Source of the DNA: Bacteroidales bacterium
Lineage (GTDB): Bacteria > Bacteroidota > Bacteroidia > Bacteroidales > P3
Assembly (NCBI GenBank): GCA_009785505.1
Contig: WQWA01000001.1
Coordinates: 1-64,000 of the forward strand
Length of the DNA stretch: 64,000 nucleotides
Direction: 5' to 3'
Positions 1-64,000 of this stretch are shown here, piece by piece. Position 1 is the first letter of the stretch; each line of letters begins with the position of its first letter. The position numbers were made by a program, and so were the translations under genes. A model generated the notes under the pieces. It was not told where the DNA came from. It ran no database searches and saw only the letters and a program-made list of their open reading frames with translations.

Positions 1-2
1 AA

Positions 3-209
3 TATATCAAAAACGTGATTGCAAAACTACGTGAAGACGGAAAAACGATCATCATTATTGCCCACCGTTTAGCGACAGTCACTCAAGCCGACACGATTTT
101 TGTGATAAACAGCGGAAAACTTGTAGAGCAAGGTACACACGGCGAACTGCTGAAAGCCAAAGGACAATACGCTGACTACTGGCAGGCACAAACACAGGTA
201 TTCAATTAA
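3..209 (+). CDS. ABC transporter ATP-binding protein, C-terminal end (partial)
   Basis: The reading frame enters from the left edge and ends at TAA. About 68 residues are visible, containing the H-loop/switch histidine (IAHRLATV) and the tail GTHGELL that is typical of exporter-type ABC ATPases (MsbA/LmrA-like, with a fused membrane domain). The Walker A, Q-loop and signature motifs lie upstream of the window, so substrate and direction cannot be inferred. The gene converges on pdxS. The family assignment is firm and the specific role unknown. Confidence 0.85.
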
Positions 210-261
210 TTTTTTAGTTGGTGGAATCTTTAGAAACGCTGCCAAACGGGGTATCGCACGG

Positions 262-291
262 AATAAAAAAAGGGCGTTGCATGCAACGCCC
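262..291 (-). terminator. Rho-independent terminator of pdxS
   Basis: A perfect 20-nt palindrome (GGGCGTTGCA/TGCAACGCCC, 272-291) is followed on the minus strand by a run of seven T, about 20 nt after the pdxS stop. The right arm continues CCCCTAC, so it also resembles the GTAGGGGC...GCCCCTAC repeat at 57754. Confidence 0.8.
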
Positions 292-311
292 CTACAATTC
301 GTGGATTTGTG

Positions 312-1187
312 TTAAATTCCTCGATTCGCCATAATCACTTTGATTTCATCTTCGTTGATGCCGACCATTGCTTCGCCCAAATCTTCGGAAATTTCTGCTA
401 AAATCTTGGGATCGTTATAGTTTTTTACGGCTTGAACGATGGCTTTTGCACGTTTTACAGGATCTCCGGACTTGAAAATTCCCGAACCTACAAAAACACC
501 TTCCGCACCCAATTGTACCATCAACGCTGCATCAGCAGGTGTAGCAACGCCTCCGGCTGAAAAATTCGCCACAGGAAGTTTGCCGTTTTCATGAACGAAT
601 TTTACCAATTCATAAGGCACCTGCAATTCTTTGGCGGCGTGATATAACTCTTCTTCTTTTTTGTTTTGTAAAAGACGCATTTCCGACATAATTGCACGCA
701 TGTGGCGAACGGCCTGTACCACATCACCCGTTCCGGCTTCGCCTTTGGTACGAATCATCGAAGCACCTTCAACAATGCGACGAAGTGCTTCGCCCAAATT
801 TTTTGCTCCACAAACAAACGGGGCTTTAAACTTATTCTTATCAATGTGATAAACATCATCGGCAGGTGAAAGAACTTCGCTTTCGTCAATATAATCAATT
901 CCCAAAGCCTCTAAAATTTGGGCTTCTACGAAATGTCCGATTCTCACTTTCGCCATTACAGGAATTTTCACTGTAGCTTGAATGCTTTTGATCATTTTCG
1001 GGTCGCTCATTCGCGAAATTCCTCCCGCAACACGAATGTCGGCAGGAACGCGCTCTAAAGCCATAACGGCGACAGCTCCGGCATCTTCCGCAATTTTTGC
1101 TTGTTCAGGTGTCGAAACATCCATAATTACCCCACCTTTAAGTTTTTCGGTGAGGCTTTTGTTTTGTTCATAACGATTGTTGTCCAT
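312..1187 (-). CDS. pdxS: Pyridoxal 5'-phosphate synthase lyase subunit PdxS
   Basis: The 291-residue protein has the usual length of the PdxS/SNZ family. It makes PLP from ribose 5-phosphate, glyceraldehyde 3-phosphate and ammonia in the DXP-independent pathway. The TIM-barrel motifs are present: the catalytic-lysine strand (MAKVRIGH, with V where A is common), RTKGEAGTG, the phosphate-binding [13 protein letters not shown] and GVFVGSGIF. The glutaminase partner PdxT, often adjacent, is not beside it in this window. A TAnnTTTG promoter lies upstream and a hairpin terminator downstream, so it looks monocistronic. The start ATG at 1187 begins [20 protein letters not shown], matching the family N-terminus. 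Confidence 0.97.
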
Positions 1188-1214
1188 TTTCGTATGTATT
1201 TTTCAATTTTTTTG

Positions 1215-1246
1215 CAAAGGTACAAAATATATCACAAATTTCCAAG
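1215..1246 (-). promoter_or_regulatory. pdxS promoter
   Basis: The minus strand reads TACCTTTG (1222-1215), matching the Bacteroidota -7 consensus TAnnTTTG, with CTTG 20 nt upstream (1246-1243) as a -33 element. The box lies about 27 nt before the pdxS ATG. Confidence 0.7.
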
Positions 1247-1286
1247 CCTGTTTTGTGAAATTCAAAAAAATATTTTCGCAAATTGA

Positions 1287-1325
1287 AATAAAACCGACAG
1301 TCGAAAAAAGATTGTCGGTTTTATT
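1287..1325 (-). terminator. Terminator of the surface-protein operon
   Basis: An AT-flanked hairpin with a 13-bp stem (AATAAAACCGACA at 1287-1299, its complement at 1313-1325) and a 13-nt loop. It lies about 85 nt after the stop of the OmpA-family gene. The T-rich arm gives it intrinsic-terminator character. Confidence 0.65.
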
Positions 1326-1410
1326 CAAAATTATTTTTTTGTGTTTTCTTGGTAAATTCATATAAAAATACGAATCTCTCTTAACTTATTTTTAATCTCG
1401 GTTATTGCTC

Positions 1411-3054
1411 TTAGCGAACTCGTTGTATTAAAAATACCACTCTGCGGTTGACTCTACGATGGGCTTCATCTATATTTTCGATTAAAGGCACTGTTGGTCC
1501 TTTTGAAACAACTTTGATATTTTGAGGATTGAAACCATGTCTGACTAACTGATCTTTAACCACTTCCGCACGGCGATATCCCAGCCTCATGTTGTGACTC
1601 ATACTTCCCAAATCGCAGGTGTCTCCCTCGCAAATGATGATAAACTCAGGGCTATTGTATCTTTGTAAATACTGTATTTTATTTTCCAACAGTCTCATCA
1701 TTACCGGGTCGAGTCTGCATTGGTCTATATCATAGCCACTGAGGTGAAGTATGACCAAGTCCTCCAATTCACCGTACTCTTGTTCCGCACGCTCACGCTC
1801 AACATCTTCTTGCCACGTGCGAGATCTTTGTGTATCAGCAGGGGCTTCATTTTCTATAAACTGTTGCTGTTTGCGTGCCTCGCAACATGGACAGCAGTCG
1901 TGCGTGCAATTGACATTGATGTTGAATTCCATCGGAGGAGGAACCGGCATTCTTCTGTTCGCTCTTTCACGTCTTGGCATCGGGCACATATTTATACCCA
2001 AACGAACCGTCAAACCAAACGACAAAGGCACAACCCTGTTCGTAAAATTTGCTGTAGGTCTGTTGCCGGAGGTATATTGCGAGCTCAAAATGCTGTTTGA
2101 GATCATTTCAGCATTTTCCGGATCAAATTCGAAAAAGTGATTGCCGCTATGTCTTCTGATATTGTTGAAGCCGTAGTCCAGAAACGCACCAACGTAGAGC
2201 GAATGCCTCGGATTTAAATGGAATTTCACGCCCGCTTCTGCCGACGCCATACCGGAAACCCTAACTCTGTTTTCCAACCTTCTTGTGGAAAAAGGCAAAT
2301 TGTAAAATAGACCTAAATCTTCAAAAAACACAGTGCCGTAATCTATCGGGTCAGGGCGAAATTCCTGATTGAGTCCATGGTCGAAGTGCCACGTATAAAG
2401 TGTTGCGTTGCTCACCCTAAACGTGCTGTTGATGGGAATACCAAGTCTTACACCTGCCGATGCAAAAAACTGATGGTTTCCGCCAGGCAAAGGTGTTTGA
2501 AATTGTAGCAACAAAGGGATGTTGAGGTTATACAACCGTTGTCTTTCGGTATAGTCTGATACTTCCGTATGATAGTCTATTAATCTATCACTTCCCGTCC
2601 AGCCGGGTGTGAGGTCGTCAAAACTGTAGCGAGTGTACATATCTTGGAGTCTTCTCATGTGAAAGGTTGTGTTGTAAACAGCAACTTCCAGACCTGTGCG
2701 AATACCCCAGTTAGGATGAAAAAAATACGTATAGCCTAATCCGAATGCACCACCGAGCCCTGTTTCGCGATTGCCAATGGTTGGCCTGTAATGGAGTGTC
2801 GAAGCTCCAAACGAAGTCCAAATCGAAAATTCGTGCCGACAAAATGGTCGAACAACTTCTTCGGTGTTCGTTATAGTATCATTTTCTTTGAGCGTATCTA
2901 TACCTTGCAATGCTATTTCAACTGTCGCTATGGTGTCTGTTGCCATTGTTGCTGTATCCGTTGTTTGTGCCTGCACATTTATTAACAGCAAAAAAAACAT
3001 TGAAAAGAAAAATAGTTTCCTTAAAGCTAGGATTTGTGTTGATTGTGTTTCCAT
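1411..3054 (-). CDS. OmpA-family outer membrane protein
   Basis: A signal peptide (FFFSMFFLLLINVQAQ) precedes a region that looks like an outer-membrane beta-barrel: alternating aromatic strands, GLGYTYFFHPNWGIRTGLE, and repeated 'FGLTVRLGI'-type strands. A Cys-rich linker (CTHDCCPCC) follows, then a C-terminal OmpA-like domain (about the last 110 residues) with LGYRRAEVVKDQL and RRVNRRVVFLI, which would bind peptidoglycan in the periplasm. The ATG at 3054 (METQSTQ) is preferred because the longer frame runs into the upstream gene. It is the last gene of a leftward operon of secreted proteins and could be their outer-membrane anchor; that link is inferred from position only. Confidence 0.85.
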   Translation of the reverse strand: METQSTQILALRKLFFFSMFFLLLINVQAQTTDTATMATDTIATVEIALQGIDTLKENDTITNTEEVVRPFCRHEFSIWTSFGASTLHYRPTIGNRETGLGGAFGLGYTYFFHPNWGIRTGLEVAVYNTTFHMRRLQDMYTRYSFDDLTPGWTGSDRLIDYHTEVSDYTERQRLYNLNIPLLLQFQTPLPGGNHQFFASAGVRLGIPINSTFRVSNATLYTWHFDHGLNQEFRPDPIDYGTVFFEDLGLFYNLPFSTRRLENRVRVSGMASAEAGVKFHLNPRHSLYVGAFLDYGFNNIRRHSGNHFFEFDPENAEMISNSILSSQYTSGNRPTANFTNRVVPLSFGLTVRLGINMCPMPRRERANRRMPVPPPMEFNINVNCTHDCCPCCEARKQQQFIENEAPADTQRSRTWQEDVERERAEQEYGELEDLVILHLSGYDIDQCRLDPVMMRLLENKIQYLQRYNSPEFIIICEGDTCDLGSMSHNMRLGYRRAEVVKDQLVRHGFNPQNIKVVSKGPTVPLIENIDEAHRRVNRRVVFLIQRVR

Positions 3055-3070
3055 CGTTTTTTTCTTTTGT

Positions 3071-4123
3071 TTAGTACACAATTATTCTTATCACTTCTTG
3101 AACAGTACCGGAAATGAAGTGAAACAAATATGTGCCTGCTACCGGAGGAAGTTGTATCGGTGTGATACGATGTCCATTGGTTCGTGTTTCTCCGACGCGG
3201 TGTCCCAAGATATTATGCACAATTATTATGCCGTTGGCAAGTAAGTATTCGTCATTGGTTTCCACTTCAACGACTACGAGCGAGCGATCTGTAGTAGTGG
3301 GATTGGGGTAGGCAATGATTCTCGTGTTGGGAACGAAAATTGTCGGATTGAACGGACAAGTACGGTATTGGTTCCCATGTTGGTCAATTACAATGGCATG
3401 GTATGTATTCAAAGGATTCAAGCTGCCCCTTCCGACATTAAAAACTCCGCCCAAACCGGTGCCATGTGCACCTTGATGAATCAATGTTTCATGTCCGAAT
3501 TGATCTATTCTGAACCATGTGTAATGCACAAAATTGTGACCACCACTGTTGTCAACAACAAGTGTATTGTTTCTCTGTTGAACAATCAAAGGCAAGCAGT
3601 CGTCCCGTTGTTCGGCAAGAAACCAAATGCGGTCATTGCCTTCTATGCGAGTGTCCAAATGGGCTATTCGATGATTGTGTATAAACTCTTGCATTGTAAA
3701 CGCTGTGATGTCACTACCCACACTATGGGCTCTTGCAAGATCTATGCGCGAACCGTCCCAGCCGTTGAACAAATCGAGCACAATTTCGGTGCTTCCGCTT
3801 GCCGTTCCAACAATATCTAAAAATCCACGAGAACCATGGCTGTTGCTGTTATCAACAACCGAAAGGTAAATTCTTGCGCCTGCTTCGCCTTCGTAATTTC
3901 CGATATTAAACAACGTGTTTGTTTGTTGCAAAAGAGGCTGATGTGATCCAAAAAACAACTGACCGGAACTGCCAATAGTCAAATCGCCGGTGAGCAAAGT
4001 AGAATTTTCGCCAATTGTTGCTTTTTCAGACAAATGGCTTAACAGCGATTGTGCCGAAGCAATCTGACTTAGACTAATCAGCAGAGCCAACCCGCTTGAA
4101 AGCATGAATATATTCCGTTTCAT
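3071..4123 (-). CDS. Secreted protein with type IX secretion sorting domain
   Basis: A 350-residue protein with an N-terminal signal peptide (LALLISLSQIASAQ). The roughly 80-residue C-terminal domain beginning IIAYPNPTTTDRS and ending in GTYLFHF...VIRIIVY is typical of the type A Por/T9SS sorting signal (YPNP motif, the GTY/F strand, a short basic/hydrophobic end). The middle (residues about 30-265) is beta-rich with SHGSRGFLDIVG and is not recognised. It lies 16 nt before the OmpA-type gene and 34 nt after the fibrinogen-like gene. Predicted to be exported by T9SS and displayed on the cell surface. Confidence 0.85.
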   Translation of the reverse strand: MKRNIFMLSSGLALLISLSQIASAQSLLSHLSEKATIGENSTLLTGDLTIGSSGQLFFGSHQPLLQQTNTLFNIGNYEGEAGARIYLSVVDNSNSHGSRGFLDIVGTASGSTEIVLDLFNGWDGSRIDLARAHSVGSDITAFTMQEFIHNHRIAHLDTRIEGNDRIWFLAEQRDDCLPLIVQQRNNTLVVDNSGGHNFVHYTWFRIDQFGHETLIHQGAHGTGLGGVFNVGRGSLNPLNTYHAIVIDQHGNQYRTCPFNPTIFVPNTRIIAYPNPTTTDRSLVVVEVETNDEYLLANGIIIVHNILGHRVGETRTNGHRITPIQLPPVAGTYLFHFISGTVQEVIRIIVY

Positions 4124-4157
4124 AGTGTTTAATTTCCTGTTAATTGTTTTTTCAGCA

Positions 4158-6020
4158 TTATCTCACCCACCACTGCATAAAACGTCCTTCGCCGTTGTTG
4201 AAACTATGAGGTATCATGGTTGCTGCAGCACAAGTTCTAATTGTAAAACTGTAATCGTCTCCCGCAGGACATCTTCCGAAGTGATGGTTGGGCATCGTGG
4301 TAGAAGGATTTCCGAACATATTGTGCATGTTTGCCATACTTATCGTGTTCGCTGCTCCGCCACCATTAAGATCCGGTCTCACTTGAAAAGCAGCCGTACT
4401 GCCTGAAGCATTAAAATTATAAGAGAAACCGGCATTGGCACCAGCCCCGGTTACGTTCCATACACGTATTCGACGACCACCGCCATGTTCAGACCATCCT
4501 CCTCCGGTTCCACCGCCCGTAGGTGTTAATCTCACTTCAAAGCGTGCTCCAAATACTCTGCCTACTGAAGGAGGGCGAGATGTTCTCGAAGCAGCAGCTG
4601 TATTGGCCCAGGTCATTCGTATAGGATTCTCACTACTATGTCGTGGAGACATGATAACAAAATTATTTGCTGCCCAAGCATCTCTCATATCAGTAGGGTT
4701 TGTCGTTATACGAATTCTTATTTGCTCTTGTCTCATCCCATCCCAATCTCCAATCCTCCACATAGAAACCGGTAGGCGAAAATCTGTATAATTAATTCGA
4801 AGGTTAGTCGGTCCATCGTAAACACCTTCGGGCAGCGTATCATGAAGACCAATTACGTTTCTTGGTACATTAAGATTAGGACGAAACAGGTTTCCATTTA
4901 TTACCATTGTGTTTGGCGTACCATAAAGATTGCGGGCTGTATTTTCCGAATATGACCATACCAACATCCAACCGCCTCCCGAAATGTCGCAAAAGACTCT
5001 GAATCGAGGCGTATTATCAGGGAGATCTTCGTCATCAGAATCATTAGGGTCCATGAACATGCAATCTCGCACCCAAAACTCGCCATTTGGAGCAAACGGC
5101 CTTTCTTGGGCAATTTGTAAACAATTGCAGGCAGGGTTTTCGTAAGTGCCTATAGTTGAAATGAATGATACAGTAAAACTACAGCTCGTTCTAACGTCTC
5201 CGTCGGTTGTAAAATAAAATCTGAAATCGCCCTCCTGACGAGCAACTCCGTCAACAAACAATACAATCGAGTCTCTACCTAATTCGGTAAATTCTCTAGA
5301 ACCCGAGAACCTTATACCGTTTTGTTGATCGGTTCGAATAGTCGTTGTACCGAGTCCAAGCACCTCGACCGGTATCACCACATGGTTCTCCTCATCCAAA
5401 AATATCCGGTTTACAATATACTCTCCAACTACACGGATATCGAAACAGTCAATTCTGTAACCCATTGTAAGTTCTTGCACTTCAACCGTAATATTGCATG
5501 ATGTAGCTATCTCCGCACCATTGACGAAAAAAGTAAGCTGATCAATTTGAGTTGCTGTCGGCAACCCCATACCAAGGAGGGTAAGGTCATACGTACCCGG
5601 CTCTGTAAAAACTCCGCTTGTATGGAAAAAATAGCCGTTGTTGGAGCGAACTGTGAGGGTATAAGTACCTGGCTCTGTCACCAAAATAGGCATTGTAATG
5701 AAGTGCGAATTGTCTAACGGGGCATCTTTAAAATATCTGCCATGCACACGGATTCTATGACATGCATCTGCAGGGACATCCATTTCGGGATCCACCACAC
5801 CACAAAGGCTTATCCACTCCCCACCGTTCCAAAATTGTTGACAATTGACGTCAGTGTTGAAGATAACCAGTCCCCTGGCAAATATACTATCAACAGGTAT
5901 TTGATTACGTTGATCAGTAGTCAGTCTTGGTAGTCTGTGTCCTTGAACTATTTGCTGCTGTGCAAAAATATTTCCGACACAGACAAAGATAAACAGTAGC
6001 GTTGTTATAATATTTTTCAT
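4158..6020 (-). CDS. Secreted protein with a fibrinogen-like C-terminal domain
   Basis: A 620-residue protein with a signal peptide (LLFIFVCVGNIFAQ). Residues about 25-75 carry the module GHRLPRL...ARGLVIFNTD...FWNGGEWISL, shared with the next two upstream genes. Several beta-rich repeats follow (TEPGTYTLTV and TEPGTYDLTL). From about residue 300 it resembles the fibrinogen beta/gamma C-terminal fold: a Cys-rich start (NPACNCLQIA), then FRVFCDISGGGWMLVWSYSE, matching the family core (V/F)xCDxxGGGWxLV. No T9SS tail is evident. It is probably an adhesin or carbohydrate-binding surface protein. The fibrinogen-like call rests on this core motif and was not tested by a profile search. Confidence 0.75.
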   Translation of the reverse strand: MKNIITTLLFIFVCVGNIFAQQQIVQGHRLPRLTTDQRNQIPVDSIFARGLVIFNTDVNCQQFWNGGEWISLCGVVDPEMDVPADACHRIRVHGRYFKDAPLDNSHFITMPILVTEPGTYTLTVRSNNGYFFHTSGVFTEPGTYDLTLLGMGLPTATQIDQLTFFVNGAEIATSCNITVEVQELTMGYRIDCFDIRVVGEYIVNRIFLDEENHVVIPVEVLGLGTTTIRTDQQNGIRFSGSREFTELGRDSIVLFVDGVARQEGDFRFYFTTDGDVRTSCSFTVSFISTIGTYENPACNCLQIAQERPFAPNGEFWVRDCMFMDPNDSDDEDLPDNTPRFRVFCDISGGGWMLVWSYSENTARNLYGTPNTMVINGNLFRPNLNVPRNVIGLHDTLPEGVYDGPTNLRINYTDFRLPVSMWRIGDWDGMRQEQIRIRITTNPTDMRDAWAANNFVIMSPRHSSENPIRMTWANTAAASRTSRPPSVGRVFGARFEVRLTPTGGGTGGGWSEHGGGRRIRVWNVTGAGANAGFSYNFNASGSTAAFQVRPDLNGGGAANTISMANMHNMFGNPSTTMPNHHFGRCPAGDDYSFTIRTCAAATMIPHSFNNGEGRFMQWWVR

Positions 6021-6064
6021 GATATTTCAGTTGTTAATTTTATATTTTTATGAACTTGACATTC

Positions 6065-7462
6065 CTAGAACCCTAGTATTTGTATGAAGCCTTGCGAGTC
6101 ACTTGTTAAAGCCGAGACGTCTGAGGAAATATAAGAGATGATAACACTTGTCAAAGAAAACTGGTTGGTAGGAATAAAATTGCGATTTTCGATGCTAACC
6201 GACCATTCGGCTGCATTGCTCTCCACTGTTACACTTGCATCTACACTCAAAAAAGTTCGACGCATTTGATTGTTCGAAAAGACCGGCTCAATATTGACCA
6301 CCTGCAACGGATTTATTGCTGTAGAAGTCACTCCGTAGAAGATTAGGTTTTCGGTGGTAAAGTTTCCATTTTGAACAGGAATGACAAGCTGTCTTACCAC
6401 AGAAGCTGTTTCTGCAGGCCTCCAAATTTGTAATGTGTTGTCCCATGTTAAAACCTCCCCTTCTATTTGTCCTTCGGGTAACATTACTGTAATATTGCTT
6501 GTGCCGCTACCGGTTACCACTACACCACGGCTTCCTGTTATTGACACCTTGGCCATGATCGAGTCAACAAAATCTTCCGTTATATTCATAGATAGATTAT
6601 TAACAATCTCCGTAAGAAAGATTTGATCATTCACAATATTGTTTATCAACGAATCAATAAACGTTTGGTTGGTTGTAAGATTGTTTACTATCGAGTCTAT
6701 AAATTGATTGTTAGTTACCAAGTTTTCAATAAAGTACTCGTTATTTACCAATTCCGTAATAAATGTTTCGTTATTTACCAAGTTGTTCACTATAGAATCA
6801 ATAAATTGTTGATTCATTACCAAGTTCTCAATAAAATATTCGTTATTTACCAGATTATTCACTATAGAATCAATAAATTGATTGTTGGTTACCAGTTCTG
6901 AAATAAAGAACTCATTGTTTACCAAATCTGTAATAAATGTCGTGTTATTCACCAAGTTGTTTACTAACGAATCAATAAAATTATTGTTTTCAAACAACGT
7001 CTTGATCAAACTTTCTACAAACCATGCGTTGTGTATCAGGCTATCCGCAATCGTTGTGATGTTAACACTCAAATCTATATGGCTTGCTCCAACTCTCACG
7101 ATTTTTATGGTTTCATCTGAACTTGCAATGGTTACTCCAGCCATGATACTGTCAATAAATTCTTGAGTTATATTATTAACGATATGGTCTAAAATAGATT
7201 CGTGATCGCTGAGAGTTACCCATTCTATTCCTGACCAATGCTGTAATGCTCCGGAATCTGTGTTAAAGATCATTTGCCCGCGTGCTTGTTGCGGATTAGC
7301 TTCTGCTCCAATATTTGCACGTTGTTGGGAACTCATTTGCGGGAGTCTTAACCCCATATAAACATTTGTTGTTTGAGCACTAATAGCACTTGTAACAGAA
7401 GTTAAAGTTAGAATTAGTGTACTTAAAAAGATTGTTTTGAATTTTAGAACTATTTTCATCAC
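6065..7462 (-). CDS. Secreted repeat protein with NxxFIxxLV repeats
   Basis: The 465-residue protein has a signal peptide ending near SAISAQ. It then has the shared module (MGLRLPQMSS...RGQMIFNTD...HWSGIEWVTL). About residues 155-300 hold roughly a dozen 10- or 14-residue units of the type NNxxFIxxLVN, an amphipathic periodic pattern like coiled-coil or trimeric-fibre stalks. The C-terminal ~110 residues form a beta-rich domain containing NLIFYGV and EWSVSIENRNF, similar to the end of the next upstream protein. There is no T9SS tail. Probably a surface fibre or adhesin; the function is unknown. Confidence 0.7.
   Translation of the reverse strand: MMKIVLKFKTIFLSTLILTLTSVTSAISAQTTNVYMGLRLPQMSSQQRANIGAEANPQQARGQMIFNTDSGALQHWSGIEWVTLSDHESILDHIVNNITQEFIDSIMAGVTIASSDETIKIVRVGASHIDLSVNITTIADSLIHNAWFVESLIKTLFENNNFIDSLVNNLVNNTTFITDLVNNEFFISELVTNNQFIDSIVNNLVNNEYFIENLVMNQQFIDSIVNNLVNNETFITELVNNEYFIENLVTNNQFIDSIVNNLTTNQTFIDSLINNIVNDQIFLTEIVNNLSMNITEDFVDSIMAKVSITGSRGVVVTGSGTSNITVMLPEGQIEGEVLTWDNTLQIWRPAETASVVRQLVIPVQNGNFTTENLIFYGVTSTAINPLQVVNIEPVFSNNQMRRTFLSVDASVTVESNAAEWSVSIENRNFIPTNQFSLTSVIISYISSDVSALTSDSQGFIQILGF
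6600..7000 (-). repeat. Coding tandem repeats (NxxFIxxLV units)
   Basis: DNA here repeats imperfectly every 30 or 42 bp (recurring minus-strand sense of 'caataaattg' / 'cgttatttacca'), producing the degenerate protein units of the gene at 6065. Unit lengths alternate, so this is an evolving internal repeat rather than a simple microsatellite. Confidence 0.8.
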
Positions 7463-7505
7463 GTGTTTGTTTATTTCATATTGTTTTAATTATCATTTTT
7501 TATTT

Positions 7506-8192
7506 TTACCACCCTACAAGAGTAAACGATCCTAAAAAGGATACCGAAGGTGTTTCATTTCCGCTACAATTGTATATAATAACGATTTTCTCTAAAACAC
7601 AACTAACTTGGGGATCAAAATTAAAGTTTTGCACTTGTATAGACCAAACCGTACTTGTGCCATCGTCATTTGGTTTCAAAACAGGGGTTACGACAAATGA
7701 GGTTTTTGCAACCAGAGGATCTGAAAACACACCTCTAATATCTAATATCGTCGAAGTAGGACACAGATTCGTAATTACGCCGTGGTATAGCACACTTTGT
7801 GTGCCGATAACTTCGTTAATGTTAACATGAATTTCTCGTACAGAAGACGTTGACGGCTGTGAAGATCCCTCTTCAAGACCTCGAATCCATCTTGTACCAT
7901 CATTAACATACACCCCCGGCGATACATCATTTGATGTTGCCGTGTTAAATACAAGCATTCCTGCGATATGCTCCATCAGCGGAGCTGTATTTGTTGTAGA
8001 AATCAACGTCACTCGAGGTAGCAATAGACCTCTTGAACCGATTACAGTGTCGTTGGCATTTAAGTCCAAAACTGCACTTGGATTGGGGGCTACATTTCCT
8101 CCCACACGCAGTTGGGCTTGCAAGTTTGCTGTACTCTGTATCATCAACAGAAGCAAGATTAGCTGCACCAATTTGTTTGTTTTCTTTTTCAT
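7506..8192 (-). CDS. Secreted protein, head of the surface operon
   Basis: A 228-residue protein with a signal peptide (LILLLLMIQSTANLQAQ). Residues about 27-105 hold NPSAVLDLNANDTVIGSRG followed by LLLPRVTL...GMLVFNT...GVYVNDGTRWI, a pattern common at the N-terminus of Bacteroidota fimbrial, fibre-like and adhesin-like proteins. The C-terminal part (VLYHGVITN, TVWSIQVQNFNF) parallels the end of the gene at 6065. So this is a minimal version of its neighbour, without the repeat stalk. First gene of the five-gene operon; it is separated from the next by 43 nt. Function unknown. Confidence 0.7.
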   Translation of the reverse strand: MKKKTNKLVQLILLLLMIQSTANLQAQLRVGGNVAPNPSAVLDLNANDTVIGSRGLLLPRVTLISTTNTAPLMEHIAGMLVFNTATSNDVSPGVYVNDGTRWIRGLEEGSSQPSTSSVREIHVNINEVIGTQSVLYHGVITNLCPTSTILDIRGVFSDPLVAKTSFVVTPVLKPNDDGTSTVWSIQVQNFNFDPQVSCVLEKIVIIYNCSGNETPSVSFLGSFTLVGW

Positions 8193-8271
8193 GATTGTTT
8201 TTTATGTTATTATTATTTTTATATTTAGTTGTTCTGCTAAAATGTAATACAGTACCAAAAGAATGGAATCG

Positions 8272-8279
8272 CAAAATTA
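8272..8279 (-). promoter_or_regulatory. Possible promoter of the surface operon
   Basis: The minus strand reads TAATTTTG, a match to TAnnTTTG, 80 nt before the first gene. No clear -33 TTTG was seen at the right distance, so this is tentative. Confidence 0.35.
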
Positions 8280-8300
8280 CGCAAAAAACTGCGATTTTCG

Positions 8301-8426
8301 ATGGCGGTTTTTCGCATAGCCACTATTAAAAAAAACAGCAGTAAAGTTTAAGCAAATATCGCAATCTCCTCGCTCTCAGCGCATTTCAAAAATTGTAAAT
8401 AAATTAAAAAATGGCGGTTTTTCGCA
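8301..8426. repeat. Direct-repeat pair ATGGCGGTTTTTCGCA
   Basis: Two perfect 16-nt copies (8301-8316 and 8411-8426) bracket 94 nt of AT-rich DNA in the 320-nt gap between the surface operon and cydB. The same 16-mer brackets another AT-rich segment at 12513-12623. Apart from this pair, the weak promoter box and the cydB terminator, nothing else is visible in the 8193-8512 gap. Confidence 0.75.
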
Positions 8427-8440
8427 AGGGCTTCCGTTTG

Positions 8441-8478
8441 AAAGAAAAAACCTAACAAGTTTTTCGAAACTTGTTAGG
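8441..8478 (-). terminator. Terminator of cydAB
   Basis: A perfect 12-bp stem (CCTAACAAGTTT at 8451-8462, its complement at 8467-8478) with a TTCG loop is followed on the minus strand by TTTTTTCTTT, starting about 35 nt beyond the cydB stop. A classic intrinsic terminator. Confidence 0.9.
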
Positions 8479-8512
8479 TTTGGTTATCAAAAACAACAGT
8501 TAAAAAAGCCTT

Positions 8513-9676
8513 CTAATATCTATTTTCATCTTTTGCATCTATCTCTTTATCGTCAATCTTTTTCTTGTTCATTTCGCGCCAAGCGTACCAAACGTAAGCT
8601 ATCACAAGCGGTGTTATCAGCGAAGCATAGCTCATTGCAACCAGTGTGTAGAAGCTCGACGAACTGTTTTGAATGTGCAAACTGTGCTGCAAAAATTCGC
8701 CGTAAGCCGGGTAGAAAGCTGTGTTGTTGAGCCCTGCCGTGAGGAAAAGCGCAAAAACGGTCAGAATCGTGCCTGCACCCGCAAGCCAAATGCCTTTCGC
8801 CGAGCGAACAAATGCTCCTAAACCAATTCCTGCCAACACCAGCACAACACCGGCGAGTAAGAACAAGCCGACAAGCGGCATTTCAATCAAATTGCGGAAA
8901 TACTTGTACGGCTCCATCGCAATCACCCCTGCTTCGTTGTATGCAAATCCGTCTTTCAACAAGATATTAATCAAAAAGAAAAGGAAAAACACCAAAAATG
9001 GAACTGCCATAATTTTTACCATTCGAGCTGCCTTTTGCACAATGCCATCGTCAGACACATTATTAATAAAGTAAAGTGCTCCGAGAATACGCGCCAAGCA
9101 AAAGACGGCTAACCCTAAAGACAAATTGATAAACGTTGCATAACGCGTGAAGTCGAACGCCAACTCCAAACCACGCGCTCCGCCTCGCCATACCGAACTG
9201 ATTGTTCCCGCATGGTTGTTAACGATTTCAAATTTCGAGCCGGTGAAAAATGTTGCAACAGCCGTTCCAAGAAGAATGGTTCCCAAAAGTCCGGTGATAA
9301 TCAAAAACATTTCGTAGGTTTTTTCGCCAAACAAATTGTCTGTGTATGAACGAAACCTATATCCAATCGGCTGAAGGACAAAACAGAGCAATATCAAAAT
9401 CCAAACCCAATACGCACCACCGAAACTTGTCGCATAAAAAAGCGGAAAAGCGGCAAAAAATCCTGCTCCGAAAGTAACCAACGTGGTAAATGTGAGTGGG
9501 TATTTATGCCCAAGGCTATTTACTAAAATATCGCGCTCTCGCTTTGTTTTTCCAATGCTGTAAATCAAGGTTTGCCCGCCTTGAACAAACAATAGAAAGA
9601 CAAGAAACCCGCCCAACAATGACACTAATATAAACCAATAGTGTTGTAATGCTAAATGTGACATATTTTCAAACAT
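8513..9676 (-). CDS. cydB: Cytochrome bd ubiquinol/menaquinol oxidase subunit II
   Basis: A 387-residue integral membrane protein with about eight or nine hydrophobic segments, the normal CydB length. It starts 6 nt after the cydA stop. CydB pairs with CydA in the inner membrane to form the high-affinity oxygen reductase that oxidises quinol without pumping protons. Recognisable parts are the N-terminal helix region (HYWFILVSLLGGFLVFLLFVQGGQTL) and the closing helix SYASLITPLVIAYVWYAWREM. It suggests microaerobic or nanaerobic respiration or oxygen scavenging. No CydX or CydC/CydD assembly gene is nearby. Confidence 0.96.
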   Translation of the reverse strand: MFENMSHLALQHYWFILVSLLGGFLVFLLFVQGGQTLIYSIGKTKRERDILVNSLGHKYPLTFTTLVTFGAGFFAAFPLFYATSFGGAYWVWILILLCFVLQPIGYRFRSYTDNLFGEKTYEMFLIITGLLGTILLGTAVATFFTGSKFEIVNNHAGTISSVWRGGARGLELAFDFTRYATFINLSLGLAVFCLARILGALYFINNVSDDGIVQKAARMVKIMAVPFLVFFLFFLINILLKDGFAYNEAGVIAMEPYKYFRNLIEMPLVGLFLLAGVVLVLAGIGLGAFVRSAKGIWLAGAGTILTVFALFLTAGLNNTAFYPAYGEFLQHSLHIQNSSSSFYTLVAMSYASLITPLVIAYVWYAWREMNKKKIDDKEIDAKDENRY

Positions 9677-9682
9677 AGCTTT

Positions 9683-11263
9683 TTATCCCTCCTTCGGACC
9701 TTTTTTTATTTGTGCAAACATAATTTTCAACGCAGCAACGAATAAAGCACTGAGCAATACAGCAAACACAAGAAGTGTTGTTTGAACAGCTCCAACGCTC
9801 ATCTCGGAAGTAACTCCGGCAAAAGTCGGCATTAAATCCTGTACAACCCAAGGCTGACGTCCAACTTCTGCTACTACCCAACCAGCCTGAGTTGATATGT
9901 AAACTAATGGAATACAAATTAAAGCTAAACGATAAAAAAGTTTTTTATTTCCGTCCAATTTATCTTTGTAAGCCCACCAACCGAATAAACCCAACACGAA
10001 GATGAACAAAAATCCTAAACCAATCATAATGCGGAACGACCAATAATTGAGTGGAACATTCGGAACTAATCGAGCAATGTTCTGTCTGAACACATCCGGA
10101 TTTTCATCGTAGAAAAATCCGTATCCGAAATGAGCAAAATATTCACTCAACCATACTTCGTCGTTAAACAATGCTCTGAGCCGTGCGTGTTCTTCCGGAT
10201 CGGTATCTCTCGCTTCGCGCAATTCTCGCAAAGCCGTTTGTGCGACCCTTCCACGCCTAGCTCGTTCGTAAGCCGACATAATACCGCGCTCCTTGTTTCC
10301 TTCAATCAAATCCACAATACCGGGAACAAAGCCGGTAAAGCTGTTTGTCGCCATAAACGATAGCAAGTTCGGAATTTTCAGTCCTCTCATTTCTAATTCA
10401 TAAGGACGTTCCGGATTGTTTGTGCTTCTGCTGAAAGCTACAACTGAAAACGGTGCACCTTCTTGTCCTTCAAACAATCCTTCGATGGCAGCAAGTTTCA
10501 TCGGCTGTTTTTGTCCAACGTGCACTGCCGAAAAATGCCCTGAAATCATCACAACCGCCAAACCAAAAAGTCCGACCGATGCGCCCACCAAAATACTCTT
10601 GCGAGCCAATTCTTTGTGGCGATTTTTGAGCAAATACCAACTGCTGATACCAACCACAACGACTCCGCCCGTAACAAATCCGGCAGAAACCGAGTGGAAA
10701 AATTTAGTTATCGCCACCGGCGACAAGATAACTGCCCAAAAATCAATCATTTCATTTCGAGCAAGGTCAGGATTAAATTGCATTCCAACAGGATATTGCA
10801 TCCATGCGTTTGCAATCAAAATCCACAAGGCGGAAATACACGCACTTCCAGCGACCAGCCAAGTTGAAAGTAAGTGAAAGCCTTTGCTCACTCTGTTCCA
10901 ACCAAAAAACATAACAGCAAAAAATGCTGCCTTCAAAAAGAATGCCATAAAGCCTTCAATGGCCAACGGCGCACCGAATACATCGCCGACAAACCAAGAA
11001 TAGTTCGACCAGTTTGTTCCGAATTGAAATTCCAGAATAATTCCTGAGGCAACGCCTAATGCCAAATTTACTCCGAAAAGAATCATCCAAAACTTGGTCA
11101 AGTTTTTCCATTCCTCGTTGTTGGTGCGCACATAAAGTGTGTGCATAACGGCAACAATAACCGCCAATCCCAACGTGAGCGATACAAAAATCCAGTGATA
11201 CATAGCCGTTACCGCAAATTGCAGTCGCGACCAGTCAACTAACGAAAAATCAACATGTTCCAT
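9683..11263 (-). CDS. cydA: Cytochrome bd oxidase subunit I
   Basis: A 526-residue CydA with the haem-ligand histidine in the first helix (AMYHWIFVSLTLG) and the hallmark GWVVAEVGRQPW motif near the C-terminus. An extended hydrophilic Q-loop between about residues 255 and 385 is where quinol binds. It transfers electrons from quinol to the b558/b595/d haem chain. It lies second in the order DUF4492-cydA-cydB, 55 nt after the small gene. Start at ATG 11263 (MEHVDFSLVDWSRLQF), which fits the family. Confidence 0.97.
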   Translation of the reverse strand: MEHVDFSLVDWSRLQFAVTAMYHWIFVSLTLGLAVIVAVMHTLYVRTNNEEWKNLTKFWMILFGVNLALGVASGIILEFQFGTNWSNYSWFVGDVFGAPLAIEGFMAFFLKAAFFAVMFFGWNRVSKGFHLLSTWLVAGSACISALWILIANAWMQYPVGMQFNPDLARNEMIDFWAVILSPVAITKFFHSVSAGFVTGGVVVVGISSWYLLKNRHKELARKSILVGASVGLFGLAVVMISGHFSAVHVGQKQPMKLAAIEGLFEGQEGAPFSVVAFSRSTNNPERPYELEMRGLKIPNLLSFMATNSFTGFVPGIVDLIEGNKERGIMSAYERARRGRVAQTALRELREARDTDPEEHARLRALFNDEVWLSEYFAHFGYGFFYDENPDVFRQNIARLVPNVPLNYWSFRIMIGLGFLFIFVLGLFGWWAYKDKLDGNKKLFYRLALICIPLVYISTQAGWVVAEVGRQPWVVQDLMPTFAGVTSEMSVGAVQTTLLVFAVLLSALFVAALKIMFAQIKKGPKEG

Positions 11264-11318
11264 ACGCTTTTCAAATTAATACTTTGGTTCATTTGTAATT
11301 ATATTGTGTAAAAAATCG

Positions 11319-11522
11319 TTATCGTATTAATCGTTCAAGCACATATCTGCCTCGTTCCTCTTCAGTTTCAAATTTAGTTTCTAAAAAATGTGGAAAAAAA
11401 TACGGTTTAATAATCAAAAACAGGATGAGAAAGGTAGTAACAGCAAAAATCACCACCGCCACTCCGATAGAGTTTTTTCTGATTTCGCTAATGCAGTATT
11501 TGCAAATTTTATCGAACTTCAT
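11319..11522 (-). CDS. Small DUF4492 membrane protein upstream of cydA
   Basis: A 67-residue protein with one transmembrane segment (about residues 18-40) and the conserved tail YFFPHFLETKFETEEERGRYV, which matches the DUF4492 family. In Bacteroidota this family is repeatedly found directly before cydA. It probably helps assemble or stabilise cytochrome bd; that role is inferred from conserved synteny, not from any motif. First gene of the cyd operon. Confidence 0.85.
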   Translation of the reverse strand: MKFDKICKYCISEIRKNSIGVAVVIFAVTTFLILFLIIKPYFFPHFLETKFETEEERGRYVLERLIR

Positions 11523-11603
11523 GGGTGTTGTTTAATGCTGTTATCGACCATGTGAAATTTTAAAACGCCGTTTTTACAAAATGGTTATGTGTCTATGTTC
11601 AAA

Positions 11604-12359
11604 TTAGATTAATCCCATATCCTTGGCTCTGTACACCGCAGCTGCCTGTGTTTGAGCTCCCAGTTTATCAAGTGCTTCCTTTTTTTTCCGTTCAACCGCT
11701 CTCAAGCTCATACCGAGATGACCACTTATTTGTTTGATAGCCATCCCCTGGGCAAGATAACCTAAAATTGCAATCTCATCTTCGACTAATTGCCTATATC
11801 GAGACTTAACAAATTTGCCATCAATAAAGTCGTACCGATCGCCGGTTTTGACACAATCAATACATGCCTTTGTAGTTTTATACGTGAGTGACAGTGCGGA
11901 AACACAGCACAAAGCCAACCAAATATTTCCTTCCTTATCCAATTGATAAGGAACTAATCGGTGATGGAGAGTAACCTCTGTGCCGTTTGGATTTTTTGCC
12001 AGCAAGTCAAAAGAAAATACAAGCTCCATACGCATCTCAAAGTCATCATACTCCAAAAGAATCTTTCCCGCTTCGGCAACCATTGTTCTCAACCATTCTT
12101 TTTCGTCATCCGATAAAATTCTATTGTAAAACTCTATACTTCCGTTTCTAACTACTTCAGTCGGAAATCCGGCTATCGTAAATCCTTCAAGATAATTGAC
12201 AATAATTTCTTCTTTCTGAAAATCAATCACGCATAAATAACTATTGCTAGCACGACCAATATACCCTAACATACATTTAGTTTGATCTAAACAGTGACTG
12301 TTTTTGATTTTTTTACAAACCATTAGTTCGCTTTCTTCTTGGGGAAATGTAGTATCCAT
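11604..12359 (-). CDS. LuxR/GerE-type transcriptional regulator
   Basis: A 251-residue protein. Residues about 185-251 form a GerE-type helix-turn-helix (EIAILGYLAQGMAIKQISGHLGMSLRAVERKKKEALDKLG), which binds DNA. The N-terminal ~170 residues are not a response-regulator receiver (no conserved Asp/Lys pattern seen); the beta-rich shape and 'GTEVTLHHRLVPYQLDKEGNIWLALCCVS' suggest a PAS-like sensor, as in other Bacteroidota LuxR proteins. It has its own promoter. Position beside the cyd operon hints at redox or oxygen control, but this is a guess. Target unknown. Confidence 0.8.
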   Translation of the reverse strand: MDTTFPQEESELMVCKKIKNSHCLDQTKCMLGYIGRASNSYLCVIDFQKEEIIVNYLEGFTIAGFPTEVVRNGSIEFYNRILSDDEKEWLRTMVAEAGKILLEYDDFEMRMELVFSFDLLAKNPNGTEVTLHHRLVPYQLDKEGNIWLALCCVSALSLTYKTTKACIDCVKTGDRYDFIDGKFVKSRYRQLVEDEIAILGYLAQGMAIKQISGHLGMSLRAVERKKKEALDKLGAQTQAAAVYRAKDMGLI

Positions 12360-12483
12360 AAAACCAGTATTTATTGTATTTTCAAATTATCAAATAGTCT
12401 AAATTAAAAATTACCAAAACTTCTCATAAATTTTTCATGCAAAATTGAAAATAATGTAGACAATATCCATATAAATAACACTA

Positions 12484-12514
12484 CAAAGATACACAAAGAA
12501 TTTCATTTTCCAAT
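12484..12514 (-). promoter_or_regulatory. Promoter of the LuxR-type regulator
   Basis: The minus strand reads TATCTTTG (12491-12484) with ATTG 19 nt upstream (12514-12511). The -33 element abuts the 16-mer repeat at 12513. This gives a leader of about 115 nt before the ATG. Confidence 0.65.
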
Positions 12515-12623
12515 GGCGGTTCTTCGCAAAATTATCACTAAAAGAAACCACAACAAAAGCAAAAGAGCACATTTAGAATGTTTTATCCTGTTTCTTTTAA
12601 TATAAAAATGGCGGTTTTTCGCA
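12513..12623. repeat. Second direct-repeat pair ATGGCGGTT(T/C)TTCGCA
   Basis: Copies at 12513-12528 (one mismatch) and 12608-12623 flank 79 nt of AT-rich DNA, the same arrangement as at 8301-8426. The first internal bases are also alike (cactattaaa versus tcactaaaag). The stretch 12360-12658 otherwise shows only the regulator promoter. Confidence 0.75.
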
Positions 12624-12658
12624 AAATTTTGTTTCCTTGAAAAAGAAATTGATTTTTG

Positions 12659-12747
12659 CGGAGAGACAGGGATTCGAACCCTGGAAGCCCTTTTGGAGCT
12701 TACACACTTTCCAGGCGTGCGCCTTCGACCAACTCGGCCACCTCTCC
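12659..12747 (-). tRNA. tRNA-Ser (anticodon GGA)
   Basis: On the minus strand the acceptor arm GGAGAGG pairs with TCTCTCC, with G as discriminator. The D-arm reads GGCCGAGTTGG, the anticodon loop CTGGAAA gives GGA (reads UCC/UCU), a long variable arm (GTGTAAGCTCCAAAAGGGC) marks a class II tRNA, and the T-arm is GGGTTCGAATCCC. The length is 89 nt. CCA is not encoded. Confidence 0.97.
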
Positions 12748-12764
12748 GGTTACTATTCGGGGTG

Positions 12765-12795
12765 CAAAGATACGAAAAAAAAACGAAACTACAAA
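12765..12795 (-). promoter_or_regulatory. tRNA-Ser promoter
   Basis: The minus strand has TTTG (12795-12792), a 19-nt spacer and TATCTTTG (12772-12765), a full match to the Bacteroidota housekeeping promoter, 17 nt before the tRNA. Confidence 0.85.
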
Positions 12796-12900
12796 ACGTC
12801 ATGTCAAGCGGAGCGAAGTGCAGTCGAGGCATCCCCTTGAGCAGGAGGATCCCTCGACGGAGTCTATCCCGAGCGAGGTCGAGGGGCTCGGGATGACGGC
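12796..12900. repeat. Dispersed palindromic repeat at the 3' end of the helicase gene
   Basis: About 105 nt with outer ends CGTCATG...GGGATGACG and inner inverted segments (CCCTCGAC / GTCGAGGG, 12850-12884). It is related to the CGTCATTGCGAG and CGTCATTCC elements elsewhere in this window. The last ~12 codons and the stop (TAG) of the RecD-like gene lie inside it. Confidence 0.75.
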
Positions 12901-14330
12901 ACAAAAAAATTGTCTGCAAAATTCACTAAATAAACACATTCCGTTGCGCGCGTGATCGCTGTGTACATCCACCGCAAAAACTCTGCATTTAACATGTCTT
13001 CGGTAAAATAACCTTGATCAATGAATACCGCTTTCCATTGTCCACCCTGCGTTTTGTGAGCAGTAAGTGCATAAGCAAATTTAACTTGCAGGGCGTTTAG
13101 GTATGGATTTTGCTTGATTTCGGCAAAACGTTTGCGTTTGTTGGGAATGTGCTCGTAATCTTTACTCACTTCGTTCCAAAGTCGCATGGAATCTTGGTAA
13201 GAGAGTGCTGGAGATTCTAAATCAATCGTGTTTAAGAGTAATTTAACCTCTAAATTCGGCTCGTCGGGATAATCTTTTAATTGCAAACTCACATTGGCAA
13301 ATTGAAAGCCGTACATTTTCTCAAATCCGCGAATGCGTTGGATTTCGAGCATGTCGCCATTGGCGATAAATCCGATATCAGATGTTTCAGGAAGCCAAAA
13401 ATAATTGTTTTTAAGCGTCATCATCAAATCCCCGCCCGACAACGATTCCTCTCGAAACAGCAAGCGATTCCGTACTTCTTGATTAAATAAGTTTGCCCGT
13501 TTGTTGGAACGTGTGATGATTGCAATTTCGTCTGATGAATACTTAGAATAGGCGTCGTTCAGTGTGTCTTCGAGTTCCGAACCGTTGATTTTTTTTATGT
13601 CGGTATAATCATTTGTATCAAATAACGGTAGTGAAAAATCATCGGTTGCCAACTTAATTCTGAGCATTGTCGCATTGTACAAAACACCTGAATCCTGCGA
13701 TTGACGGACGACTTCACGCATTTCTTCCGAAAAAATTTCGCAATCAAACGTATGTTTCAAAAATTCCAAATCCAATGCAGGGCTCGCATCCAAGCCCACA
13801 GGCGGAAGTTGTGCCGTATCGCCAACTAAAATCAGTTTGCAATTCACCCCGCTATTCACATAATTTACCAAATCTTCCAACAGACTGCGAACCGCAAACA
13901 TACTCGTTTCCGATGAAAGGTTGATGTCAGGAATCATAGAAGCCTCGTCAACAATAAAAATTGTGTTGCGATGCATGTTTTTGTTCAATTTAGTTCGAAA
14001 TCCGCCGAATTCATCTACATGACTTCTATAAATTTTTTTGTGAATGGTAAAAGCCTTTTGTCCGGAATATCCTGCCAAAATCTTTGACGCACGTCCAGTT
14101 GGAGCAAGCAAAACCGACCGCAGATTGAAATTTCGCAAAGCCCGAACAAAGGCTCCAACCACCGTTGTTTTTCCTGTTCCTGCATAACCTTTCAATACAA
14201 AAAACGAAGGTTCTCTGAAGCGAATCAAAAATTCACTAAGCCGTTCTACAACTAACTTTTGGTCGTTTGTCGGTTCAACCGAAAATTGCGATGCAATGAT
14301 GTCGAAGACCTCCTTACTTGTCATCCTCAA
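12864..14330 (-). CDS. RecD-like superfamily 1 DNA helicase
   Basis: A 488-residue ATP-dependent helicase. Visible motifs: Walker A GYAGTGKTT (residues 48-56), motif II IVDEASMI, motif III LVGDTAQLPPVG, and the C-terminal UvrD-like motifs YALTAHKTQGGQW and YTAITRATECVYLV. This fits the AAA_30/UvrD_C_2 proteins of Bacteroidota (shorter than RecD2), which act in repair or recombination. The last residues (VPSSRAPRPRSG) are encoded by a palindromic repeat, so the native C-terminus may have been replaced. The 5' end overlaps the ftsA stop by 17 nt, so it is probably co-transcribed, and it occupies the place where ftsZ usually sits. Confidence 0.88.
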   Translation of the reverse strand: MRMTSKEVFDIIASQFSVEPTNDQKLVVERLSEFLIRFREPSFFVLKGYAGTGKTTVVGAFVRALRNFNLRSVLLAPTGRASKILAGYSGQKAFTIHKKIYRSHVDEFGGFRTKLNKNMHRNTIFIVDEASMIPDINLSSETSMFAVRSLLEDLVNYVNSGVNCKLILVGDTAQLPPVGLDASPALDLEFLKHTFDCEIFSEEMREVVRQSQDSGVLYNATMLRIKLATDDFSLPLFDTNDYTDIKKINGSELEDTLNDAYSKYSSDEIAIITRSNKRANLFNQEVRNRLLFREESLSGGDLMMTLKNNYFWLPETSDIGFIANGDMLEIQRIRGFEKMYGFQFANVSLQLKDYPDEPNLEVKLLLNTIDLESPALSYQDSMRLWNEVSKDYEHIPNKRKRFAEIKQNPYLNALQVKFAYALTAHKTQGGQWKAVFIDQGYFTEDMLNAEFLRWMYTAITRATECVYLVNFADNFFVPSSRAPRPRSG

Positions 14331-15639
14331 TTTCGTTCATAAAATCTCCTAAAACATCCGTGATTTTTCCAAATCCCAACGAAATTTTTGAGAATAGCGA
14401 AGGTCCTTGTACTTTCGATTTTTTAGGTTTTCTCGGAGTTTCCTCAATCGTTTCTTCAACAATTGTTTCCTCCTCTATTTCAACGGGCATTTCTTTATCC
14501 AGTCCCCACATCACTAATCCTACGCCCGTGGCGAAAATCGGATTTGCAATCGGCTCGTTATTTTCGGACGAAGCCAGATGTTCATTCGGATATCCGATTC
14601 GTGTATCCATGTGCGTAACAAATTCCGTAAGTTGCGACACATGTCTGAGCAAAGATCCTCCACCCGTAAGAACAACACCGCCTATGAGCTTCTTCTCATA
14701 ACCCGATGCTTTGATTTCGTAAAGTACATTTTCCAAAATATCCTCCATGCGTGCTTGAATGATGCCCGAAAGATTTTTTAGAGAAATTTCTTTGGGCGGA
14801 CGACCGCGAAGTCCAGGAATTGAGATAATCGCATCTTCTTTATTTTCGGAAGCCAACGCCGAGCCGAATTTTTCTTTCAGTTTTTTGGCTTGTGGTTCAA
14901 TAATCACACATCCGCCTTGAATATCTTCGGTGATAATGTTTCCGCCAAGGGCAATCACAGCTGTATGTCGAAGTACATCTTCGTGATAAATCGCAATATC
15001 CGTAGTTCCACCACCGATATCCACAAGTGCAACGCCTGCCAAATAATCTTTATCATCAAGAACTGCCGAAGCCGAAGCCAAAGGCTCTAAGATAAGATCT
15101 TTGAGCACCAAACCGGCTTTTTCCACACTTCGCATGATGTTTTTGATTGCTGAAGTTTGTCCGGTAATGATGTGAAAATTAGCGGCCAGTGTACTTCCGG
15201 ACATACCAACCGGATTTTTAATTCCGGATATGCCGTCAATGATAAATTCTTGCGGAATCACATGCAAAATTTTCTCGCCCGGCTCCACTTGAATTTTTTT
15301 CATCAACTCAACAAAGTCTTCTACTTCAACTTGCGTGATTTCCTCTTCGTTGGTACGAATCTGCTCACTTCGACGTTGAAAACTTTTGATGTGTTGTCCG
15401 GCAATACCCACATAAACCTCTTTGATTTTAATTCCGGAACGCAATTCCGCTTCTTCAACGGAGGTCTTTATTGACTCTACGGTTTTATCAATGTTCATCA
15501 CCGAACCGCGCATAATTCCTGCGGAAGGAGCGTTTCCGTGACCTAAAATTTCGATTTTTCCGTACTCGTTTTTTCGTGCGACAATGACCGCAATTTTTGT
15601 GGTGCCGATGTCTAATCCTACTACAATGTTCGTTTTCAT
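14314..15639 (-). CDS. ftsA: Cell division protein FtsA
   Basis: Actin-like ATPase that tethers FtsZ to the membrane and recruits the divisome. The phosphate-1 motif GLDIGTTKIAVIV sits at the start. A central SHS2/SHS1C region and phosphate-2 (VALVDIGGGTTDIAIY) follow, and the adenosine motif is GGVVLTGGGSLL. A proline/lysine linker leads to a C-terminal amphipathic helix (SKISLGFGKITDVLGDFM), the membrane-targeting sequence. I chose the ATG at 15639 (MKTNIVVGLD); a longer GTG frame to 15666 runs into a palindrome and adds non-conserved residues. ftsQ lies upstream. ftsZ, its usual next neighbour, is absent. Confidence 0.95.
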   Translation of the reverse strand: MKTNIVVGLDIGTTKIAVIVARKNEYGKIEILGHGNAPSAGIMRGSVMNIDKTVESIKTSVEEAELRSGIKIKEVYVGIAGQHIKSFQRRSEQIRTNEEEITQVEVEDFVELMKKIQVEPGEKILHVIPQEFIIDGISGIKNPVGMSGSTLAANFHIITGQTSAIKNIMRSVEKAGLVLKDLILEPLASASAVLDDKDYLAGVALVDIGGGTTDIAIYHEDVLRHTAVIALGGNIITEDIQGGCVIIEPQAKKLKEKFGSALASENKEDAIISIPGLRGRPPKEISLKNLSGIIQARMEDILENVLYEIKASGYEKKLIGGVVLTGGGSLLRHVSQLTEFVTHMDTRIGYPNEHLASSENNEPIANPIFATGVGLVMWGLDKEMPVEIEEETIVEETIEETPRKPKKSKVQGPSLFSKISLGFGKITDVLGDFMNEIEDDK

Positions 15640-15658
15640 ATTATAAGTGTTTTTGTTG

Positions 15659-15678
15659 AGACGCACGGCCGTGCGTCT
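15659..15678. repeat. 20-nt palindrome between ftsQ and ftsA
   Basis: Perfect palindrome AGACGCACGGCCGTGCGTCT. A near copy (two changes) sits at 25678-25697 between murD and ftsW. With short T runs after it, it could act as a weak attenuator, but both copies look like one dispersed repeat. Confidence 0.75.
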
Positions 15679-15701
15679 TTACCGTTGTTATTATTTTATG
15701 T

Positions 15702-16493
15702 TTATATTCTCGTGCCTATTAATTGATTATCGAATTTTAAATTGATTATTCTGTATTGATTTATATCGACTTTTCGTATGGCGTGATGATAAAAATGATG
15801 CAGTCGTCGGAATTGATCTTCGAAATTTTCGGCACGTCCAAGTAAAATAATTTGGTTCCTGACATTCGAAACAAGTTCGATTTCGTTTCTCGAATTGACG
15901 TAAATTTGAGAAATCAAAGCGTTCAAAAATTCATCGTTGCGAATATAAGTTGCGAGTTGATAAATTTTGTGCAAGGTCACTCTTCCGGGAGGTACGTCAA
16001 GTGCGGACTCCACAACATTTTTATTCGGATAAAACGACTCAGAAATGTTGCCGTTCGCAACAATTACTCGTGCGCTATGATTTGGTGTTGTTGCCATTAA
16101 ACCACCATCGGAACCAATAAAAAAATGCTGGCGCTGTGCATTCTCAACACGAACAATCGGCTGGCGTTGCAACACACGAATATCAACTTCACCGGAAATT
16201 TGCGTAAACACATTCACGTTTTGAATCGCACTGTTTTGAAGCAAAAAACTCTCAATAGCATGTGTGTTCAAACTCGCGATTTGACCTTCGGGGTGAAGTT
16301 TAGCCTCAGAAAGTTTTTTGATAATTTCTTCCTCCGTAATAAAAGTTGCTCCGTTTTGCGTATCAACAAAAACTCTTACTTGGTCGGAAATCCGTTCGGA
16401 ATGCTGACGATGTGCAAACCGCAATGTCCAAACTACTCCACCGAAAAAGAGCAGAATTAACAACAAGTGCAATATGGGTTTAAATTTTTTCAT
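15702..16493 (-). CDS. ftsQ: Cell division protein FtsQ
   Basis: A 263-residue bitopic membrane protein: a short cytoplasmic tail, one transmembrane helix (residues about 7-25, ILHLLLILLFFGGVVWTLRF), then a POTRA-like segment and the beta domain. The pattern ITEEEIIKKL...ESFLLQNSAIQNVNVF...GEVDIRVLQRQPIVRV matches FtsQ/DivIB. It links early and late divisome proteins (FtsB/FtsL, FtsI). It lies between murC and ftsA, as in other dcw clusters; a paired palindromic repeat separates it from murC. Confidence 0.92.
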   Translation of the reverse strand: MKKFKPILHLLLILLFFGGVVWTLRFAHRQHSERISDQVRVFVDTQNGATFITEEEIIKKLSEAKLHPEGQIASLNTHAIESFLLQNSAIQNVNVFTQISGEVDIRVLQRQPIVRVENAQRQHFFIGSDGGLMATTPNHSARVIVANGNISESFYPNKNVVESALDVPPGRVTLHKIYQLATYIRNDEFLNALISQIYVNSRNEIELVSNVRNQIILLGRAENFEDQFRRLHHFYHHAIRKVDINQYRIINLKFDNQLIGTRI

Positions 16494-16508
16494 TTTCTTT
16501 TGTCAAAC

Positions 16509-16565
16509 GTGGCTTCGAGAACCTCAGCCACCAGAGTGCGGTCGTTGAGGCTCTCGAAACGACCG
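16509..16565. repeat. Paired palindromic repeat between murC and ftsQ
   Basis: Two adjacent inverted units: GTGGCT...AGCCAC (16509-16531) and CGGTCGTT...AACGACCG (16539-16565). Their cores (CTTCGAGAACCTCAGCCAC and its near complement GTTGAGGCTCTCGAAACG) are head to head, the same family as in the ABC-F gene at 40162-40246. Confidence 0.8.
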
Positions 16566-16567
16566 TG

Positions 16568-17917
16568 TTATTTTGGTTTTAACATTTTTATTATCCGCTC
16601 AACAACCTGATCAATATCCCCCGCACCCATCGTAACAAGCACATCGAGCGGTTGTGTTTTCAGTATTTTAAGTAAATTCGATTTCGTAGTCAAAATTTTA
16701 TTCGGACATGTACATTTTTCAAGTAAGATTTCGGAGCTGACACCTTCGATTGGAAGTTCTCTTGCCGGATAAATATCAAGTAAAATCAACGTATCGAGAA
16801 GCGACAAACTTTTTGCGAAATCATCAGCAAAATCACGTGTTCTCGAGTAAAGATGCGGTTGAAAGATGCCTGTAATTTTTCGATTTGGAAATAAACTTTT
16901 GACCGATTCTATACAGGCTTTAATTTCTTCCGGATGATGTGCATAATCGTCAATATAAATTAAATTGCCAGTTTTAATGTGAACATCAAAACGGCGTTTG
17001 ATGCCGGAAAATGTTTTCAATCCGTTACGAATTTCTGTTTCCGTTGCGCCCAACAAATGTGCCACAGCTACTGCTATCACTGCATTTTCAACATTGTGCA
17101 ATCCGGGATAAACCATTTTTAGATTTTTCCAATTGAAATCCGGTGCGTGAAAATCGAAATGATAAGTGCCATTTTCGACATGCAGATTTGAGGTGTAATA
17201 ATCAGCGTTTGTGTCTGTCAAATGATAGGTTTTATGAGCTTTTCCGAAATTCGGTGTTCCGTATTTTTGAAATAAAAAGCCGTTATGTGGAACTAAATTT
17301 GCGAATTCGGAAAAACTTTGTTCCATCGCATTTTTTGTACCGTAAATATCTAAATGATCAGCGTCAATTGATGAAATAACAGCGATTTGCGGATGTAGTT
17401 TCAAAAAAGAGCGATCGAATTCGTCAGCTTCAATAACAGCAATTTGCGATGTTTTTGATAAAATTAGATTGCTATTATAATTTTTTGCAATTCCGCCTAA
17501 AAATGCATTGCATTTTACTTCGGATTGTGTGAGCAAATGTGCAATAAGTGTAGAAATTGTAGTTTTTCCGTGAGTTCCGGCAATGCACACGCCAGTCATA
17601 TTTTGTGTGATCAATCCCAATATTTTCGAGCGTTTTAAAACAGGAATACCGGAGTTTTGCAAATGTACAAACTCCACATTATCTTTCGGGATAGCAGGCG
17701 TGTAAATGACTAAATCAATGTCTTTCGGAATTAAATTTACATCTTCAATATAGTGAACATCCATGCCTTCATTTTCCAATTCTTCACAAAGCGGTGTGCG
17801 TGTGCGATCATAGCCCGAAATTTTTACATTCTTTGATGCAAAAAATCGAGCCAAGGCGCTCATGCCGATACCGCCAATGCCAAGGAAATAGATATGTTTC
17901 AGCGTTTCGAAGTTCAT
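16568..17917 (-). CDS. murC: UDP-N-acetylmuramate--L-alanine ligase
   Basis: A 449-residue Mur ligase that adds L-Ala to UDP-MurNAc, the first peptide step. The N-terminal Rossmann motif is FLGIGGIGMSALARFF, the ATP P-loop GTHGKTT (about residue 115), the central domain VIEADEFDRSFL, and the C-terminal domain GIFQPHLYSRT and MGAGDID. The length is normal. It overlaps murG by 4 nt (ATGA), indicating translational coupling. Confidence 0.97.
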   Translation of the reverse strand: MNFETLKHIYFLGIGGIGMSALARFFASKNVKISGYDRTRTPLCEELENEGMDVHYIEDVNLIPKDIDLVIYTPAIPKDNVEFVHLQNSGIPVLKRSKILGLITQNMTGVCIAGTHGKTTISTLIAHLLTQSEVKCNAFLGGIAKNYNSNLILSKTSQIAVIEADEFDRSFLKLHPQIAVISSIDADHLDIYGTKNAMEQSFSEFANLVPHNGFLFQKYGTPNFGKAHKTYHLTDTNADYYTSNLHVENGTYHFDFHAPDFNWKNLKMVYPGLHNVENAVIAVAVAHLLGATETEIRNGLKTFSGIKRRFDVHIKTGNLIYIDDYAHHPEEIKACIESVKSLFPNRKITGIFQPHLYSRTRDFADDFAKSLSLLDTLILLDIYPARELPIEGVSSEILLEKCTCPNKILTTKSNLLKILKTQPLDVLVTMGAGDIDQVVERIIKMLKPK

Positions 17918-19113
17918 GGTTTTCTGATTTGGTCTATGATGTCGGCAATGCGTTCTACCGCATCGGTTTTAGCTAATTTTTTGATGTTTTCTGATAAACT
18001 ATTTTGTAACTCTGAATTGTTTAACAAATCTGAAATGGTTGAATGCAGTGATGTTCGAACATCTTTATCGGCAACCAACAGCCCAGCGTTTTGATTGACT
18101 AAAGCCATCGCATTTTTGGTTTGGTGATCTTCGGAAACATTGGGCGAAGGAATTAAAATCGCAGGTTTTCCGACTACACACAATTCTGAAATCGACAAAG
18201 CTCCCGCACGTGACACGATGAAATCCGCAATGCTGTATGCCAAATCCATTCGTGAAATGAATTGTGTAATGTGAATGTTTGGATATTTTTCCGTGTCAAC
18301 GGTTGAGATGTCAAAGTTTTTTCCGGTTTGCCAGATTACTTGTAAATCCATTTTTGTTAATTCGGGTAGCATGGCGGACAGACTTTCGTTGATTGTTCTT
18401 GCACCCAAACTACCACCGATAACAAGCAACGTTTTTTTTCTCGTCATTGCGAGCGAAGCGAAGCAATCTAAATCTGGGTTGCTTCGGGCATTCGCCCTCG
18501 CAATGACGTTGTCGTTAGCCTTGCTAGGAAAATTAAAATATTGTGTTGCCTCATCATATTTATTTTCCAAATTTGAAATATCTTGACGAATGGGATTACC
18601 TGTAAATACAATCTTTTCGGCAGGAAAAAACTTTTCCATACCATCGTATGCCACGCAGATTTTTTGCACTTTTTTGCTCAGAATTTTATTGGTAACTCCC
18701 GGATAAGAATTTTGTTCTTGAATCAAACACGGAATGCCTAATTTCGTTGCCATTTGCAAAGTCGGACCACTTGCATAACCGCCAACACCAATCACAACAT
18801 CGGGTTTAAATTCTTGAATAATTTTTTTCGCACGTTGCAAACTTTTCAAAAGCTTGAACGGAAATGAAAGGTTTTTCCAAGTCAAACGACGTTGAAAACC
18901 GGCAATATTCAAACCTTCGATGCGATAACCTGCCATAGGGACTTTTTCCATTTCCATACGTCCATTCGCACCGACAAATAAAATATCAGCATCAGCATGC
19001 CTCGCCTTGATAGCATTTGCTATTGCTATCGCCGGGAAAATATGCCCGCCTGTTCCGCCACCGCTGATGATTACCTTCGGTGAGCTCGCACTTCGTGCTT
19101 CGGTTGCTTTCAT
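17914..19113 (-). CDS. murG: Undecaprenyl-PP-MurNAc-pentapeptide GlcNAc transferase MurG with in-frame insertion
   Basis: Makes lipid II from lipid I at the inner face of the membrane. The N-terminal glycine loop is SGGGTGGHIFPA and the C-terminal loop LVIGGSLGARTINESL. At 399 residues it is about 30 longer than usual. The excess is residues about 197-225, including CFASLAMTR, translated from a palindromic repeat (18442-18508), and it lies just before the second glycine loop, at the join between the two Rossmann domains. The rest of the protein looks intact, so it may be functional. It follows a GNAT gene and overlaps murC. Confidence 0.93.
   Translation of the reverse strand: MKATEARSASSPKVIISGGGTGGHIFPAIAIANAIKARHADADILFVGANGRMEMEKVPMAGYRIEGLNIAGFQRRLTWKNLSFPFKLLKSLQRAKKIIQEFKPDVVIGVGGYASGPTLQMATKLGIPCLIQEQNSYPGVTNKILSKKVQKICVAYDGMEKFFPAEKIVFTGNPIRQDISNLENKYDEATQYFNFPSKANDNVIARANARSNPDLDCFASLAMTRKKTLLVIGGSLGARTINESLSAMLPELTKMDLQVIWQTGKNFDISTVDTEKYPNIHITQFISRMDLAYSIADFIVSRAGALSISELCVVGKPAILIPSPNVSEDHQTKNAMALVNQNAGLLVADKDVRTSLHSTISDLLNNSELQNSLSENIKKLAKTDAVERIADIIDQIRKP
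18442..18508. repeat. Palindromic element inserted in frame in murG
   Basis: 67 nt bounded by CGTCATTGCGAG (18442-18453) and CTCGCAATGACG (18497-18508), with inner inverted parts (GCGAAGC / GCTTCGGGC). The same ends occur at 45020-45113. With flanking bases it adds roughly 28 codons to murG without a stop. Confidence 0.9.
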
Positions 19114-19117
19114 TGTT

Positions 19118-19522
19118 TTAATTGTTGTTTGATACTTGAAAAACTGAACCTATTTTTTCATAACCTTGTTTTTTGTAGTACTCGTCCACATCGGACATCA
19201 CGTAAACCGTATGGTTTGGATAATCCTTGTAGATGCATTCCATCAATTGCCGTCCGATATGCTTACCTCTGTGTTTTGGAGCAACGAGCAAATCCACAAC
19301 CCACACCGCAATATGTCCATCAACGAAAGATCGCGAATAACCACAGATTTCGTTATTCTCATAAGCCACGTATGTCAGCGAATCGAGTAGCATTTTTTGA
19401 TACTTTTCTCTGACTTCGGGAGCCCAATAGGCTTTCCATTCTTCGCCTTCTGCTTCGATGATTTGCATTAGGGGTTCCTCGTCGGCGAGGGTGTATTTTT
19501 TTATTTCTATTTGGGATTTCAT
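19118..19522 (-). CDS. GNAT-family N-acetyltransferase
   Basis: A 134-residue protein with the GNAT acetyl-CoA motif A (VVDLLVAPKHRGKHIGRQLM) and a C-terminal strand YYKKQGYEKIGSVFQV. Substrate unknown. Its start overlaps the stop of the nuclease gene upstream by 4 nt. Its first 17 codons (MKSQIEIKKYTLADEE) are copied at the start of that nuclease gene. It belongs to a block of genes foreign to the dcw order. Confidence 0.88.
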   Translation of the reverse strand: MKSQIEIKKYTLADEEPLMQIIEAEGEEWKAYWAPEVREKYQKMLLDSLTYVAYENNEICGYSRSFVDGHIAVWVVDLLVAPKHRGKHIGRQLMECIYKDYPNHTVYVMSDVDEYYKKQGYEKIGSVFQVSNNN

Positions 19523-20610
19523 TGGATTGTTTGGTTGTTTGTCTCTAATTTTTGCTTTGCAATTTCAATGGCAGTTCTTAATTTTTGTTCAAGTAGCTTT
19601 TTATCGGGTAATTGCGTGAGGTAATCGGCGACTTTGATATTGCTGTTTTCTAATTGCAAAAGTTCGATATGTTCTTCGCTTTTGCCTGCACAAAGAATTA
19701 GTCCTATCGGCGAATTTTCTCCTTCTTGCTTTTCATATTTTTCAAGCCATTTCAAATAAAGTTCCATTTGTCCTTTGTAGGAGGCTTCAAACTTTCCGAG
19801 TTTAAGTTCTATAGCAACCAACGACTTCAACTTTCGGTGGAAAAATAGCAAGTCTAAATAATAATCTTCGTTATCTACACTTATCCTTTTTTGACGAGCC
19901 ATAAAAGCGAAATCACTACCCAATTCAGTAATAAAGTTCTGTAACTCCACAATAATAGATGTCTCCAAATCTTTTTCGGAATACTTGTCTTGCAATCCGA
20001 GAAAATCAAGAAAATAGGGGTCTCTAAACACTAGGTCGGGCGTTAGTTTTTGTTCGTTTTTTAACAATTCGAGGTCGTGTTTTATGGTTTCTTCGGGTTT
20101 TTTGCTGATTGCGGTTCGCTCGTAGAGCATTGAGTTTATCCGTTCTTCCAAAACTCTAACACTCCAGCGTTCCATTTTACACATTTCTATGTAAAATTCC
20201 CTTTTCAAGTCATCCTCAACATATTGAATAACTTTAATGTGGCTCCAACTCAATTGTCTCCACAGTGTAGAGACAATTTGAATATCGGGAAAAGTCTCCG
20301 CAATGCGGAGACAATGTCGCAAATGTTTTTCGCTCCAACCTCTGCCATATTGTTCCGTTAAGTGAACAGACAACAATTTTAGAATTGTTTTCCCATATTC
20401 TGCTCTTTTGTTTTGCAAAATATCGGTTTTTATTCTACTTCCGATTTGCCAATAGAGCATTGTCATCGTTGAATTTATCGCAACAGCAATTTGCTGTTTG
20501 CTTTGTTCTATCAGCGTTTTAATATCGACAAACAGGTTATCCTTAACAGGATTTTGCTTGCGTTCCTCATCGGCGAGGGTGTAGGGTTTTATGTTTGTTT
20601 CGGATTTCAT
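19519..20610 (-). CDS. DUF1016 / YhcG-type PDDEXK nuclease
   Basis: A 363-residue protein. The N-terminal DUF1016 domain (IKTLIEQSKQQIAVAINS to RWSVRVLEERINSMLYERT) is followed by the PDDEXK nuclease fold: catalytic YYLDLLFFHRKLKSLVAIELKLGKF (D...ExK). Family members are often found near restriction or toxin genes; the cellular role is unsettled. The first 17 residues (MKSETNIKPYTLADEER) are not typical of the family and closely match the start of the downstream GNAT, in DNA as well. So the reading frame probably captured a copied start. The natural family start would be near NLFVDIKTLIEQ. Confidence 0.9.
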   Translation of the reverse strand: MKSETNIKPYTLADEERKQNPVKDNLFVDIKTLIEQSKQQIAVAINSTMTMLYWQIGSRIKTDILQNKRAEYGKTILKLLSVHLTEQYGRGWSEKHLRHCLRIAETFPDIQIVSTLWRQLSWSHIKVIQYVEDDLKREFYIEMCKMERWSVRVLEERINSMLYERTAISKKPEETIKHDLELLKNEQKLTPDLVFRDPYFLDFLGLQDKYSEKDLETSIIVELQNFITELGSDFAFMARQKRISVDNEDYYLDLLFFHRKLKSLVAIELKLGKFEASYKGQMELYLKWLEKYEKQEGENSPIGLILCAGKSEEHIELLQLENSNIKVADYLTQLPDKKLLEQKLRTAIEIAKQKLETNNQTIQ

Positions 20611-20660
20611 TTTTTCTATTCTACTGGATGGCTGGGTGTAAGGTGTATGATTTTATACCG

Positions 20661-20834
20661 ACAAGGCTGAAAGCCTTGTTATCAATAGCGTAGGGCAACG
20701 CCCTACGTATTAGTGATACCACCATTTTATTGAGCCCTGCAAGGGCGACATCATTTTGATTACGCCCCGTTGGGGCTTGATATTGATGTGAAACAGGGCA
20801 TTGCCCTGTGCTAATGATTTTGCCCCTTCGGGGC
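20661..20834. repeat. Array of six short hairpins
   Basis: Six perfect inverted repeats with 3-nt loops: 20661-20679, 20689-20707, 20734-20746, 20764-20776, 20793-20809 and 20822-20834. They begin 28, 45, 30, 29 and 29 nt apart, separated by AT-rich spacers. Arms are G/C-rich and differ (ACAAGGCT, CGTAGGGC, GCCCT, GCCCC, ACAGGGC, GCCCC). It fills the 303-nt gap between the nuclease and the HEPN-like gene. Confidence 0.85.
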
Positions 20835-20880
20835 GTGGTGTAAAATTGTATGTTGTTGTTTTGTTCATTTTTTGTTTTTT

Positions 20881-20920
20881 CGTCATTCCAAGCGAAATCG
20901 AGGAATCCCCTTGCTATGGG
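20881..20920. repeat. Partial CGTCATTCC-type repeat
   Basis: CGTCATTCCAAGCG...GGAATCCCCTTGCTATGG is one arm of the dispersed repeat seen at 31438-31503 (shared ATCCCCTTGCTATGG). It provides the stop codon of the HEPN-like gene. Confidence 0.65.
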
Positions 20921-21393
20921 AAGTAGTTAAGTATTGTTTGTAAAAAACGATTAGCAGTTTCAAAGTTTTCTTTTTGGGTATCAATTGCCGTCATTTCCTT
21001 TTCTCCGTGAAATAAGTTGTTACGAAAGCGATAGATGATAATCATTGATGCTAAAATTATATTGTTTTTGCAGTTTTGTTTTTCTAGTAAAACTTGTTCA
21101 ACAAAATTTTGCCAATGTTTCTCCTCTTCACGGAATTTTAAAAGAAAAAATGTGTCATTTAATTTGCCATTTGTTACATACCTATTTCGGAAATATTTAA
21201 TTGAAAATTGAAAATTTGTTTCATCAAAACGCTTTTTCTTAAATATTTTCTCCACTTTCCAGATGCTAAAGTTTTTTTTACAAACTGTGTGTTCAAAAAC
21301 ATTCCAGTAAAGTACAAAATCTTTGACATTTGCAATATCATCATCAGTTAATGCAACTTCAAATCTTTGATTTATCCATTCTGTGCTTGTCAT
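20914..21393 (-). CDS. Hypothetical protein with HEPN-like RNxxxH motif
   Basis: A 159-residue, mostly helical protein. Near the C-terminus it has YRFRNNLFHGEKE, which contains the R-x4-H signature of HEPN domains, found in ribonuclease toxins and defence proteins. The family assignment rests on this motif and the helical, basic composition only. The final residues and stop (TAG at 20914-20916) fall in a dispersed repeat, so the original C-terminus may be shortened. It lies 12 nt before the metallophosphoesterase stop in the same strand and next to a PDDEXK nuclease. Confidence 0.6.
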   Translation of the reverse strand: MTSTEWINQRFEVALTDDDIANVKDFVLYWNVFEHTVCKKNFSIWKVEKIFKKKRFDETNFQFSIKYFRNRYVTNGKLNDTFFLLKFREEEKHWQNFVEQVLLEKQNCKNNIILASMIIIYRFRNNLFHGEKEMTAIDTQKENFETANRFLQTILNYFP

Positions 21394-21404
21394 ATTATTT
21401 TGTG

Positions 21405-22508
21405 CTATCTTCTGGTTTCTAATTCAATTACCACGTATTCCGACTGTGTCCCAAGTCGAAATTTTCCACCCCAAATGCCGATTCCGCTTGTGACGAAAAT
21501 ATGTGTATTGCCTCTTTGCAGGTGTCCGTGTGCAACCTCAAAGATTTTTTCGGCAATCCACGTGGCGGGCCACATCTGACCGCGATGTGTGTGTCCGGAA
21601 ATTTGCAAGTCTATGCCGTTTTTTTCTGCTTCGTTGAGATTAAAGGGTTGGTGATCGAGCAAAATAAGAGGTTTTGTCGTGTCGAGGTTTTGTAATAATT
21701 CTGCAATCGTTTTTCGCTTTGGATTATAGAGATCATCTCTGCCTATCAAATAAAATTCGTCATTAATTAGTATTGCTGTATCTCGCAAAACCGTGATGCC
21801 GGCATCTTTCAAGAAAGCAAGTGTTCGATATATTCCGGCAATATATTCGTGATTTCCTAAACTCGCAAACACACCATAACGTGCATTTATTTTTCTCAAA
21901 CGTGTTGCAAAATCTCTATTCTTAATCGGTCTGAATGATGTAGGATTATCAACAATGTCGCCAACCATAACAACAATGTCAGGCTCTGCTTCATTTATCA
22001 ACGTAATCCACCGATCTAATTTTGCACTACTGACGCCATAACCCAAGTGCAAATCACTAATCGCAACAATCCGCAACGGCGAAATTTCTTTGTTTATGGC
22101 AATCGTTACATCCTTTCGCACAACATTTCGATAATTCAGATGTGCATAAGTAAAAAATGCCGTAAGTGCAATCGCTAAAATCGCAAATGTTTTCCAATTT
22201 CCAACCAAAATTTGTTGCAGTTGTGCAGGGAAAATCAAACGCAACACATCAAACACAACAAAAATCAAAAAGAGATATAACGTAACAAACAAAACCGTCA
22301 TACCGAAATAATAGAGAAAATTTGCTATCGGCGACGGCAAAAAATATCCACCGGTAAATCCCAAAACCATAGACGAAACAAGCAAAACCGTAGCGCCGAT
22401 AAGCACAGGTTTTTCGAGAGGAACCATCTGCCAAAGTCTGAAAAAGACATAGAAAAACAGCCCAAAAATTATGAGTAAAAACAAGATTGCAAGCAGGATT
22501 TGATTCAT
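21405..22508 (-). CDS. Membrane-anchored metallophosphoesterase
   Basis: N-terminal hydrophobic part with about four transmembrane helices (residues 1-125), then a calcineurin-like phosphoesterase domain: RIVAISDLHLGYGVS (metal-binding DxH), PDIVVMVGDIVDN (GDxxD), FASLGNHEYIAG (GNHE), LLDHQPFN and ISGHTHRGQMWP (GHTH). This is the YaeI/YkuE-like arrangement, whose members are proposed to hydrolyse lipid-linked or other phosphoesters. I chose ATG 22508 (MNQILLAILFLL); a longer frame would overlap the upstream gene. Confidence 0.9.
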   Translation of the reverse strand: MNQILLAILFLLIIFGLFFYVFFRLWQMVPLEKPVLIGATVLLVSSMVLGFTGGYFLPSPIANFLYYFGMTVLFVTLYLFLIFVVFDVLRLIFPAQLQQILVGNWKTFAILAIALTAFFTYAHLNYRNVVRKDVTIAINKEISPLRIVAISDLHLGYGVSSAKLDRWITLINEAEPDIVVMVGDIVDNPTSFRPIKNRDFATRLRKINARYGVFASLGNHEYIAGIYRTLAFLKDAGITVLRDTAILINDEFYLIGRDDLYNPKRKTIAELLQNLDTTKPLILLDHQPFNLNEAEKNGIDLQISGHTHRGQMWPATWIAEKIFEVAHGHLQRGNTHIFVTSGIGIWGGKFRLGTQSEYVVIELETRR

Positions 22509-22513
22509 TTTTT

Positions 22514-23620
22514 TTACAGATTTTTTACGTAGCATCGTCTTCGAGTCATGGGTATTCCGCCATAGCGTTCCCAAATACGAATGGCAGGATTATTTTCCAA
22601 CATTTGAGTTGTAAAGGCTTGTTTAATCCCCTTTTCAATATACGTTTCATTCAATTGGTGGTGATACAATGCATGTATCCCACGATTTGCCCACTCCGGG
22701 AGAACACCGGTGAGATACAAATCAACCGTATCATTTTTTTTCAACGCTTTCAAAATATGATACCAGCCAAAAGGAAATAATTTTCCGTTAGCTTTCTGAA
22801 ATGCCCTGCTCAACGAAGGAACGCTCATGCTGAAACCAACAACGTGATCGTTTTCGTCCACCAAAATTCCGACCAAATCTTTGTCGGCAATTGAAAATTT
22901 ATTTTTGATGATATAAGCAATTTCAGCATCGGTTAAAGGTATGAAATTATAAACATTTCCGAACGACTCGTTCAACGCTTTGAAAAGTGGTTCGGCATAT
23001 TTCAACAACTCTTTTTTGTTTTTGAATTCTATTGCCTTTATGGGGTAACGTTCGGAAATACGATTGCTCAACGCTTTGACTCTTTCGTCAATTTCTTTGA
23101 TTTCCACGATAAATTGCAGATAATCTTCTTCTTTTTCATAACCCAATTCGTCCATAAAAGTCGGATAATACGGATAATTGTATTCGCTGGAAATCGTTGT
23201 CAACACATCAAATCCGTCAACTAACATACCCTGCTTTTCCATATTGGAGTATCGCGAAGGTCCGCTTATTTCGAGCAACTGTTGTTCCCTACCCCAATCT
23301 TCCACCGTTTGAAATAGAGCCTTGGCAATTTCAGGGTCGTTATCCACATCAAACCAACCAAAACGAATACGTTTTTTATCTTTCAATTCGTTGTAGCGAT
23401 GATTGATAATTCCACCTATTCGTCCAACAATTTTATCATTTTTATAAGCAAGCCACAAACGCACGTCGCAAAAAGCTTTAGCAGGATGCTCTGTAAGCAT
23501 TTTGTATTCATCTGCCTCCAACGCAGGAACATAATACGGACAACCCTTATACAGTTGTTTCGGATAGCGTATGAACTGCTTTAGTTCTTTTTTGGTTTTT
23601 ACTTCTTTGATTGAAATCAT
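22514..23620 (-). CDS. Bacteroidota GNAT-fold protein of unknown substrate
   Basis: A 368-residue protein beginning MISIKEVKTKKELKQFIRYP. It has an acyltransferase-like end: LYLTGVLPEWANRGIHALYHHQLNETYIEKG followed by QMLENNPAIRIWERYGGI, the usual GNAT order of acetyl-CoA helix then NxxxxxxYxxxGF-like motif. The N-terminal GPSRYSNMEKQGMLVDGFD is typical of a large Bacteroidota family often annotated only as hypothetical. Stop lies 5 nt from the start of the phosphoesterase gene. Substrate unknown. Confidence 0.75.
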   Translation of the reverse strand: MISIKEVKTKKELKQFIRYPKQLYKGCPYYVPALEADEYKMLTEHPAKAFCDVRLWLAYKNDKIVGRIGGIINHRYNELKDKKRIRFGWFDVDNDPEIAKALFQTVEDWGREQQLLEISGPSRYSNMEKQGMLVDGFDVLTTISSEYNYPYYPTFMDELGYEKEEDYLQFIVEIKEIDERVKALSNRISERYPIKAIEFKNKKELLKYAEPLFKALNESFGNVYNFIPLTDAEIAYIIKNKFSIADKDLVGILVDENDHVVGFSMSVPSLSRAFQKANGKLFPFGWYHILKALKKNDTVDLYLTGVLPEWANRGIHALYHHQLNETYIEKGIKQAFTTQMLENNPAIRIWERYGGIPMTRRRCYVKNL

Positions 23621-23627
23621 CGTATGG

Positions 23628-24455
23628 TTAAGTTTGTTGGGTTAGCGGAGAGTCCGGTTCTTTAGCCATTGCTTTGTAGAAAATTTTGTCAAGTGATTTG
23701 TTAAAAAACTTTTTCAGCAAAACAATAATTCTTCCCGATGTGTCCAAGACCAGTAGTCGTTTTCTTCCTTGAATTCCGTCTGCTACACGTTTTGCAACTT
23801 TTTCGGCGGTCATCATTTTTTCTTCATTACGTGGCGTACCGCCTTGTTCCGAGCCGTCTGCTATTAGAGCCCTGAATCTAATGTCGGTCGCCGTGAATCC
23901 CGGAACGGCAATCATAACGTGCAAATTATTTTTCAAATTTTCTATCCGTATCGTTTCCAGAAAACCTGTAACAGCAAACTTGGAAGCCGAATACGCTGTT
24001 CGTCCCGGAAGCCCATGAATACCTGCAATTGACGAGAGGCCAACTAAACTTCCTTTCGATTCAATCAGATAAGGAAGTGCATATTTTGCACAATAAACCG
24101 TGCCCCAAAAATTAACATCCATCAAGCGATGCAAAACATCCATATTCACATCTTTAAAATTTGCCCGCATGGAAATACCTGCATTACACACTAAAATATC
24201 TAACTTTCCGTATTGATTAATGGTTTTATCAATCAACTTTTTGCACTCTTCTTCAACAGTTACATCCATTACATCATAAATTGCTTCGCCTCCATTATCA
24301 CGAATCGTTTGAACAACATCCTGCAATTTATCTTCTCGACGAGCCGAGAGAACAACTTTTGTTCCACGGCGAGCCAGCTCGAAGGCTATTGCTTTCCCAA
24401 TACCGGATGATGCTCCTGTCACAACTGCTACTTTGTTTTTGTAAAATTTATCCAT
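23628..24455 (-). CDS. Short-chain dehydrogenase/reductase
   Basis: A 275-residue classical SDR. The cofactor loop is VVTGASSGIGKAIA, then LVCNAGIS (NAG), a catalytic Ser in LVGLSSIAG and YSASKFAV (YxxxK). The C-terminal tail (LDTSGRIIVLLKKFFNKSLDKIFY) is hydrophobic and may associate with the membrane, as in DHRS-like proteins. Predicted NAD(P)H-dependent oxidoreductase; substrate unknown. It lies directly after ftsW, 3 nt from its stop. Confidence 0.92.
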   Translation of the reverse strand: MDKFYKNKVAVVTGASSGIGKAIAFELARRGTKVVLSARREDKLQDVVQTIRDNGGEAIYDVMDVTVEEECKKLIDKTINQYGKLDILVCNAGISMRANFKDVNMDVLHRLMDVNFWGTVYCAKYALPYLIESKGSLVGLSSIAGIHGLPGRTAYSASKFAVTGFLETIRIENLKNNLHVMIAVPGFTATDIRFRALIADGSEQGGTPRNEEKMMTAEKVAKRVADGIQGRKRLLVLDTSGRIIVLLKKFFNKSLDKIFYKAMAKEPDSPLTQQT

Positions 24456-24458
24456 ATT

Positions 24459-25667
24459 TTAATTTTCTATTCCCATTTCTTGTGCTATTTCTTCCGCTGA
24501 TTGCGGTTTTACTATATCTATATTTTCTCCTTTGAGTTGAACATCCGCACTTACACTTAAAATAATTCCAATGCCCAAACTGGTTAGCCAAAGTGATGTT
24601 CCACCCATACTTAAAAAAGGTAATACTTGTCCCGTTACCGGAAACAATCCAACCGCTACTGCCATATTTACAAAGGCTTGCGAAACCAAAACAAATGCAA
24701 TGCCAAAGACCAAATAACTTCCAAACGTTCCCTCACATTTTCGTGAAATGGAAATTGCCCGAAACATCAGCATCAGATACAACATTAAAATTCCGACACC
24801 TCCGACAAATCCATATTCTTCAATAATTATGGCATAAATAAAATCTGAATAAGCATGCGGTAAATTGTTGCGTTGCGTACTGTTTCCCGGCATCTTCCCG
24901 AATAAACCGCCACTTGCAATTGCAATTTTGGCTTGTTCCATTTGATGATTTTCTCGGCTTCCATCCGGATTAGAAAATCGATCAATGCGTGCCGCCCAAG
25001 TACCCATCCGTCCCATTTCATTGAGACGTTCTTGCGGAATTACCTGCATCAAAACAAACATCAAAACCAAACCCGTCAAACAAACAGCGAGCGTGCTGGT
25101 AATGTACCTCAAATTAATTTGTCCGATAAACATCATCACGATTCCTGCGAGAAAAATCAAAGCCGATGTTGAAAAATTTGCAGGAAAAACCAAACCGCAA
25201 ACAAGCAATGTTGGAATCATAATATGCAAAAACGGTCCACGTTCTTTAATCCGATCTTTATCTTTCGCCAATATTCGTGCGGTGTACATAACAAGTGCCA
25301 ATTTTGCTAGATCCGACGGTTGAAACGTGATATTAATAACCGGAAGCATGATCCAACGGGCGGCTTGATTGATTTCGTGAGGCGAAGCCAGTGCCCAAAT
25401 CAATGCCGGAATAGCAACAATAAGCAGAAGTTGTGAGATTCGCGAATAATAAACATAAGGGATTTTATGTGCTACATAAATAATTCCCAGTCCGGAACAC
25501 AATATCAAGAAATGTCTCAACACATAATGCTCGGTGGCTTGTCCCATTCTGAACGCCAAACTTCCCGTCGAACTATAAATCGCCAGCAACCCGAAAATAG
25601 ACAAAATGAATACTATGACCCAAATGCCTTTATCGCCGTGTAGATATGTCCAGATATTTTTTTTCAT
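24459..25667 (-). CDS. ftsW: Septal peptidoglycan glycosyltransferase FtsW
   Basis: SEDS-family polytopic membrane protein with about ten helices that polymerises lipid II together with FtsI at the division site. Motifs: ARWIMLPVINITFQPSDLAKLALV, the long loop with GNSTQRNNLPHAYSDFIYAIIIEEYG and the closing PFLSMGGTSLW. The dcw position favours FtsW over RodA. I chose ATG 25667 (MKKNIWTYLHGDKGIW); a longer GTG frame starts inside the palindrome at 25678. Confidence 0.94.
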   Translation of the reverse strand: MKKNIWTYLHGDKGIWVIVFILSIFGLLAIYSSTGSLAFRMGQATEHYVLRHFLILCSGLGIIYVAHKIPYVYYSRISQLLLIVAIPALIWALASPHEINQAARWIMLPVINITFQPSDLAKLALVMYTARILAKDKDRIKERGPFLHIMIPTLLVCGLVFPANFSTSALIFLAGIVMMFIGQINLRYITSTLAVCLTGLVLMFVLMQVIPQERLNEMGRMGTWAARIDRFSNPDGSRENHQMEQAKIAIASGGLFGKMPGNSTQRNNLPHAYSDFIYAIIIEEYGFVGGVGILMLYLMLMFRAISISRKCEGTFGSYLVFGIAFVLVSQAFVNMAVAVGLFPVTGQVLPFLSMGGTSLWLTSLGIGIILSVSADVQLKGENIDIVKPQSAEEIAQEMGIEN

Positions 25668-25677
25668 GTTATCGTTG

Positions 25678-25697
25678 AGACGCACTGCCGTGCGTTT
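25678..25697. repeat. Palindrome AGACGCAC-type between murD and ftsW
   Basis: Near-palindrome AGACGCACTGCCGTGCGTTT, the second copy of the element at 15659. It sits between the stop of murD and the start of ftsW. Confidence 0.7.
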
Positions 25698-25701
25698 TTA
25701 C

Positions 25702-26250
25702 CTATAATTCGTTTACTGCATTTCTAAATTGACTACCTCTATCTTCATAACTTTCAAACAAATCGAAACTCGGCGCAGCCGGCGAAAACAGCACGGCATC
25801 GCCACTTTCCGCTAAACGGTAAGCTGTGTCCACCGCATCTTTTGCTGATGTTGTTTGCACGATTACCGACACCATATCGCCAAATTCTTTGCAAATTTTT
25901 GTATTGTCAACGCCCAAACAAACTATTGCCTTTACCTGTTTTTCGACCAGCGATTTCAGGGATTTGTAATCGTTTTTAATGTCTTGTCCGCCGACAATCC
26001 AAACCAAAGGTTTAGTCATTTTTTCCAAAGCATACCATGTGGCGTTCACGTTGGTGGCTTTGGAGTCGTTGATAAATTCAATGCCTCGCACGCTGGCAAC
26101 GTACTCCAAACGATGTTCTTCGTTGCGAAAACCACCAAAACTTTCCATAAGGCTTTTTTTGCGAAGTTCATAAATGCGTTGTGCGACTGATGCCGCCATC
26201 GTTTCGTGCTGTGTTGAGATGCTTTGTTGAGCTAATGTTTCAAAATTCAT
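25702..26250 (-). pseudogene. murD: Truncated UDP-N-acetylmuramoylalanine--D-glutamate ligase (MurD C-terminal domain)
   Basis: A 182-residue remnant of a family that is normally about 440 residues. It has the MurD C-terminal domain: HRLEYVASVRGIEFINDSKATNVNATWYAL, VWIVGGQDIKNDY and the end SPAAPSFDLFESYEDRG. The N-terminal UDP-binding domain and the whole central ATPase domain, with its GxxGKT P-loop, are missing; only 22 nt separate it from mraY, so no room is left for them. The first 16 residues (MNFETLAQQSISTQHE) give it a start codon. The fragment cannot be an active ligase alone. It could be a deletion product, an assembly gap, or one half of a split enzyme. Confidence 0.8.
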
Positions 26251-26272
26251 GGCTTATGTTTGGTTTTGATGT

Positions 26273-27415
26273 TTAACGTAATCTGATTGTAACGATTGTA
26301 AAAATGGCAAGTAAAACGCCGACGATGAAAAAGCGCATCACAATTTTTGGCTCAGACAAACCTTTCATCTGAAAGTGATGATGAAGCGGAGCCATTAAGA
26401 AAATCCGCCTGCCTGCACCATATTTTTTCTTTGTATACTTGAAGTAAGAAACTTGCATCATCACGGAAAGACTTTGCATCAAGAAAATTCCGCAAAGCAC
26501 GGGCAACAACAATTCTTTACGAATTAGAATTGCGATAACCGCAATAATTCCACCAATGGTCAAACTTCCTGTATCCCCCATAAACACTTGGGCAGGATAT
26601 GCGTTGTACCATAAAAATCCAATCAGTGCCCCGATAAACGCCGCTATAAAAATTATCAACTCGCCCACATTGGGAAGATGCATAATGTTGAGGTAATTTG
26701 CAAAAATAACATTGCCTGAAAGCCATGCCAAAATAGCCAACGCCACACCAATAATTGCTGACGAGCCTGCCGCTAAACCGTCAATTCCGTCCGTTAAATT
26801 TGCTCCATTTGAAACGGCTGTGATGATAAAAATTACAGCAAGAACAAAAACTATCCATGTGTAGCTTGACGCTCCTTCGCCCATCCAACTGATCAACCAT
26901 GCGTAATCAAATTCGGTTTGCTTTATAAACGGAATGGTTGTTAGGGTTGATTTATCTGAAAAATACACCGTCAATCCTATAATTAAGCCTAATCCGACTT
27001 GTCCCAGTATTTTGAATTTTCCGGCAAGTCCTTTTTTATCTTTTTTGAATACCTTGATGTAATCATCCAAAAATCCGACAAGTCCAAGCCAAATCGTTGT
27101 TATGAGCATCAAAATAATGTAGGTATTGTGCAGTCTTGCGAACAGCAATGTTGGAATTATGATTCCGCCGATAATAATCAATCCGCCCATTGTTGGCGTT
27201 CCTTTTTTCTGCATCTGACCTTCTAATCCCAAGTCACGAATATTTTCCCCCACTTGTTTTTTACGCAAAAACTCAATCATGCGTCGCCCATAAACAATGG
27301 TAATCCACAGCGACAACAAAGCCGCCATTGCCGCACGAAATGAAAGAAACTGGAATAGTCCGGTTCCGGGTATGTTAAAATTTTCGTGTAGATAATTAAA
27401 TAGGTAGTATAGCAT
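26273..27415 (-). CDS. mraY: Phospho-MurNAc-pentapeptide translocase
   Basis: A 380-residue polytopic membrane enzyme with about ten helices. It transfers phospho-MurNAc-pentapeptide to undecaprenyl phosphate, making lipid I. Conserved parts: [30 protein letters not shown] (catalytic Asp pair), [16 protein letters not shown], and the cytosolic [18 protein letters not shown] (HHH motif). Usual place after murE; a small membrane-protein gene separates them. Confidence 0.97.
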
Positions 27416-27427
27416 TTTTTTGCAGTT

Positions 27428-27913
27428 TTAGTTTATGTGGCGTTTCTTCGTTTTTTTTTGATACGTTACTATTATGCTGAACAGTAGCGGTTGTAGCAAT
27501 GTTTCTAACATACCTAAACTGGCACTAACGGGTAAATCTTCAATAGGAGCAAGATAAATTAACCCTTGAATAGAGCCATGAGCAGGTCCGTAAGTATTGA
27601 AAATACCAAGTATTACAAGAATAGCCCAAAGTTTAAGCCACCCCAATTTTTTCCCGATAATGCTGTCTTTAATCCACCAAATGACTACACCCAATAGAAG
27701 TCCTCTGATAATTTGACCAAACAATACCGCCCCTATGCTGATTTCGTCCAAAGGTCTGAAGCCCATTAATTCCATTACGCTTTCTGCATAACTAAACGTT
27801 AAAGGCATAGCAAGTATAGTAACAACAATGTAAGTAATAACATGTGTTAATGTTACTTTGGTGAAAAATTTAATTTTTTCCTTACCTTGATAAACTTGTG
27901 CATTATTTTTCAT
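27428..27913 (-). CDS. Small integral membrane protein between murE and mraY
   Basis: A 161-residue protein with four predicted transmembrane segments (about 17-37, 62-82, 90-110 and 130-150) and a basic C-terminus (KKTKKRHIN). No family recognised. It lies 4 nt after the murE stop and 12 nt before mraY, so it is co-transcribed with peptidoglycan genes. An accessory role is possible but nothing in the sequence shows it. Confidence 0.75.
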   Translation of the reverse strand: MKNNAQVYQGKEKIKFFTKVTLTHVITYIVVTILAMPLTFSYAESVMELMGFRPLDEISIGAVLFGQIIRGLLLGVVIWWIKDSIIGKKLGWLKLWAILVILGIFNTYGPAHGSIQGLIYLAPIEDLPVSASLGMLETLLQPLLFSIIVTYQKKTKKRHIN

Positions 27914-27917
27914 TTTC

Positions 27918-29375
27918 CTATCGAACTATTAAACTACTAACCAACTTCTCCTTATCATCAAAATCATACCGAACGCCATTGATTTCCTGATATTTTTCGT
28001 GCCCTTTCCCTACAACCAAAATTATATCGCCCGAACGCGCCAACATGCAAGCCGTGCGAATGGCTTCCTCTCTGTCCGAAATCGTCAGAACCTTTGATTT
28101 TTCTTGCGGTTCAACGCCTTTGTTCATTTCGTCCAAAATGGTTTGCGGATTTTCTGTACGCGGATTGTCCGATGTCAAAATGGCTTTGTCACTCATTTTG
28201 CAAGCGATTTTCGCTATAATCGGACGTTTGGTTTTGTCTCTATCACCTCCGCAACCCACTACTGTGATTAGTGTTTCGTTTCCGGCTCGAACATCGTTGA
28301 TGGTTGAAAGCACATTCTCTAAAGCATCGGGAGTGTGTGCATAATCAATGATACCGATGATACCGCTTGCGGATTTTATCGTTTCGAATCGTCCTTCGGC
28401 AGTTTGAAGATTGCTCATGATTGCCAACACATCTTGCTCATTTTCTCCCAACAAAATTGCTGTTGCATAAATCGCCAAAAAATTATAAGCGTTGAATGTG
28501 CCGACCAATCTGCAATACACATCGGTTTTATCAATAAGCAAATGTAAGCCCGTAAGCGAATTTTCAATAATTTTACAACGAAAATCCGCCATAGATTTTA
28601 GTGCATACGTGTATTTTTTTGCGTCGGTATTTTGCAACATCACACTACCGTTTCTGTCGTCGGTATTCGTTAGTGCGAATGCGGTTTTCGGAAGATCGTC
28701 AAAGAATTTTTTCTTGGCTTTAATGTAGTTATCAAAGGTTTTGTGATAATCCAAATGATCATGTGTAATGTTGCTGAAAATTGCACCCGTAAAACGAAGT
28801 CCTGCGATGCGGTGCTGAACAACAGAGTGCGAGCTCACTTCCATAAATGCATGCGAACAGCCTTCATCAACCATTTCCGACAAAATTTTATTTACTTCGA
28901 TAGCATCCGGAGTTGTAAGCTCTGAAGGCAAAATTTTTGTGCCGATTTTATTTTCAATGGTTGATAACAAACCCGCTTTGTAACCCAATTTCGTATATAA
29001 TTCATGCAAAAGCGTGGTTGTTGTCGTTTTTCCATTCGTTCCCGTAATACCGACTAACTTTAGTTTTTCCGAAGGATTATTGTAAAAATTCGAAGCACAA
29101 ATTCCCATCGCATAACTCGATGATTTGACTTGAATATACGTTACATTTTCAGATAATTTTTCCGGTAAAGTTTCGCAAACGATAGAATTTGCGCCCTTTT
29201 CAACAGCATTTTCGATAAATGAATGTCCATCAACATTCATTCCGCTTATCGCAAAAAAACAAGTTCCCTGTTTGACTTTTCGTGAATCAAAGCAAAGTTC
29301 CACAACAACACTATCCGTTGTTCCAATAATGTTTTCAACGGATAAATTTTCGATGATATAAGTCAGTTTTTTCAT
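27918..29375 (-). CDS. murE: UDP-MurNAc-L-Ala-D-Glu--2,6-diaminopimelate ligase
   Basis: A 485-residue Mur ligase adding the third residue of the stem peptide. P-loop GITGTNGKTTTTTLL (about residue 110), catalytic carbamylated-Lys region, C-terminal GCGGDRDKTKRP, and the DNPR motif (TSDNPRTENP), which marks selection of meso-diaminopimelate over lysine. It overlaps ftsI by 4 nt (ATGA). Normal length. Confidence 0.97.
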   Translation of the reverse strand: MKKLTYIIENLSVENIIGTTDSVVVELCFDSRKVKQGTCFFAISGMNVDGHSFIENAVEKGANSIVCETLPEKLSENVTYIQVKSSSYAMGICASNFYNNPSEKLKLVGITGTNGKTTTTTLLHELYTKLGYKAGLLSTIENKIGTKILPSELTTPDAIEVNKILSEMVDEGCSHAFMEVSSHSVVQHRIAGLRFTGAIFSNITHDHLDYHKTFDNYIKAKKKFFDDLPKTAFALTNTDDRNGSVMLQNTDAKKYTYALKSMADFRCKIIENSLTGLHLLIDKTDVYCRLVGTFNAYNFLAIYATAILLGENEQDVLAIMSNLQTAEGRFETIKSASGIIGIIDYAHTPDALENVLSTINDVRAGNETLITVVGCGGDRDKTKRPIIAKIACKMSDKAILTSDNPRTENPQTILDEMNKGVEPQEKSKVLTISDREEAIRTACMLARSGDIILVVGKGHEKYQEINGVRYDFDDKEKLVSSLIVR

Positions 29376-31426
29376 GATAATCGTAGCGTTATTTGTTGTC
29401 CGGAAACTATTCTTGTTCCCGCTAAAATAGACTGTTCTCGAACGATTCCACGTCCATTGAGTGTAACTCTATAGCCCAAACTTTCGAGCAAAAACACAGC
29501 ATCTTGAGCGGTCATTCCTCTCACGCTTGGAAGGGTTCTTGACAAGCGAGCCAATTCTTTTATTTCATATAATCTTTCTGCATTTGATGCAAGTTGCAAT
29601 GGCTCAAAATCTTCCCGTTCGAGCAGTTCTGTAGCCAAATTCATGTGAGTGGCATACACTCTATCAGCGATTGCCTGAAATACCGGAGCCGCAATTTCCC
29701 CGCCATGGAAGCGGACTCCCGAAGGATTACTAATAATTACCAAACAAGAAAATTTCGGATTATCCGCCGGAAAATAGCCGATAAACGATGCACGATGACC
29801 CGTTACAGCACCGGTTTGAAGATCTCTTATTTGCACGGTGCCTGTTTTTCCTGCGATTCTGTAAGGGGAACGCGACAATGATCTTGCTGTTCCATTCTGC
29901 ACAACACCTTCCAAACTGGCTCTTACTTTCCCAAGCGTTCGGTCGGAAGCAATTCGCGATTCCAAAACAGTCGGCTCAAATCGTCTGACAACTCGTCCGC
30001 TACGGCGAATTTCCTCAACAAACATCGGTCTCATCATTCTGCCGTTATTGGCAACAGCGTTGTAAAGTGCAAGTTGTTGCAACGGTGTCATCTGAACTTC
30101 ATAACCCATGGATACCCACTCCAATGAACCTGCCCAAAAAATATTATCTCGTCTTTTTTCGTCCAGCGTTCTAACAACAGGATTTCGTTCGCCCGGAATT
30201 TCCAAACCCAACGGACGATGCAAGCGCATTCTTTGAAAATGATCAAAAAATCTTCTTTCGTTTCTTCCTGAAAAAGTTTGCCGGGCGGCCCAAGCAATTC
30301 CAACATTGGACGACAATTCGAACGCACGTTTCAAGGTAACTTCACCATGTCCTTCCGGTCTCACATCTCTCATTGTGCGGTCTCCAACTCTCATTCGTCC
30401 GGTCGGAACAAGATCGTTTGTGTCTAGTCTGCCTTCTTCCAAAATAGCGATTAAACTCGCTAACTTGAACGTTGAGCCCGGTTCTACGGATTCATTAATG
30501 GCAAAATTTTCTGTTTCATAAAAATTCCCTGTCCTTTCACTGCGTTGCAAATTGGAAATAGCGCGGATTTTTCCTGTTGAAACTTCCATTAAAATGGCTG
30601 TGCCGTGAGTGGCGTTGCTGTTGCGTAAGGCTCTTGACAGTGCTGAATGGGCTACTTCTTGAAGGCGCATGTCGATTGTCGTTACAATGTCCATACCGCC
30701 TTGAGGTTCTTGCTGATTGTTGAATATCGGAATCCACACATCCCTCGCCAACTGTCGCTCAAAACGCTTGCCACTGTGCCCTCGCAAAACATCATCGAAA
30801 GCAAATTCCAAACCAACTCCGCCACCGTCTTCTCTGATGTTCCCGATGGTTCGTCGGGCTAATTGACCGTGCAAGTGCCTGCGATGACTTGATTCTTCAA
30901 CAACCAAACCGCCCCTATGTCTGCCTCTGTTCAAAATTGGGAAGGTCTGTATCCGCATCAAATCATTATATTGGATATTTCGAGCAATCAAAAAATTTCG
31001 CATACCGCGTCCGCGGTGTCTTTCCGTGTTCGGATTAATACCTAAATCTCTGTTTCGGGCTTCTACCAACGATCTTCGCCATTCACCCGATGAGCGTTGC
31101 GGAAACATTCTCGCCAAACTATCTGCCAACGCTTGAACATGAAAATTGAACGTGTCCTGCGGAACAACCGAATGGTGCAAATCCATACGAACCGTAAAAA
31201 TCGGCTCAGTCATTACCAAAATATTTCCATCCGTAGAATAAATATTTCCACGCATTGCCTCTACCTCAACCGTACGTGTCGTGCGGGCTTGCGGAGCTTC
31301 CAATATTCTGTCGCCTTCAATAAAAATCAGAAATGCGATGCGGAGCACAATGGCAAACGCCACCAACAAAAACCCGATATACACCAAGTTTACGCGCCAT
31401 TTCATATTTTTTTTGAAGCCTTCCAT
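29372..31426 (-). CDS. ftsI: Division-specific transpeptidase FtsI (PBP3) with PASTA domain
   Basis: A 684-residue class B penicillin-binding protein that cross-links septal peptidoglycan with FtsW. One N-terminal transmembrane helix (VYIGFLLVAFAIVLRIAFLIF), a PBP dimerisation domain (RGNIYSTDGNILVMTEP), then the transpeptidase with active-site EPGSTFKLAS (SxxK), ELSSNVGIA (SxN) and IAGKTGTVQ (KTG). The last ~60 residues are a PASTA domain (LPSVRGMTAQDAVFLLESLGY), as in many Bacteroidota FtsI. A palindromic repeat precedes it. Starts at ATG 31426 or 31405. Confidence 0.95.
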   Translation of the reverse strand: MEGFKKNMKWRVNLVYIGFLLVAFAIVLRIAFLIFIEGDRILEAPQARTTRTVEVEAMRGNIYSTDGNILVMTEPIFTVRMDLHHSVVPQDTFNFHVQALADSLARMFPQRSSGEWRRSLVEARNRDLGINPNTERHRGRGMRNFLIARNIQYNDLMRIQTFPILNRGRHRGGLVVEESSHRRHLHGQLARRTIGNIREDGGGVGLEFAFDDVLRGHSGKRFERQLARDVWIPIFNNQQEPQGGMDIVTTIDMRLQEVAHSALSRALRNSNATHGTAILMEVSTGKIRAISNLQRSERTGNFYETENFAINESVEPGSTFKLASLIAILEEGRLDTNDLVPTGRMRVGDRTMRDVRPEGHGEVTLKRAFELSSNVGIAWAARQTFSGRNERRFFDHFQRMRLHRPLGLEIPGERNPVVRTLDEKRRDNIFWAGSLEWVSMGYEVQMTPLQQLALYNAVANNGRMMRPMFVEEIRRSGRVVRRFEPTVLESRIASDRTLGKVRASLEGVVQNGTARSLSRSPYRIAGKTGTVQIRDLQTGAVTGHRASFIGYFPADNPKFSCLVIISNPSGVRFHGGEIAAPVFQAIADRVYATHMNLATELLEREDFEPLQLASNAERLYEIKELARLSRTLPSVRGMTAQDAVFLLESLGYRVTLNGRGIVREQSILAGTRIVSGQQITLRLS

Positions 31427-31437
31427 TGCTTTTTTAT

Positions 31438-31503
31438 CGTCATTGCGGGCTTGACCCGCAATCCCCTTGCTATGGAGGATTCCGCCCTACGGCGGAACGA
31501 CGT
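31438..31503. repeat. Palindromic repeat between ftsL and ftsI
   Basis: CGTCATTGCGGGCTTGACCCGCAATCC, the shared ATCCCCTTGCTATGG, then TTCCGCCCTACGGCGGAACGACG (31438-31503). Two internal hairpins, GCGGGCTTGACCCGC and TTCCGCCCTACGGCGGAA. A member of the same superfamily as 12796, 20881, 32746. Confidence 0.8.
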
Positions 31504-31511
31504 ACTATTTT

Positions 31512-31835
31512 TTACCTTCTTCTGTTTATGATTATTCGTTTGGGTGGAACAACCGATTCCCTTATGCCGACATCCTCTAATCGCCGGGCTATTTCCGACT
31601 GTTGTTTCTTTCTCAAATATTCCGAAAGTGTTGCCAAATGCTCCGTTCGGAGTTCCGGAAGCTCTCTGCTTATGCGATTCGCTTCACGAGCAATTCTTAC
31701 GGTAGCATAGTTGTTTGCGATAAGTAAAATGGATAAGCAGGCCAAAAAAATTATATAAGGCAAGTGTTGCAAAAACTTGTCCTGCGTGATGATTGAGCCA
31801 TCTAAAATGTGTCGTATTTTAAATTTATCTGCCAT
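31512..31835 (-). CDS. ftsL: FtsL-like cell division protein
   Basis: A 107-residue protein with one transmembrane helix (about 27-47, PYIIFLACLSILLIANNYA) followed by a periplasmic helix/coiled coil (EANRISRELPELRTEHLATLSEYLRKKQQ). Size, topology and position between rsmH and ftsI match FtsL of Bacteroidota, which joins FtsQ and FtsB to control FtsWI. Sequence conservation in this family is low, so the name rests mostly on position. The start abuts the rsmH stop exactly. Confidence 0.88.
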   Translation of the reverse strand: MADKFKIRHILDGSIITQDKFLQHLPYIIFLACLSILLIANNYATVRIAREANRISRELPELRTEHLATLSEYLRKKQQSEIARRLEDVGIRESVVPPKRIIINRRR

Positions 31836-32729
31836 TTAGAGTTTTTCTGCGATTCTGAGTTTTGCGCTACGTGCTCGGTTATTTTGCGAAATTTCTTCAT
31901 CGCCGGGAATAACTGCTTTTCGTGTGATTAAACGAAACGGTGTTTGAATATTTCCGTAAAAATCTTTGACGATTTCGCCATTCAAATTTCCTGTTTTCAT
32001 GAAATTTTTCACCAAGCGATCTTCCAACGAATGATAAGAGATCACAACCAAACGCCCACCCGGACGTAACATATCCAGCGCTTGTTGCAACAAAATTTTC
32101 AATGCTTCGATTTCCTGATTTACCTCTATCCGTAAGGCTTGGAAAGCCATTGACAAAAATTTATTTTCTTGATTTTTCGGAAAAAACGGCGTTAGAATCT
32201 GTTTTAAATCACCGGTTGTTCGAATTGCACCTTCTCTTCTTGCATGGGCGATTGCTCTTGCTATTTTCCGAGCATTTCGCAATTCCCCGTAGTGAAAAAA
32301 TACATCTGCAAGTTGATTTTCATCATAAGTTTCGAGGATAGACACTGCCGTTTGCGGATTTTTCACATCCATACGCAGATCCAACGGCGCATCAAAACGA
32401 AACGAAAAACCACGTTCCGCAACATCAAACTGATGCGATGAAACGCCTAAATCCGCCAAAAGTCCGTCAATCGGAAGCGCATTGTAAAGTTGCAAAAAAT
32501 TTTTTGCATACTTGAAATTTTGTGGAATCAATTGAAATCTCGGATCGTCCAACGCATTTTTTTGTGCATCTTCATCTTGATCAAACCCCAATAAACGACC
32601 GCCTTTCAGTTGTTCTAAAATTTTTTTGGAATGTCCGCCACCTCCGAATGTAGCATCAACGTAGACCCCATTTTCTTTGAGGTCAAGACCGTTTATGCTT
32701 TCATTTAATAAAACCGGAGTGTGGTACAT
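31836..32729 (-). CDS. rsmH: 16S rRNA m4C1402 methyltransferase
   Basis: A 297-residue SAM-dependent methyltransferase (MraW) acting on C1402 in the ribosomal P-site. Start MYHTPVLLNESINGLDLKENG, SAM loop VDATFGGGGHSKKILE, LADLGVSSHQ, then GGRLVVISYHSLEDRLVKNFM. Normal length and usual place between mraZ and ftsL. Confidence 0.97.
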   Translation of the reverse strand: MYHTPVLLNESINGLDLKENGVYVDATFGGGGHSKKILEQLKGGRLLGFDQDEDAQKNALDDPRFQLIPQNFKYAKNFLQLYNALPIDGLLADLGVSSHQFDVAERGFSFRFDAPLDLRMDVKNPQTAVSILETYDENQLADVFFHYGELRNARKIARAIAHARREGAIRTTGDLKQILTPFFPKNQENKFLSMAFQALRIEVNQEIEALKILLQQALDMLRPGGRLVVISYHSLEDRLVKNFMKTGNLNGEIVKDFYGNIQTPFRLITRKAVIPGDEEISQNNRARSAKLRIAEKL

Positions 32730-32745
32730 TTTGCTTTTTGTTTGT

Positions 32746-32822
32746 CATTCCCGCGTAGGCGGGAATCTCCTTGCTATTTACCGTTCCCTCTGTTCAGGGG
32801 GATTCCCGCCTACGCGGGAATG
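32746..32822. repeat. Palindromic repeat overlapping the mraZ 3' end
   Basis: CATTCCCGCGTAGGCGGGAATC (32746-32767) and its exact complement (32801-32822) enclose 33 nt. The mraZ stop (TAG, 32810-32812) and last four codons lie in the right arm. The short form GTCATTCCCGC...GCGGGAATGAC is at 40507-40534. Confidence 0.85.
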
Positions 32823-33283
32823 GCGCCTTCATTCATAACTTTTCCAAGTCGTTCGCTGATCAGTGACGCAAGGTCTGTTGTAGATTTATTTATCGTTTCA
32901 TATGCTTTAACATCCCAGATTTCAATCAAATTAACCTTTGGAATCAGCACAATGTCTTTGTCGATTTTTTGTGATTTCTTTTGATCGTTTGGAATCAAAA
33001 TTCTGTCGTTGGCATCTAATTCAACGGGGTTTCCCTCGGAAAGTTTGCGGATAATCAAACGATCTTGTGGGTTGTAAGGGTTGAGTTTGCTGATGATTTC
33101 GCCCGTTTCACGTTCAAATTCTTTGCGGGGCCAAAGTTCCAAGCAAGCATCAAATACGCTTTCACGAATGATAAACCCCTCGTCCAAAACTGCAGACAAC
33201 AGTTTTTTGTGTGCCGACGGAAGTTTAAAACGCCCGTTAGCGTCCACTTTACAGTACTCTTTGCCGATTAACATATTCATCAT
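32810..33283 (-). CDS. mraZ: MraZ, transcriptional regulator of the dcw cluster
   Basis: A 157-residue protein with two SpoVT/AbrB-like MraZ halves: KVDANGRFKLPSAHKKLL and VELDANDRILIPNDQKK (canonical DxxGR(I/L)xLP-type loops; the second loop has N for G). MraZ binds direct repeats in its own promoter and regulates the division operon. First gene of the cluster; the last residues (AIPA) are contributed by a palindromic repeat. ATG 33283 or in-frame ATGs 3 and 9 nt downstream are possible starts. A TATCTTTG box lies 23 nt upstream. Confidence 0.93.
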   Translation of the reverse strand: MMNMLIGKEYCKVDANGRFKLPSAHKKLLSAVLDEGFIIRESVFDACLELWPRKEFERETGEIISKLNPYNPQDRLIIRKLSEGNPVELDANDRILIPNDQKKSQKIDKDIVLIPKVNLIEIWDVKAYETINKSTTDLASLISERLGKVMNEGAIPA

Positions 33284-33306
33284 TATTTAATTCTCTTTTT
33301 AGACCA

Positions 33307-33314
33307 CAAAGATA
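33307..33314 (-). promoter_or_regulatory. dcw cluster promoter (-7 box)
   Basis: The minus strand reads TATCTTTG, 23 nt before the mraZ ATG. The -33 region (TATGG, 20 nt upstream) is a weak match to TTTG. The intergenic region 33284-33473 is shared with the divergent DUF5686 gene. Confidence 0.65.
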
Positions 33315-33432
33315 CGAAAAATTCCCATAAAAAACCATATTGTTAATAACTTTTTCCAAAAAAACACATAAAATCCCATTAAAAGTTTATAATTTGCTGA
33401 CTTACAAAAGTAAAACGATTTTTTTCAAAACA

Positions 33433-33465
33433 TTTGTTTTTTCGGATTTTTATTCGTAATTTCGT
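33433..33465 (+). promoter_or_regulatory. Promoter of the DUF5686 gene
   Basis: TTTG (33433-33436), 21-nt spacer, TAATTTCG (33458-33465): seven of eight matches to the -7 consensus, 8 nt before the ATG. Confidence 0.5.
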
Positions 33466-33473
33466 AGAGCCTT

Positions 33474-35975
33474 ATGAGATTCACGACCCTCGCTATATTC
33501 ATATTTTCTTTCCTTCCTGTAATGGCTCAACACACCGTAAGAGGCCGTGTTGTAGACGAAAGAAACCGACAGCCGATGGCATTTGTAAATATCCAAATAA
33601 ACGAAAATCCTCGTTTGGGCATTGTAACGGATATTGACGGAAATTTCAGTTCGCCACCCAATGTGCATGTGCAAACACTAACATTTAGTTTTGTGGGTTA
33701 CGAGCGAAAAACCATAAATTTGGACACGATACAAAATGTTGGGCAGATGGTTGTCGGACTTCGGCACACCGGCTTAACTTTAGCAGAAATCACCATCGAA
33801 GCCGGCGAAAACCCTGCCGATCGCATCATTCGAGAAGTTATCGCCAATCGAAGAATCAATAATCCGGAAAATGTAGCATCATTTAAATACCAGTCGCACA
33901 ACATCATCATTTCTGAAATCTCAGTCATCATCAACGACTCACTTCTAATTAACGACTCAATTAGAAGAATTAGAACTAGCGATTCGACAGGAATTAGGGA
34001 CACTACTATGATTAGTGTAGACAGCCTGAAAACCATATTGAGAGAGCCTTTTCAAGGAGGTCACCTCATGGTTATGGAAACCGTAACCGAACGCCAATTT
34101 CTTTATCCAAGTCTAAGTCAAGAAACAATTTTAGGAACAAGAGTTTCGGGATTTCAAACTCTTTCATTACCGTTTTCCGCAACCGATTTTCAGCCGTTTT
34201 CGTTCTACGAAGATCATTTTCGACTCATGGAAACAAATTTTCTGAACCCAATCAGCACCGGAAGTCTGAACAATTATTTTTTCAATATCGAAGACACTGT
34301 TTTTCAAGGTCAAGATACCGTTTTTGTAATTTCATTCAGACCTCGGCGAGGCAGAAATTTTGACGGCTTGAGTGGTGTTTTGCAAATCAACACCAACCGT
34401 TTTGCCGTGCAAAATGTGATTGCAGAGCCGGCAGAACAGAGTTTGTGGGGTATGAGAATTCAGCAAAAATATCAATTTGTCAACGACACACAATGGTTTC
34501 CTTCACAACTTAATTTTGATATTTGGATGGGGTTGCCTGTTCCTAATCCCCCACCGGGTGTAAATTTTATAATGCTTATGAGCGTGAGAAGTTACATTGA
34601 TTCAGTGGTGCTTTTCCCGACTTTGAGCAGACGAAATTTTTCTATTGACCAAGTTATTGTGGATGAAAACGCCCTCCTACGAGATAGTGCGTTTTGGGAG
34701 CAAAGACGTATCGTTCCTTTAAGTGAAACTGAACTCATAACATATCGATTTATAGACAGCCTTGGCGAAGCACACGAATTCGACCGAATTTTTACGACTG
34801 TTGAAAAACTTTTTCGAGGCATAATACCGATTAGTATTTTCGATATTAATCTCGGACAAACCCTTGTTTTCAATAGGTTTGAAGGTACTCGGCTTGGGCT
34901 TGGTGTTTCAACTAATGAAAGAGTATCCAGAGATTTTTCGATAGGCGGATTTTTTGGTTATGGTCTTAGAGATAATTTATGGAAATACGGTGGCGAATTT
35001 CAATGGAACATCAATCGAAGACACGACATAGATTTGCGAATCGGTTATCAATACACACTTCGAGAAACCGGTGTATTTGCGCCATTGGACAATCTTTTGC
35101 CCGGACAAAGCACAATTAACCTTCGAGCATATTTGGCATCACGAATGGATCGAATCGAGCGAAAAAATGTTAACGTTGGATTTAGATTGTTTCGGTATGC
35201 AAAATTTGATGTGGGATTGAATCGAACACGTGTCAGTCCGTTGTACGACTACTACGAATTTTTGTCGGATAACGGTAGTTTTAGGAATTACAACTACACA
35301 AGTTTGAACATCGGCTTGCGATATTCTCACCGAGAACGCTTTTCCAGAACGCCGTTTCAGAGAGTAAGTTTGGGAACACGAAATCCCGTTTTTTTCGTGA
35401 ATTACAGCAGAGGAATCCGTGGATTTTTAGATGGCGAATTTGATTTCAACAAAGTTGAATTTCGCATGGATCACTCGTTCGTGTGGCGAATTTTAGGCAC
35501 ATCGAGCATTCGCCTTGGTGCAGGATGGGTGGATCGTCCGTTGCCTTACGGATTGCTGTTTACAGGCGAAGGAAGCACTAGAAATCAGTGGGGAATTTTT
35601 ATTCCGAATTATTTTCAAACGATGAGAAATTACGAGTTTTTATCTGACCAATATGCTCGCGTGTTCTTGTCACACAACTTCGGCTCACTTTTTCTTCGAG
35701 CCGGGAGATTTCGACCGCATTTTATCGTGCATCAAAATATGGGTTGGGGCAGACTTTCACAGCCGAAACGTCAACAACACATAGAGTTTAGAACTAAAGA
35801 AAACGGATTTTTCGAATCCGGACTGCATATTGACCGTCTTCTTCGGTTTAGATATTTTGGGGTGATGTATGTCAACTTTGGTGTGGGTGCATATTTCCGT
35901 TATGGTGCCTATGCTTTTGACCGAGTACAAGATAATTTTGCCGTCAAATTTTCGCTCAACGTTTCCACACGATAA
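33474..35975 (+). CDS. DUF5686 outer membrane protein with carboxypeptidase-like regulatory domain
   Basis: An 833-residue protein with a signal peptide (LAIFIFSFLPVMAQ). Residues about 20-105 form a carboxypeptidase-regulatory-like (CarboxypepD_reg) beta-sandwich: TVRGRVVDERNRQPMAFVNIQI...GIVTDIDGNF...FSFVGYERKTI. A DUF5686 domain follows, ending in many beta-barrel-like strands (RLGAGWVDRPLPYGLLFTGEGSTRN; GVGAYFRYGAYAF). Members of this family lie in the outer membrane of Bacteroidota; their function is unknown. Single gene, divergent from mraZ, convergent with the lipoprotein at 35979 (3-nt gap). Confidence 0.88.
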   Translation: MRFTTLAIFIFSFLPVMAQHTVRGRVVDERNRQPMAFVNIQINENPRLGIVTDIDGNFSSPPNVHVQTLTFSFVGYERKTINLDTIQNVGQMVVGLRHTGLTLAEITIEAGENPADRIIREVIANRRINNPENVASFKYQSHNIIISEISVIINDSLLINDSIRRIRTSDSTGIRDTTMISVDSLKTILREPFQGGHLMVMETVTERQFLYPSLSQETILGTRVSGFQTLSLPFSATDFQPFSFYEDHFRLMETNFLNPISTGSLNNYFFNIEDTVFQGQDTVFVISFRPRRGRNFDGLSGVLQINTNRFAVQNVIAEPAEQSLWGMRIQQKYQFVNDTQWFPSQLNFDIWMGLPVPNPPPGVNFIMLMSVRSYIDSVVLFPTLSRRNFSIDQVIVDENALLRDSAFWEQRRIVPLSETELITYRFIDSLGEAHEFDRIFTTVEKLFRGIIPISIFDINLGQTLVFNRFEGTRLGLGVSTNERVSRDFSIGGFFGYGLRDNLWKYGGEFQWNINRRHDIDLRIGYQYTLRETGVFAPLDNLLPGQSTINLRAYLASRMDRIERKNVNVGFRLFRYAKFDVGLNRTRVSPLYDYYEFLSDNGSFRNYNYTSLNIGLRYSHRERFSRTPFQRVSLGTRNPVFFVNYSRGIRGFLDGEFDFNKVEFRMDHSFVWRILGTSSIRLGAGWVDRPLPYGLLFTGEGSTRNQWGIFIPNYFQTMRNYEFLSDQYARVFLSHNFGSLFLRAGRFRPHFIVHQNMGWGRLSQPKRQQHIEFRTKENGFFESGLHIDRLLRFRYFGVMYVNFGVGAYFRYGAYAFDRVQDNFAVKFSLNVSTR

Positions 35976-35978
35976 TGG

Positions 35979-36614
35979 CTACCGAATACAACGTAGAGAG
36001 AAACCGGCACCCTTACCATCAACATCTTCAGGACTGATGAGACCGGGTTTGGTGAAACGCAAACGAAACCCAAAGTCAACATTCTCATCAGACAGAGACC
36101 AGTAGTGACCCCACAAACCCTGATTGTGCAACGTGCCATTCGAGCCACAGATGCCACCAAAAGCACCACCCCAACGATTGATATAATTATCAACAACAAA
36201 TTGTGCATTTTCGGCAGTTGCCTGTCTCCAGCGTCCGGTACCGCCCAAAGCTATATCCAAATCAACAAAATCCTCCATAGTCGGGACACGCCAAGGATAA
36301 GGACATAGCTCATCTCTTAATTCATACACCGCTTGCCAAGAAAACAAATCGCCTGAAAACTCGGGATTGGAACGGCAATCGATATTGAAAGTGCTTGTTC
36401 TAAAATCACCACCATCAAAAGATGTTTTATTGCTACAATAGTCTGTCTGAACAGCATCAGACCAAATTTGGGTAATGCCGTTACCGGAAATTGTCCAAAT
36501 TTTATCAGTCGCAAATGAGGCATTGCCGAGAGCGGTATACCACGTTTTGTTGTTGCAAGAAACGAAAACAACCACTGACATAGCGATAATTAAAGTTGTT
36601 ATGAGTTTTTTCAT
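35979..36614 (-). CDS. FISUMP-domain lipoprotein
   Basis: A 211-residue lipoprotein with lipobox VVFVSC. The C-terminal part (CPYPWRVPTMEDFVDLDIALGG ... HYWSLSDENVDFGFRLRF ... GFSLRCIR) matches the Fibrobacter succinogenes major paralogous domain (FISUMP), a secreted domain of unknown function. I chose ATG 36614 (MKKLITTLIIAM); a longer frame crosses the promoter. Divergent from rpe with interlocked promoters. Confidence 0.85.
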   Translation of the reverse strand: MKKLITTLIIAMSVVVFVSCNNKTWYTALGNASFATDKIWTISGNGITQIWSDAVQTDYCSNKTSFDGGDFRTSTFNIDCRSNPEFSGDLFSWQAVYELRDELCPYPWRVPTMEDFVDLDIALGGTGRWRQATAENAQFVVDNYINRWGGAFGGICGSNGTLHNQGLWGHYWSLSDENVDFGFRLRFTKPGLISPEDVDGKGAGFSLRCIR

Positions 36615-36642
36615 GGTGTTTCGTGTTTGATGATGAGTTGCT

Positions 36643-36678
36643 TTTGCAAAAGTACAAAAAAAATTGTATCTTTGCAAA
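36643..36678. promoter_or_regulatory. Interlocked divergent promoters of rpe and the FISUMP lipoprotein
   Basis: Rightward: TTTG (36643-36646), N20, TATCTTTG (36667-36674). Leftward: TTTG (36678-36675 on the minus strand), N20, TACTTTTG (36654-36647). Each -33 element directly abuts the opposite -7 box, so polymerase at one should exclude the other. Confidence 0.85.
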
Positions 36679-36689
36679 AAAGAATCGCC

Positions 36690-37334
36690 ATGCTAATCGC
36701 TCCAAGTTTATTATCCGCAAATTTTGCAAATCTGCAAGCCGACATCGAAATGATTAATCAAAGCAATGCCGATTAGTTTCATGTTGATGTGATGGACGGT
36801 GTGTTTGTGCCAAATATTTCGTTTGGTCAGCCAATCATTTCGCACATCAAAAAACATGCAAAAAAACCGTTAGACGTGCATTTGATGATTGTTGACCCTG
36901 ATCGTTATGTTGAATCTTTTAAATCTGTTGGTGCAGATATTTTAACCGTTCAAGCAGAGGCTTGTACGCATTTGAATCGCACGATTGCACACATTCAAAA
37001 AACCGGAATGAAAGCTGGCGTCGCCCTCAATCCGCACACGCCTGTTTGCATGTTGGAAAATGTGATTGAATATTGCGACATGGTTTTAATCATGAGTGTA
37101 AATCCGGGATTCGGCGGACAAAAATTCATTGAAAACACCTATCGAAAAATTGAGGAATTGGTTGTTTTGAAAAATAAATACAATCCCAATTTGTTGATTC
37201 AAGTTGACGGCGGTGTAAATCTTGAAAATGCCCGAAAACTCTGTGATTGTGGGGTAAATGTGCTTGTTGCAGGAAACACTGTTTTTTCGGCACCGCATCC
37301 CGAAAAAATCATTGAACAGTTGAAGCAGATTTAA
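36690..37334 (+). pseudogene. rpe: Ribulose-phosphate 3-epimerase with an in-frame TAG
   Basis: Would make a 215-codon RPE, which interconverts ribulose 5-phosphate and xylulose 5-phosphate. From ATG 36690: MLIAPSLLSANFANLQ...NQSNAD, then TAG (36774-36776), then FHVDVMDGVFVPNISFG. The family has Trp at this codon (D/E-A-D-W-F/L-H-x-D-x-M-D-G), so TGG to TAG is the likely change. The rest, including FGGQKFI and VDGGVN, is intact. Restart at GTG 36789 or ATG 36792 would lose the metal-binding His and Asp in FHVD. It has a good promoter (see 36643). Alternatives: sequencing error, or a suppressor tRNA. Confidence 0.85.
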
Positions 37335-37352
37335 AATATGATATAGTTTTGT

Positions 37353-37844
37353 ATGTTCAAACGCATTATTCATACGATGAAAAGCGAATTGCCGAACGGT
37401 AAAGCAGAGCAATTTTATAATTTTATGATTGAGCCAACTGATGAGGCATATTCAAATTGGTTACCCGAGCATCATCAATTTCACATTGTTAAGCGTTGTA
37501 AAAACAGTCCTGTGGGGGACTTGGTTTTTTTTGACCAACATATCAGTCCGAGATTCCGATTAAAATCCTATGCGGTCGTACGAGTTGCTGATAGACCGCG
37601 TGAAATAACCGTTCAAGTTTGCAAGTTCGGAATAAGTGTTCCTGTGTTTGTAAGTTTATATTTTGAAGATACTCCAAACGGTCTTATACTTGTTGAGGAA
37701 CTTCGAGCAGGCTACAAGGGTATCGGTACAATATTTAATCCATTCTTTCGGCTTATTTTGACCAAAAGAAAATTATCTGACTTGACCAAACATCACAACA
37801 AAGAATGGAAAGAACTTGAGAAAATATTAGCACAGGCTAAATGA
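37353..37844 (+). CDS. SRPBCC-like protein (polyketide cyclase/START fold)
   Basis: A 163-residue protein (155 if ATG 37377 is used). The pattern FYNFMIEPTDEAYSNWLPEHHQFHIV ... VGDLVFFDQHI ... LRAGYKGIGTIFNPFFRLILTKR ... LTKHHNKEWKEL resembles the SRPBCC ligand-binding fold: N-terminal strand, central strands, long C-terminal helix. Function unknown. A TAGTTTTG box at 37344-37351 ends right before ATG 37353, which favours the later start. It follows rpe. Confidence 0.65.
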   Translation: MFKRIIHTMKSELPNGKAEQFYNFMIEPTDEAYSNWLPEHHQFHIVKRCKNSPVGDLVFFDQHISPRFRLKSYAVVRVADRPREITVQVCKFGISVPVFVSLYFEDTPNGLILVEELRAGYKGIGTIFNPFFRLILTKRKLSDLTKHHNKEWKELEKILAQAK

Positions 37845-37875
37845 CACACTTTGTCATAGGCTCGGTTTTCCGCCA

Positions 37876-37907
37876 TTTGGTTATTTCAGAAAAAAATTGT
37901 ATCTTTG
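37876..37907 (+). promoter_or_regulatory. Promoter of the toxin-antitoxin/ABC-F operon
   Basis: TTTG (37876-37879), 20-nt spacer, TATCTTTG (37900-37907), 15 nt before ATG 37923. The box shows that a longer frame (from 37905) is not translated. Confidence 0.85.
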
Positions 37908-37922
37908 CAAAAAACTATTCTA

Positions 37923-38156
37923 ATGACAAGAACTTCAATCATACCGGACACAAATAGGTTCTATCTTTCAATACCTCAACAGTATGTGGGAAAGGAAGTT
38001 GAAGTTTTGATTTTTCCAAAATCTGAAATTACAGAAATGGTAAAGCCGGCAAAGAAAAACATGGCTCAATACAGAGGAATTTTGTCGAAAAAAGAGGGCG
38101 AAAATCTCCAAAAATACATTCTTAAAGCAAGGAAGGAATGGCAGAAAACTATTTAA
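37923..38156 (+). CDS. Antitoxin of a PIN-domain toxin-antitoxin pair
   Basis: A 77-residue protein starting MTRTSIIPDTNRFYLSIPQQYVGKEVEVLIFPK. The N-terminal part fits a small swapped-hairpin AbrB/VapB-like or related DNA-binding domain; the basic C-terminal helix (ENLQKYILKARKEWQ) would wrap the toxin. It overlaps the PIN gene by 19 nt, the usual order of VapBC-type modules. The exact antitoxin class is not certain. Confidence 0.8.
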   Translation: MTRTSIIPDTNRFYLSIPQQYVGKEVEVLIFPKSEITEMVKPAKKNMAQYRGILSKKEGENLQKYILKARKEWQKTI

Positions 38157-38524
38157 TAGATAGCAATGTGTTGATTGATTTTTTGGCTGACAAACTTCCT
38201 CAAAAAGGTGCCGAATTTGTTAATGATGTTTTGGAAAAATCCTTCAAAATTTCTGTTATTTCTTACGTTGAAGTTTTAGGCTTCAACGAAAAAGTAGAAA
38301 AACAAGAGGCATTAGAGAGTTTTATGAGTATGGCAGAAGTGTTTTTTGTGGACGAAAAAATAGCAAAGCAAACTATTAAATTGAGGAAGCAAACGAAACT
38401 TAAACTTCCAGATGCTTTTATCACAGCAACAGCCATAGTAAACGATTTTGTTCTAATAACAAGAAACAAAAAAGATTTTGGCCGAATAGATCAAGTTAAA
38501 ATCGTAAATCCACATGAATTTTAA
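38138..38524 (+). CDS. PIN-domain ribonuclease toxin (VapC-like)
   Basis: A 128-residue PIN protein with the four acidic positions: DSNVLIDF (Asp), SYVEVLGF (Glu), LKLPDAFITA (Asp), and a more variable fourth site in RNKKDFGRID. The family cleaves RNA, often tRNA, when unbound by antitoxin. Its TAA overlaps the ATG of the ABC-F gene by one base. Confidence 0.93.
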   Translation: MAENYLIDSNVLIDFLADKLPQKGAEFVNDVLEKSFKISVISYVEVLGFNEKVEKQEALESFMSMAEVFFVDEKIAKQTIKLRKQTKLKLPDAFITATAIVNDFVLITRNKKDFGRIDQVKIVNPHEF

Positions 38525-40491
38525 TGCTTTCCGTAAATAATATCTCTGTTCAATTTTCCGGAAAAGATTTATTCAACGGCGTTTCGTTTATTATAGCAGA
38601 TAATGACCGTATAGGCTTGGCGGGAAAAAATGGTGCGGGAAAATCCACATTGCTAAAAATTTTAGCCAAACAAATGCAACCCGAAAGCGGTACAACCGTA
38701 ATCACTTCGGGACACACGATTGGCTATTTACCGCAAGAGATTATTCCGCATTCCACGCGAACCGTGATTGACGAGGCATTGACCGCATTTGAAGAAGCCT
38801 CAAAATTAGAAAAAAACATAGAAGATTTAACGCTCGAAATGAGCGAACGTACCGATTACGAATCCGAAGATTATCACAAACTCATGGTGCGTTTGCACGA
38901 AGCAAACGAACGTTATCACATCATTGGAGGTGCAAATAAACAAGCCGAAACAGAAAAAATCTTGTTGGGATTAGGCTTTAAGCACAGCGATTTTTCAAGA
39001 AAAATCAGCGAATTTAGTTCGGGATGGCAAATGCGTGTGGAATTGGCAAAAATTTTGTTGCAACGCCCGAATGTAATGTTGTTGGATGAGCCTACAAACC
39101 ACTTGGATATCGAGTCGATTCAATGGTTGGAAACGTTTTTGCAAAACTATGAGGGCGCTGTGGTTTTGGTTTCTCACGACCGTGCATTTTTGGATACAGT
39201 CACGAAACGAACAATAGAAATTGTGCTTGGAAAAATCGAGGATTACAAAGCCTCGTATTCCGAATACATTGTTCAACGTGAAGAACGGCGTCGTACGCAA
39301 ATCAACGCATACAACAATCAGCAAAAAGAAATCGCAGATATGGAGCGGTTTGTCGAGCGTTTTCGAGCCAAAGCCACCAAAGCCCGACAGGCTCAATCGC
39401 GAATTAAGTTGCTCGATAAAATGGAGCGTATCGAAATTGATGAAGTCGATACATCAACGATGCACTTTAGATTTCCGCCGGCACCACACGCCGGAAAAGT
39501 TGTTGTCGAAGTGGAAAATGTCGTAAAAAAATACGGCGAAAATTTGGTTCTGGACGGCATCGATTTAATGCTTGAACGTGGCGAAAAAATAGCATTTGTC
39601 GGCAAAAACGGCGAGGGAAAATCTACGCTTTCCAAAATTATCATGGACGAAATTCCTTTTGACGGAATCGCTCGTTTGGGACATCAAGTGCAAGTCGGAT
39701 ATTTTGCACAAAATCAAGCGACTTTGCTTGATGGCAATAAAACTGTTTTTGAAACTATAGACGAAGTTGCCGTTGGAGATGTCCGCCCGAGAATCAGAAA
39801 TATTTTAGGTACATTTTTGTTTGGCGGAGAGGATATCAACAAAAAAGTAAAAGTGCTCTCCGGTGGCGAAAAAATGCGTTTGGCATTAGCCAAATTGTTG
39901 CTGGCTCCCGTGAATTTATTGGTTTTGGACGAGCCTACAAATCATTTAGATATGCGTTCGAAAGATGTATTGAAAATGGCGTTGCTCAAATACAACGGTG
40001 CAATGATTTTGGTTTCGCACGATCGAGATTTTTTGCAAGGTTTGACAGATAAAGTTTACGAATTTAAAGACAAAAAAGTAAAAATGCACATCGGCGATAT
40101 TTACGAATTTTTGGAATCGCGAAATATCGAAAATTTGAATGAACTGAATCGTGTAAGAACAGACAAGGTCGTTGAGCATAGTCGAAACGCCCTTGTCCGC
40201 AACAACAGTGGCACGGGCGCTTCGACAAGCTCAGCGACCGTGCCACAACAATCCACCGCCGAACAAGACCGCCAAAAAAAGAAAGACCAAGAACGCGAAC
40301 AACGCCGTCGTCAAAATCAAATCGAAAAATTAGAAACAGAAATTGAACTTTTGGAACAAAAAAAATCAGAAATGGACGAGCTCCTATCCAATCCCGAAAA
40401 CATTTCAAACAGCCAAATTTTCATTGACTATAACAAACTGAAACAAAAAATCGACAAGGCCATGTCCGACTGGGAGAAATTACATGTGTAG
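38524..40491 (+). CDS. ABC-F family ATPase with repeat insertion in linker
   Basis: A 655-residue soluble protein with two ABC domains: Walker A GLAGKNGAGKSTLLK and VGKNGEGKSTLSK, signatures LSGGEKMRLALAK (second) and a degenerate one in FSSGWQMRVELAK, Walker B MLLDEPTNHLD and LVLDEPTNHLD. Between them the arm/linker (residues about 250-330). ABC-F proteins act on the ribosome (Uup/EttA-like). The C-terminus is a charged coiled coil as in Uup. Residues about 548-575 (VVEHSRNALV...STSSATVPQ) come from a head-to-head palindromic repeat at 40162-40246. It may be co-transcribed with the toxin-antitoxin genes. The stop is TAG. Confidence 0.94.
   Translation: MLSVNNISVQFSGKDLFNGVSFIIADNDRIGLAGKNGAGKSTLLKILAKQMQPESGTTVITSGHTIGYLPQEIIPHSTRTVIDEALTAFEEASKLEKNIEDLTLEMSERTDYESEDYHKLMVRLHEANERYHIIGGANKQAETEKILLGLGFKHSDFSRKISEFSSGWQMRVELAKILLQRPNVMLLDEPTNHLDIESIQWLETFLQNYEGAVVLVSHDRAFLDTVTKRTIEIVLGKIEDYKASYSEYIVQREERRRTQINAYNNQQKEIADMERFVERFRAKATKARQAQSRIKLLDKMERIEIDEVDTSTMHFRFPPAPHAGKVVVEVENVVKKYGENLVLDGIDLMLERGEKIAFVGKNGEGKSTLSKIIMDEIPFDGIARLGHQVQVGYFAQNQATLLDGNKTVFETIDEVAVGDVRPRIRNILGTFLFGGEDINKKVKVLSGGEKMRLALAKLLLAPVNLLVLDEPTNHLDMRSKDVLKMALLKYNGAMILVSHDRDFLQGLTDKVYEFKDKKVKMHIGDIYEFLESRNIENLNELNRVRTDKVVEHSRNALVRNNSGTGASTSSATVPQQSTAEQDRQKKKDQEREQRRRQNQIEKLETEIELLEQKKSEMDELLSNPENISNSQIFIDYNKLKQKIDKAMSDWEKLHV
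40162..40246. repeat. Head-to-head palindromic repeat inside the ABC-F gene
   Basis: GACAAGG...CCTTGTC (40162-40197) and GTGGCACGG...CCGTGCCAC (40208-40246). The core of the first (GGTCGTTGAGCATAGTCGAA) is the near reverse complement of the second (TTCGACAAGCTCAGCGACC). The open frame passes through both units without a stop. Confidence 0.85.
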
Positions 40492-40506
40492 AGGCGTGTT
40501 AATGAA

Positions 40507-40534
40507 CGTCATTCCCGCCTTCGCGGGAATGACG
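40507..40534. repeat. Short palindromic repeat downstream of the ABC-F gene
   Basis: CGTCATTCCCGC, loop CTTC, GCGGGAATGACG. The minimal form of the repeat at 32746. With little T-run it is a poor terminator. Confidence 0.8.
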
Positions 40535-40556
40535 ACCACAGTTCAATTTTTTTTCG

Positions 40557-40564
40557 TATCTTTG
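40557..40564 (+). promoter_or_regulatory. Candidate gldFG -7 box
   Basis: TATCTTTG ends 4 nt before ATG 40569. No TTTG was found 19-21 nt upstream. If used, the transcript would start at or next to the ATG (leaderless). Confidence 0.5.
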
Positions 40565-40568
40565 TACC

Positions 40569-42989
40569 ATGAGACACCTATATTTTAAAGAAATCTCAAT
40601 GTTTTTCTCGTCTGTGATGGGATACTTGGTTATTGCGGTATTTCTTTTGCTGACCGGATTGTTTTTGTTTGTTTTTCCATCGAATTACAACATTTTTAAC
40701 TTCGGTTTTGCCACGTTGGATGCGTTTTTTGCGATGGCGCCGATGATTTTTTTATTCTTAATTCCGGCAATCACGATGCGAAGTTTTTCGGAAGAACGAC
40801 GCACGGGCTCTATTGAAATTTTAATGACCAAACCACTGAGTGATTTTCAAATCGTCATGGCGAAATATTTGGCGTGTATAACTTTGTTGATTTTGGCTTT
40901 AATTCCGACTTTGACCTACGTTTATACCGTTCAACAGCTCAGCCAAATCGGCAATGTAGACATGGGTGGAATTTGGGGCTCATATCTCGGCTTGCTCTTT
41001 ATTGGCGGGGCATTCACGGCTATCGGAATTTTTCTTTCGGCAGTTTCAAAAAATCAAATTGTAGCGTTTATTTTAGGGGTGATTGTGAGCGGATTTATGC
41101 TATTCGGATTTAATCTCATTGGCGGATTCTTTGGGCGTTATGAAACGTTTGTGCAGGATTTAGGAATGAGCATTCATTACACTTCGATGAGTCGTGGTGT
41201 GATTGATATTGGAGATGTGACGTATTTTTTGGGTGTTAGTGCATTATTTATTGCATTAACGTTAAATCAATTGCAAGCACAAAAAAAATCGCTAAAAAAA
41301 CGCATCATTTTTTTTGGAAAAGTTTTGGTCTGTGTCATTATCGCAAACATTGCAGTATCATTCACTTTCCTGCGCCTAGACTTGACTACCGAAAGACGGC
41401 ATACCTTGCACGAAAACACACGATATCTGCTCCGAAATTTAGATGATGAGGTACGTTTTATAATTTATCTCGACGGTGATTTGCCTCCGGGTTTTAGGCG
41501 TTTGAGAAACGCAACGCGCGATATGTTGGAAGAATTTCGCGCTCGTAATCGCAACGTGCAATTCGAATTTGTAAATTTATACGACATTCGAAACGAGCAA
41601 GAGCGAGGTCGAAAATCATTGGAATTGCGACAACGAGGTATTGAGCCGATAAGTGTAGATATTAGGGAAAGAGGAGGTATGTCTCGACGACTGATTTTCC
41701 CTGTAGCGGAAGTGGTTTTTCAAGGCGATACATTAGTTGCGGAATTGTTGCGGTCGCAGGTCGGACTTTCGTCGGACGAAGTGCTCAATAACTCTATTCA
41801 AACGCTGGAATACCAACTGACATCAACAATTTACATGCTCACACAAACCGAACGAAAAACGGTGGCATTCATTGACGGGTACGGCAAAGCAAATGCATTT
41901 GAAACGTTGGAGGCGATGTGGGCATTAGGTGGTTTTTATGATGTTGAGCGTGTGCGAATTAATCAAGATCCGTTGACTTTATTGAGGTTTTGTGAAGAAA
42001 TCAATGATTTTGTGCCGAGATACGATGCGATTATTATCGTCCGTCCGAGACTCCGTGCTTCGGATATTGATATGTGGACGATCGATCAGTTCATCATGCG
42101 TGGCGGAAGAGTGCTTTGGGCTTTGGAAGCAAGCGATGCCTCGATAGACTCTTTACGTGGTCGCGAAGAACAATTTGCGTTGGCGTTTGAGCATGGCTTC
42201 AACGAAATGTTGTTTCGCCACGGCGTGAGAGTAAACTCAAATATAATTGCAGATTTAGTTTCGGGCTCTGTACCGGTGGTCACCGGGCATATCGGCGACC
42301 GACCACAAACCGAATTTCTCCCATGGCCGTTTTTGCCCATTTTGATATCACAAAATCAGCATCCGATAGTCAAAAATTTGAACCCCATTCGTGCCGAATT
42401 TGTTTCATCAATTGATACCTTGGAAAACGATATTCAAAAAAGCATTCTTTTGACAACTTCGCCATACACGCGAATAATGGGTATTCCGGCGATTGTCAAT
42501 TTCGACCTTTTGAGCCGGCGTCCGAATATAGATCAATTTCAAAGAGGAATGCTTCCGGTCGCTGTACTTCTGGAAGGCTCGTTCGAATCACATTTCACAC
42601 ACCGCATGGCACGAGGTTTAGAACGCATTGATATTCCAATGAAACATCAAAGTGTTCCCACAAAAATGATTGTAATTTCGGATGCCGACATTATCACCAA
42701 TCGCTACCATTTTGAACATAGAGAGCCCTTTCCGATGGGTTTCGATCCTTACAGCAGACAAATTTTCGACAATCAAACATTTTTTGTGAATGCCGTAAAT
42801 TATTTGTTGGATGGAACATTTTTATTGGACTTGCGAGCAAGAACCGTAGTTTTACGACTACTCGACAGACAGCGTATCGAACAAGAACGAAACAAATGGC
42901 TATTGTTGATTTTGGGACTACCAACCGCATTGGTTATTCTGTCTGCCGTAGGATTTATGGGGTATCGGAGATGGCGATATGCAAGGTAG
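40569..42989 (+). CDS. Fused GldF-GldG gliding-motility ABC transporter protein
   Basis: An 806-residue protein. Residues about 1-235 are an ABC-2-type permease with six helices, like GldF (MRHLYFKEISMFFSSVMGYLV; MRSFSEERRTGSIEILMTKPLSDFQIV). A transmembrane helix near 245-265 is followed by the GldG part: LDLTTERRHTLHENTRYLLRNLDDEV and a large periplasmic, beta-rich domain (VAFIDGYGKANAFETLEAMW), with a closing helix (LILGLPTALVILSAVGFMGYRRW). Fused GldFG occurs in several Bacteroidota. It functions with the ATPase GldA, which is not in this window; required for gliding in Flavobacterium. Presence does not prove motility. Confidence 0.9.
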   Translation: MRHLYFKEISMFFSSVMGYLVIAVFLLLTGLFLFVFPSNYNIFNFGFATLDAFFAMAPMIFLFLIPAITMRSFSEERRTGSIEILMTKPLSDFQIVMAKYLACITLLILALIPTLTYVYTVQQLSQIGNVDMGGIWGSYLGLLFIGGAFTAIGIFLSAVSKNQIVAFILGVIVSGFMLFGFNLIGGFFGRYETFVQDLGMSIHYTSMSRGVIDIGDVTYFLGVSALFIALTLNQLQAQKKSLKKRIIFFGKVLVCVIIANIAVSFTFLRLDLTTERRHTLHENTRYLLRNLDDEVRFIIYLDGDLPPGFRRLRNATRDMLEEFRARNRNVQFEFVNLYDIRNEQERGRKSLELRQRGIEPISVDIRERGGMSRRLIFPVAEVVFQGDTLVAELLRSQVGLSSDEVLNNSIQTLEYQLTSTIYMLTQTERKTVAFIDGYGKANAFETLEAMWALGGFYDVERVRINQDPLTLLRFCEEINDFVPRYDAIIIVRPRLRASDIDMWTIDQFIMRGGRVLWALEASDASIDSLRGREEQFALAFEHGFNEMLFRHGVRVNSNIIADLVSGSVPVVTGHIGDRPQTEFLPWPFLPILISQNQHPIVKNLNPIRAEFVSSIDTLENDIQKSILLTTSPYTRIMGIPAIVNFDLLSRRPNIDQFQRGMLPVAVLLEGSFESHFTHRMARGLERIDIPMKHQSVPTKMIVISDADIITNRYHFEHREPFPMGFDPYSRQIFDNQTFFVNAVNYLLDGTFLLDLRARTVVLRLLDRQRIEQERNKWLLLILGLPTALVILSAVGFMGYRRWRYAR

Positions 42990-42990
42990 T

Positions 42991-43440
42991 TTAATTGCAA
43001 CTGCAATTTACCCACTCGTTATCAAAAGTTGCATTATATTTTTTGTAGAAATTGATTGCCGGCTCGTTCCATTCAAGGACTTGCCACACGATGCCATTTA
43101 ATTTTTTTTCATGCATCTCTTCAAGCAATCGCTCAAATAACATGGCGCCCAAGCCTTTTCCGCGCATAGATTCCGTTACAACAATATCTTCCAAATACAT
43201 GCGCTGTCCTTTCCATGTGCTGTATCGGATGTAGTAAAGAGCAAAACCCGCAATTACGCCGTCTATCTCGGCAACAAAAGCCCACCACACAGGTTGTTTT
43301 CCAAAGCCACTTTCTTCAAAGTGCTCTAAGGTTACGGTTACTTCATCGCGAGCTCTTTCGTATTCTGCTAACTCTTGTATCAGTTCCAAAATTCGAGGGC
43401 AGTCTTCTTTTTCGGCTTTTCGAATGACTATTTGTTGCAT
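42991..43440 (-). CDS. GNAT-family N-acetyltransferase (SSAT-like)
   Basis: A 149-residue protein, start MQQIVIRKAEKEDCPRILELIQELAEYE, acetyl-CoA motif MYLEDIVVTESMRGKGLGAMLFERLL, then VLEWNEPAINFYKKYNA. This arrangement is close to spermidine/spermine or thialysine acetyltransferases. Polyamine substrate is possible, not shown. Its stop abuts the gldFG stop in convergent orientation; it shares a divergent promoter with the porin gene. Confidence 0.88.
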   Translation of the reverse strand: MQQIVIRKAEKEDCPRILELIQELAEYERARDEVTVTLEHFEESGFGKQPVWWAFVAEIDGVIAGFALYYIRYSTWKGQRMYLEDIVVTESMRGKGLGAMLFERLLEEMHEKKLNGIVWQVLEWNEPAINFYKKYNATFDNEWVNCSCN

Positions 43441-43479
43441 AATTTTTATGATTTGGTTAAAGATACGTTTTGAGATTTT

Positions 43480-43514
43480 TTTGCAAAGATACGATTTTTT
43501 TGTATCTTTGCAAT
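43480..43514. promoter_or_regulatory. Interlocked divergent promoters of the GNAT and porin genes
   Basis: Rightward: TTTG (43480-43483), N19, TATCTTTG (43503-43510). Leftward: ATTG (43514-43511), N19, TATCTTTG (43491-43484). The region is a perfect 12-bp inverted repeat (TTGCAAAGATAC / GTATCTTTGCAA), so both promoters have the same -7 box and their elements overlap head to head. Confidence 0.85.
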
Positions 43515-43605
43515 ACTTAAATGTGAAAAGAACTAAAAGCTATGCATTGTTATTTTGGGGTTATTTATCTCACAAATTAAATTACAAAAATAAAAAAAAT
43601 TCTGC

Positions 43606-45012
43606 ATGAAAAAAATCACACTTACATTTATAATGTTCATCTTATTGGTGGCAAATTCCTCAGCGCAGAAGGCTGATTCGATATCTCTTGAACAATTGAA
43701 GCAAAGAATTGAAAATCTTGAAAGCAGACAGCGGACAGCACAACGAGTAACCATTTCGGGCTATATTCAGGTTCAATATCAGCACGGACAATCCGAAGCC
43801 GACCACATAAATTTTAGATTCAACAGAGGAAACAGCTTCGAAAACAATCCTTACTATCCGGGTACCTCAATTTACAAAGAAAGAGATGGATTCAGTCGTT
43901 TCGGCGTTCGCCGTGGACGTCTCAGAGTTGCCTGGGACGATCGCTTTGCTCGAGCTGTAATTCAACTAAATGCAACAGAAGCCGGCGTTTCTGCTATTGA
44001 TGCCTTTTTGGACTTGAGAGATGTTTGGTCTGGAAGCCAGTCGTTTTTTAGAATGGGGCTTTTCGATCGTTATTTTGGTTTTGAAAACTCGTTTTCTTCG
44101 AGAAATCGTGAATCGCCCGAGCGTTCCCGTATTGTTCAAACGATTCTTCCGGGTGTGACAGATATAGGCTGTATGCTTACGCTGCAGGCTTCTGAAACTT
44201 CGCCATGGAGCATCTTAAAAATGCAGCTTAGTTTAGTGTCCGGAAATGGCTCCCAACGACCAGTAGATAGCCGTATGGATTTTATCGGGCGTTTGTCGGC
44301 AAATAAGAACTTTAACAATCGGGTATCGCTATCCGGCGGCACTTCGATATATTTAGGAGGTGTACGTTCTATGGATAGTGCGGTTTATGTAATGGAAAAT
44401 AACAGATTTGTGTTGGAAAGCAGCACACCTCAAAATATTGGCCGCATGATGAACCGCCGATATTTTGGATTCGATGCACAACTTCGTGTAGAGACGCCTC
44501 TCGGGACTACTCGACTGCAAGCCGAATATATTTTCGGACAACATCCGGGCAACAGCGAAGGTGCTTACTCTTTCCTATTTAACGCCGGCAACATGCCGAC
44601 GGGACCGGTTTATATGCGCCATATCAGCGGTGGCTATGTGAAACTGATGCAGGATTTGGGTAGATTGCCCATCACCTTACTATTAAAATACGACTGGTAT
44701 AATCCCAACACAAGAATTTCGGGCAGCAACATTGGAGCTCCCGGATCCGGAACGGAAACTGCTCCTCCGTTCAACAACAATTTTTCAGCACCTTGGCGTA
44801 ATGGCAATGTTGCCATAAGCACCTTAGGGCTTGGTGCAAGTTGGAGTATCAATGATGTGCTCAGGCTAACTGCCTACTACGAAATTGTTCGTAATGAAAC
44901 ATCACGCCATCTCACAAATATAAGAAATGCGGAAGGGCAGATTCTAATGTATGGCTACGAAGGTATTCGTCCGGCCAATGTGTTTACACTGCGTTTGCAA
45001 TATCGATATTAG
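43606..45012 (+). CDS. Outer membrane porin (OprP/OprO-like)
   Basis: A 468-residue protein with a signal peptide (LTFIMFILLVANSSAQ), a short coiled segment (SLEQLKQRIENLESRQ), then a beta-barrel: ISGYIQVQYQHGQ, RFGVRRGRLRVAWDDRFARAVIQLN, and a terminal strand ending in aromatic residues (FTLRLQYRY). Matches phosphate-selective porin O/P-like proteins of Bacteroidota. Substrate not predicted. A leader of about 90 nt separates the promoter and the ATG. Confidence 0.85.
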   Translation: MKKITLTFIMFILLVANSSAQKADSISLEQLKQRIENLESRQRTAQRVTISGYIQVQYQHGQSEADHINFRFNRGNSFENNPYYPGTSIYKERDGFSRFGVRRGRLRVAWDDRFARAVIQLNATEAGVSAIDAFLDLRDVWSGSQSFFRMGLFDRYFGFENSFSSRNRESPERSRIVQTILPGVTDIGCMLTLQASETSPWSILKMQLSLVSGNGSQRPVDSRMDFIGRLSANKNFNNRVSLSGGTSIYLGGVRSMDSAVYVMENNRFVLESSTPQNIGRMMNRRYFGFDAQLRVETPLGTTRLQAEYIFGQHPGNSEGAYSFLFNAGNMPTGPVYMRHISGGYVKLMQDLGRLPITLLLKYDWYNPNTRISGSNIGAPGSGTETAPPFNNNFSAPWRNGNVAISTLGLGASWSINDVLRLTAYYEIVRNETSRHLTNIRNAEGQILMYGYEGIRPANVFTLRLQYRY

Positions 45013-45019
45013 TTTATTG

Positions 45020-45113
45020 CTCGTCATTGCGAGCCCCTCGGCTTTGCTCGGGATAAACTCCGCGAAGCAATCTATATTGCTTGCTTCGGCACGCTGTGCC
45101 TCGCAATGACGAG
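45020..45113. repeat. Intergenic palindromic element, CGTCATTGCGAG family
   Basis: Ends CTCGTCATTGCGAG (45020-45033) and CTCGCAATGACGAG (45100-45113), inner inverted parts CCTCGGCTTTGCTCGG and GCGAAGC...GCTTCGG. Full-size relative of the element inserted in murG. Confidence 0.85.
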
Positions 45114-45141
45114 TCGATTCGACTTTTGAGACAGCCCTTTC

Positions 45142-47718
45142 CTACAACGGAAAGAAAATAGCATTCATAAGCATTCTCGTTGTACCAAACCAATGACCTC
45201 GGAAAACAGGCTCGTCGACAAAGAAAACCAAACGTGGAAATGTTATCACTGCCGGTGTATTGGCAATTTGACTTAACAAATCCGACCGTATATGACCGCC
45301 CATAAGTGGATTGGGTAAGTAGGAAACCGGAACACTGAACGGCGTTGGTGCTCTAAAGATAGTAGTCGATTCTCTCAACGATGGGATTGTATTGGTCAGA
45401 ATACCATAGCCGATCGGCGATGTGCGATCAAGCCTGCTTTCCAGAATAACTCCCGGAATCCGTGCCGCACCTCGACGGCCGCCAAAAGGACGATCAACAA
45501 ACGGTAAAAATACATTATCCTGTTGGGTAGAAACCTGTGCTCTTTCTACTTCTACGGTTTCGATGTTGATGTTGGGTATGTTGATTCTATTCACAGTTCT
45601 CCAGCCTTCGCCAACAGCAATGATTGTTCCTCCGGCTTGATGCCAAGCTCTGAGAGCACTGAGGGCTTCCTCATTGAAGTTATAATTGCCATGCAAGATA
45701 ATCGTGTTGTATCGCAGCAAAGCTCTCGCAGTTACACGATTATATTCTAAGAGAGTTAAAGGTATCTGCAGGCGTTGATCGAAGAGATGCCATATCGTAC
45801 CTATTCCGGTAAAATTTCCGCCGCCGCCGAAGATAATTGCTGTGTTAGGTTTTCTCATATCGCGGAAATTACGTCCGCCTAAATCAAAATCAGGACCCAG
45901 ACTGGTAGATACCGGATACACCGTTATTCCTGTTTCCGGTGCCCATTTCTGCAGTACGGCATAAATTTCTTCCGGCGTGCGGAACTGATCGGCAACGGGC
46001 ACCATCACTGTGCCATGATCAAAGAAAACATCCCTGCCGTCGATCTGCATGCGGAATGGTCTGACTGCAGATTTTATACGGATGCCGGCATCCTGCAAAT
46101 GATAGATGAGCCTGACAGAAAAAAATTCACTTACATTGAAAAGATAGGCATAGTCGCTTTTTCCAAGTACACTTCCTTGTATGTCCGGAAATTCGGTTAC
46201 TCGTTCTCCTACAAGCCCTCTGACGTTGTTGAGTTCAGCATAATGAAGGTTGAAGGCTAAAGGAAGTGTCCATGCTGTAACATCAAAAAACACAGTGTCC
46301 GGAAGATCGGTTGTTCTTTCCATTATGGCTTTAAGTAACCGATATTCATTTTGTTGCGAGGGGATTACAAGTGCATAATCCGGCTCAAAAGAGCGACCGC
46401 CGATTGTGATAGGTCTCTCTAATCGGTGCATTTCTATTTCAAACTGGTTCAGTATTTTGAAGAACTCATAATCTATTTGACGAGTTTTCGGAGATCCAAA
46501 CACATAACCTTGTATAGGGTCACGGCTTGCCATTCGTAATGCTTCACGATAAGCGTTGCGTGTGTAGTCCAACAACTGAGTCCGCATAGCAATACCTGCT
46601 CTAATTGCAGAAAAAGACACATAGGATTGATTGCGTATACCCGAAGCAAAACTTTGAATTAATCCATTGTCTCGTTCTTGAAAAAAGCCGCGAGAAGAAG
46701 CCTGTTCGTACAAAATTCCGATTGCACCGAGAAAATCAGGAAAACAGCCGCCTCTGCCGGGATAAAAATCATCGAAAACTTCTCGACTAAAAAAGAGGGT
46801 TCCGGTTTGCTCCATTGCTTCTGCATGAAATTTGGCGATCTGCCGGGTTACTTCCCAGTTTGTTGACGGAATTAACGGATGCGTTCGTGTGATTACTCCG
46901 GGAGAGAAAAAGTAGTTTGCCGAAGTCCCATGTTCATGAAAGTCATTAACCATCGTTGGACGCCATCTGAAGTAGAAAGCCGTTCTTCCTTGGCTTTCGG
47001 GCATTTGCACCGGAAGCCAATCACGGTTCAGATCAAACCAGTAATGATTTGTACGGCTATTGGGTGCCGGCTCATTAAATTCTCGATGCAGCGGGTTGGT
47101 TACCGGTGTAAAACTGCGACTGGAATTTACCCAAGTTGAAAAACGCTGAACACCGTCGGGATTAAGCGCAGGTTGAAGTAAAATTACACTGTTTTTTAAT
47201 ATATCATCTATTTCCGGACCTTCGGCTGCAGCTAAAAAGTAAGTCATAATAACAGCCGCATGTACTGCCGATGCTTCGTTTCCGTGAACACTATAGCCCA
47301 ACCATATAACTATGGGCATTTCCTCAATATTCAGAGATCCGGACTGAACAGGATCGGATAATTTCAAATGCCGGGTTCGAATATTTTCCAGATCCGCATG
47401 ATTTTCGGGAGAAGTGATCGTTAGAAAAACAAGTGGGCGTCGCTGAAAAGAATGTCCCGAAGTTTCGAGCTTTATACGCGGTGATTGCGAAGCAACCAGC
47501 CGCACATAAGCAAGCACCTGACAATAGCTCAGATGTTGCTCATCAACTTCAAAACCAAAAAACTCTTTTGGCGTAGTAATGTCGCTGCGAAGCTGAAATT
47601 CTCCCTTAGGAAGGAAATAGGACAAGTCAAATTCTGTTCTGAAGTTACGTTGGGCAACGCCCTGCAGGGTAAACGCCAACATACAAAGAAGTACGATAAT
47701 TTTTTTGTAAGTGATCAT
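45142..47718 (-). CDS. Secreted M14-family zinc carboxypeptidase
   Basis: An 858-residue protein with a signal peptide (IVLLCMLAFTLQGVAQ). Peptidase M14 motifs: zinc-binding GYSVHGNEAS (HxxE), LQPALNPDGVQRF, DLNRDW and DFHEHGTS (third ligand His). The catalytic domain covers about residues 50-400; the C-terminal ~450 residues contain a glutamine-amidotransferase-like fold (TIIAVGEGW). No T9SS tail is obvious. It would release amino acids from peptide C-termini outside the cell and fits the proteolytic genes downstream. Own promoter, divergent from the protease operon. Confidence 0.9.
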   Translation of the reverse strand: MITYKKIIVLLCMLAFTLQGVAQRNFRTEFDLSYFLPKGEFQLRSDITTPKEFFGFEVDEQHLSYCQVLAYVRLVASQSPRIKLETSGHSFQRRPLVFLTITSPENHADLENIRTRHLKLSDPVQSGSLNIEEMPIVIWLGYSVHGNEASAVHAAVIMTYFLAAAEGPEIDDILKNSVILLQPALNPDGVQRFSTWVNSSRSFTPVTNPLHREFNEPAPNSRTNHYWFDLNRDWLPVQMPESQGRTAFYFRWRPTMVNDFHEHGTSANYFFSPGVITRTHPLIPSTNWEVTRQIAKFHAEAMEQTGTLFFSREVFDDFYPGRGGCFPDFLGAIGILYEQASSRGFFQERDNGLIQSFASGIRNQSYVSFSAIRAGIAMRTQLLDYTRNAYREALRMASRDPIQGYVFGSPKTRQIDYEFFKILNQFEIEMHRLERPITIGGRSFEPDYALVIPSQQNEYRLLKAIMERTTDLPDTVFFDVTAWTLPLAFNLHYAELNNVRGLVGERVTEFPDIQGSVLGKSDYAYLFNVSEFFSVRLIYHLQDAGIRIKSAVRPFRMQIDGRDVFFDHGTVMVPVADQFRTPEEIYAVLQKWAPETGITVYPVSTSLGPDFDLGGRNFRDMRKPNTAIIFGGGGNFTGIGTIWHLFDQRLQIPLTLLEYNRVTARALLRYNTIILHGNYNFNEEALSALRAWHQAGGTIIAVGEGWRTVNRINIPNINIETVEVERAQVSTQQDNVFLPFVDRPFGGRRGAARIPGVILESRLDRTSPIGYGILTNTIPSLRESTTIFRAPTPFSVPVSYLPNPLMGGHIRSDLLSQIANTPAVITFPRLVFFVDEPVFRGHWFGTTRMLMNAIFFPL

Positions 47719-47741
47719 AATTAGTATTGCTTTTGACTGTG

Positions 47742-47749
47742 CAAAGATA
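47742..47749 (-). promoter_or_regulatory. M14 carboxypeptidase -7 box
   Basis: The minus strand reads TATCTTTG, 23 nt before the ATG. No good -33 element was seen. Confidence 0.55.
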
Positions 47750-47779
47750 AGTATTTTTTTTCAAATCGCATTTATAAAT

Positions 47780-47810
47780 TTTGATAATTCAAAAAAATGT
47801 TGTATATTTG
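47780..47810 (+). promoter_or_regulatory. Promoter of the leader RNA / protease operon
   Basis: TTTG (47780-47783), 19-nt spacer, TATATTTG (47803-47810): full match to the consensus. Predicted start near 47817, about 318 nt before the first gene. Confidence 0.85.
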
Positions 47811-47816
47811 CACTTC

Positions 47817-48072
47817 GATTGGTCAATTCCTTGTCTATGAATAGATATTTCCATGATTCCCATTTCTGCATTGTCACCTATTTGGCAGTAAGAAGGTTTT
47901 GTATTGATTCTAGTTTGGGTGGCATGAGTGCTGTCGGTTATTTATTCACTGATCTACCCCCCCCACCTACAAACTTAACAGTCAGAAAGTTAGGAGGTTT
48001 TTTAAGGTTTTTCGTATTATCAATTTTTTGTGATCAATTCCCGCAACCCTGTGAAACAGGTTGCGGGTTTTT
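47817..48072 (+). ncRNA. Candidate small RNA or attenuated leader
   Basis: A region of about 256 nt between a strong promoter and an intrinsic terminator. It holds a structured segment around 47911-47977 in which AGTTTGGGTGG pairs with CCACCTACAAACT, and AGTG with CACT inside. Another feature is the direct repeat GGTCAATTCC / GATCAATTCC (at about 47820 and 48032). An open frame crosses this stretch, but it lacks a family and codon character, and I do not call it coding. Could be an sRNA (perhaps 6S-like) or a conditional leader for the operon. No Rfam family was recognised. Confidence 0.55.
48040..48072 (+). terminator. Terminator between the leader and the protease operon
   Basis: CCCGCAACC (48040-48048) pairs with GGTTGCGGG (48059-48067), with a small inner stem TGT/ACA and a one-base bulge, followed by TTTTT. 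It lies 62 nt before the subtilase ATG, so transcription from 47803 must pass it. Confidence 0.85.
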
Positions 48073-48134
48073 CATATGTACTATTAAAAAAGCAAACTAT
48101 ATAAACAAACAAAACATTGAATAAATTTGCAGAA

Positions 48135-50054
48135 ATGAAAATTCCTATTTTTTACAGCCTGTTGATAACCGCAATGATCACAATCATATGCAGTTTCACA
48201 GCACAAGCAACGCCTCAAGGCAACAATCAACGATTTGCATTAGATCGTATACTTGTTGTAACAGAAGCCGGTATGATAAATGCAGACTCACTTCTGAATC
48301 TTAGTATCGCCTTTTCAAAAATTGAATTACTGAATCCGACCAAAACCATTCCCGATGCCAAGGATATCCTTTTGATACATTTGAAAAATCCGGGGCATAA
48401 GGAGATCATTAGAGTTATACAAACTTTAAGCCAAAATCCTATCATTCTTTCTGCAGAGCGGGATTATTATCATTCGGAGAACAGAGTTTTTAACCCTAGA
48501 ACTCCGAACGATCCGAGATATGGTGAGCAATGGCATCTTCCTGCCATACGTGCACCGCAAGCATGGGGCATAACCACCGGCAGCAGAAAAGTGAGGGTTG
48601 GAATTATGGATTCCGGATTGGATATTACGCATCCTGACTTGGTCGACAATCTTTGGGTTAATCCTAATCCTAACCAAACCATTGGCGGTTTTACGTTTAC
48701 AAACGATATTCATGGCTGGTATTTTAATGCCAACAGAGCAGAACCTCCATCGAGCGGTACACACGGCACACATGTGGCAGGTATCGTTGGTGCGGTAGGA
48801 AATAACGGCGTAGGTATTTCGGGCGTCTGCTGGGAAGTGAGTTTGGTGATGTTGGCAATTCGGGGAAGCAGTTCACAAGCCGTTAGAGCGTTAGAGTATG
48901 CAAACTTTCATAATATCCAGATTGCACAAAATAGCTGGGGTGGTTACGGCAACCCTAACCGTGCACTTTACGAGGCTATTCGCAATTACAACGGTTTGTT
49001 TGTAATCAGTGCAGGGAATTCAGCCGGAAATCTTGACATCGTAGGTAATTCGGGCATGCACTATCCTTTGGGTTTTTCGCTTGATGGAGCAGGTTTGCAC
49101 GGCTTTGGACCCGGATTAGACAATATAATTTCAGTAATGGCATCAAATAGTACCGGCGGAAGTTCGGGCAACTTCGGAACAAATCGAGTGATGATTGCTG
49201 CTCCGGGTGTTAGTATCTTGAGTACATACCCTATGCATCAAACAGCACAGGGCGGCTACCGTACAATGACCGGTTCATCTATGGCCGCACCGGTAGTGTC
49301 GGGTGTTGCCGCATTAATGATGTCGGCTCGAATCGAAAATGACCTGCCGCAATTAAGCCCTCAGCAAATCATTAGAATTTTAATGGAAACTGCACGACAG
49401 GTAACCACAGCTGCAAATAGAAACCGTGCCGGAGGAATCGTAGATGCTTATGACGCAGTAAGAATGGCTCTGACTTTTTGTACGGAATGTGAAAACGTCG
49501 GTTGTGCAAAATGTCCATGCGAAATCTGCAACAAAATAGACTGCACAGATATCCACGTTACAGGCATAACGCTTCCACCCACTCTAAATGTAACTGTTGG
49601 CAGCACCCTGCAGCCTTCTGCAACTGTCTTACCGGCCGATGCTACAAACAGAACTATATCGTGGAGTATCAACAATCCGGCCTTAGCAACTATTGACAGC
49701 ATAACGGGCTTAATTACAGGGCTTGCTACAGGTTCTACAGGAATTACTGCCCGCACCAACGACGGAAACCACGTGGCTACGAGCACATTAATCGTTGGCA
49801 CTTCTAATATTGCCGATTTCGAAGAAATCGGCACGTTAAGGATCTATCCGAACCCGGTAACCGATGGCAGATTATTTGTGGAAGTTACGGCTCAACTCGA
49901 AGGTGAAACGATCAGAATTCACGACCTTTCCGGAAGGTTGGTGTTGAGGCAGGTTGCGGTTCGTCCTCGAACGGAAATCAACATTTCGCATTTGCAAGCC
50001 GGTGTTTACATCGTAACAATAGGAAATGTTTCGATCAGGATAGTCAAACAGTAA
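48135..50054 (+). CDS. Subtilisin-like serine protease with Big2 and T9SS sorting domains
   Basis: A 639-residue S8 peptidase with signal peptide. Catalytic Asp in VGIMDSGLDITHPDL, His in HGTHVAGIVGAVGNNG, Ser in GSSMAAPVVSGVAALM. A Cys-rich linker follows (CTECENVGCAKCPCEICNKIDC-like, within residues 455-480), then a Big2 domain (VTGITLPPTLNVTVGSTL ... GLITGLATGSTGITART). The last ~75 residues are a T9SS type A signal (LRIYPNPVTDGRLFVEV ... LQAGVYIVTI). Predicted cell-surface or secreted protease; first gene of the operon. ATG 48135 (MKIPIFYSLLITAMI) is chosen; a close paralogue is at 57802. Confidence 0.95.
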   Translation: MKIPIFYSLLITAMITIICSFTAQATPQGNNQRFALDRILVVTEAGMINADSLLNLSIAFSKIELLNPTKTIPDAKDILLIHLKNPGHKEIIRVIQTLSQNPIILSAERDYYHSENRVFNPRTPNDPRYGEQWHLPAIRAPQAWGITTGSRKVRVGIMDSGLDITHPDLVDNLWVNPNPNQTIGGFTFTNDIHGWYFNANRAEPPSSGTHGTHVAGIVGAVGNNGVGISGVCWEVSLVMLAIRGSSSQAVRALEYANFHNIQIAQNSWGGYGNPNRALYEAIRNYNGLFVISAGNSAGNLDIVGNSGMHYPLGFSLDGAGLHGFGPGLDNIISVMASNSTGGSSGNFGTNRVMIAAPGVSILSTYPMHQTAQGGYRTMTGSSMAAPVVSGVAALMMSARIENDLPQLSPQQIIRILMETARQVTTAANRNRAGGIVDAYDAVRMALTFCTECENVGCAKCPCEICNKIDCTDIHVTGITLPPTLNVTVGSTLQPSATVLPADATNRTISWSINNPALATIDSITGLITGLATGSTGITARTNDGNHVATSTLIVGTSNIADFEEIGTLRIYPNPVTDGRLFVEVTAQLEGETIRIHDLSGRLVLRQVAVRPRTEINISHLQAGVYIVTIGNVSIRIVKQ

Positions 50055-50113
50055 GCTTTACATTAATATACAAAAACGATAAAAAAACCGAATAATAATC
50101 AAAATTGAACAAC

Positions 50114-53100
50114 ATGCGAAAAATTATGTTTTTATTGGTGTTTCTGCTACTAGCAGCGGGAGCACAAGTGTTGCAGGCACAGCGCACCATTACCGGTACG
50201 GTAATTAGTGCTCAGGATCGTCTGGGTGTTCCCGGGGCAACAGTTGTCGTAAGAGGCACAGCTATGGGTACGGCAACGGACGTTAATGGGCGGTACACAC
50301 TGAATGTGCCGGATGATGCAACACACTTAGTATTTTCTTTCATGGGTATGACTCCCCAAGAAGTTGAAATTGGAGGACGAACTACGATTGATGTAACCTT
50401 GCAAGACGATGCTACGACTCTTGAAGAATTCATTGTAACCGCTTACGGTGTTGTTCGAAGAGGAACCTTTACGGGTTCTGCAACAACGGTAAGTTCAGAA
50501 CAATTAGCCAGTCGTTCCGTAACAAACGTTGCGAATGCGCTGCAAGGCAATGTTGCCGGTGTTCGAATGACTTCCGGTTCCGGACAGCCGGGCGAAGGAG
50601 GGGACATCCGTATCCGCGGTTTCGGATCGATTAATGCATCTAGCGAGCCGTTGATTATTTTGGACGGAGCTCCTGTTACCTCCAGCACTTTTGCAGGTTT
50701 GAATTCCGACGATATTGCCTCAATGACTGTTTTAAAAGATGCTGCTGCGACAGCTCTTTTTGGTTCGCGTGCCGCTAATGGTGTAATCATGATTACCACA
50801 AAAACCGGACGCCACGACCGCTCGGGTTTCAATGTGCAATTTACGACCGGTATAGTTACACGAGGAATTCGTGAATACGAAATGTTAGGTCCTGAACAAT
50901 CCTACGAAATGTGGTGGTTGGCCCGACGCAACGAACAAATCGGCCAAGGACCCGGAGTCGGCAACATTGCTCATATCCCAACCTTCAACCAAATTGCAAG
51001 TAATGATTTTTTAACCGCTGCCGGTGTTCGCTACAACATTACCAATGTTCCGGATCACTTAATCGTCTTACCCGATGGCAGGTTTAACCCAAATGCACAA
51101 ATAAATCCATTTGTTGCCAGTGATTTGGACTGGTTCGACCCTGTTATGCGCACGGGAAGCCGTCACACACTAAACGTGTCTAAGAGTATGTCAAACGAAA
51201 ATTCAGACATGCGTGCCTCTGTTTCATACCTTACCGAACAGGGATACATCCGCAATTCTTCGTTTAACCGTTTGTCTGCTCGTTTGAACGTGAATCACAG
51301 AGTGAACCGCTGGATTAGAACAGGGTTGAACGTTAGTGCTATGAGCTCTTTTCAGGAGTCAATCTTCACCACAAACTTGAATAATGAGAATATATTTGCT
51401 TCAGCAAGATCTATGGGACGAGTTTTTCCGGTACATGCTCACGATTTGAGCCGTCCTTGGGGAACTTGTACGTTTATCAGAGATGCAAACGGCAACAAAC
51501 TTTTCGACCTTGGAATGCTTCCCGCAACCGGTCATCATATTGTTGCGCAATCCATCGGACCCGATGGAACACCGCTTGTTCGTTGGCCGCAAAATAACAA
51601 CAACTCTATAGCCCAGCATTTTTTGGATCAAAGACATACCACAAGAAATGAATATGGAGGAAGAGCTTTTGTAGAATTTTCGTTTTTAGAAAACTTTACA
51701 TTTACGACCAACTTGATGCACGACAGACGTCTTTTCAGCACGGAAAATATGAACAACCAATTTGTTGGGTCAGCTTCAGGAAACAACGGTCGTGCTTCAA
51801 CAACACAAACAGCGAGAATCACCACTACAGTCAACAATCTTTTGAACTGGAACAGAACATTCGGCAGACATGCTTTCACTGCTCTTGTCGGACATGAAGC
51901 ACACATACGTGATTTTGATTGGCTGTATGTTCAAAAACTCAATGCAATTATACCGGGTAATCCTCTAATGACAAACTACACAGAGATGCTTGAAATTTCA
52001 GGTCATAGAGAAGAATATCGCTTAGAGTCGTATCTCTCCAACGTTACTTATTCGTGGGACGAAAGATTTTTTGGTTCTGCTTCATGGCGTACGGACGGCT
52101 CGTCGAAGTTTCATAGAAACAGTCGTTGGGGACAATTTTGGTCGGTTGGTGCCGGTTGGCGTTTGGATAGAGAAGATTTTATCAGACGAACCGGAATTTT
52201 TCCTTATTTGAAACTTCGCGCATCGTTCGGACAAATCGGCAACGATGCCGGAATCAGCGACTACGCATGGCATGCACGTTATCGTATTGGCGATAGATTT
52301 ACCAACTACAACGAGCCCGGAACACGTCAGTGGGAATTAGGCGCCCCGGATCTTGTTTGGGAGTCTAGCGACAACCTCGACATTGCTATTGAATTTGGAA
52401 CAAGATGGGGCGTTAGAGGACAGATTGAATTCTTCAACCGCCAATCTTCAAACCTGCTTTTCGACGTTCCAATGGTTGCATCTTCAGGAATTCCTAACGC
52501 CGTTCAACTCATGAATATCGGAACGATGTTCAACCGTGGATGGGAATTTGAGTTGGCATACGATTTCCGTGCAAGAAACGGATTCAGCTGGACGCCGAGT
52601 ATGGTATTGACCACGTTTACAAACAGAATCACCAAACTTCCGGAAGAAATGAGGGAAGAAGGAATTAGAGTGGGCAACATGTTGATGATGGAAGGCCGCA
52701 GCATTTACGATTTCCATCTGCGTGAATTCCGCGGCGTTGATCCACGTGACGGACGTGCATTATACACCTGGGACGGACGCCCAACCGCAACTCTCCGCAA
52801 TATCGACGGCGAATACTTGACCGTAGATCATAATTTTGCTGAACGTCGTTATGTAGGCAGTGCTATTCCGGATTTGATCGGAGGCTTAACCAATACATTC
52901 AGATGGAGAGGCTTCGACTTATCTATCCTAACCACTTTCCAAATCGGCGGCTATGTTGTTGATAATATCTACATGACTATGATGTCCTTGGGGCATCTCG
53001 GCAGACCTTCTTCTTTCCATCCGGATATCCTCAACTCGTGGAGAGAACCCGGTCAGGTTACCGATATCCCCCGTCTTGATATGGGTACTATGGTTTCCGG

Positions 53101-53368
53101 ACAAAGTGAAGCAACATCATCTCGTCATTTAACTAATGCAAGCTTTCTTCAGCTTCGCTCGATCAATTTCGGATACGCTCTGCCTCAAGAGTTTGTTCAA
53201 AGAATGGGCTTGTCAAGAGCAAGAGCATTTGTTGTAGCAGAAAACTTATTTTTACTAACGCATCGTCAAGGTATGAATCCAACGCAGCGATTCTCCGGAG
53301 TTACAAGTGCGGCAGACGGTTTCATTCCTTCGCGCTTCTTTATGGTCGGCGTTAATGTTCACTTCTAA
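50114..53368 (+). CDS. SusC-family TonB-dependent outer membrane transporter
   Basis: A 1084-residue protein with a signal peptide, a CarboxypepD_reg-like N-terminal domain (ITGTVISAQDRLGVPGATVVVRGT ... FSFMGMTPQEV), the TonB-box-to-plug stretch EEFIVTAYGVVRRGTFTGSATTV, plug DIRIRGFGSINASSEPLIILDGAP and a 22-strand-type barrel. It imports bound oligomers with SusD. The neighbours are proteases, so the cargo is probably peptides rather than glycan, an inference from context. ATG 50114 is preferred to an upstream TTG. Confidence 0.96.
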   Translation: MRKIMFLLVFLLLAAGAQVLQAQRTITGTVISAQDRLGVPGATVVVRGTAMGTATDVNGRYTLNVPDDATHLVFSFMGMTPQEVEIGGRTTIDVTLQDDATTLEEFIVTAYGVVRRGTFTGSATTVSSEQLASRSVTNVANALQGNVAGVRMTSGSGQPGEGGDIRIRGFGSINASSEPLIILDGAPVTSSTFAGLNSDDIASMTVLKDAAATALFGSRAANGVIMITTKTGRHDRSGFNVQFTTGIVTRGIREYEMLGPEQSYEMWWLARRNEQIGQGPGVGNIAHIPTFNQIASNDFLTAAGVRYNITNVPDHLIVLPDGRFNPNAQINPFVASDLDWFDPVMRTGSRHTLNVSKSMSNENSDMRASVSYLTEQGYIRNSSFNRLSARLNVNHRVNRWIRTGLNVSAMSSFQESIFTTNLNNENIFASARSMGRVFPVHAHDLSRPWGTCTFIRDANGNKLFDLGMLPATGHHIVAQSIGPDGTPLVRWPQNNNNSIAQHFLDQRHTTRNEYGGRAFVEFSFLENFTFTTNLMHDRRLFSTENMNNQFVGSASGNNGRASTTQTARITTTVNNLLNWNRTFGRHAFTALVGHEAHIRDFDWLYVQKLNAIIPGNPLMTNYTEMLEISGHREEYRLESYLSNVTYSWDERFFGSASWRTDGSSKFHRNSRWGQFWSVGAGWRLDREDFIRRTGIFPYLKLRASFGQIGNDAGISDYAWHARYRIGDRFTNYNEPGTRQWELGAPDLVWESSDNLDIAIEFGTRWGVRGQIEFFNRQSSNLLFDVPMVASSGIPNAVQLMNIGTMFNRGWEFELAYDFRARNGFSWTPSMVLTTFTNRITKLPEEMREEGIRVGNMLMMEGRSIYDFHLREFRGVDPRDGRALYTWDGRPTATLRNIDGEYLTVDHNFAERRYVGSAIPDLIGGLTNTFRWRGFDLSILTTFQIGGYVVDNIYMTMMSLGHLGRPSSFHPDILNSWREPGQVTDIPRLDMGTMVSGQSEATSSRHLTNASFLQLRSINFGYALPQEFVQRMGLSRARAFVVAENLFLLTHRQGMNPTQRFSGVTSAADGFIPSRFFMVGVNVHF

Positions 53369-53382
53369 AAACCTGTATAATT

Positions 53383-54966
53383 ATGAAAACACTAAAAAAT
53401 ATGATGAAAAAAATCGCTTTAATTTTAAGCGTTTCTGCCCTTTCGCTGACCTTCAACAGTTGCGGAAGTGATTTCTTGGAGACAATACCATCAAGAGATA
53501 TCTCAGAGGCAGAAGTAATGAGCACTTTTGAAGGTGCGATGATGGCTGTCAACGGCCTCCACCGTTTGATGTATGCCTTTGTAGATGCAAACACAAACAC
53601 AGCTCGAGCCACGACCACAACCAGTACGGGTTACGGACAAGGCGTCAGTTCTTTATGGCTGGCTATGGATCACATGGGCGACGACTTCGTTTACTTTGTA
53701 GCACCCGCAAGTTGGTTCGTTATGTACAACTGGGTAACCCAAACCCGGCAAGAAAGCTCTTCGTGGCACTTTTTCTGGTCTTGGTGCTACCAGATTATCA
53801 ACAATGCCAATGGGATTATCAACCGAATCAATGAATTTGAAGCCAGCGACAACGACAGAAACTATATTTTAGGTCAAGCTCTTGCCTATCGCGCCTTTGG
53901 ACATTTTTGGGCGGTTCAGCTTTGGGGCGGTCGTTATGTTAGAGGCGCTGCCAACGATCAATTAGGTGTACCTCTTCTCACCGAGCAGATTACCGAGCCG
54001 AGACCGAGAGCAACAGTAGCTGCAGTTTATGCACAAATCAACGAAGATTTGACGAGAGCTATCGAATTATTAACCGACAATCCAAGTGCAATCAACCGCA
54101 GAAACAGATCGCATATCAATGCTAATGTTGCCCATGGTTTGATGGCCCGCGTAGCCTTGGTTCAACAAAACTGGGACGCTGCTGCAAGTCACGCAAGAGC
54201 AGCCCGCCAAGGAGTTCCATTGGCAACAGCTAGCGACCTGCTGGGAGGATTCCATACGGTAAACGCTCCCGAAGTGATTTGGGGCATGAGATTCGATAAT
54301 TCTCAAGGAAGCACCAGTATCAACTTTGCATTGTTTATCACATTAAACAGCATGGGATCTCCAAGTATTGTTCGTACCGAACCAAGATTGGTCAACAGAG
54401 AATTCTACGACTGGATGGCTCCAAACGATATCCGCCGCGACTGGTGGATAACCGACAGCCTCGACCCTCGCTATGCTCAATTATTAGCCGGCGGATGGGC
54501 ATCCATGCGTCCTTGGGCAAATCAAAAATTCAGAGTGAACGGCACTTGGATTCCTGAGGGTTCCGGCAACCAGATTGATAGACTTATGATGCGCGGCTCG
54601 GAAATGCTTCTTATCGAAGCTGAAGCCGAAGCTCGTGCAGGAAATATAGCCGAAGCCCAAGCAGCTCTAACAACCTTAATGGGTGTCCGCGTTCCCGGAT
54701 TTACCACAACAAACACGGGACAAGCCTTAATTAATGAAATCATGCAGAATCGCCGCATCGAACTTTGGGGTGAAGGACACCGTTGGTTAGACCTCAAACG
54801 CCTCGGAGAAGGTATGCGCCGCACACCTGAACAAGGACATCTTGAAGCGCTGACAGGCAATACATTTAATGTGCTTGTTCCGGCCAGCGACCCAAGATGG
54901 AATATACAACTCCCGCAAAGAGAAGTAGAGGTCAGCCGAGGAGCTATTGTTCAAAATCCTTTATAG
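53383..54966 (+). CDS. SusD/RagB-family outer membrane lipoprotein
   Basis: A 527-residue lipoprotein (LTFNSC lipobox), typical RagB/SusD: N-terminal FLETIPSRDISEAEV, TPR-like helices (AYRAFGHFWAVQLWGG, INEDLTRAIELL), and the C-terminal NRRIELWGEGHRWLDLKRLGEG. It forms the lid over SusC and binds substrate at the surface. It lies 15 nt after susC. RagB-like peptide binding is possible. Confidence 0.96.
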   Translation: MKTLKNMMKKIALILSVSALSLTFNSCGSDFLETIPSRDISEAEVMSTFEGAMMAVNGLHRLMYAFVDANTNTARATTTTSTGYGQGVSSLWLAMDHMGDDFVYFVAPASWFVMYNWVTQTRQESSSWHFFWSWCYQIINNANGIINRINEFEASDNDRNYILGQALAYRAFGHFWAVQLWGGRYVRGAANDQLGVPLLTEQITEPRPRATVAAVYAQINEDLTRAIELLTDNPSAINRRNRSHINANVAHGLMARVALVQQNWDAAASHARAARQGVPLATASDLLGGFHTVNAPEVIWGMRFDNSQGSTSINFALFITLNSMGSPSIVRTEPRLVNREFYDWMAPNDIRRDWWITDSLDPRYAQLLAGGWASMRPWANQKFRVNGTWIPEGSGNQIDRLMMRGSEMLLIEAEAEARAGNIAEAQAALTTLMGVRVPGFTTTNTGQALINEIMQNRRIELWGEGHRWLDLKRLGEGMRRTPEQGHLEALTGNTFNVLVPASDPRWNIQLPQREVEVSRGAIVQNPL

Positions 54967-55007
54967 CATAATTCACATAAATATTAATCAAAAACACATA
55001 ATAAGCT

Positions 55008-56072
55008 ATGAAAAATATCTCAATTATAGCGATCATTTTATCGCTCTTTTCGCTGACTTTTGTTTCGTGCCAAGAAAACGACACCCTTGTCGTTACCGAC
55101 TTGGCATTTGGACGAGCAGAAATCCCTGTAGCTCTCGGATGGACTATGGGACTGCGCAACGATCTCAATGTAACACCTTTTTTTGCTACGCACCAAATGA
55201 TAACTTGGAGTAGTGGTGACCCTGATCTTGCAACCGTAAACGATTATGGACTGGTAACTGCAAATCCTGATGTTGAAGGTAGGGTAACTATCACGGCCAG
55301 AATCGAACACAGCGGCCATGAAGCTCAAACTGTGGTAAATGTTTTTAGAATGACGCCTCCTACGGTTGAAACTATAGTAGACTACGAGGGTTACCCATTT
55401 GTAGATGCTGTAGCGAACTTCCTTGATGCGGAAGGAATCTTCGCGATTACAAAAATGTCGCCAAGATTGCAGGCATTGGTTGATGCATACACAGCTGTTG
55501 TTCCCGAGTTGCTTGATATTCTAATAGCAATGCCTTATGGTCCTCCTTTTATAAGCGCTACCAGTAGTGCTAGGAGAACGTTTGCAGTACTTTTCAACTA
55601 CGAATACGTAACCACTTACAGAGTATGGCCATTTGGTCCTGTAGGTTTGGATGATGCACCTCTTGTTAGAGAGGAAAGAGACAGTATTGCTCCGGATGGT
55701 ACCGTAATACATAATCCGAATAGCGATATTTTATTTCAACTGAGAAGATTTGATCGTACCAGTTCGAGTATTGTACACAGCTCATCCCCTCGAGCTTTTG
55801 CCCTAAATGCAGGTTTGGCACCTCGTCCGGGTTTACTTGACGCTGTTCATGCGTTATTTACTCCGCTTCCCGAGGGCGCCGAACTACCTTCGTGGACTGG
55901 TGGTACCGGAACGCTAACAAATTTCCCTGCTCCTGATGAGGGTGAAACTCAAAATTTTATAGGTTTCATGAATTCGCCGTACGGCCACCGCATCTTCCAA
56001 GATGGTGAAAGCTTTTGGTTCAGAAGTAAAAGGGATCCAAACGACTGGTTTTTTGCAGAACTTCAACCGTAA
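55008..56072 (+). CDS. Lipoprotein with a Big-like domain and a novel C-terminal domain
   Basis: A 354-residue lipoprotein (lipobox LTFVSC). Residues about 25-110 look like an immunoglobulin-like Big fold (ITWSSGDPDLATVNDYGLVTA ... VTITARIEHSGHEAQTVVNV). Residues about 120-354 form a domain also found in the next gene: ITKMSPRLQALVDAYTAVVPEL, TYRVWPFGP, NPNSD, RRFDRTSSS, and the closing GHRIFQDGESFWFRSKRDPNDWFF. No known family was recognised for it. In SusCD loci such third lipoproteins are often surface glycan- or peptide-binding proteins. Confidence 0.8.
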   Translation: MKNISIIAIILSLFSLTFVSCQENDTLVVTDLAFGRAEIPVALGWTMGLRNDLNVTPFFATHQMITWSSGDPDLATVNDYGLVTANPDVEGRVTITARIEHSGHEAQTVVNVFRMTPPTVETIVDYEGYPFVDAVANFLDAEGIFAITKMSPRLQALVDAYTAVVPELLDILIAMPYGPPFISATSSARRTFAVLFNYEYVTTYRVWPFGPVGLDDAPLVREERDSIAPDGTVIHNPNSDILFQLRRFDRTSSSIVHSSSPRAFALNAGLAPRPGLLDAVHALFTPLPEGAELPSWTGGTGTLTNFPAPDEGETQNFIGFMNSPYGHRIFQDGESFWFRSKRDPNDWFFAELQP

Positions 56073-56108
56073 GCAAACTTAATTTCAAATGTTAAAAAAC
56101 ACGATATC

Positions 56109-57734
56109 ATGAAAAAAATTTCAATCCCCGCAACGCTCATTGTTGTTGCGATTATAATGATGGCAGTCTTTTCAAGTTGCAAGGAGGAGCCTGATTTCTC
56201 CTACACTCCTCTGCCCGTGTCGGGTGCTGTGATACATAGCACACATGACACTATAGCTATCGGCGATGTGCTGGCTCTGAGAGGAAACACCGTACCGATG
56301 AATGCTACAAACCAAGCTGTAACTTGGTTCAGCAGTGAATCCGGCATTGCCTCTGTTAACAACGAAGGTGTTGTAACCGGCGTAGCTCTTGGTACGGCAA
56401 CAATTACAATGACAACTGCACAAGGTGGTTATACAGATACTAGTTTGGTAACGGTTATACCCGTTCCTATTCCGGTAACAGGCGTAACGTTAGACAGAGA
56501 TTCTGTGGAAATAGTCAGTGGTCAAACCCAAACTTTGGTTAGAAGCATTATTCCGGAGAATGCCACAGTTCAAGGTGTAACTTGGAGAAGTAGCGACACC
56601 GCTATTGCAGTCGTAAACAATGCAGGACTTGTAACTGCAAGAGCTGTCGGCGTAGCAACCATCACGGTTAGAACTAACAATGGTGGCCTTGAAGCTGAAA
56701 CTGTAGTAACCGTTACCCCAATTTTGGTAACAGGTGTTTCGCTGAGCGGGCTTTCTACGGTGTGGGATTCTACCGATATCGGCGAAACCGCACAACTTAC
56801 CGCAACTGTTGCCCCAACCAACGCTACAAATAGAGATGTGGTTTGGAGTAGCAGCGATCGAAGCGTTGCAACCGTGAGTCAAACCGGACTGGTAACCGCA
56901 GTAGGTCAAGGTAGAGCAATGATAATGGTTGTAACCGTGTGTGGTCGATTTTCTGCCATACGTGAAGTATCTGTTGGAGAAGAAGAAGAAGCGTGCATAC
57001 CAACCGTCGGACCACCTACGGCTGCAAATATTGTAACATTCTGTCCGGATCCGGATGCAGAATCTTTAACGGCGTTCCTAAATGCTGGTACCCCAACAGT
57101 TTACTACATCACCCAAATGTCGTCGAGATTGCAGGCGTGGGTTGATGCATATAGAACTGCTGTTGCAACAATGCCTCCGGTAGTAAATACAACTTTTTCC
57201 GGGTTTGATACAATTTCTATTTCGTTACCGTTTTCCGCTCTACCTATCGTTGGCGGTCTTATCTCTGCAAGAGCTTTGTCTGTAAACATTCATTATACAT
57301 CCACCCCGAACGTATGGCCTTTTGCCTCAACCAACGTTACGGCGACTCTGACTGCAATGACAGGTACAGGAAATAACCCCAATAGTGATGTTACGTTCCC
57401 GTCGCTCTCAAGACGTGACCGTACTGGTGCATCTACTTCTGCTGTTCCACCTCGACCAGCGACGCCTCACAGCACGTCACCTCCGACTACTGCAGGTGGA
57501 AATGGTTTCGATCAAACGGCTGGTAGCGATGCATTTAATGCTATCTTGGGAATATTCTCACCTACAGGCTTTGCCAACACTGCAGCTCGCGACACACCGC
57601 TTCCTGACGGCAACCTGATTGGTTTGTTAAGTTCGCCGACAGGCTGGACGATCATTCAAGAGAACGCAACCACATTCTGGTTCCGCAGCAAAGCCGACCC
57701 AACAGATTGGTTTGTGGTGGTGCGACAACCGTAA
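56109..57734 (+). CDS. Lipoprotein with three Big2 domains and the novel C-terminal domain
   Basis: A 541-residue lipoprotein (AVFSSC lipobox). Three Big2 immunoglobulin-like repeats cover about residues 36-115, 119-199 and 203-285 (NQAVTWFSSESGIASVNNEGVVTG; VQGVTWRSSDTAIAVVNNAGLVTA; NRDVVWSSSDRSVATVSQTGLVTA). After about residue 295 it ends with the same domain as the upstream gene (YYITQMSSRLQAWVDAYRTAV, NVWPFAS, NPNSDVTFPSLSRRDRTGAS, TTFWFRSKADPTDWFVV). The Big2 stalk would lift this domain from the surface. Confidence 0.82.
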   Translation: MKKISIPATLIVVAIIMMAVFSSCKEEPDFSYTPLPVSGAVIHSTHDTIAIGDVLALRGNTVPMNATNQAVTWFSSESGIASVNNEGVVTGVALGTATITMTTAQGGYTDTSLVTVIPVPIPVTGVTLDRDSVEIVSGQTQTLVRSIIPENATVQGVTWRSSDTAIAVVNNAGLVTARAVGVATITVRTNNGGLEAETVVTVTPILVTGVSLSGLSTVWDSTDIGETAQLTATVAPTNATNRDVVWSSSDRSVATVSQTGLVTAVGQGRAMIMVVTVCGRFSAIREVSVGEEEEACIPTVGPPTAANIVTFCPDPDAESLTAFLNAGTPTVYYITQMSSRLQAWVDAYRTAVATMPPVVNTTFSGFDTISISLPFSALPIVGGLISARALSVNIHYTSTPNVWPFASTNVTATLTAMTGTGNNPNSDVTFPSLSRRDRTGASTSAVPPRPATPHSTSPPTTAGGNGFDQTAGSDAFNAILGIFSPTGFANTAARDTPLPDGNLIGLLSSPTGWTIIQENATTFWFRSKADPTDWFVVVRQP

Positions 57735-57753
57735 TTTTTTAATGAACACAATC

Positions 57754-57782
57754 GTAGGGGCAGGTTTCAAACCTGCCCCTAC
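57754..57782. repeat. GTAGGGGC...GCCCCTAC hairpin between Big2 and subtilase genes
   Basis: A 29-nt near-perfect inverted repeat GTAGGGGCAGGTTT / AAACCTGCCCCTAC around one base. Its arms are like the hairpin after pdxS at 272. It precedes the subtilase ATG at 57802 by 19 nt and could affect translation. Confidence 0.8.
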
Positions 57783-57801
57783 AAAATGCTGCAAAAGGAA
57801 A

Positions 57802-59190
57802 ATGAAACACAATTTCTACACCATGTTGCTAATAACAGCAATCATGGTCGCATACGGTTTTTCGGCACAAGCAAATAGTCAACAATTTGCATTAGACCGC
57901 ATACTTGTTGTAACAGAAGCCGGCACTTCGACTTCGCTCAGTGACCTAACCGCTGGCGCGGACGTCTCGTCCGTGCCAAATATTTTTTCAAAAATAGAGT
58001 TGCTAAACCCAACCAAAACCATCACCGATGCAAAGGATATTTTTTTGGTTTACTTGAAAAATTCAGGCATAGAAGAAGTAAGGAAAGCGATAGAGATTTT
58101 AAGCACAAATCCTACCGTCATTTCTGCAAGCCGAGATTATGCCCTTTTCCCGAGTTATTCTTTTTCAAATGATTTTGCGCTTGGCACGGACGTGGACGTC
58201 CGCGCCAGCGGTAATGGCATCATCCCAAACGATTCGTTGTTTCCATACCAATGGGCACTGCAAGCCATAAACGCCCCGCAAGCATGGACAATCACAACAG
58301 GTAGCAGAGATGTAGTAGTTGGCATCATGGACTCAGGGTTAGATCTTGACCATCCTGATTTGAAAGACAATCTTTGGATCAATCCAAATCCGAACCAAAC
58401 CATCGGCGATCACACGTTTGTGGGCGATTACCACGGCTATAATTTCGTTACTATGACGGCAACACCTCCGGCAGGTGGTGCACATGGCACACATGTGGCC
58501 GGTATTGTTGGAGCAGTAGGGAATAACGGAATAGGTGTTGCCGGTATAAACTGGGAAGTAAGTTTGGCGATGCTGTCTATTCAGTCCAATATTTCAGCGG
58601 CTATCAGAGCATTGGAATACGCCAATTTTCACAACATCCGAATCGTAAACAACAGCTGGGGGCATTATACCTATCCGCCATCTCTGCCTCTCTACGAGGC
58701 AATCCGTGCATACAACGGATTGTTTGTGGTTAGTGCCGGAAATTCCCGACAAGGAAATATGGACAGCGACACTATTGAAATGCACTATCCCACAGGATTT
58801 GGTGTTGACAATATCCATGGTCCCGGACTTACAAATATCATTTCGGTAACCTCGTCAAGAATAAACGATGAGCCTTCAAACGTCAATTGGGGAACAAAGA
58901 GTGTGCATATTGCAGCTCCGGGCAGTAGAATTTTAAGCACATACCCCATGAACCACGCAACCAATCCCCGCTATCATACAATCGGTGGAACCTCCATGGC
59001 AGCACCCTATGTGGCAGGTGTTGCCGCACTGATCATGTCGGTAAGACCTGACTTAACCCCTAAGCAAAAAAGAGACATCATTGTATCAACAGCACGTAGA
59101 GTACCTGCGTTTGAAGACCGATGTGTTGCCGGGGGAATTTTGGATGCATATGCTGCAGTCAGGGCAGCTTTGACCTGGGGTATGGATTGA
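57802..59190 (+). CDS. Second subtilisin-like protease, lacking a T9SS tail, with two repeat insertions
   Basis: A 462-residue paralogue of the protease at 48135 (RFALDRILVVTEAG / QQFALDRILVVTEAG; AWTITTGSRDVVVGIMDSGLDLDHPDL; HGTHVAGIVGAVGNNGIG; GGTSMAAPYVAG). The triad is intact. It ends at GGILDAYAAVRAALTWGMD, just where the paralogue enters its Cys-rich linker, so the Big2 and sorting domains are absent. Two short extra stretches (residues about 41-59 and 128-137) come from palindromic repeats (57922, 58183). Signal peptide present; periplasmic or otherwise exported. ATG 57802 is chosen; a longer frame crosses the hairpin at 57754. Confidence 0.93.
   Translation: MKHNFYTMLLITAIMVAYGFSAQANSQQFALDRILVVTEAGTSTSLSDLTAGADVSSVPNIFSKIELLNPTKTITDAKDIFLVYLKNSGIEEVRKAIEILSTNPTVISASRDYALFPSYSFSNDFALGTDVDVRASGNGIIPNDSLFPYQWALQAINAPQAWTITTGSRDVVVGIMDSGLDLDHPDLKDNLWINPNPNQTIGDHTFVGDYHGYNFVTMTATPPAGGAHGTHVAGIVGAVGNNGIGVAGINWEVSLAMLSIQSNISAAIRALEYANFHNIRIVNNSWGHYTYPPSLPLYEAIRAYNGLFVVSAGNSRQGNMDSDTIEMHYPTGFGVDNIHGPGLTNIISVTSSRINDEPSNVNWGTKSVHIAAPGSRILSTYPMNHATNPRYHTIGGTSMAAPYVAGVAALIMSVRPDLTPKQKRDIIVSTARRVPAFEDRCVAGGILDAYAAVRAALTWGMD
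57922..57977. repeat. Palindromic repeat inside the subtilase gene (copy 1)
   Basis: GGCACTTCGACTTCGCTCAG... to GTGCC. The first half has the CTTCGA...CTCAGTGACC core of the 16509 and 40162 families; the second half (ACCGCTGGCGCGGACG...CGTCCGTGCC) is the reverse complement of copy 2. Translated as TSTSLSDLTAGADVSSVPN between family-conserved residues. Confidence 0.8.
58183..58212. repeat. Palindromic repeat inside the subtilase gene (copy 2, inverted)
   Basis: GGCACGGACGTGGACGTCCG...CCAGCGGT. Equal to the reverse complement of 57949-57977 with one extra base and one change. Translated as GTDVDVRASG. The two copies are about 206 nt apart in opposite orientation. Confidence 0.8.
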
Positions 59191-59270
59191 AAAACAATTA
59201 AAAAACATGAAACAATCATTAACAATTCTAATAACCACTAACTATTGACCATTAACAACTACCAATCACC

Positions 59271-60722
59271 GTGAAAAATCCCCTTATTTTAGCAGTCGCG
59301 ATGGTCTTATTGTTCGCATCCCAGCAAGCATTCGCCCAAACCGAAGCAAAGCCTAAGCAACTCCCTGCAAGATTCGATTTGAGGGTAGAAGGAAGGCCTG
59401 AAGGCGGTTGGACAAGACCTGCTCGAAGTCAAGGTCCTTTCAACAATTGCTGGGCACATGCGGCGATGGCTTCGGTAGAGTCTAGTATTTGGATGACTAC
59501 CGGTAAAGATTTAAGCCTTTCGCCATGGCACATGACCTTTGTTTCGCACAGAGGTTATCAGGCACCAAACATGTCATATCCCGGATTTCATTCAATCAGC
59601 GGGGTACGTCCGTTGTGTCCTATCAATCCGGGAGGAACTTCTAGAAAGTCCATTGCCACCCTATCTCTCGTTGGTGCAGTACTTGAGGAGCATTCTCCAT
59701 TCAACCCGCCGGGCTATGATCGGATGACTCCCGATGAGACCATGTGGCCTACAACGCAAGAACCGATACAAGCGATTGTAACCCATGCCTACATATTAGG
59801 TAGAATTGGCGTAAACCCAAACGTAACAAGAGATTTGATTAAAGAACTTATCATGACCTATGGTGCCTTGAGCGTATCCTACTTTCACAGTGTTTCTCAG
59901 CCCCGAAATCCGGACGGCAGCCATCAATGGAATCGGGAAACAGCGGCCTATCACTTTACCGGCAATCGAGCCAGTAACCACACCGGCAATCTCGTGGGTT
60001 GGGACGATAATTTTTCAAGAAAAAACTTCGCCTCTCAGCCGGACGAAGACGGTGCTTGGATTGTGCGCAATAGTCATGGATCCACTTGGGGCGACGGCAC
60101 AGGCCATTATTATGTATCTTGGGCAACACCTTGGGGCACTACAGGGCCTGTTGTTTACAGAGCCACAATAGATCTTCCCGATAAGATATACCATCACGAT
60201 CAACTTGGAAGACTTGCCCATGAAGGTGCGGATTTTACAAATGGATTTGCAGGAGCAACCTATATGGCAAATATCTTTACGGCTGCAGGCGACCACATCA
60301 TAACTGCTATTGCTTATTTTACGGATTCGTGGGATGCTCCGTACGAAATAATTATAAAAACAGCTGTTGGAGCAGACCCAAGCATCGGCACAAGAGCATG
60401 GACACAGCCACAGACCGGCACGCTTAGGTTTCCGGGCTATCACACCATTACCTTAGATAATCCCGTAAAAGTTGCCGCAGGCGAAAGGTTTGCAGTAATC
60501 GTAAAAAACACAGAGCCTAACCGTGTCGGCAACAATAAAATTCCCGTTTCATTTGCAACACAAGGAACAAACACTCGAAGGATTACTGCAGAACCAGGAC
60601 ATGGCTTTGTTTCGGTAAATGGCACTACTTGGGGGGATATCGCCATTGTTGGAGCGCCTGATCCCGATAGCAATACGGGGTTGCGTAACATTGCTTTGAG
60701 AGCCATAGCAGTGAAAAAGTAA
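59271..60722 (+). CDS. Secreted papain-like (C1) cysteine protease
   Basis: A 483-residue protein with signal peptide (ILAVAMVLLFASQQAFAQ), starting at GTG 59271. Peptidase C1 motifs: FDLR, SQGPFNNCWAHAAMASVES with the catalytic Cys, HTGNLVGWDDNFSRKNF (His), and WIVRNSHGSTWGDGTGHYYVSW, where Asn completes the triad. The C-terminal ~170 residues are beta-rich (YMANIFTAAGDHIITAIAYFT ...), like the lectin-like domain that follows C1 peptidases in some anaerobes. No T9SS tail. Third protease of the operon. Confidence 0.93.
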   Translation: MKNPLILAVAMVLLFASQQAFAQTEAKPKQLPARFDLRVEGRPEGGWTRPARSQGPFNNCWAHAAMASVESSIWMTTGKDLSLSPWHMTFVSHRGYQAPNMSYPGFHSISGVRPLCPINPGGTSRKSIATLSLVGAVLEEHSPFNPPGYDRMTPDETMWPTTQEPIQAIVTHAYILGRIGVNPNVTRDLIKELIMTYGALSVSYFHSVSQPRNPDGSHQWNRETAAYHFTGNRASNHTGNLVGWDDNFSRKNFASQPDEDGAWIVRNSHGSTWGDGTGHYYVSWATPWGTTGPVVYRATIDLPDKIYHHDQLGRLAHEGADFTNGFAGATYMANIFTAAGDHIITAIAYFTDSWDAPYEIIIKTAVGADPSIGTRAWTQPQTGTLRFPGYHTITLDNPVKVAAGERFAVIVKNTEPNRVGNNKIPVSFATQGTNTRRITAEPGHGFVSVNGTTWGDIAIVGAPDPDSNTGLRNIALRAIAVKK

Positions 60723-60743
60723 GGGCAACCCTTGCAGTTGCCC
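60722..60743. other. Intercistronic hairpin after the C1 protease
   Basis: GGGCAAC (loop CCTTGCA) GTTGCCC directly after the stop codon. No T-run follows, so it is more likely an mRNA stability element than a terminator. Confidence 0.5.
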
Positions 60744-60794
60744 AACAAATGGACAAGTAGCTAAATTAACAAACAACCATTAACCACTAACTAA

Positions 60795-62342
60795 ATGAAA
60801 ATAGTTTTGAAAATAACAACACTTTCCGTGGTATTGTTAATTATTAGCACATCTCACGCCCTTACCCACGAAGACAACCAGGACTATGCAAGACGACCAC
60901 TAGTAACCGTTGACTCAACGTTTCAGTTATCAAGCTTTATATTACCGGATTTTCGGAGAAGGGCGTTGACAATTGATGGTAGCCTATCAAATAATTTACG
61001 TTCGGAGCGTGGAAGGCACAAGTTGTTGAATTCAGCGTATGCCTCTTATAGCGTAAGTGATTTTACGAATATTTTTTTGCTTAACCCTCGTGTCATGTTT
61101 TCTGATATCCATTATACACGAAATCGTCAAAGGGAAACATATATTTCATCAAGCATTGTGCTTGACGCCTTTCGCTCTAATTCAGAATCGTCAACAGCAA
61201 CTCTGCCGAATGAGGCTCGCAATAGTTTTTGGTTTTCACCGGACTTCCGTTTTTCGCAATCTAATCGTCACTATTTAAACGAAAGTTTGTTTGTCGGCTA
61301 CACTCCATCTATTTGGTATAGGAATATTCTTCGTAGAAACTCAAGAAAGCAAGAAAATGGGAAATTTAGAGATAAGCGATTTTCACAAGATTTAATTTCT
61401 GGGGTCACTTTTGAGATCGGTTTAGGTCGCATAGAGCCTGTTGGTGATGCTAGTCATGCTATTCAAATTTTCGATGCGTTAGCACGCAGGAATATAACAT
61501 CAGCAACTAAATCACCTGAAGATATTATTCGTTTTGCTGAATTTATTGCCAAATTGAAAAACAAACGTTTTTTGGATGCTCGACATCGAAAGATTTATGA
61601 ATTAGAAGCGTTGGATTCGTTTTTGTTTGCGAATGGATTTCGAGACACATTGAGTGCCTCGTATTTTGCGACTTTGGAAGATTTCTGGGTACACGGAAGA
61701 CCGTTTAGAAGTAGCGGTACACGTTGGTCGTTTTACATAACTCCTTCATATGCCTTTTCATCAAACACAGTCGATACAAGAGACTCGTTGCGTGAAGAGC
61801 CGTTTAGAATACACCACAGAAACAACAGCAATGCTTTATACACAGCAATAGGAATACAACTTGCCCGTGAAAGACCTATCAATCTATTTTGGCAGAACAG
61901 CATTTCCTCCTCATTAGAATTTCAGCATCGAAATATTAGAGGGATGTGGCACACTCTTTATAACACAAATAACCCAAGTGAAAGACTCGTAGAATATTCT
62001 TCAAATTCACGACTTATGTATGAATTGCATCAGCAAATTTCTTACTATCCAACTTCACGAACATCTTTCTTTGTTCGTTATGGTTTGCGTTACGACTTTT
62101 TACCACCAATCAGAAGAGAATTTAGGGGCTACAACAATCATTTTGTTAGTGTAAATATAGGAAGTGGAGCATCTTATTTTTTCTCGCCTCAACTTCAATT
62201 GAATTTTGAGACCTCTTTACGTTATCATTTTGAACAATATCATGACTTTAATACTGCAGGTGATTTTTTCATGGTATTCAGAGAGCGAAATTCAAACTTT
62301 GAGTTTCATTTCAACCTGTCGTTAAGATACACATTTTTCTAA
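60795..62342 (+). CDS. Predicted outer membrane beta-barrel protein
   Basis: A 515-residue protein with a signal peptide (LSVVLLIISTSHA). The remainder has many amphipathic strands: FRFSQSNRHYLNESLFVGYTPSIWYR, SFFVRYGLRYDFLPP, HFVSVNIGSGASYFF, and ends FHFNLSLRYTFF with the C-terminal Phe typical of barrel assembly signals. No family recognised. Codon and AT content are slightly different from susC. Co-directional with the protease operon; function unknown. Confidence 0.7.
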   Translation: MKIVLKITTLSVVLLIISTSHALTHEDNQDYARRPLVTVDSTFQLSSFILPDFRRRALTIDGSLSNNLRSERGRHKLLNSAYASYSVSDFTNIFLLNPRVMFSDIHYTRNRQRETYISSSIVLDAFRSNSESSTATLPNEARNSFWFSPDFRFSQSNRHYLNESLFVGYTPSIWYRNILRRNSRKQENGKFRDKRFSQDLISGVTFEIGLGRIEPVGDASHAIQIFDALARRNITSATKSPEDIIRFAEFIAKLKNKRFLDARHRKIYELEALDSFLFANGFRDTLSASYFATLEDFWVHGRPFRSSGTRWSFYITPSYAFSSNTVDTRDSLREEPFRIHHRNNSNALYTAIGIQLARERPINLFWQNSISSSLEFQHRNIRGMWHTLYNTNNPSERLVEYSSNSRLMYELHQQISYYPTSRTSFFVRYGLRYDFLPPIRREFRGYNNHFVSVNIGSGASYFFSPQLQLNFETSLRYHFEQYHDFNTAGDFFMVFRERNSNFEFHFNLSLRYTFF

Positions 62343-62362
62343 CCCATAAATACCCGATAATT

Positions 62363-64000
62363 ATGCAATTTAACAAAACTTTATTCCGTACATTGATTTG
62401 TGTTTTTTTTGTAAACATTTTCTCGTACTCTAGTGCTAACATTCTACACAACACCATAACAGGAGCAGTAACGGCTTGTCCAAGAACAACCGAAGCGTAT
62501 ACTGTTTGGTTTTACACTTCTTCGAACGACACTATTATCCGTTCGTTTATATGGACAGTTACAAACGGGGTGTTCTCTAATGGTTTAACACGACTTGTAA
62601 CCCCACATAGTACTTATAGGGTGGATGTAACATGGAATAATGTTATGGCAGATAGTAGTCTTCCAACAACTTCAATGCCGAGAGGAAGAATCGCCGTGAG
62701 AGATTCTTTTTCTCGTCGGGATATAGCACATTTGGATGTTGCTATTTTGTCTGTAAGAGGTTGGAGAACAAGTGTAACAGCTACTGGAGGATCTGCAAAT
62801 GCAGATATTGTTTTTCCCTACGGCTTAGCCAATAGCATTGTGGTTGCCTCGACAAGGTATTATCCACACACCGCAAATTTACCTCTAGAACGTAGAAGGG
62901 TATTACGAGCACAATGGACTTTGCCAGCCAATGTTTCCTCTCCATCACAAACTATTCCATCTCGTCCTTTTGATGCAGAGTATTCTATACATATTGCACC
63001 AACAGATGCGTGTACAGAAATCAATGGTAGACTTTGGGTGAGGGCTATAAACTGGATTTGTCCACAGGTTGATACTGGCTATTTTGGTGCTTTTAGAAAT
63101 ATAGCTATTCGAAGAATAGCCCTTCCCCCCTCTCTTGACGCCTCTGAAACTATTGTTACATGGCGTACTGAAACTCCAATCAATTTTACTGCCCACACTC
63201 CGGTTTCTGCTGATCGTTACGAATGGGTTGTTGATCATAACTTCACAACTCCAGGAACGTTTACTACCTACATTCCAAACATCACACTTACTCATAGAGG
63301 TTTTCAGAATGGCTCCGTGAGAGTCAGAGCGTTATATTGCGGAGATAGAGAATCGGAATGGGTTCCGATAACCGTAACTGTCGACCCTGCTACAATACCC
63401 ATTATCTCCGGTCCCACACAAATCTTTGGTAACGTTGAAGAAGTATTCCAAATTCGGAATTTACCATCCATCTCGAACACACGAATAACCTGGAGCAGTA
63501 ACGAAAACATTCAAATCATAGGTCCGATAAACCAGCCAACCGTCAGAGTAAGAAGAGCTTCGCCTGCTATCTTATGCAGTTCGGGATGGCTTACAGCCAT
63601 AATCGAAATGCCCGGATATCCGCCCGTTACATTATACAAAAGCTTTACTGTCGCCCCCACTCTTTTTAGTTTCGGTAGGCTCTGTGGCAACGCCACAGTA
63701 GAGTTCGATGTCGTAGGAATACCTTCCCACTTCTGCCCAAATCATACATTGATAGAGTGGGAAAGTAGTAACAACATTACAATTTTACCGCCCTTATCAA
63801 CACAATCTCACACAAGTAGAAATGTAAGAAGAACCTCATCAACTGAAAACCAAGGTCCGGGATGGGTTAGAGCCACGATTAATATACTTGGTGAGCTACG
63901 GACTACAGTTACCAAAAACATTGCAGATTGTGCTCCGCCACCACCATCACTACGACCGCTCACTCTTTCCGGTCCTACCGCCCTTATTGGCTTCACTGAA
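62363..64000 (+). CDS. Large secreted Ig/PKD-like protein (partial)
   Basis: An open frame of 546 codons from ATG 62363 (MQFNKTLFRTLICVFFVNIF) runs to the edge of the window without a stop. A signal peptide ends near SSANI. The rest is beta-rich, with repeated units of the type TRITWSSNENIQIIGP and TLIEWESSNNITILPP followed by VRRASP / VRRTSS, and 'P..ISGPTQIFG' / 'LTLSGPTALIG' between them. These resemble PKD-like or Ig-like adhesin modules. Several paired Cys. Its end, where a T9SS tail would sit, is outside the window. Confidence 0.75.
   Translation, partial: MQFNKTLFRTLICVFFVNIFSYSSANILHNTITGAVTACPRTTEAYTVWFYTSSNDTIIRSFIWTVTNGVFSNGLTRLVTPHSTYRVDVTWNNVMADSSLPTTSMPRGRIAVRDSFSRRDIAHLDVAILSVRGWRTSVTATGGSANADIVFPYGLANSIVVASTRYYPHTANLPLERRRVLRAQWTLPANVSSPSQTIPSRPFDAEYSIHIAPTDACTEINGRLWVRAINWICPQVDTGYFGAFRNIAIRRIALPPSLDASETIVTWRTETPINFTAHTPVSADRYEWVVDHNFTTPGTFTTYIPNITLTHRGFQNGSVRVRALYCGDRESEWVPITVTVDPATIPIISGPTQIFGNVEEVFQIRNLPSISNTRITWSSNENIQIIGPINQPTVRVRRASPAILCSSGWLTAIIEMPGYPPVTLYKSFTVAPTLFSFGRLCGNATVEFDVVGIPSHFCPNHTLIEWESSNNITILPPLSTQSHTSRNVRRTSSTENQGPGWVRATINILGELRTTVTKNIADCAPPPPSLRPLTLSGPTALIGFTE

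Follow-up and report, generated by a model that had tools for sequence, protein, structure and literature searches.

The window analysed here comprises 64,000 nucleotides of G000, a 1.83-Mb MAG of an uncultured member of the Bacteroidales. On its reverse strand, the window carries a murG gene whose reading frame is lengthened by a palindromic element with CGTC tags (Table 1). The identity of the gene is given by a match to TIGR01133 (303 bits; cut-off, 250), with which both the closest solved chains and the fold of the model agree. The 12-mer CGTCATTGCGAG is located at 18442-18453 on the forward strand and, inverted, at 18497-18508, and these two copies are the ends of the element. As single-stranded DNA, the 67 nucleotides fold with -22.5 kcal/mol (z -7.1), a value that none of the shuffled sequences equalled. 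An original prediction, made from the letters of this DNA, had placed the element and its inverted ends correctly and had expected about 28 added residues. The insertion is indeed in frame; compared with the empty site of the congener G003, however, the net gain is 81 nt, or 27 residues, of which about 23 are encoded by the element proper and the remainder by the stretch that adjoins it. A second intact murG was looked for, and the genome (92% complete) holds just one. A search of positions 18000-19000 against Rfam gave no matches, and a literature search with the DNA end sequence and the encoded peptides found nothing relevant. The gene lies in a cell-wall gene region; directly upstream (19118-20610, reverse strand) are a GNAT acetyltransferase-like ORF and a possible DUF1016/PDDEXK nuclease-like ORF.

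Table 1. Position of murG, its insert and related palindromes in the window.
Position	Strand	Feature
17914..19113	-	murG, single copy, 399 aa; the element corresponds to residues about 202-224
18442..18508	-	CGTC-tagged palindromic element in murG, 67 bp, head-out dimer, in-frame peptide NVIARANARSNPDLDCFASLAMT
18509..18528 (about)	-	Additional stretch adjoining the element, coding strand CCTAGCAAGGCTAACGACAA, missing from the empty-site allele
40507..40534		Second CGTC-tagged hairpin, CGTCATTCCCGCCTTCGCGGGAATGACG, 16 bp past the ABC-F stop codon, similar to elements in congener genes
45022..45111	.	Intergenic copy of the family, 90 bp, with a different inner part
57754..57782		Perfect GTAG palindrome of 29 bp, whose superfamily also fills the murG site in G001 and G002

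The repeat family and its copies in genes

The element is one of a dispersed palindromic family, as had been proposed. In G000, CGTCATTGCGAG is matched exactly at 70 places (reversed control, 0), and delimiting the elements around these matches gave at least 47 full copies, 67-112 bp long; degenerate copies may escape this procedure. The intergenic recurrence noted at 45020-45113 is one such copy. CGTC/GACG, or near variants, are found at both termini of the delimited copies, and the tags point outward at both ends (the head-out or HH arrangement) in 47 copies, in a search that itself required both ends. A single unit folds into an outer stem of 4-5 bp and an inner hairpin, the CGTC tag being left unpaired. 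CAATCCA/TGGATTG, a candidate for the short CCA tail of CGTC-tagged REPs, is found in many copies and is degenerate in that of murG. Some copies are nested or composite, one CGTC element starting inside or beside another (near C18 13826-13959, C15 4624-4720, and C8 19242-19349 of G000). Within the window, the ABC-F ATPase gene (38524-40491, forward strand) contains near 40220 a dispersed-looking motif, CTTCGACAAGCTCAGC, in frame in the C-terminal linker (GTGASTSSATVPQQS); several CGTC copies have a close variant of this motif as their inner part.

Sixteen conserved genes of G000 have an open copy in frame with homologous protein on both sides. These are murG, a TrmH-type methyltransferase, aroE, mnmE, an LD-carboxypeptidase, gcvP, mutY, uvrA, a protein on C3, murF-alr, an ABC permease (abcP), queG, a nucleotidyltransferase, purL, purH, and mfd (all names except murG were assigned by reading the sequences, with no family search). 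An HsdM-like protein has an additional copy close to its C-terminus. A common reading frame, that starting CGT CAT TGC GAG (RHCE), is used by 14 of the 16 genic copies, while the murG copy stands outside it, being read, like that of queG, in the minority frame xxC GTC ATT. From the openness of intergenic copies, 41% would be predicted in the RHCE frame (p = 1.7e-4); among the genic survivors, one frame strongly predominates, beyond what openness explains. The idea that the element may be selected to stay open finds no support in these data: intergenic copies are open in the RHCE frame in 27 of 60 readings (45%), little above shuffled copies (34%), and murG itself uses the minority frame. The ABC permease gene (C4:75500-78500 of G000) contains two CGTC palindromes of different families and an SLSLSKRP-type segment, all of them in frame.

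Tolerance of the insert in MurG

Outside the genus, the stretch of MurG from GNPxR to GGSxG (both motifs counted) has a nearly fixed length: 22 of the 26 murGs have 39 residues there, three have 43, and the last has 53. The same stretch has 39 residues in the congener G003 and 66 in the window allele. The dN/dS ratios of the window allele against its congeners are 0.105-0.122, compared with 0.097-0.110 among the congeners, and murG is under equal purifying constraint with or without the insert. In the MurG model, residues 201-223 are the sole internal segment with a pLDDT below 50 (the N-terminus is also below 50); this segment coincides with residues 202-224 of the element, and the insert is predicted to be disordered. 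The MurG fold is kept (Z 38.5 against 3s2u, 325 aligned residues, rmsd 2.4), and the insert is positioned right before the first strand of the C-terminal domain. Enzymes with a fold of this type bind their substrates at the opposite, C-terminal strand ends, which makes tolerance of the insertion plausible. Constraint (dN/dS about 0.11, as in other alleles) and model (low pLDDT limited to the insert and the N-terminus) are both in line with the original prediction that the insertion is tolerated. An artefact of assembly or binning, in which short-read MAG assembly put a repeat into murG, deserves practically no weight and is largely refuted. The five genomes of the genus are all drafts with many contigs, but the frame is kept on both sides in 16 of 16 genes, murG is under purifying selection, and in-frame inserts are present at the same loops in four other assemblies.

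Different palindromes at the same loops

Relatives that have the inserted stretch with no resemblance to repeats, which would have told against the original prediction, were not seen: at the murG site, the relatives have either an empty site or a different dispersed palindrome. The murG of G001 contains GTAGGGGCGAGGTTCACCCTCGCCC and that of G002 GTAGGGGCGTATCGCATACGCCC; both palindromes (GTAGGGGCG) are GTAG-tagged units, with stems of 8 bp and loops of 3-5 nt, and the pattern of the GTAG family is matched 62-134 times per genome in five genomes of the genus (reversed control, 0). No murG was found in G004 (71% complete). In the concatenated tree, G000 is grouped with G004, and G003 with the pair G001 and G002 (supports 70 and 92). 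On this tree, the empty murG site of G003 points either to two or more independent gains or to one gain combined with a replacement and a loss.

The same is seen in other genes. A different tagged palindrome (GTAG or another CGTC type) is present in one or more congeners at 10 of the 16 sites, the genes being murG, aroE, gcvP, mutY, uvrA, the C3 protein, the ABC permease, purL, purH, and mfd; counting any tag, 11 of the 16 genes bear one among the congeners. For instance, purH of G002 has a perfect palindrome, GTAGAGACGCACGGCCGTGCGTCTCTAC, whose pattern is found at 50 places in that genome, aroE of G004 has CGTCATTCTCGCGAAGGCGGGAATC, whose core is matched 34 times in G004, and GTAG dimers occur in mfd of G004 and mutY of G001. 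In mnmE, large in-frame inserts are present at one site in all five species of the genus, that of G003 being non-palindromic and containing direct repeats of ACGAATT. The folC site is filled in G000 and in G001 and G002, and empty in G003 and G004; a site in an RND transporter is filled in G001 and G003, and empty in G002. For both genes, separate gains are the simplest reading.

The 16 sites of G000 were compared with their orthologues in G001-G004, i.e., 57 alleles and about 263 equal flank windows of the same alleles. A tagged element (GTAG or CGTC) is present at the site in 19 of the 57 congener alleles vs 6 of the flanks (Fisher p = 3e-11, an overstated value, as the alleles of related species are non-independent). 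Tag counting against flanks was preferred to a single-stem palindrome test, which was weak, the stems of many elements being interrupted. A reverse test, meant to be free of the bias towards G000, was done with ten GTAG insertions that G001 has in conserved genes, in which a tag was found at the site in 12 of 30 alleles vs 3 of about 151 flank windows (p = 1.6e-8), some of the shared sites being inherited in the sister species G002. Untagged length changes likewise cluster at the compared sites, as expected of permissive loops. In an unbiased comparison of the window's syntenic portion (5452 residues aligned with G001 and 4474 with G003), a palindromic insertion of at least 6 residues is found in murG only, which indicates that such insertions are rare per residue.

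We consider it very probable that a dispersed non-autonomous CGTC palindrome has inserted in frame in murG, and that the surviving insertions are limited to tolerant loops in which palindromes accumulate. Copies would land at many places, a genome-encoded HUH (Y1/RAYT-like) transposase probably moving them in trans. Insertions that break a protein would be lost, and the survivors would be those in surface loops, stop-free and in the frame with the best-tolerated peptide. Because few loops would tolerate 10-40 extra residues, different palindromes would accumulate at the same loops across species, and the translated peptide would have no function of its own. A frame bias that exceeds stop avoidance might instead suggest that a beneficial peptide, e.g., a regulatory or interaction segment, retains the palindromes in the loops; this is very improbable in view of the congeners with empty sites, the unrelated peptides at one site, and the predicted disorder of the MurG insert.

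Simple independent insertion does not predict the exact junctions shared by G000 and G004 in aroE and abcP, where the right-hand junction is identical to the nucleotide and the elements are different. In these two genes, the interior may have been exchanged, or an element may have re-inserted at the same point. Exchange might even be the rule, with one ancestral insertion per loop and an interior that is replaced, through the common tagged ends, by recombination or template switching with dispersed copies. It would fit the different CGTC elements at the identical aroE and abcP junctions, the gcvP alleles, in which the inner hairpins differ between CGTCATTGCGAG ends, the nested and composite copies, and the stems of GTAG elements, which differ between species at shared sites. 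Even so, we judge it unlikely, though a serious contender, as GTAG and CGTC elements have no ends in common and yet have common sites (murG, mutY, uvrA, purH, and mfd), and as the species tree favours separate gains in folC, the RND transporter, and mutY (G002 has no tagged element there). The same nucleotide-precise junctions could also arise at a hotspot set by the machinery, if a transposase recognised its target (an existing hairpin or a short motif) and recurrence were due to targeting, beyond tolerance. Nested elements would agree with this, and some published REP dimers lie inside other palindromes (PMC3733652). No common motif was seen, however, when the 16 junctions were inspected by eye, and within a loop the GTAG and CGTC junctions are several nucleotides apart, so that a hotspot of this kind is quite improbable.

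Retention in tolerant loops remains the preferred reading, and, with different palindromes at the same sites in sister species, a small number of protein loops seem to serve mobile DNA as common points of landing. A bolder version, which we find conceivable but on balance doubtful, is that a few permissive loops of core enzymes are genus-wide docking sites, on which unrelated families land or swap interiors with fixed junctions. If so, these loops would diversify via the turnover of mobile DNA, beyond point mutation alone. The genus has palindromes in many essential and core enzymes, and sister species differ in whether, and with which palindrome, an allele is filled; this natural experiment reveals insertion-tolerant protein loops. 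The pairs of filled and empty alleles are also material for studying the mobilisation of CGTC repeats, and the insert-bearing core genes will upset the annotation and alignments of such genomes.

Mobilisation and relation to known repeats

Seven Y1_Tnp matches are found in G000, five of them full-length. No CGTC unit lies within about 1.3 kb of any of the five full-length loci, and the Y1_Tnp loci were rejected as CGTC REPtrons, with 0 full-length loci flanked by a CGTC unit; a Y1_Tnp fragment on C27 has one CGTC copy about 1.1 kb away. G001 has the palindromes and 0 Y1_Tnp matches. The presence of Y1_Tnp genes in G000 speaks for the preferred reading; the lack of flanking CGTC units and the case of G001 speak against it. 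The transposase context in G000 agrees with the published statement that CGTC repeats occur without a dedicated transposase (PMC3733652). Target-site duplications were sought and none was legible in the flanks, which are too diverged; genic copy lengths of 0 and 1 mod 3 both occur, which indicates that there is no fixed duplication length. In G002, two Y1_Tnp genes have CGTCCCTAC (reverse complement GTAGGGACG) nearby, which may be a GTAG REPtron.

Translated genic palindromes were hitherto best known from Rickettsia and Wolbachia. RPEs have been found in 19 Rickettsia reading frames, and a Gmk with an insert is translated and active (PMC2229807); the RPE-1 type was described by Ogata et al. 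(2000), according to a passage of PMC2229807. The parallel with the Rickettsia palindromic elements drawn in the original prediction holds, as in-frame palindromes are found here in 16 conserved genes, the essential murG among them, their translation being predicted from sequence. Unlike RPE-1, the elements described here belong to another phylum and are 67-112 bp long instead of 105-146 bp, a comparison made by length. Two other Rickettsia types, RPE-4 and RPE-6, are themselves CGTC types (PMC3733652).

GTAG and CGTC palindromes are present in more than 80 species, the CGTC types including those of Bacteroidetes, and genes with reported copies include uvrA (Di Nocera et al., 2013, PMC3733652). 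The window element is a variant of these known CGTC repeats, with which it shares the CGTC tag, HH dimers, dispersal, and genic copies (including uvrA) without a flanking transposase gene; in-frame palindromes, too, were already known. It differs from CGTC families 1-4 in its outer stem of 4-5 bp with an inner hairpin, where theirs is a stem of 8-9 bp with a loop of 4-5 nt. The characters of GTAG REPs (5-13 bp stem, short loop, and many copies) are those of the murG inserts of G001 and G002, not of the window element. Beyond what is described for CGTC-tagged REPs, the same loops are re-used here by other palindromes across the genus. In a search limited to open papers, the only precedent found for such genus-wide re-use by unrelated palindromes was recB of two Xanthomonas species, X. 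campestris and X. oryzae, which have different REPs at about the same site (PMC3733652). A single gene is concerned there, while here it is 10 of the 16 sampled sites, confirmed by sampling from another species.

Follow-up and report, generated by a model that had tools for sequence, protein, structure and literature searches.

The ORF at positions 25702..26250 (minus strand) of the window, i.e., of the whole 64,000-nt stretch of Bacteroidales DNA analysed here, is a stand-alone gene for the MurD C-terminal domain (182 aa; referred to below as murD-C), as recognized from profile matches, conservation, dN/dS and fold. We consider it probable (about 0.6, judging from comparative sequence data) that murD-C is a functional gene encoding a free, non-catalytic MurD C-domain, which arose first as an internal-start product and only later became a gene in its own right. 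In the accessible portion of the open-access literature, we found no report of a stand-alone MurD C-domain, of an internal start in murD, or of MurL in Bacteroidota.

The ORF comprises 182 codons, starts with an ATG and bears no internal stop. When compared to the murD profile TIGR01087, it matched only positions 274-440 of 441 (E 6.4e-48), and its score remained under the curated cut-off (163.9 vs. 211.95 bits). Mur_ligase_C (PF02875; residues 46-158, positions 25777..26115, minus strand, 51.6 bits) was the sole Pfam family over its cut-off, and the Pfam search revealed no P-loop domain Mur_ligase_M (PF08245) either inside murD-C or joined to it; the seven Mur_ligase_M domains of the genome all sit in other genes. 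Lacking both the UDP-binding N-terminal and the central P-loop domains, murD-C does not belong to MurD proper, and by both its Mur_ligase_C sequence and its fold it does belong to the MurD C-terminal domains. The AlphaFold model had a mean pLDDT of 80.6, with residues 1-12 below 50 and a confident part at residues 50-182 (mostly above 84), and the best Foldseek match to the MurD structure 7ti7 had an E of 2.2e-15 and a TMq of 0.71. The ATG (26248..26250, minus strand) is equivalent in alignments to the internal Met265 of canonical full-length MurD (here and below in the numbering of the full-length protein L025, unless E. coli is named). Three motifs on the same strand deserve mention: DSKAT (26053..26067), the equivalent of E. 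coli Lys319/Thr321, which is kept in the window's genus and gone from most other genera; GGQDIKNDY (25966..25992), which corresponds to GGxDKGNDY of full MurD; and the SFDLFESYEDRG segment (25735..25770), which the window copy retains and which most other genera have deleted or altered. The window copy thus has the Lys319 and Ser415 equivalents, and Ile stands in the place of Lys348. The first-pass annotation had described an open frame of 182 codons with a start codon and conserved motifs, covering the MurD C-terminal domain only, and all these points were borne out. Taken together, murD-C resembles full-length MurD in the sequence and fold of the C-domain and in its gene place between mraY and ftsW, but differs in having no UDP- and ATP-binding domains and no Lys348 equivalent, and alone it would be no ligase.

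The gene is preceded by mraY (26273..27415, minus strand; TIGR00445, 331.6 bits), and, as had been noted earlier, only 22 nt (26251..26272, minus strand) separate the mraY stop from the murD-C ATG; nothing left over from the MurD N-terminal or central domains is present in this gap. Downstream of murD-C comes the ORF 24459..25685 (minus strand), syntenic in relatives, which we take to be ftsW from the gene order and the presumed family. Upstream, between murE and mraY, there is a 161-aa ORF (27428-27913, minus strand) with no NCBIfam match and a sole Pfam match at chance level (DUF7520, E 0.05). The interval 3′ of mraY was taken from 40 relatives, 34 of which are from the window's family (f1). 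A C-domain-only MurD ORF occupies the mraY-ftsW interval in all 34 f1 relatives (the G010 contig stops short of ftsW) and in 38 of the 40 relatives altogether, including one genome each of the families f2, f4, f6 and f16; the remaining two intervals contain a full-length canonical MurD (G049) or are too short to judge (G048). With the window included, 35 of the 37 f1 genomes have murD-C, and the other two (G004 and G031) yielded no mraY locus. An assembly collapse, proposed in the first-pass annotation as one way to account for the short murD, or a binning artefact, could be favoured by the state of the assembly (1.83 Mb, 50 contigs, 92% complete), but the same arrangement in 38 of 40 relatives, the clean mraY-gap-ATG joint and the lack of any N-terminal remnant refute a collapse and leave an artefact of either kind with a negligible probability.

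What had been described as a reduced murD turned out, on comparison with relatives, to be a conserved and constrained gene, a point absent from the first-pass annotation. Identity to the window copy ranges from 26 to 92% in 32 aligned copies, and between genera it drops to 26-35%, with 26-39% covering most copies. The NG86 dN/dS of murD-C in within-genus pairs with dS<1 was 0.009-0.15, and it was lower than that of ftsW in 7 of 10 pairs. Neither relaxed selection nor broken frames were seen, and a pseudogene was rejected on dN/dS, with ftsW as a yardstick. In the tree, the murD-C copies nest with canonical MurD, and MurD2 is separate with 100/100 support (frag_G010, located at a contig edge, and can_L038, which is cut off, were omitted). 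The tree excludes MurD2 as the source of the fragment; by their phylogenetic position, the murD-C copies are derivatives of canonical MurD.

When the copies were compared with 93 canonical MurDs, the HN pair, Lys328, Thr330, the GGxDKGNDY loop and the ASFDLF..YED segment were found to be gone or altered. These sites hold the D-Glu/nucleotide contacts of the E. coli enzyme (Lys319, Thr321, Lys348 and Ser415 in its numbering). The numbering of the E. coli MurD contact residues is partly given in the available text of PMC8788868. Among 39 copies, the equivalent of Lys319 is present in 14, that of Lys348 in 6, and that of Ser415 in 14. The window copy and its genus are nearer to the canonical state than other copies. 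Most copies lack the residues that contact D-Glu and ATP, so murD-C is, as judged by these losses, a non-catalytic protein. In the survey of retained residues, which omitted G010, G190 and G216 and handled full-length rows separately, other positions are kept almost throughout: Met265, Asp326, Trp336 and Trp348 (97% each), Ile349 (98%), Val443 (95%), Pro421 (92%), Leu446 (90%) and Ser420 (88%). Trp348 is also found in 38 of 38 full-length MurDs from genomes with MurL (MurL+), vs. 9 of 15 from genomes with the glutamate racemase MurI (MurI+).

These data bear on two other explanations. According to the first, murD was cut after MurD2 and MurL had taken over, and the remainder is a relic, a slowly decaying pseudogene held in place by the operon layout. 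The loss of catalytic residues from most copies would fit this, as would the low identity between genera and the state of two copies in the genus g5, which are 161-162 aa long, poorly alignable and perhaps in decay. We nevertheless regard a relic as improbable, given the dN/dS values in unsaturated pairs, mostly under those of ftsW, a frame kept open in 38 of 40 intervals, the 97-98% retention of Asp326, Trp336, Trp348 and Ile349, and the recurrence of the truncation (see below) with the same start. The second explanation is a split enzyme, a possibility that the first-pass annotation had also raised; in the form considered here, murD-C would complement in trans the N-terminal and central domains of MurD2, or of a different Mur ligase, for the use of D-Glu. 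Although the window's genus keeps the DSKAT and SFDLF motifs, no canonical MurD N-terminal half was found in the genome, nor was any stand-alone N-terminal half, the full Mur ligases found own their C-domains, and the Lys348 equivalent is gone in the window copy and most others, which makes a split enzyme highly improbable.

The first-pass annotation had further listed a full copy elsewhere among the possibilities and proposed a genome search for a MurD N-terminal/ATPase domain. The search did reveal a full-length MurD homologue, the sole one in the genome, on contig C39 (10877-12211; 335 bits, above the TIGR01087 cut-off), but this is not the same gene: it groups in a MurD2-like clade apart from canonical MurD (100/100). 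According to the available text of PMC8788868, Glu197 and Arg358 decide L-Glu use by the Xanthomonas MurD2. The MurD2-type sequences have Arg at the place of E. coli Lys348 in 12 of 12 cases and Glu at that of Asp182 in 10 of 12; the C39 gene itself has Arg at the former and Asp (not Glu) at the latter. A MurL-like protein is encoded on contig C23; it matched the model NF041275 at positions 24-409 of 447 with 264.2 bits (E 6.8e-79), which is below the curated 700-bit cut-off of this model, named for Xanthomonadales. MurI was not found in the window genome by the profile search. Among 198 Bacteroidales genomes, MurL was found in 68, MurI over its cut-off in 120, both in none and neither in 10, so that MurL occurs without MurI, the D-Glu maker searched for, in all 68 MurL+ genomes. 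This distribution together with the C39 and C23 genes makes the alternative route the likely source of D-Glu in the window genome, the activities of the putative MurD2 and MurL being predicted from sequence.

As compared to the MurD2/MurL route of Xanthomonas oryzae, described in the available text of PMC8788868, the window genome is alike in having a MurD homologue with the Arg, a MurL-like protein and no MurI. It differs in that its MurD2 and MurL are both distant from the known ones, that a free MurD C-domain accompanies these genes, and that MurL and MurD2 are often fused in other genera of the family. Such a fusion is seen at L053 1486-4257 (minus strand), where a frame of 923 aa contains the MurL match at 49-445 and the MurD match at 489-919; fused frames in other genera of the window's family span 885-1138 aa. 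In the G003 assembly, no full-length MurD was found above the cut-off. Another genome, G051 (L127, family f16; 98% complete, 10 contigs), has mraY and the C-domain-only frame, and full MurD, MurL and MurI were all not found there. The available portions of two reviews do not name Bacteroidota among the hosts of MurL/MurD2; the sequence data presented here show that the route is widespread in Bacteroidales, with MurL in 68 of 198 genomes, although those portions leave this group unnamed.

The truncation of murD is tied to MurL+ genomes. Stand-alone frames shorter than 250 aa were present, among the matches listed, in 19 of 55 MurL+ genomes and in none of 87 MurI+ genomes (Fisher 6e-10); this tally covers the 150 matches listed and includes 87 of the 120 MurI+ genomes. 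The MurI+ genome G190, looked at additionally, has a murD piece that stops at the contig end. Twenty-three further chosen genomes added seven MurL+ genomes with a stand-alone frame, and G037 and G051 came from the interval survey. The stand-alone domain is thereby found in 28 genomes, 27 of which are MurL+, the exception being G051, which has neither MurL nor MurI. A full-length canonical MurD is retained in 33 other MurL+ genomes. The pattern picked up all six catalytic motifs in the 28 scanned full-length MurDs of MurL+ genomes, apart from three genomes where it overlooked a single motif, so these proteins are probably still enzymes. The 33 genomes therefore have an apparently intact D-Glu ligase although MurI was not found in them; their D-Glu perhaps comes from salvage.

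Both full and truncated murD occur in the families f27, f35, f50, f74 and f94, and in f35 and f50 both forms occur inside one genus. Such mixed families make it probable that murD was truncated on several occasions. Parsimony on the C-domain tree, which took 8 of the 35 f1 copies and 11 canonical rows, gave about 10 changes (bootstrap range 10-13), of which well-supported branches force only 2. A topology uniting all copies in a single clade was not rejected for the first tree (AU p 0.353); despite this value, the mixed families in the wider sample argue against a single truncation. The length of L025 from Met265 to its stop, 182 aa, is matched exactly by 21 of the 59 stand-alone copies. No N-terminal MurD remnant was found upstream of the stand-alone copies; the N-side matches lie at the fragment's own start, and the query used, L042, is itself N-terminally cut.

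The start of murD-C thus coincides with Met265, which is Met in 91 of 93 canonical Bacteroidota MurDs and the most conserved internal Met. To separate RNA from protein constraint, third-position A was set against the usage expected from each gene's own synonymous codons; the test was post hoc, devised after the Met had been noticed, and ranks over all windows and other genes served as a control. In 79 genes (left of the 93 after thinning at 80% identity), the A-excess peaked at residues 264-265 (z 10.7, 441 windows), and synonymously shuffled sequences folded more strongly near Met265 than the real RNA (rank 10 of 217). Met265 still came top (z 10.0) when the test was corrected for amino acid, next base and column entropy and extended to five other cell-wall genes as controls (six dcw genes, 2539 windows). 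The remaining high A-peaks fell at genuine 5′ starts (MurE, MurG, MurD and MraY) or at the end of a gene where the next one follows; at 13 further conserved internal Mets, z ranged from -3.9 to +1.2. The internal-start signature stands out most sharply in the full-length murD genes of MurL+ Bacteroidales: in 36 of the 38 genes (the other two are without the Met), z reached 11.6 within 7 codons of Met265 (rank 1/446), the next peak, z 5.7, lay at the gene's own start, and 33 of 36 genes were positive at Met265. The upstream base context (A at -3 in 68%) was set aside because of a variable polar loop at that place, and the synonymous test was used instead.

Compared by group, Sphingobacteriales showed a clear signature (an upstream z of 5.6 and a fold rank of 1 in 150) and Flavobacteriales a broad A-rich peak, mostly upstream of Met265. 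No signature was seen in the MurI+ Bacteroidales (n=14; z -0.24 upstream and 1.95 downstream) or at Met265 in Chitinophagales (n=8), and 31 genes without a class label, in a comparison that took groups of at least 6, gave a z of only 2.8. MurL was found in 0 of 39 genomes of Flavobacteriales, Sphingobacteriales and Chitinophagales (orders as titled in the records) and in 5 of another 11, whose titles read Bacteroidales or similar. Since the signature appears in groups with no MurL found, MurL alone does not explain it, and a link between the two throughout Bacteroidota is unsupported. Conservation of the Met is likewise insufficient as proof of an internal start, as MurI+ Bacteroidales keep it (14 of 15) without the signature, and it is conserved in Chitinophagales as well. 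One record with a Bacteroidota-type murD, L158 (CALPVI020000072.1), is titled Actinomyces viscosus and is probably from a misnamed bin.

According to the available text of PMC6847099, start regions in Flavobacterium johnsoniae are A-rich and unstructured. The signature at Met265 suggests that full-length murD of MurL+ genomes probably yields both the full enzyme and a C-domain isoform. This is alike in principle to Cas11b produced from cas8b in Haloferax volcanii (available text of PMC11899642), where an internal Met gives rise to a separate C-terminal protein; the protein and the pathway are unrelated, and Cas11b was detected, whereas the murD isoform is predicted only from sequence signatures. 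One may also suppose that there is no isoform, that the C-domain works only within full-length MurD (e.g., in docking to MraY, MurG or FtsW), and that the truncations use Met265 simply as the nearest conserved ATG at the domain border. The Met found in 91 of 93 MurDs, including those of MurI+ Bacteroidales that show no signature, speaks for this, but the synonymous A excess and the weak RNA fold at Met265 would be unexpected without initiation, and other conserved internal Mets show no such signal, so we hold this explanation to be unlikely, though clearly less so than a relic.

The reading we prefer is a free C-domain that began as an internal-start product. By sequence, a MurD2-like ligase and a MurL-like epimerase are encoded elsewhere in the genomes of the family, where glutamate racemase was not found; canonical MurD has lost its UDP- and ATP-binding domains, and its C-domain is kept under purifying selection between mraY and ftsW. 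The enzyme half may have been deleted once MurD2/MurL had made the canonical ligase dispensable. Truncation with a shared start recurred in different MurL+ lineages, and this, together with the Met265 signature, strongly suggests that the C-domain already had a function of its own when it was cut off, possibly as the product of an internal start. Today, murD-C may act as an adaptor or subunit in place of MurD within a Mur/MraY/FtsW assembly, or as a partner of MurD2/MurL: its position in the operon and the conserved Trp residues point to contact with the Mur/MraY/FtsW machinery, and its association with MurL+ lineages is just as compatible with a function alongside MurD2/MurL. More tentatively, and with somewhat more doubt than belief, we propose that murD of many Bacteroidota may hide an internal-start gene for a non-catalytic C-domain protein, obligate in cell-wall precursor synthesis; a switch of Bacteroidales to L-Glu ligation by MurD2 and epimerisation by MurL would then have rendered the enzyme half superfluous, and its repeated deletion would have set the hidden gene free. 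The comparative codon data thus predict a gene within the essential gene murD, and a non-catalytic role of a Mur ligase domain becomes directly testable, as the catalytic part has already been deleted in nature.

A minor point concerns the first residues of murD-C, which the first-pass annotation had found to be the same as those of murC, possibly by chance. The murC gene (window ~16.5-18.0 kb, minus strand) does open with MNFETL as well. The N-terminus of murD-C, MNFETLAQQ, is how the segment with the internal Met265 of full MurD reads in this copy, so that chance is enough to explain the likeness.
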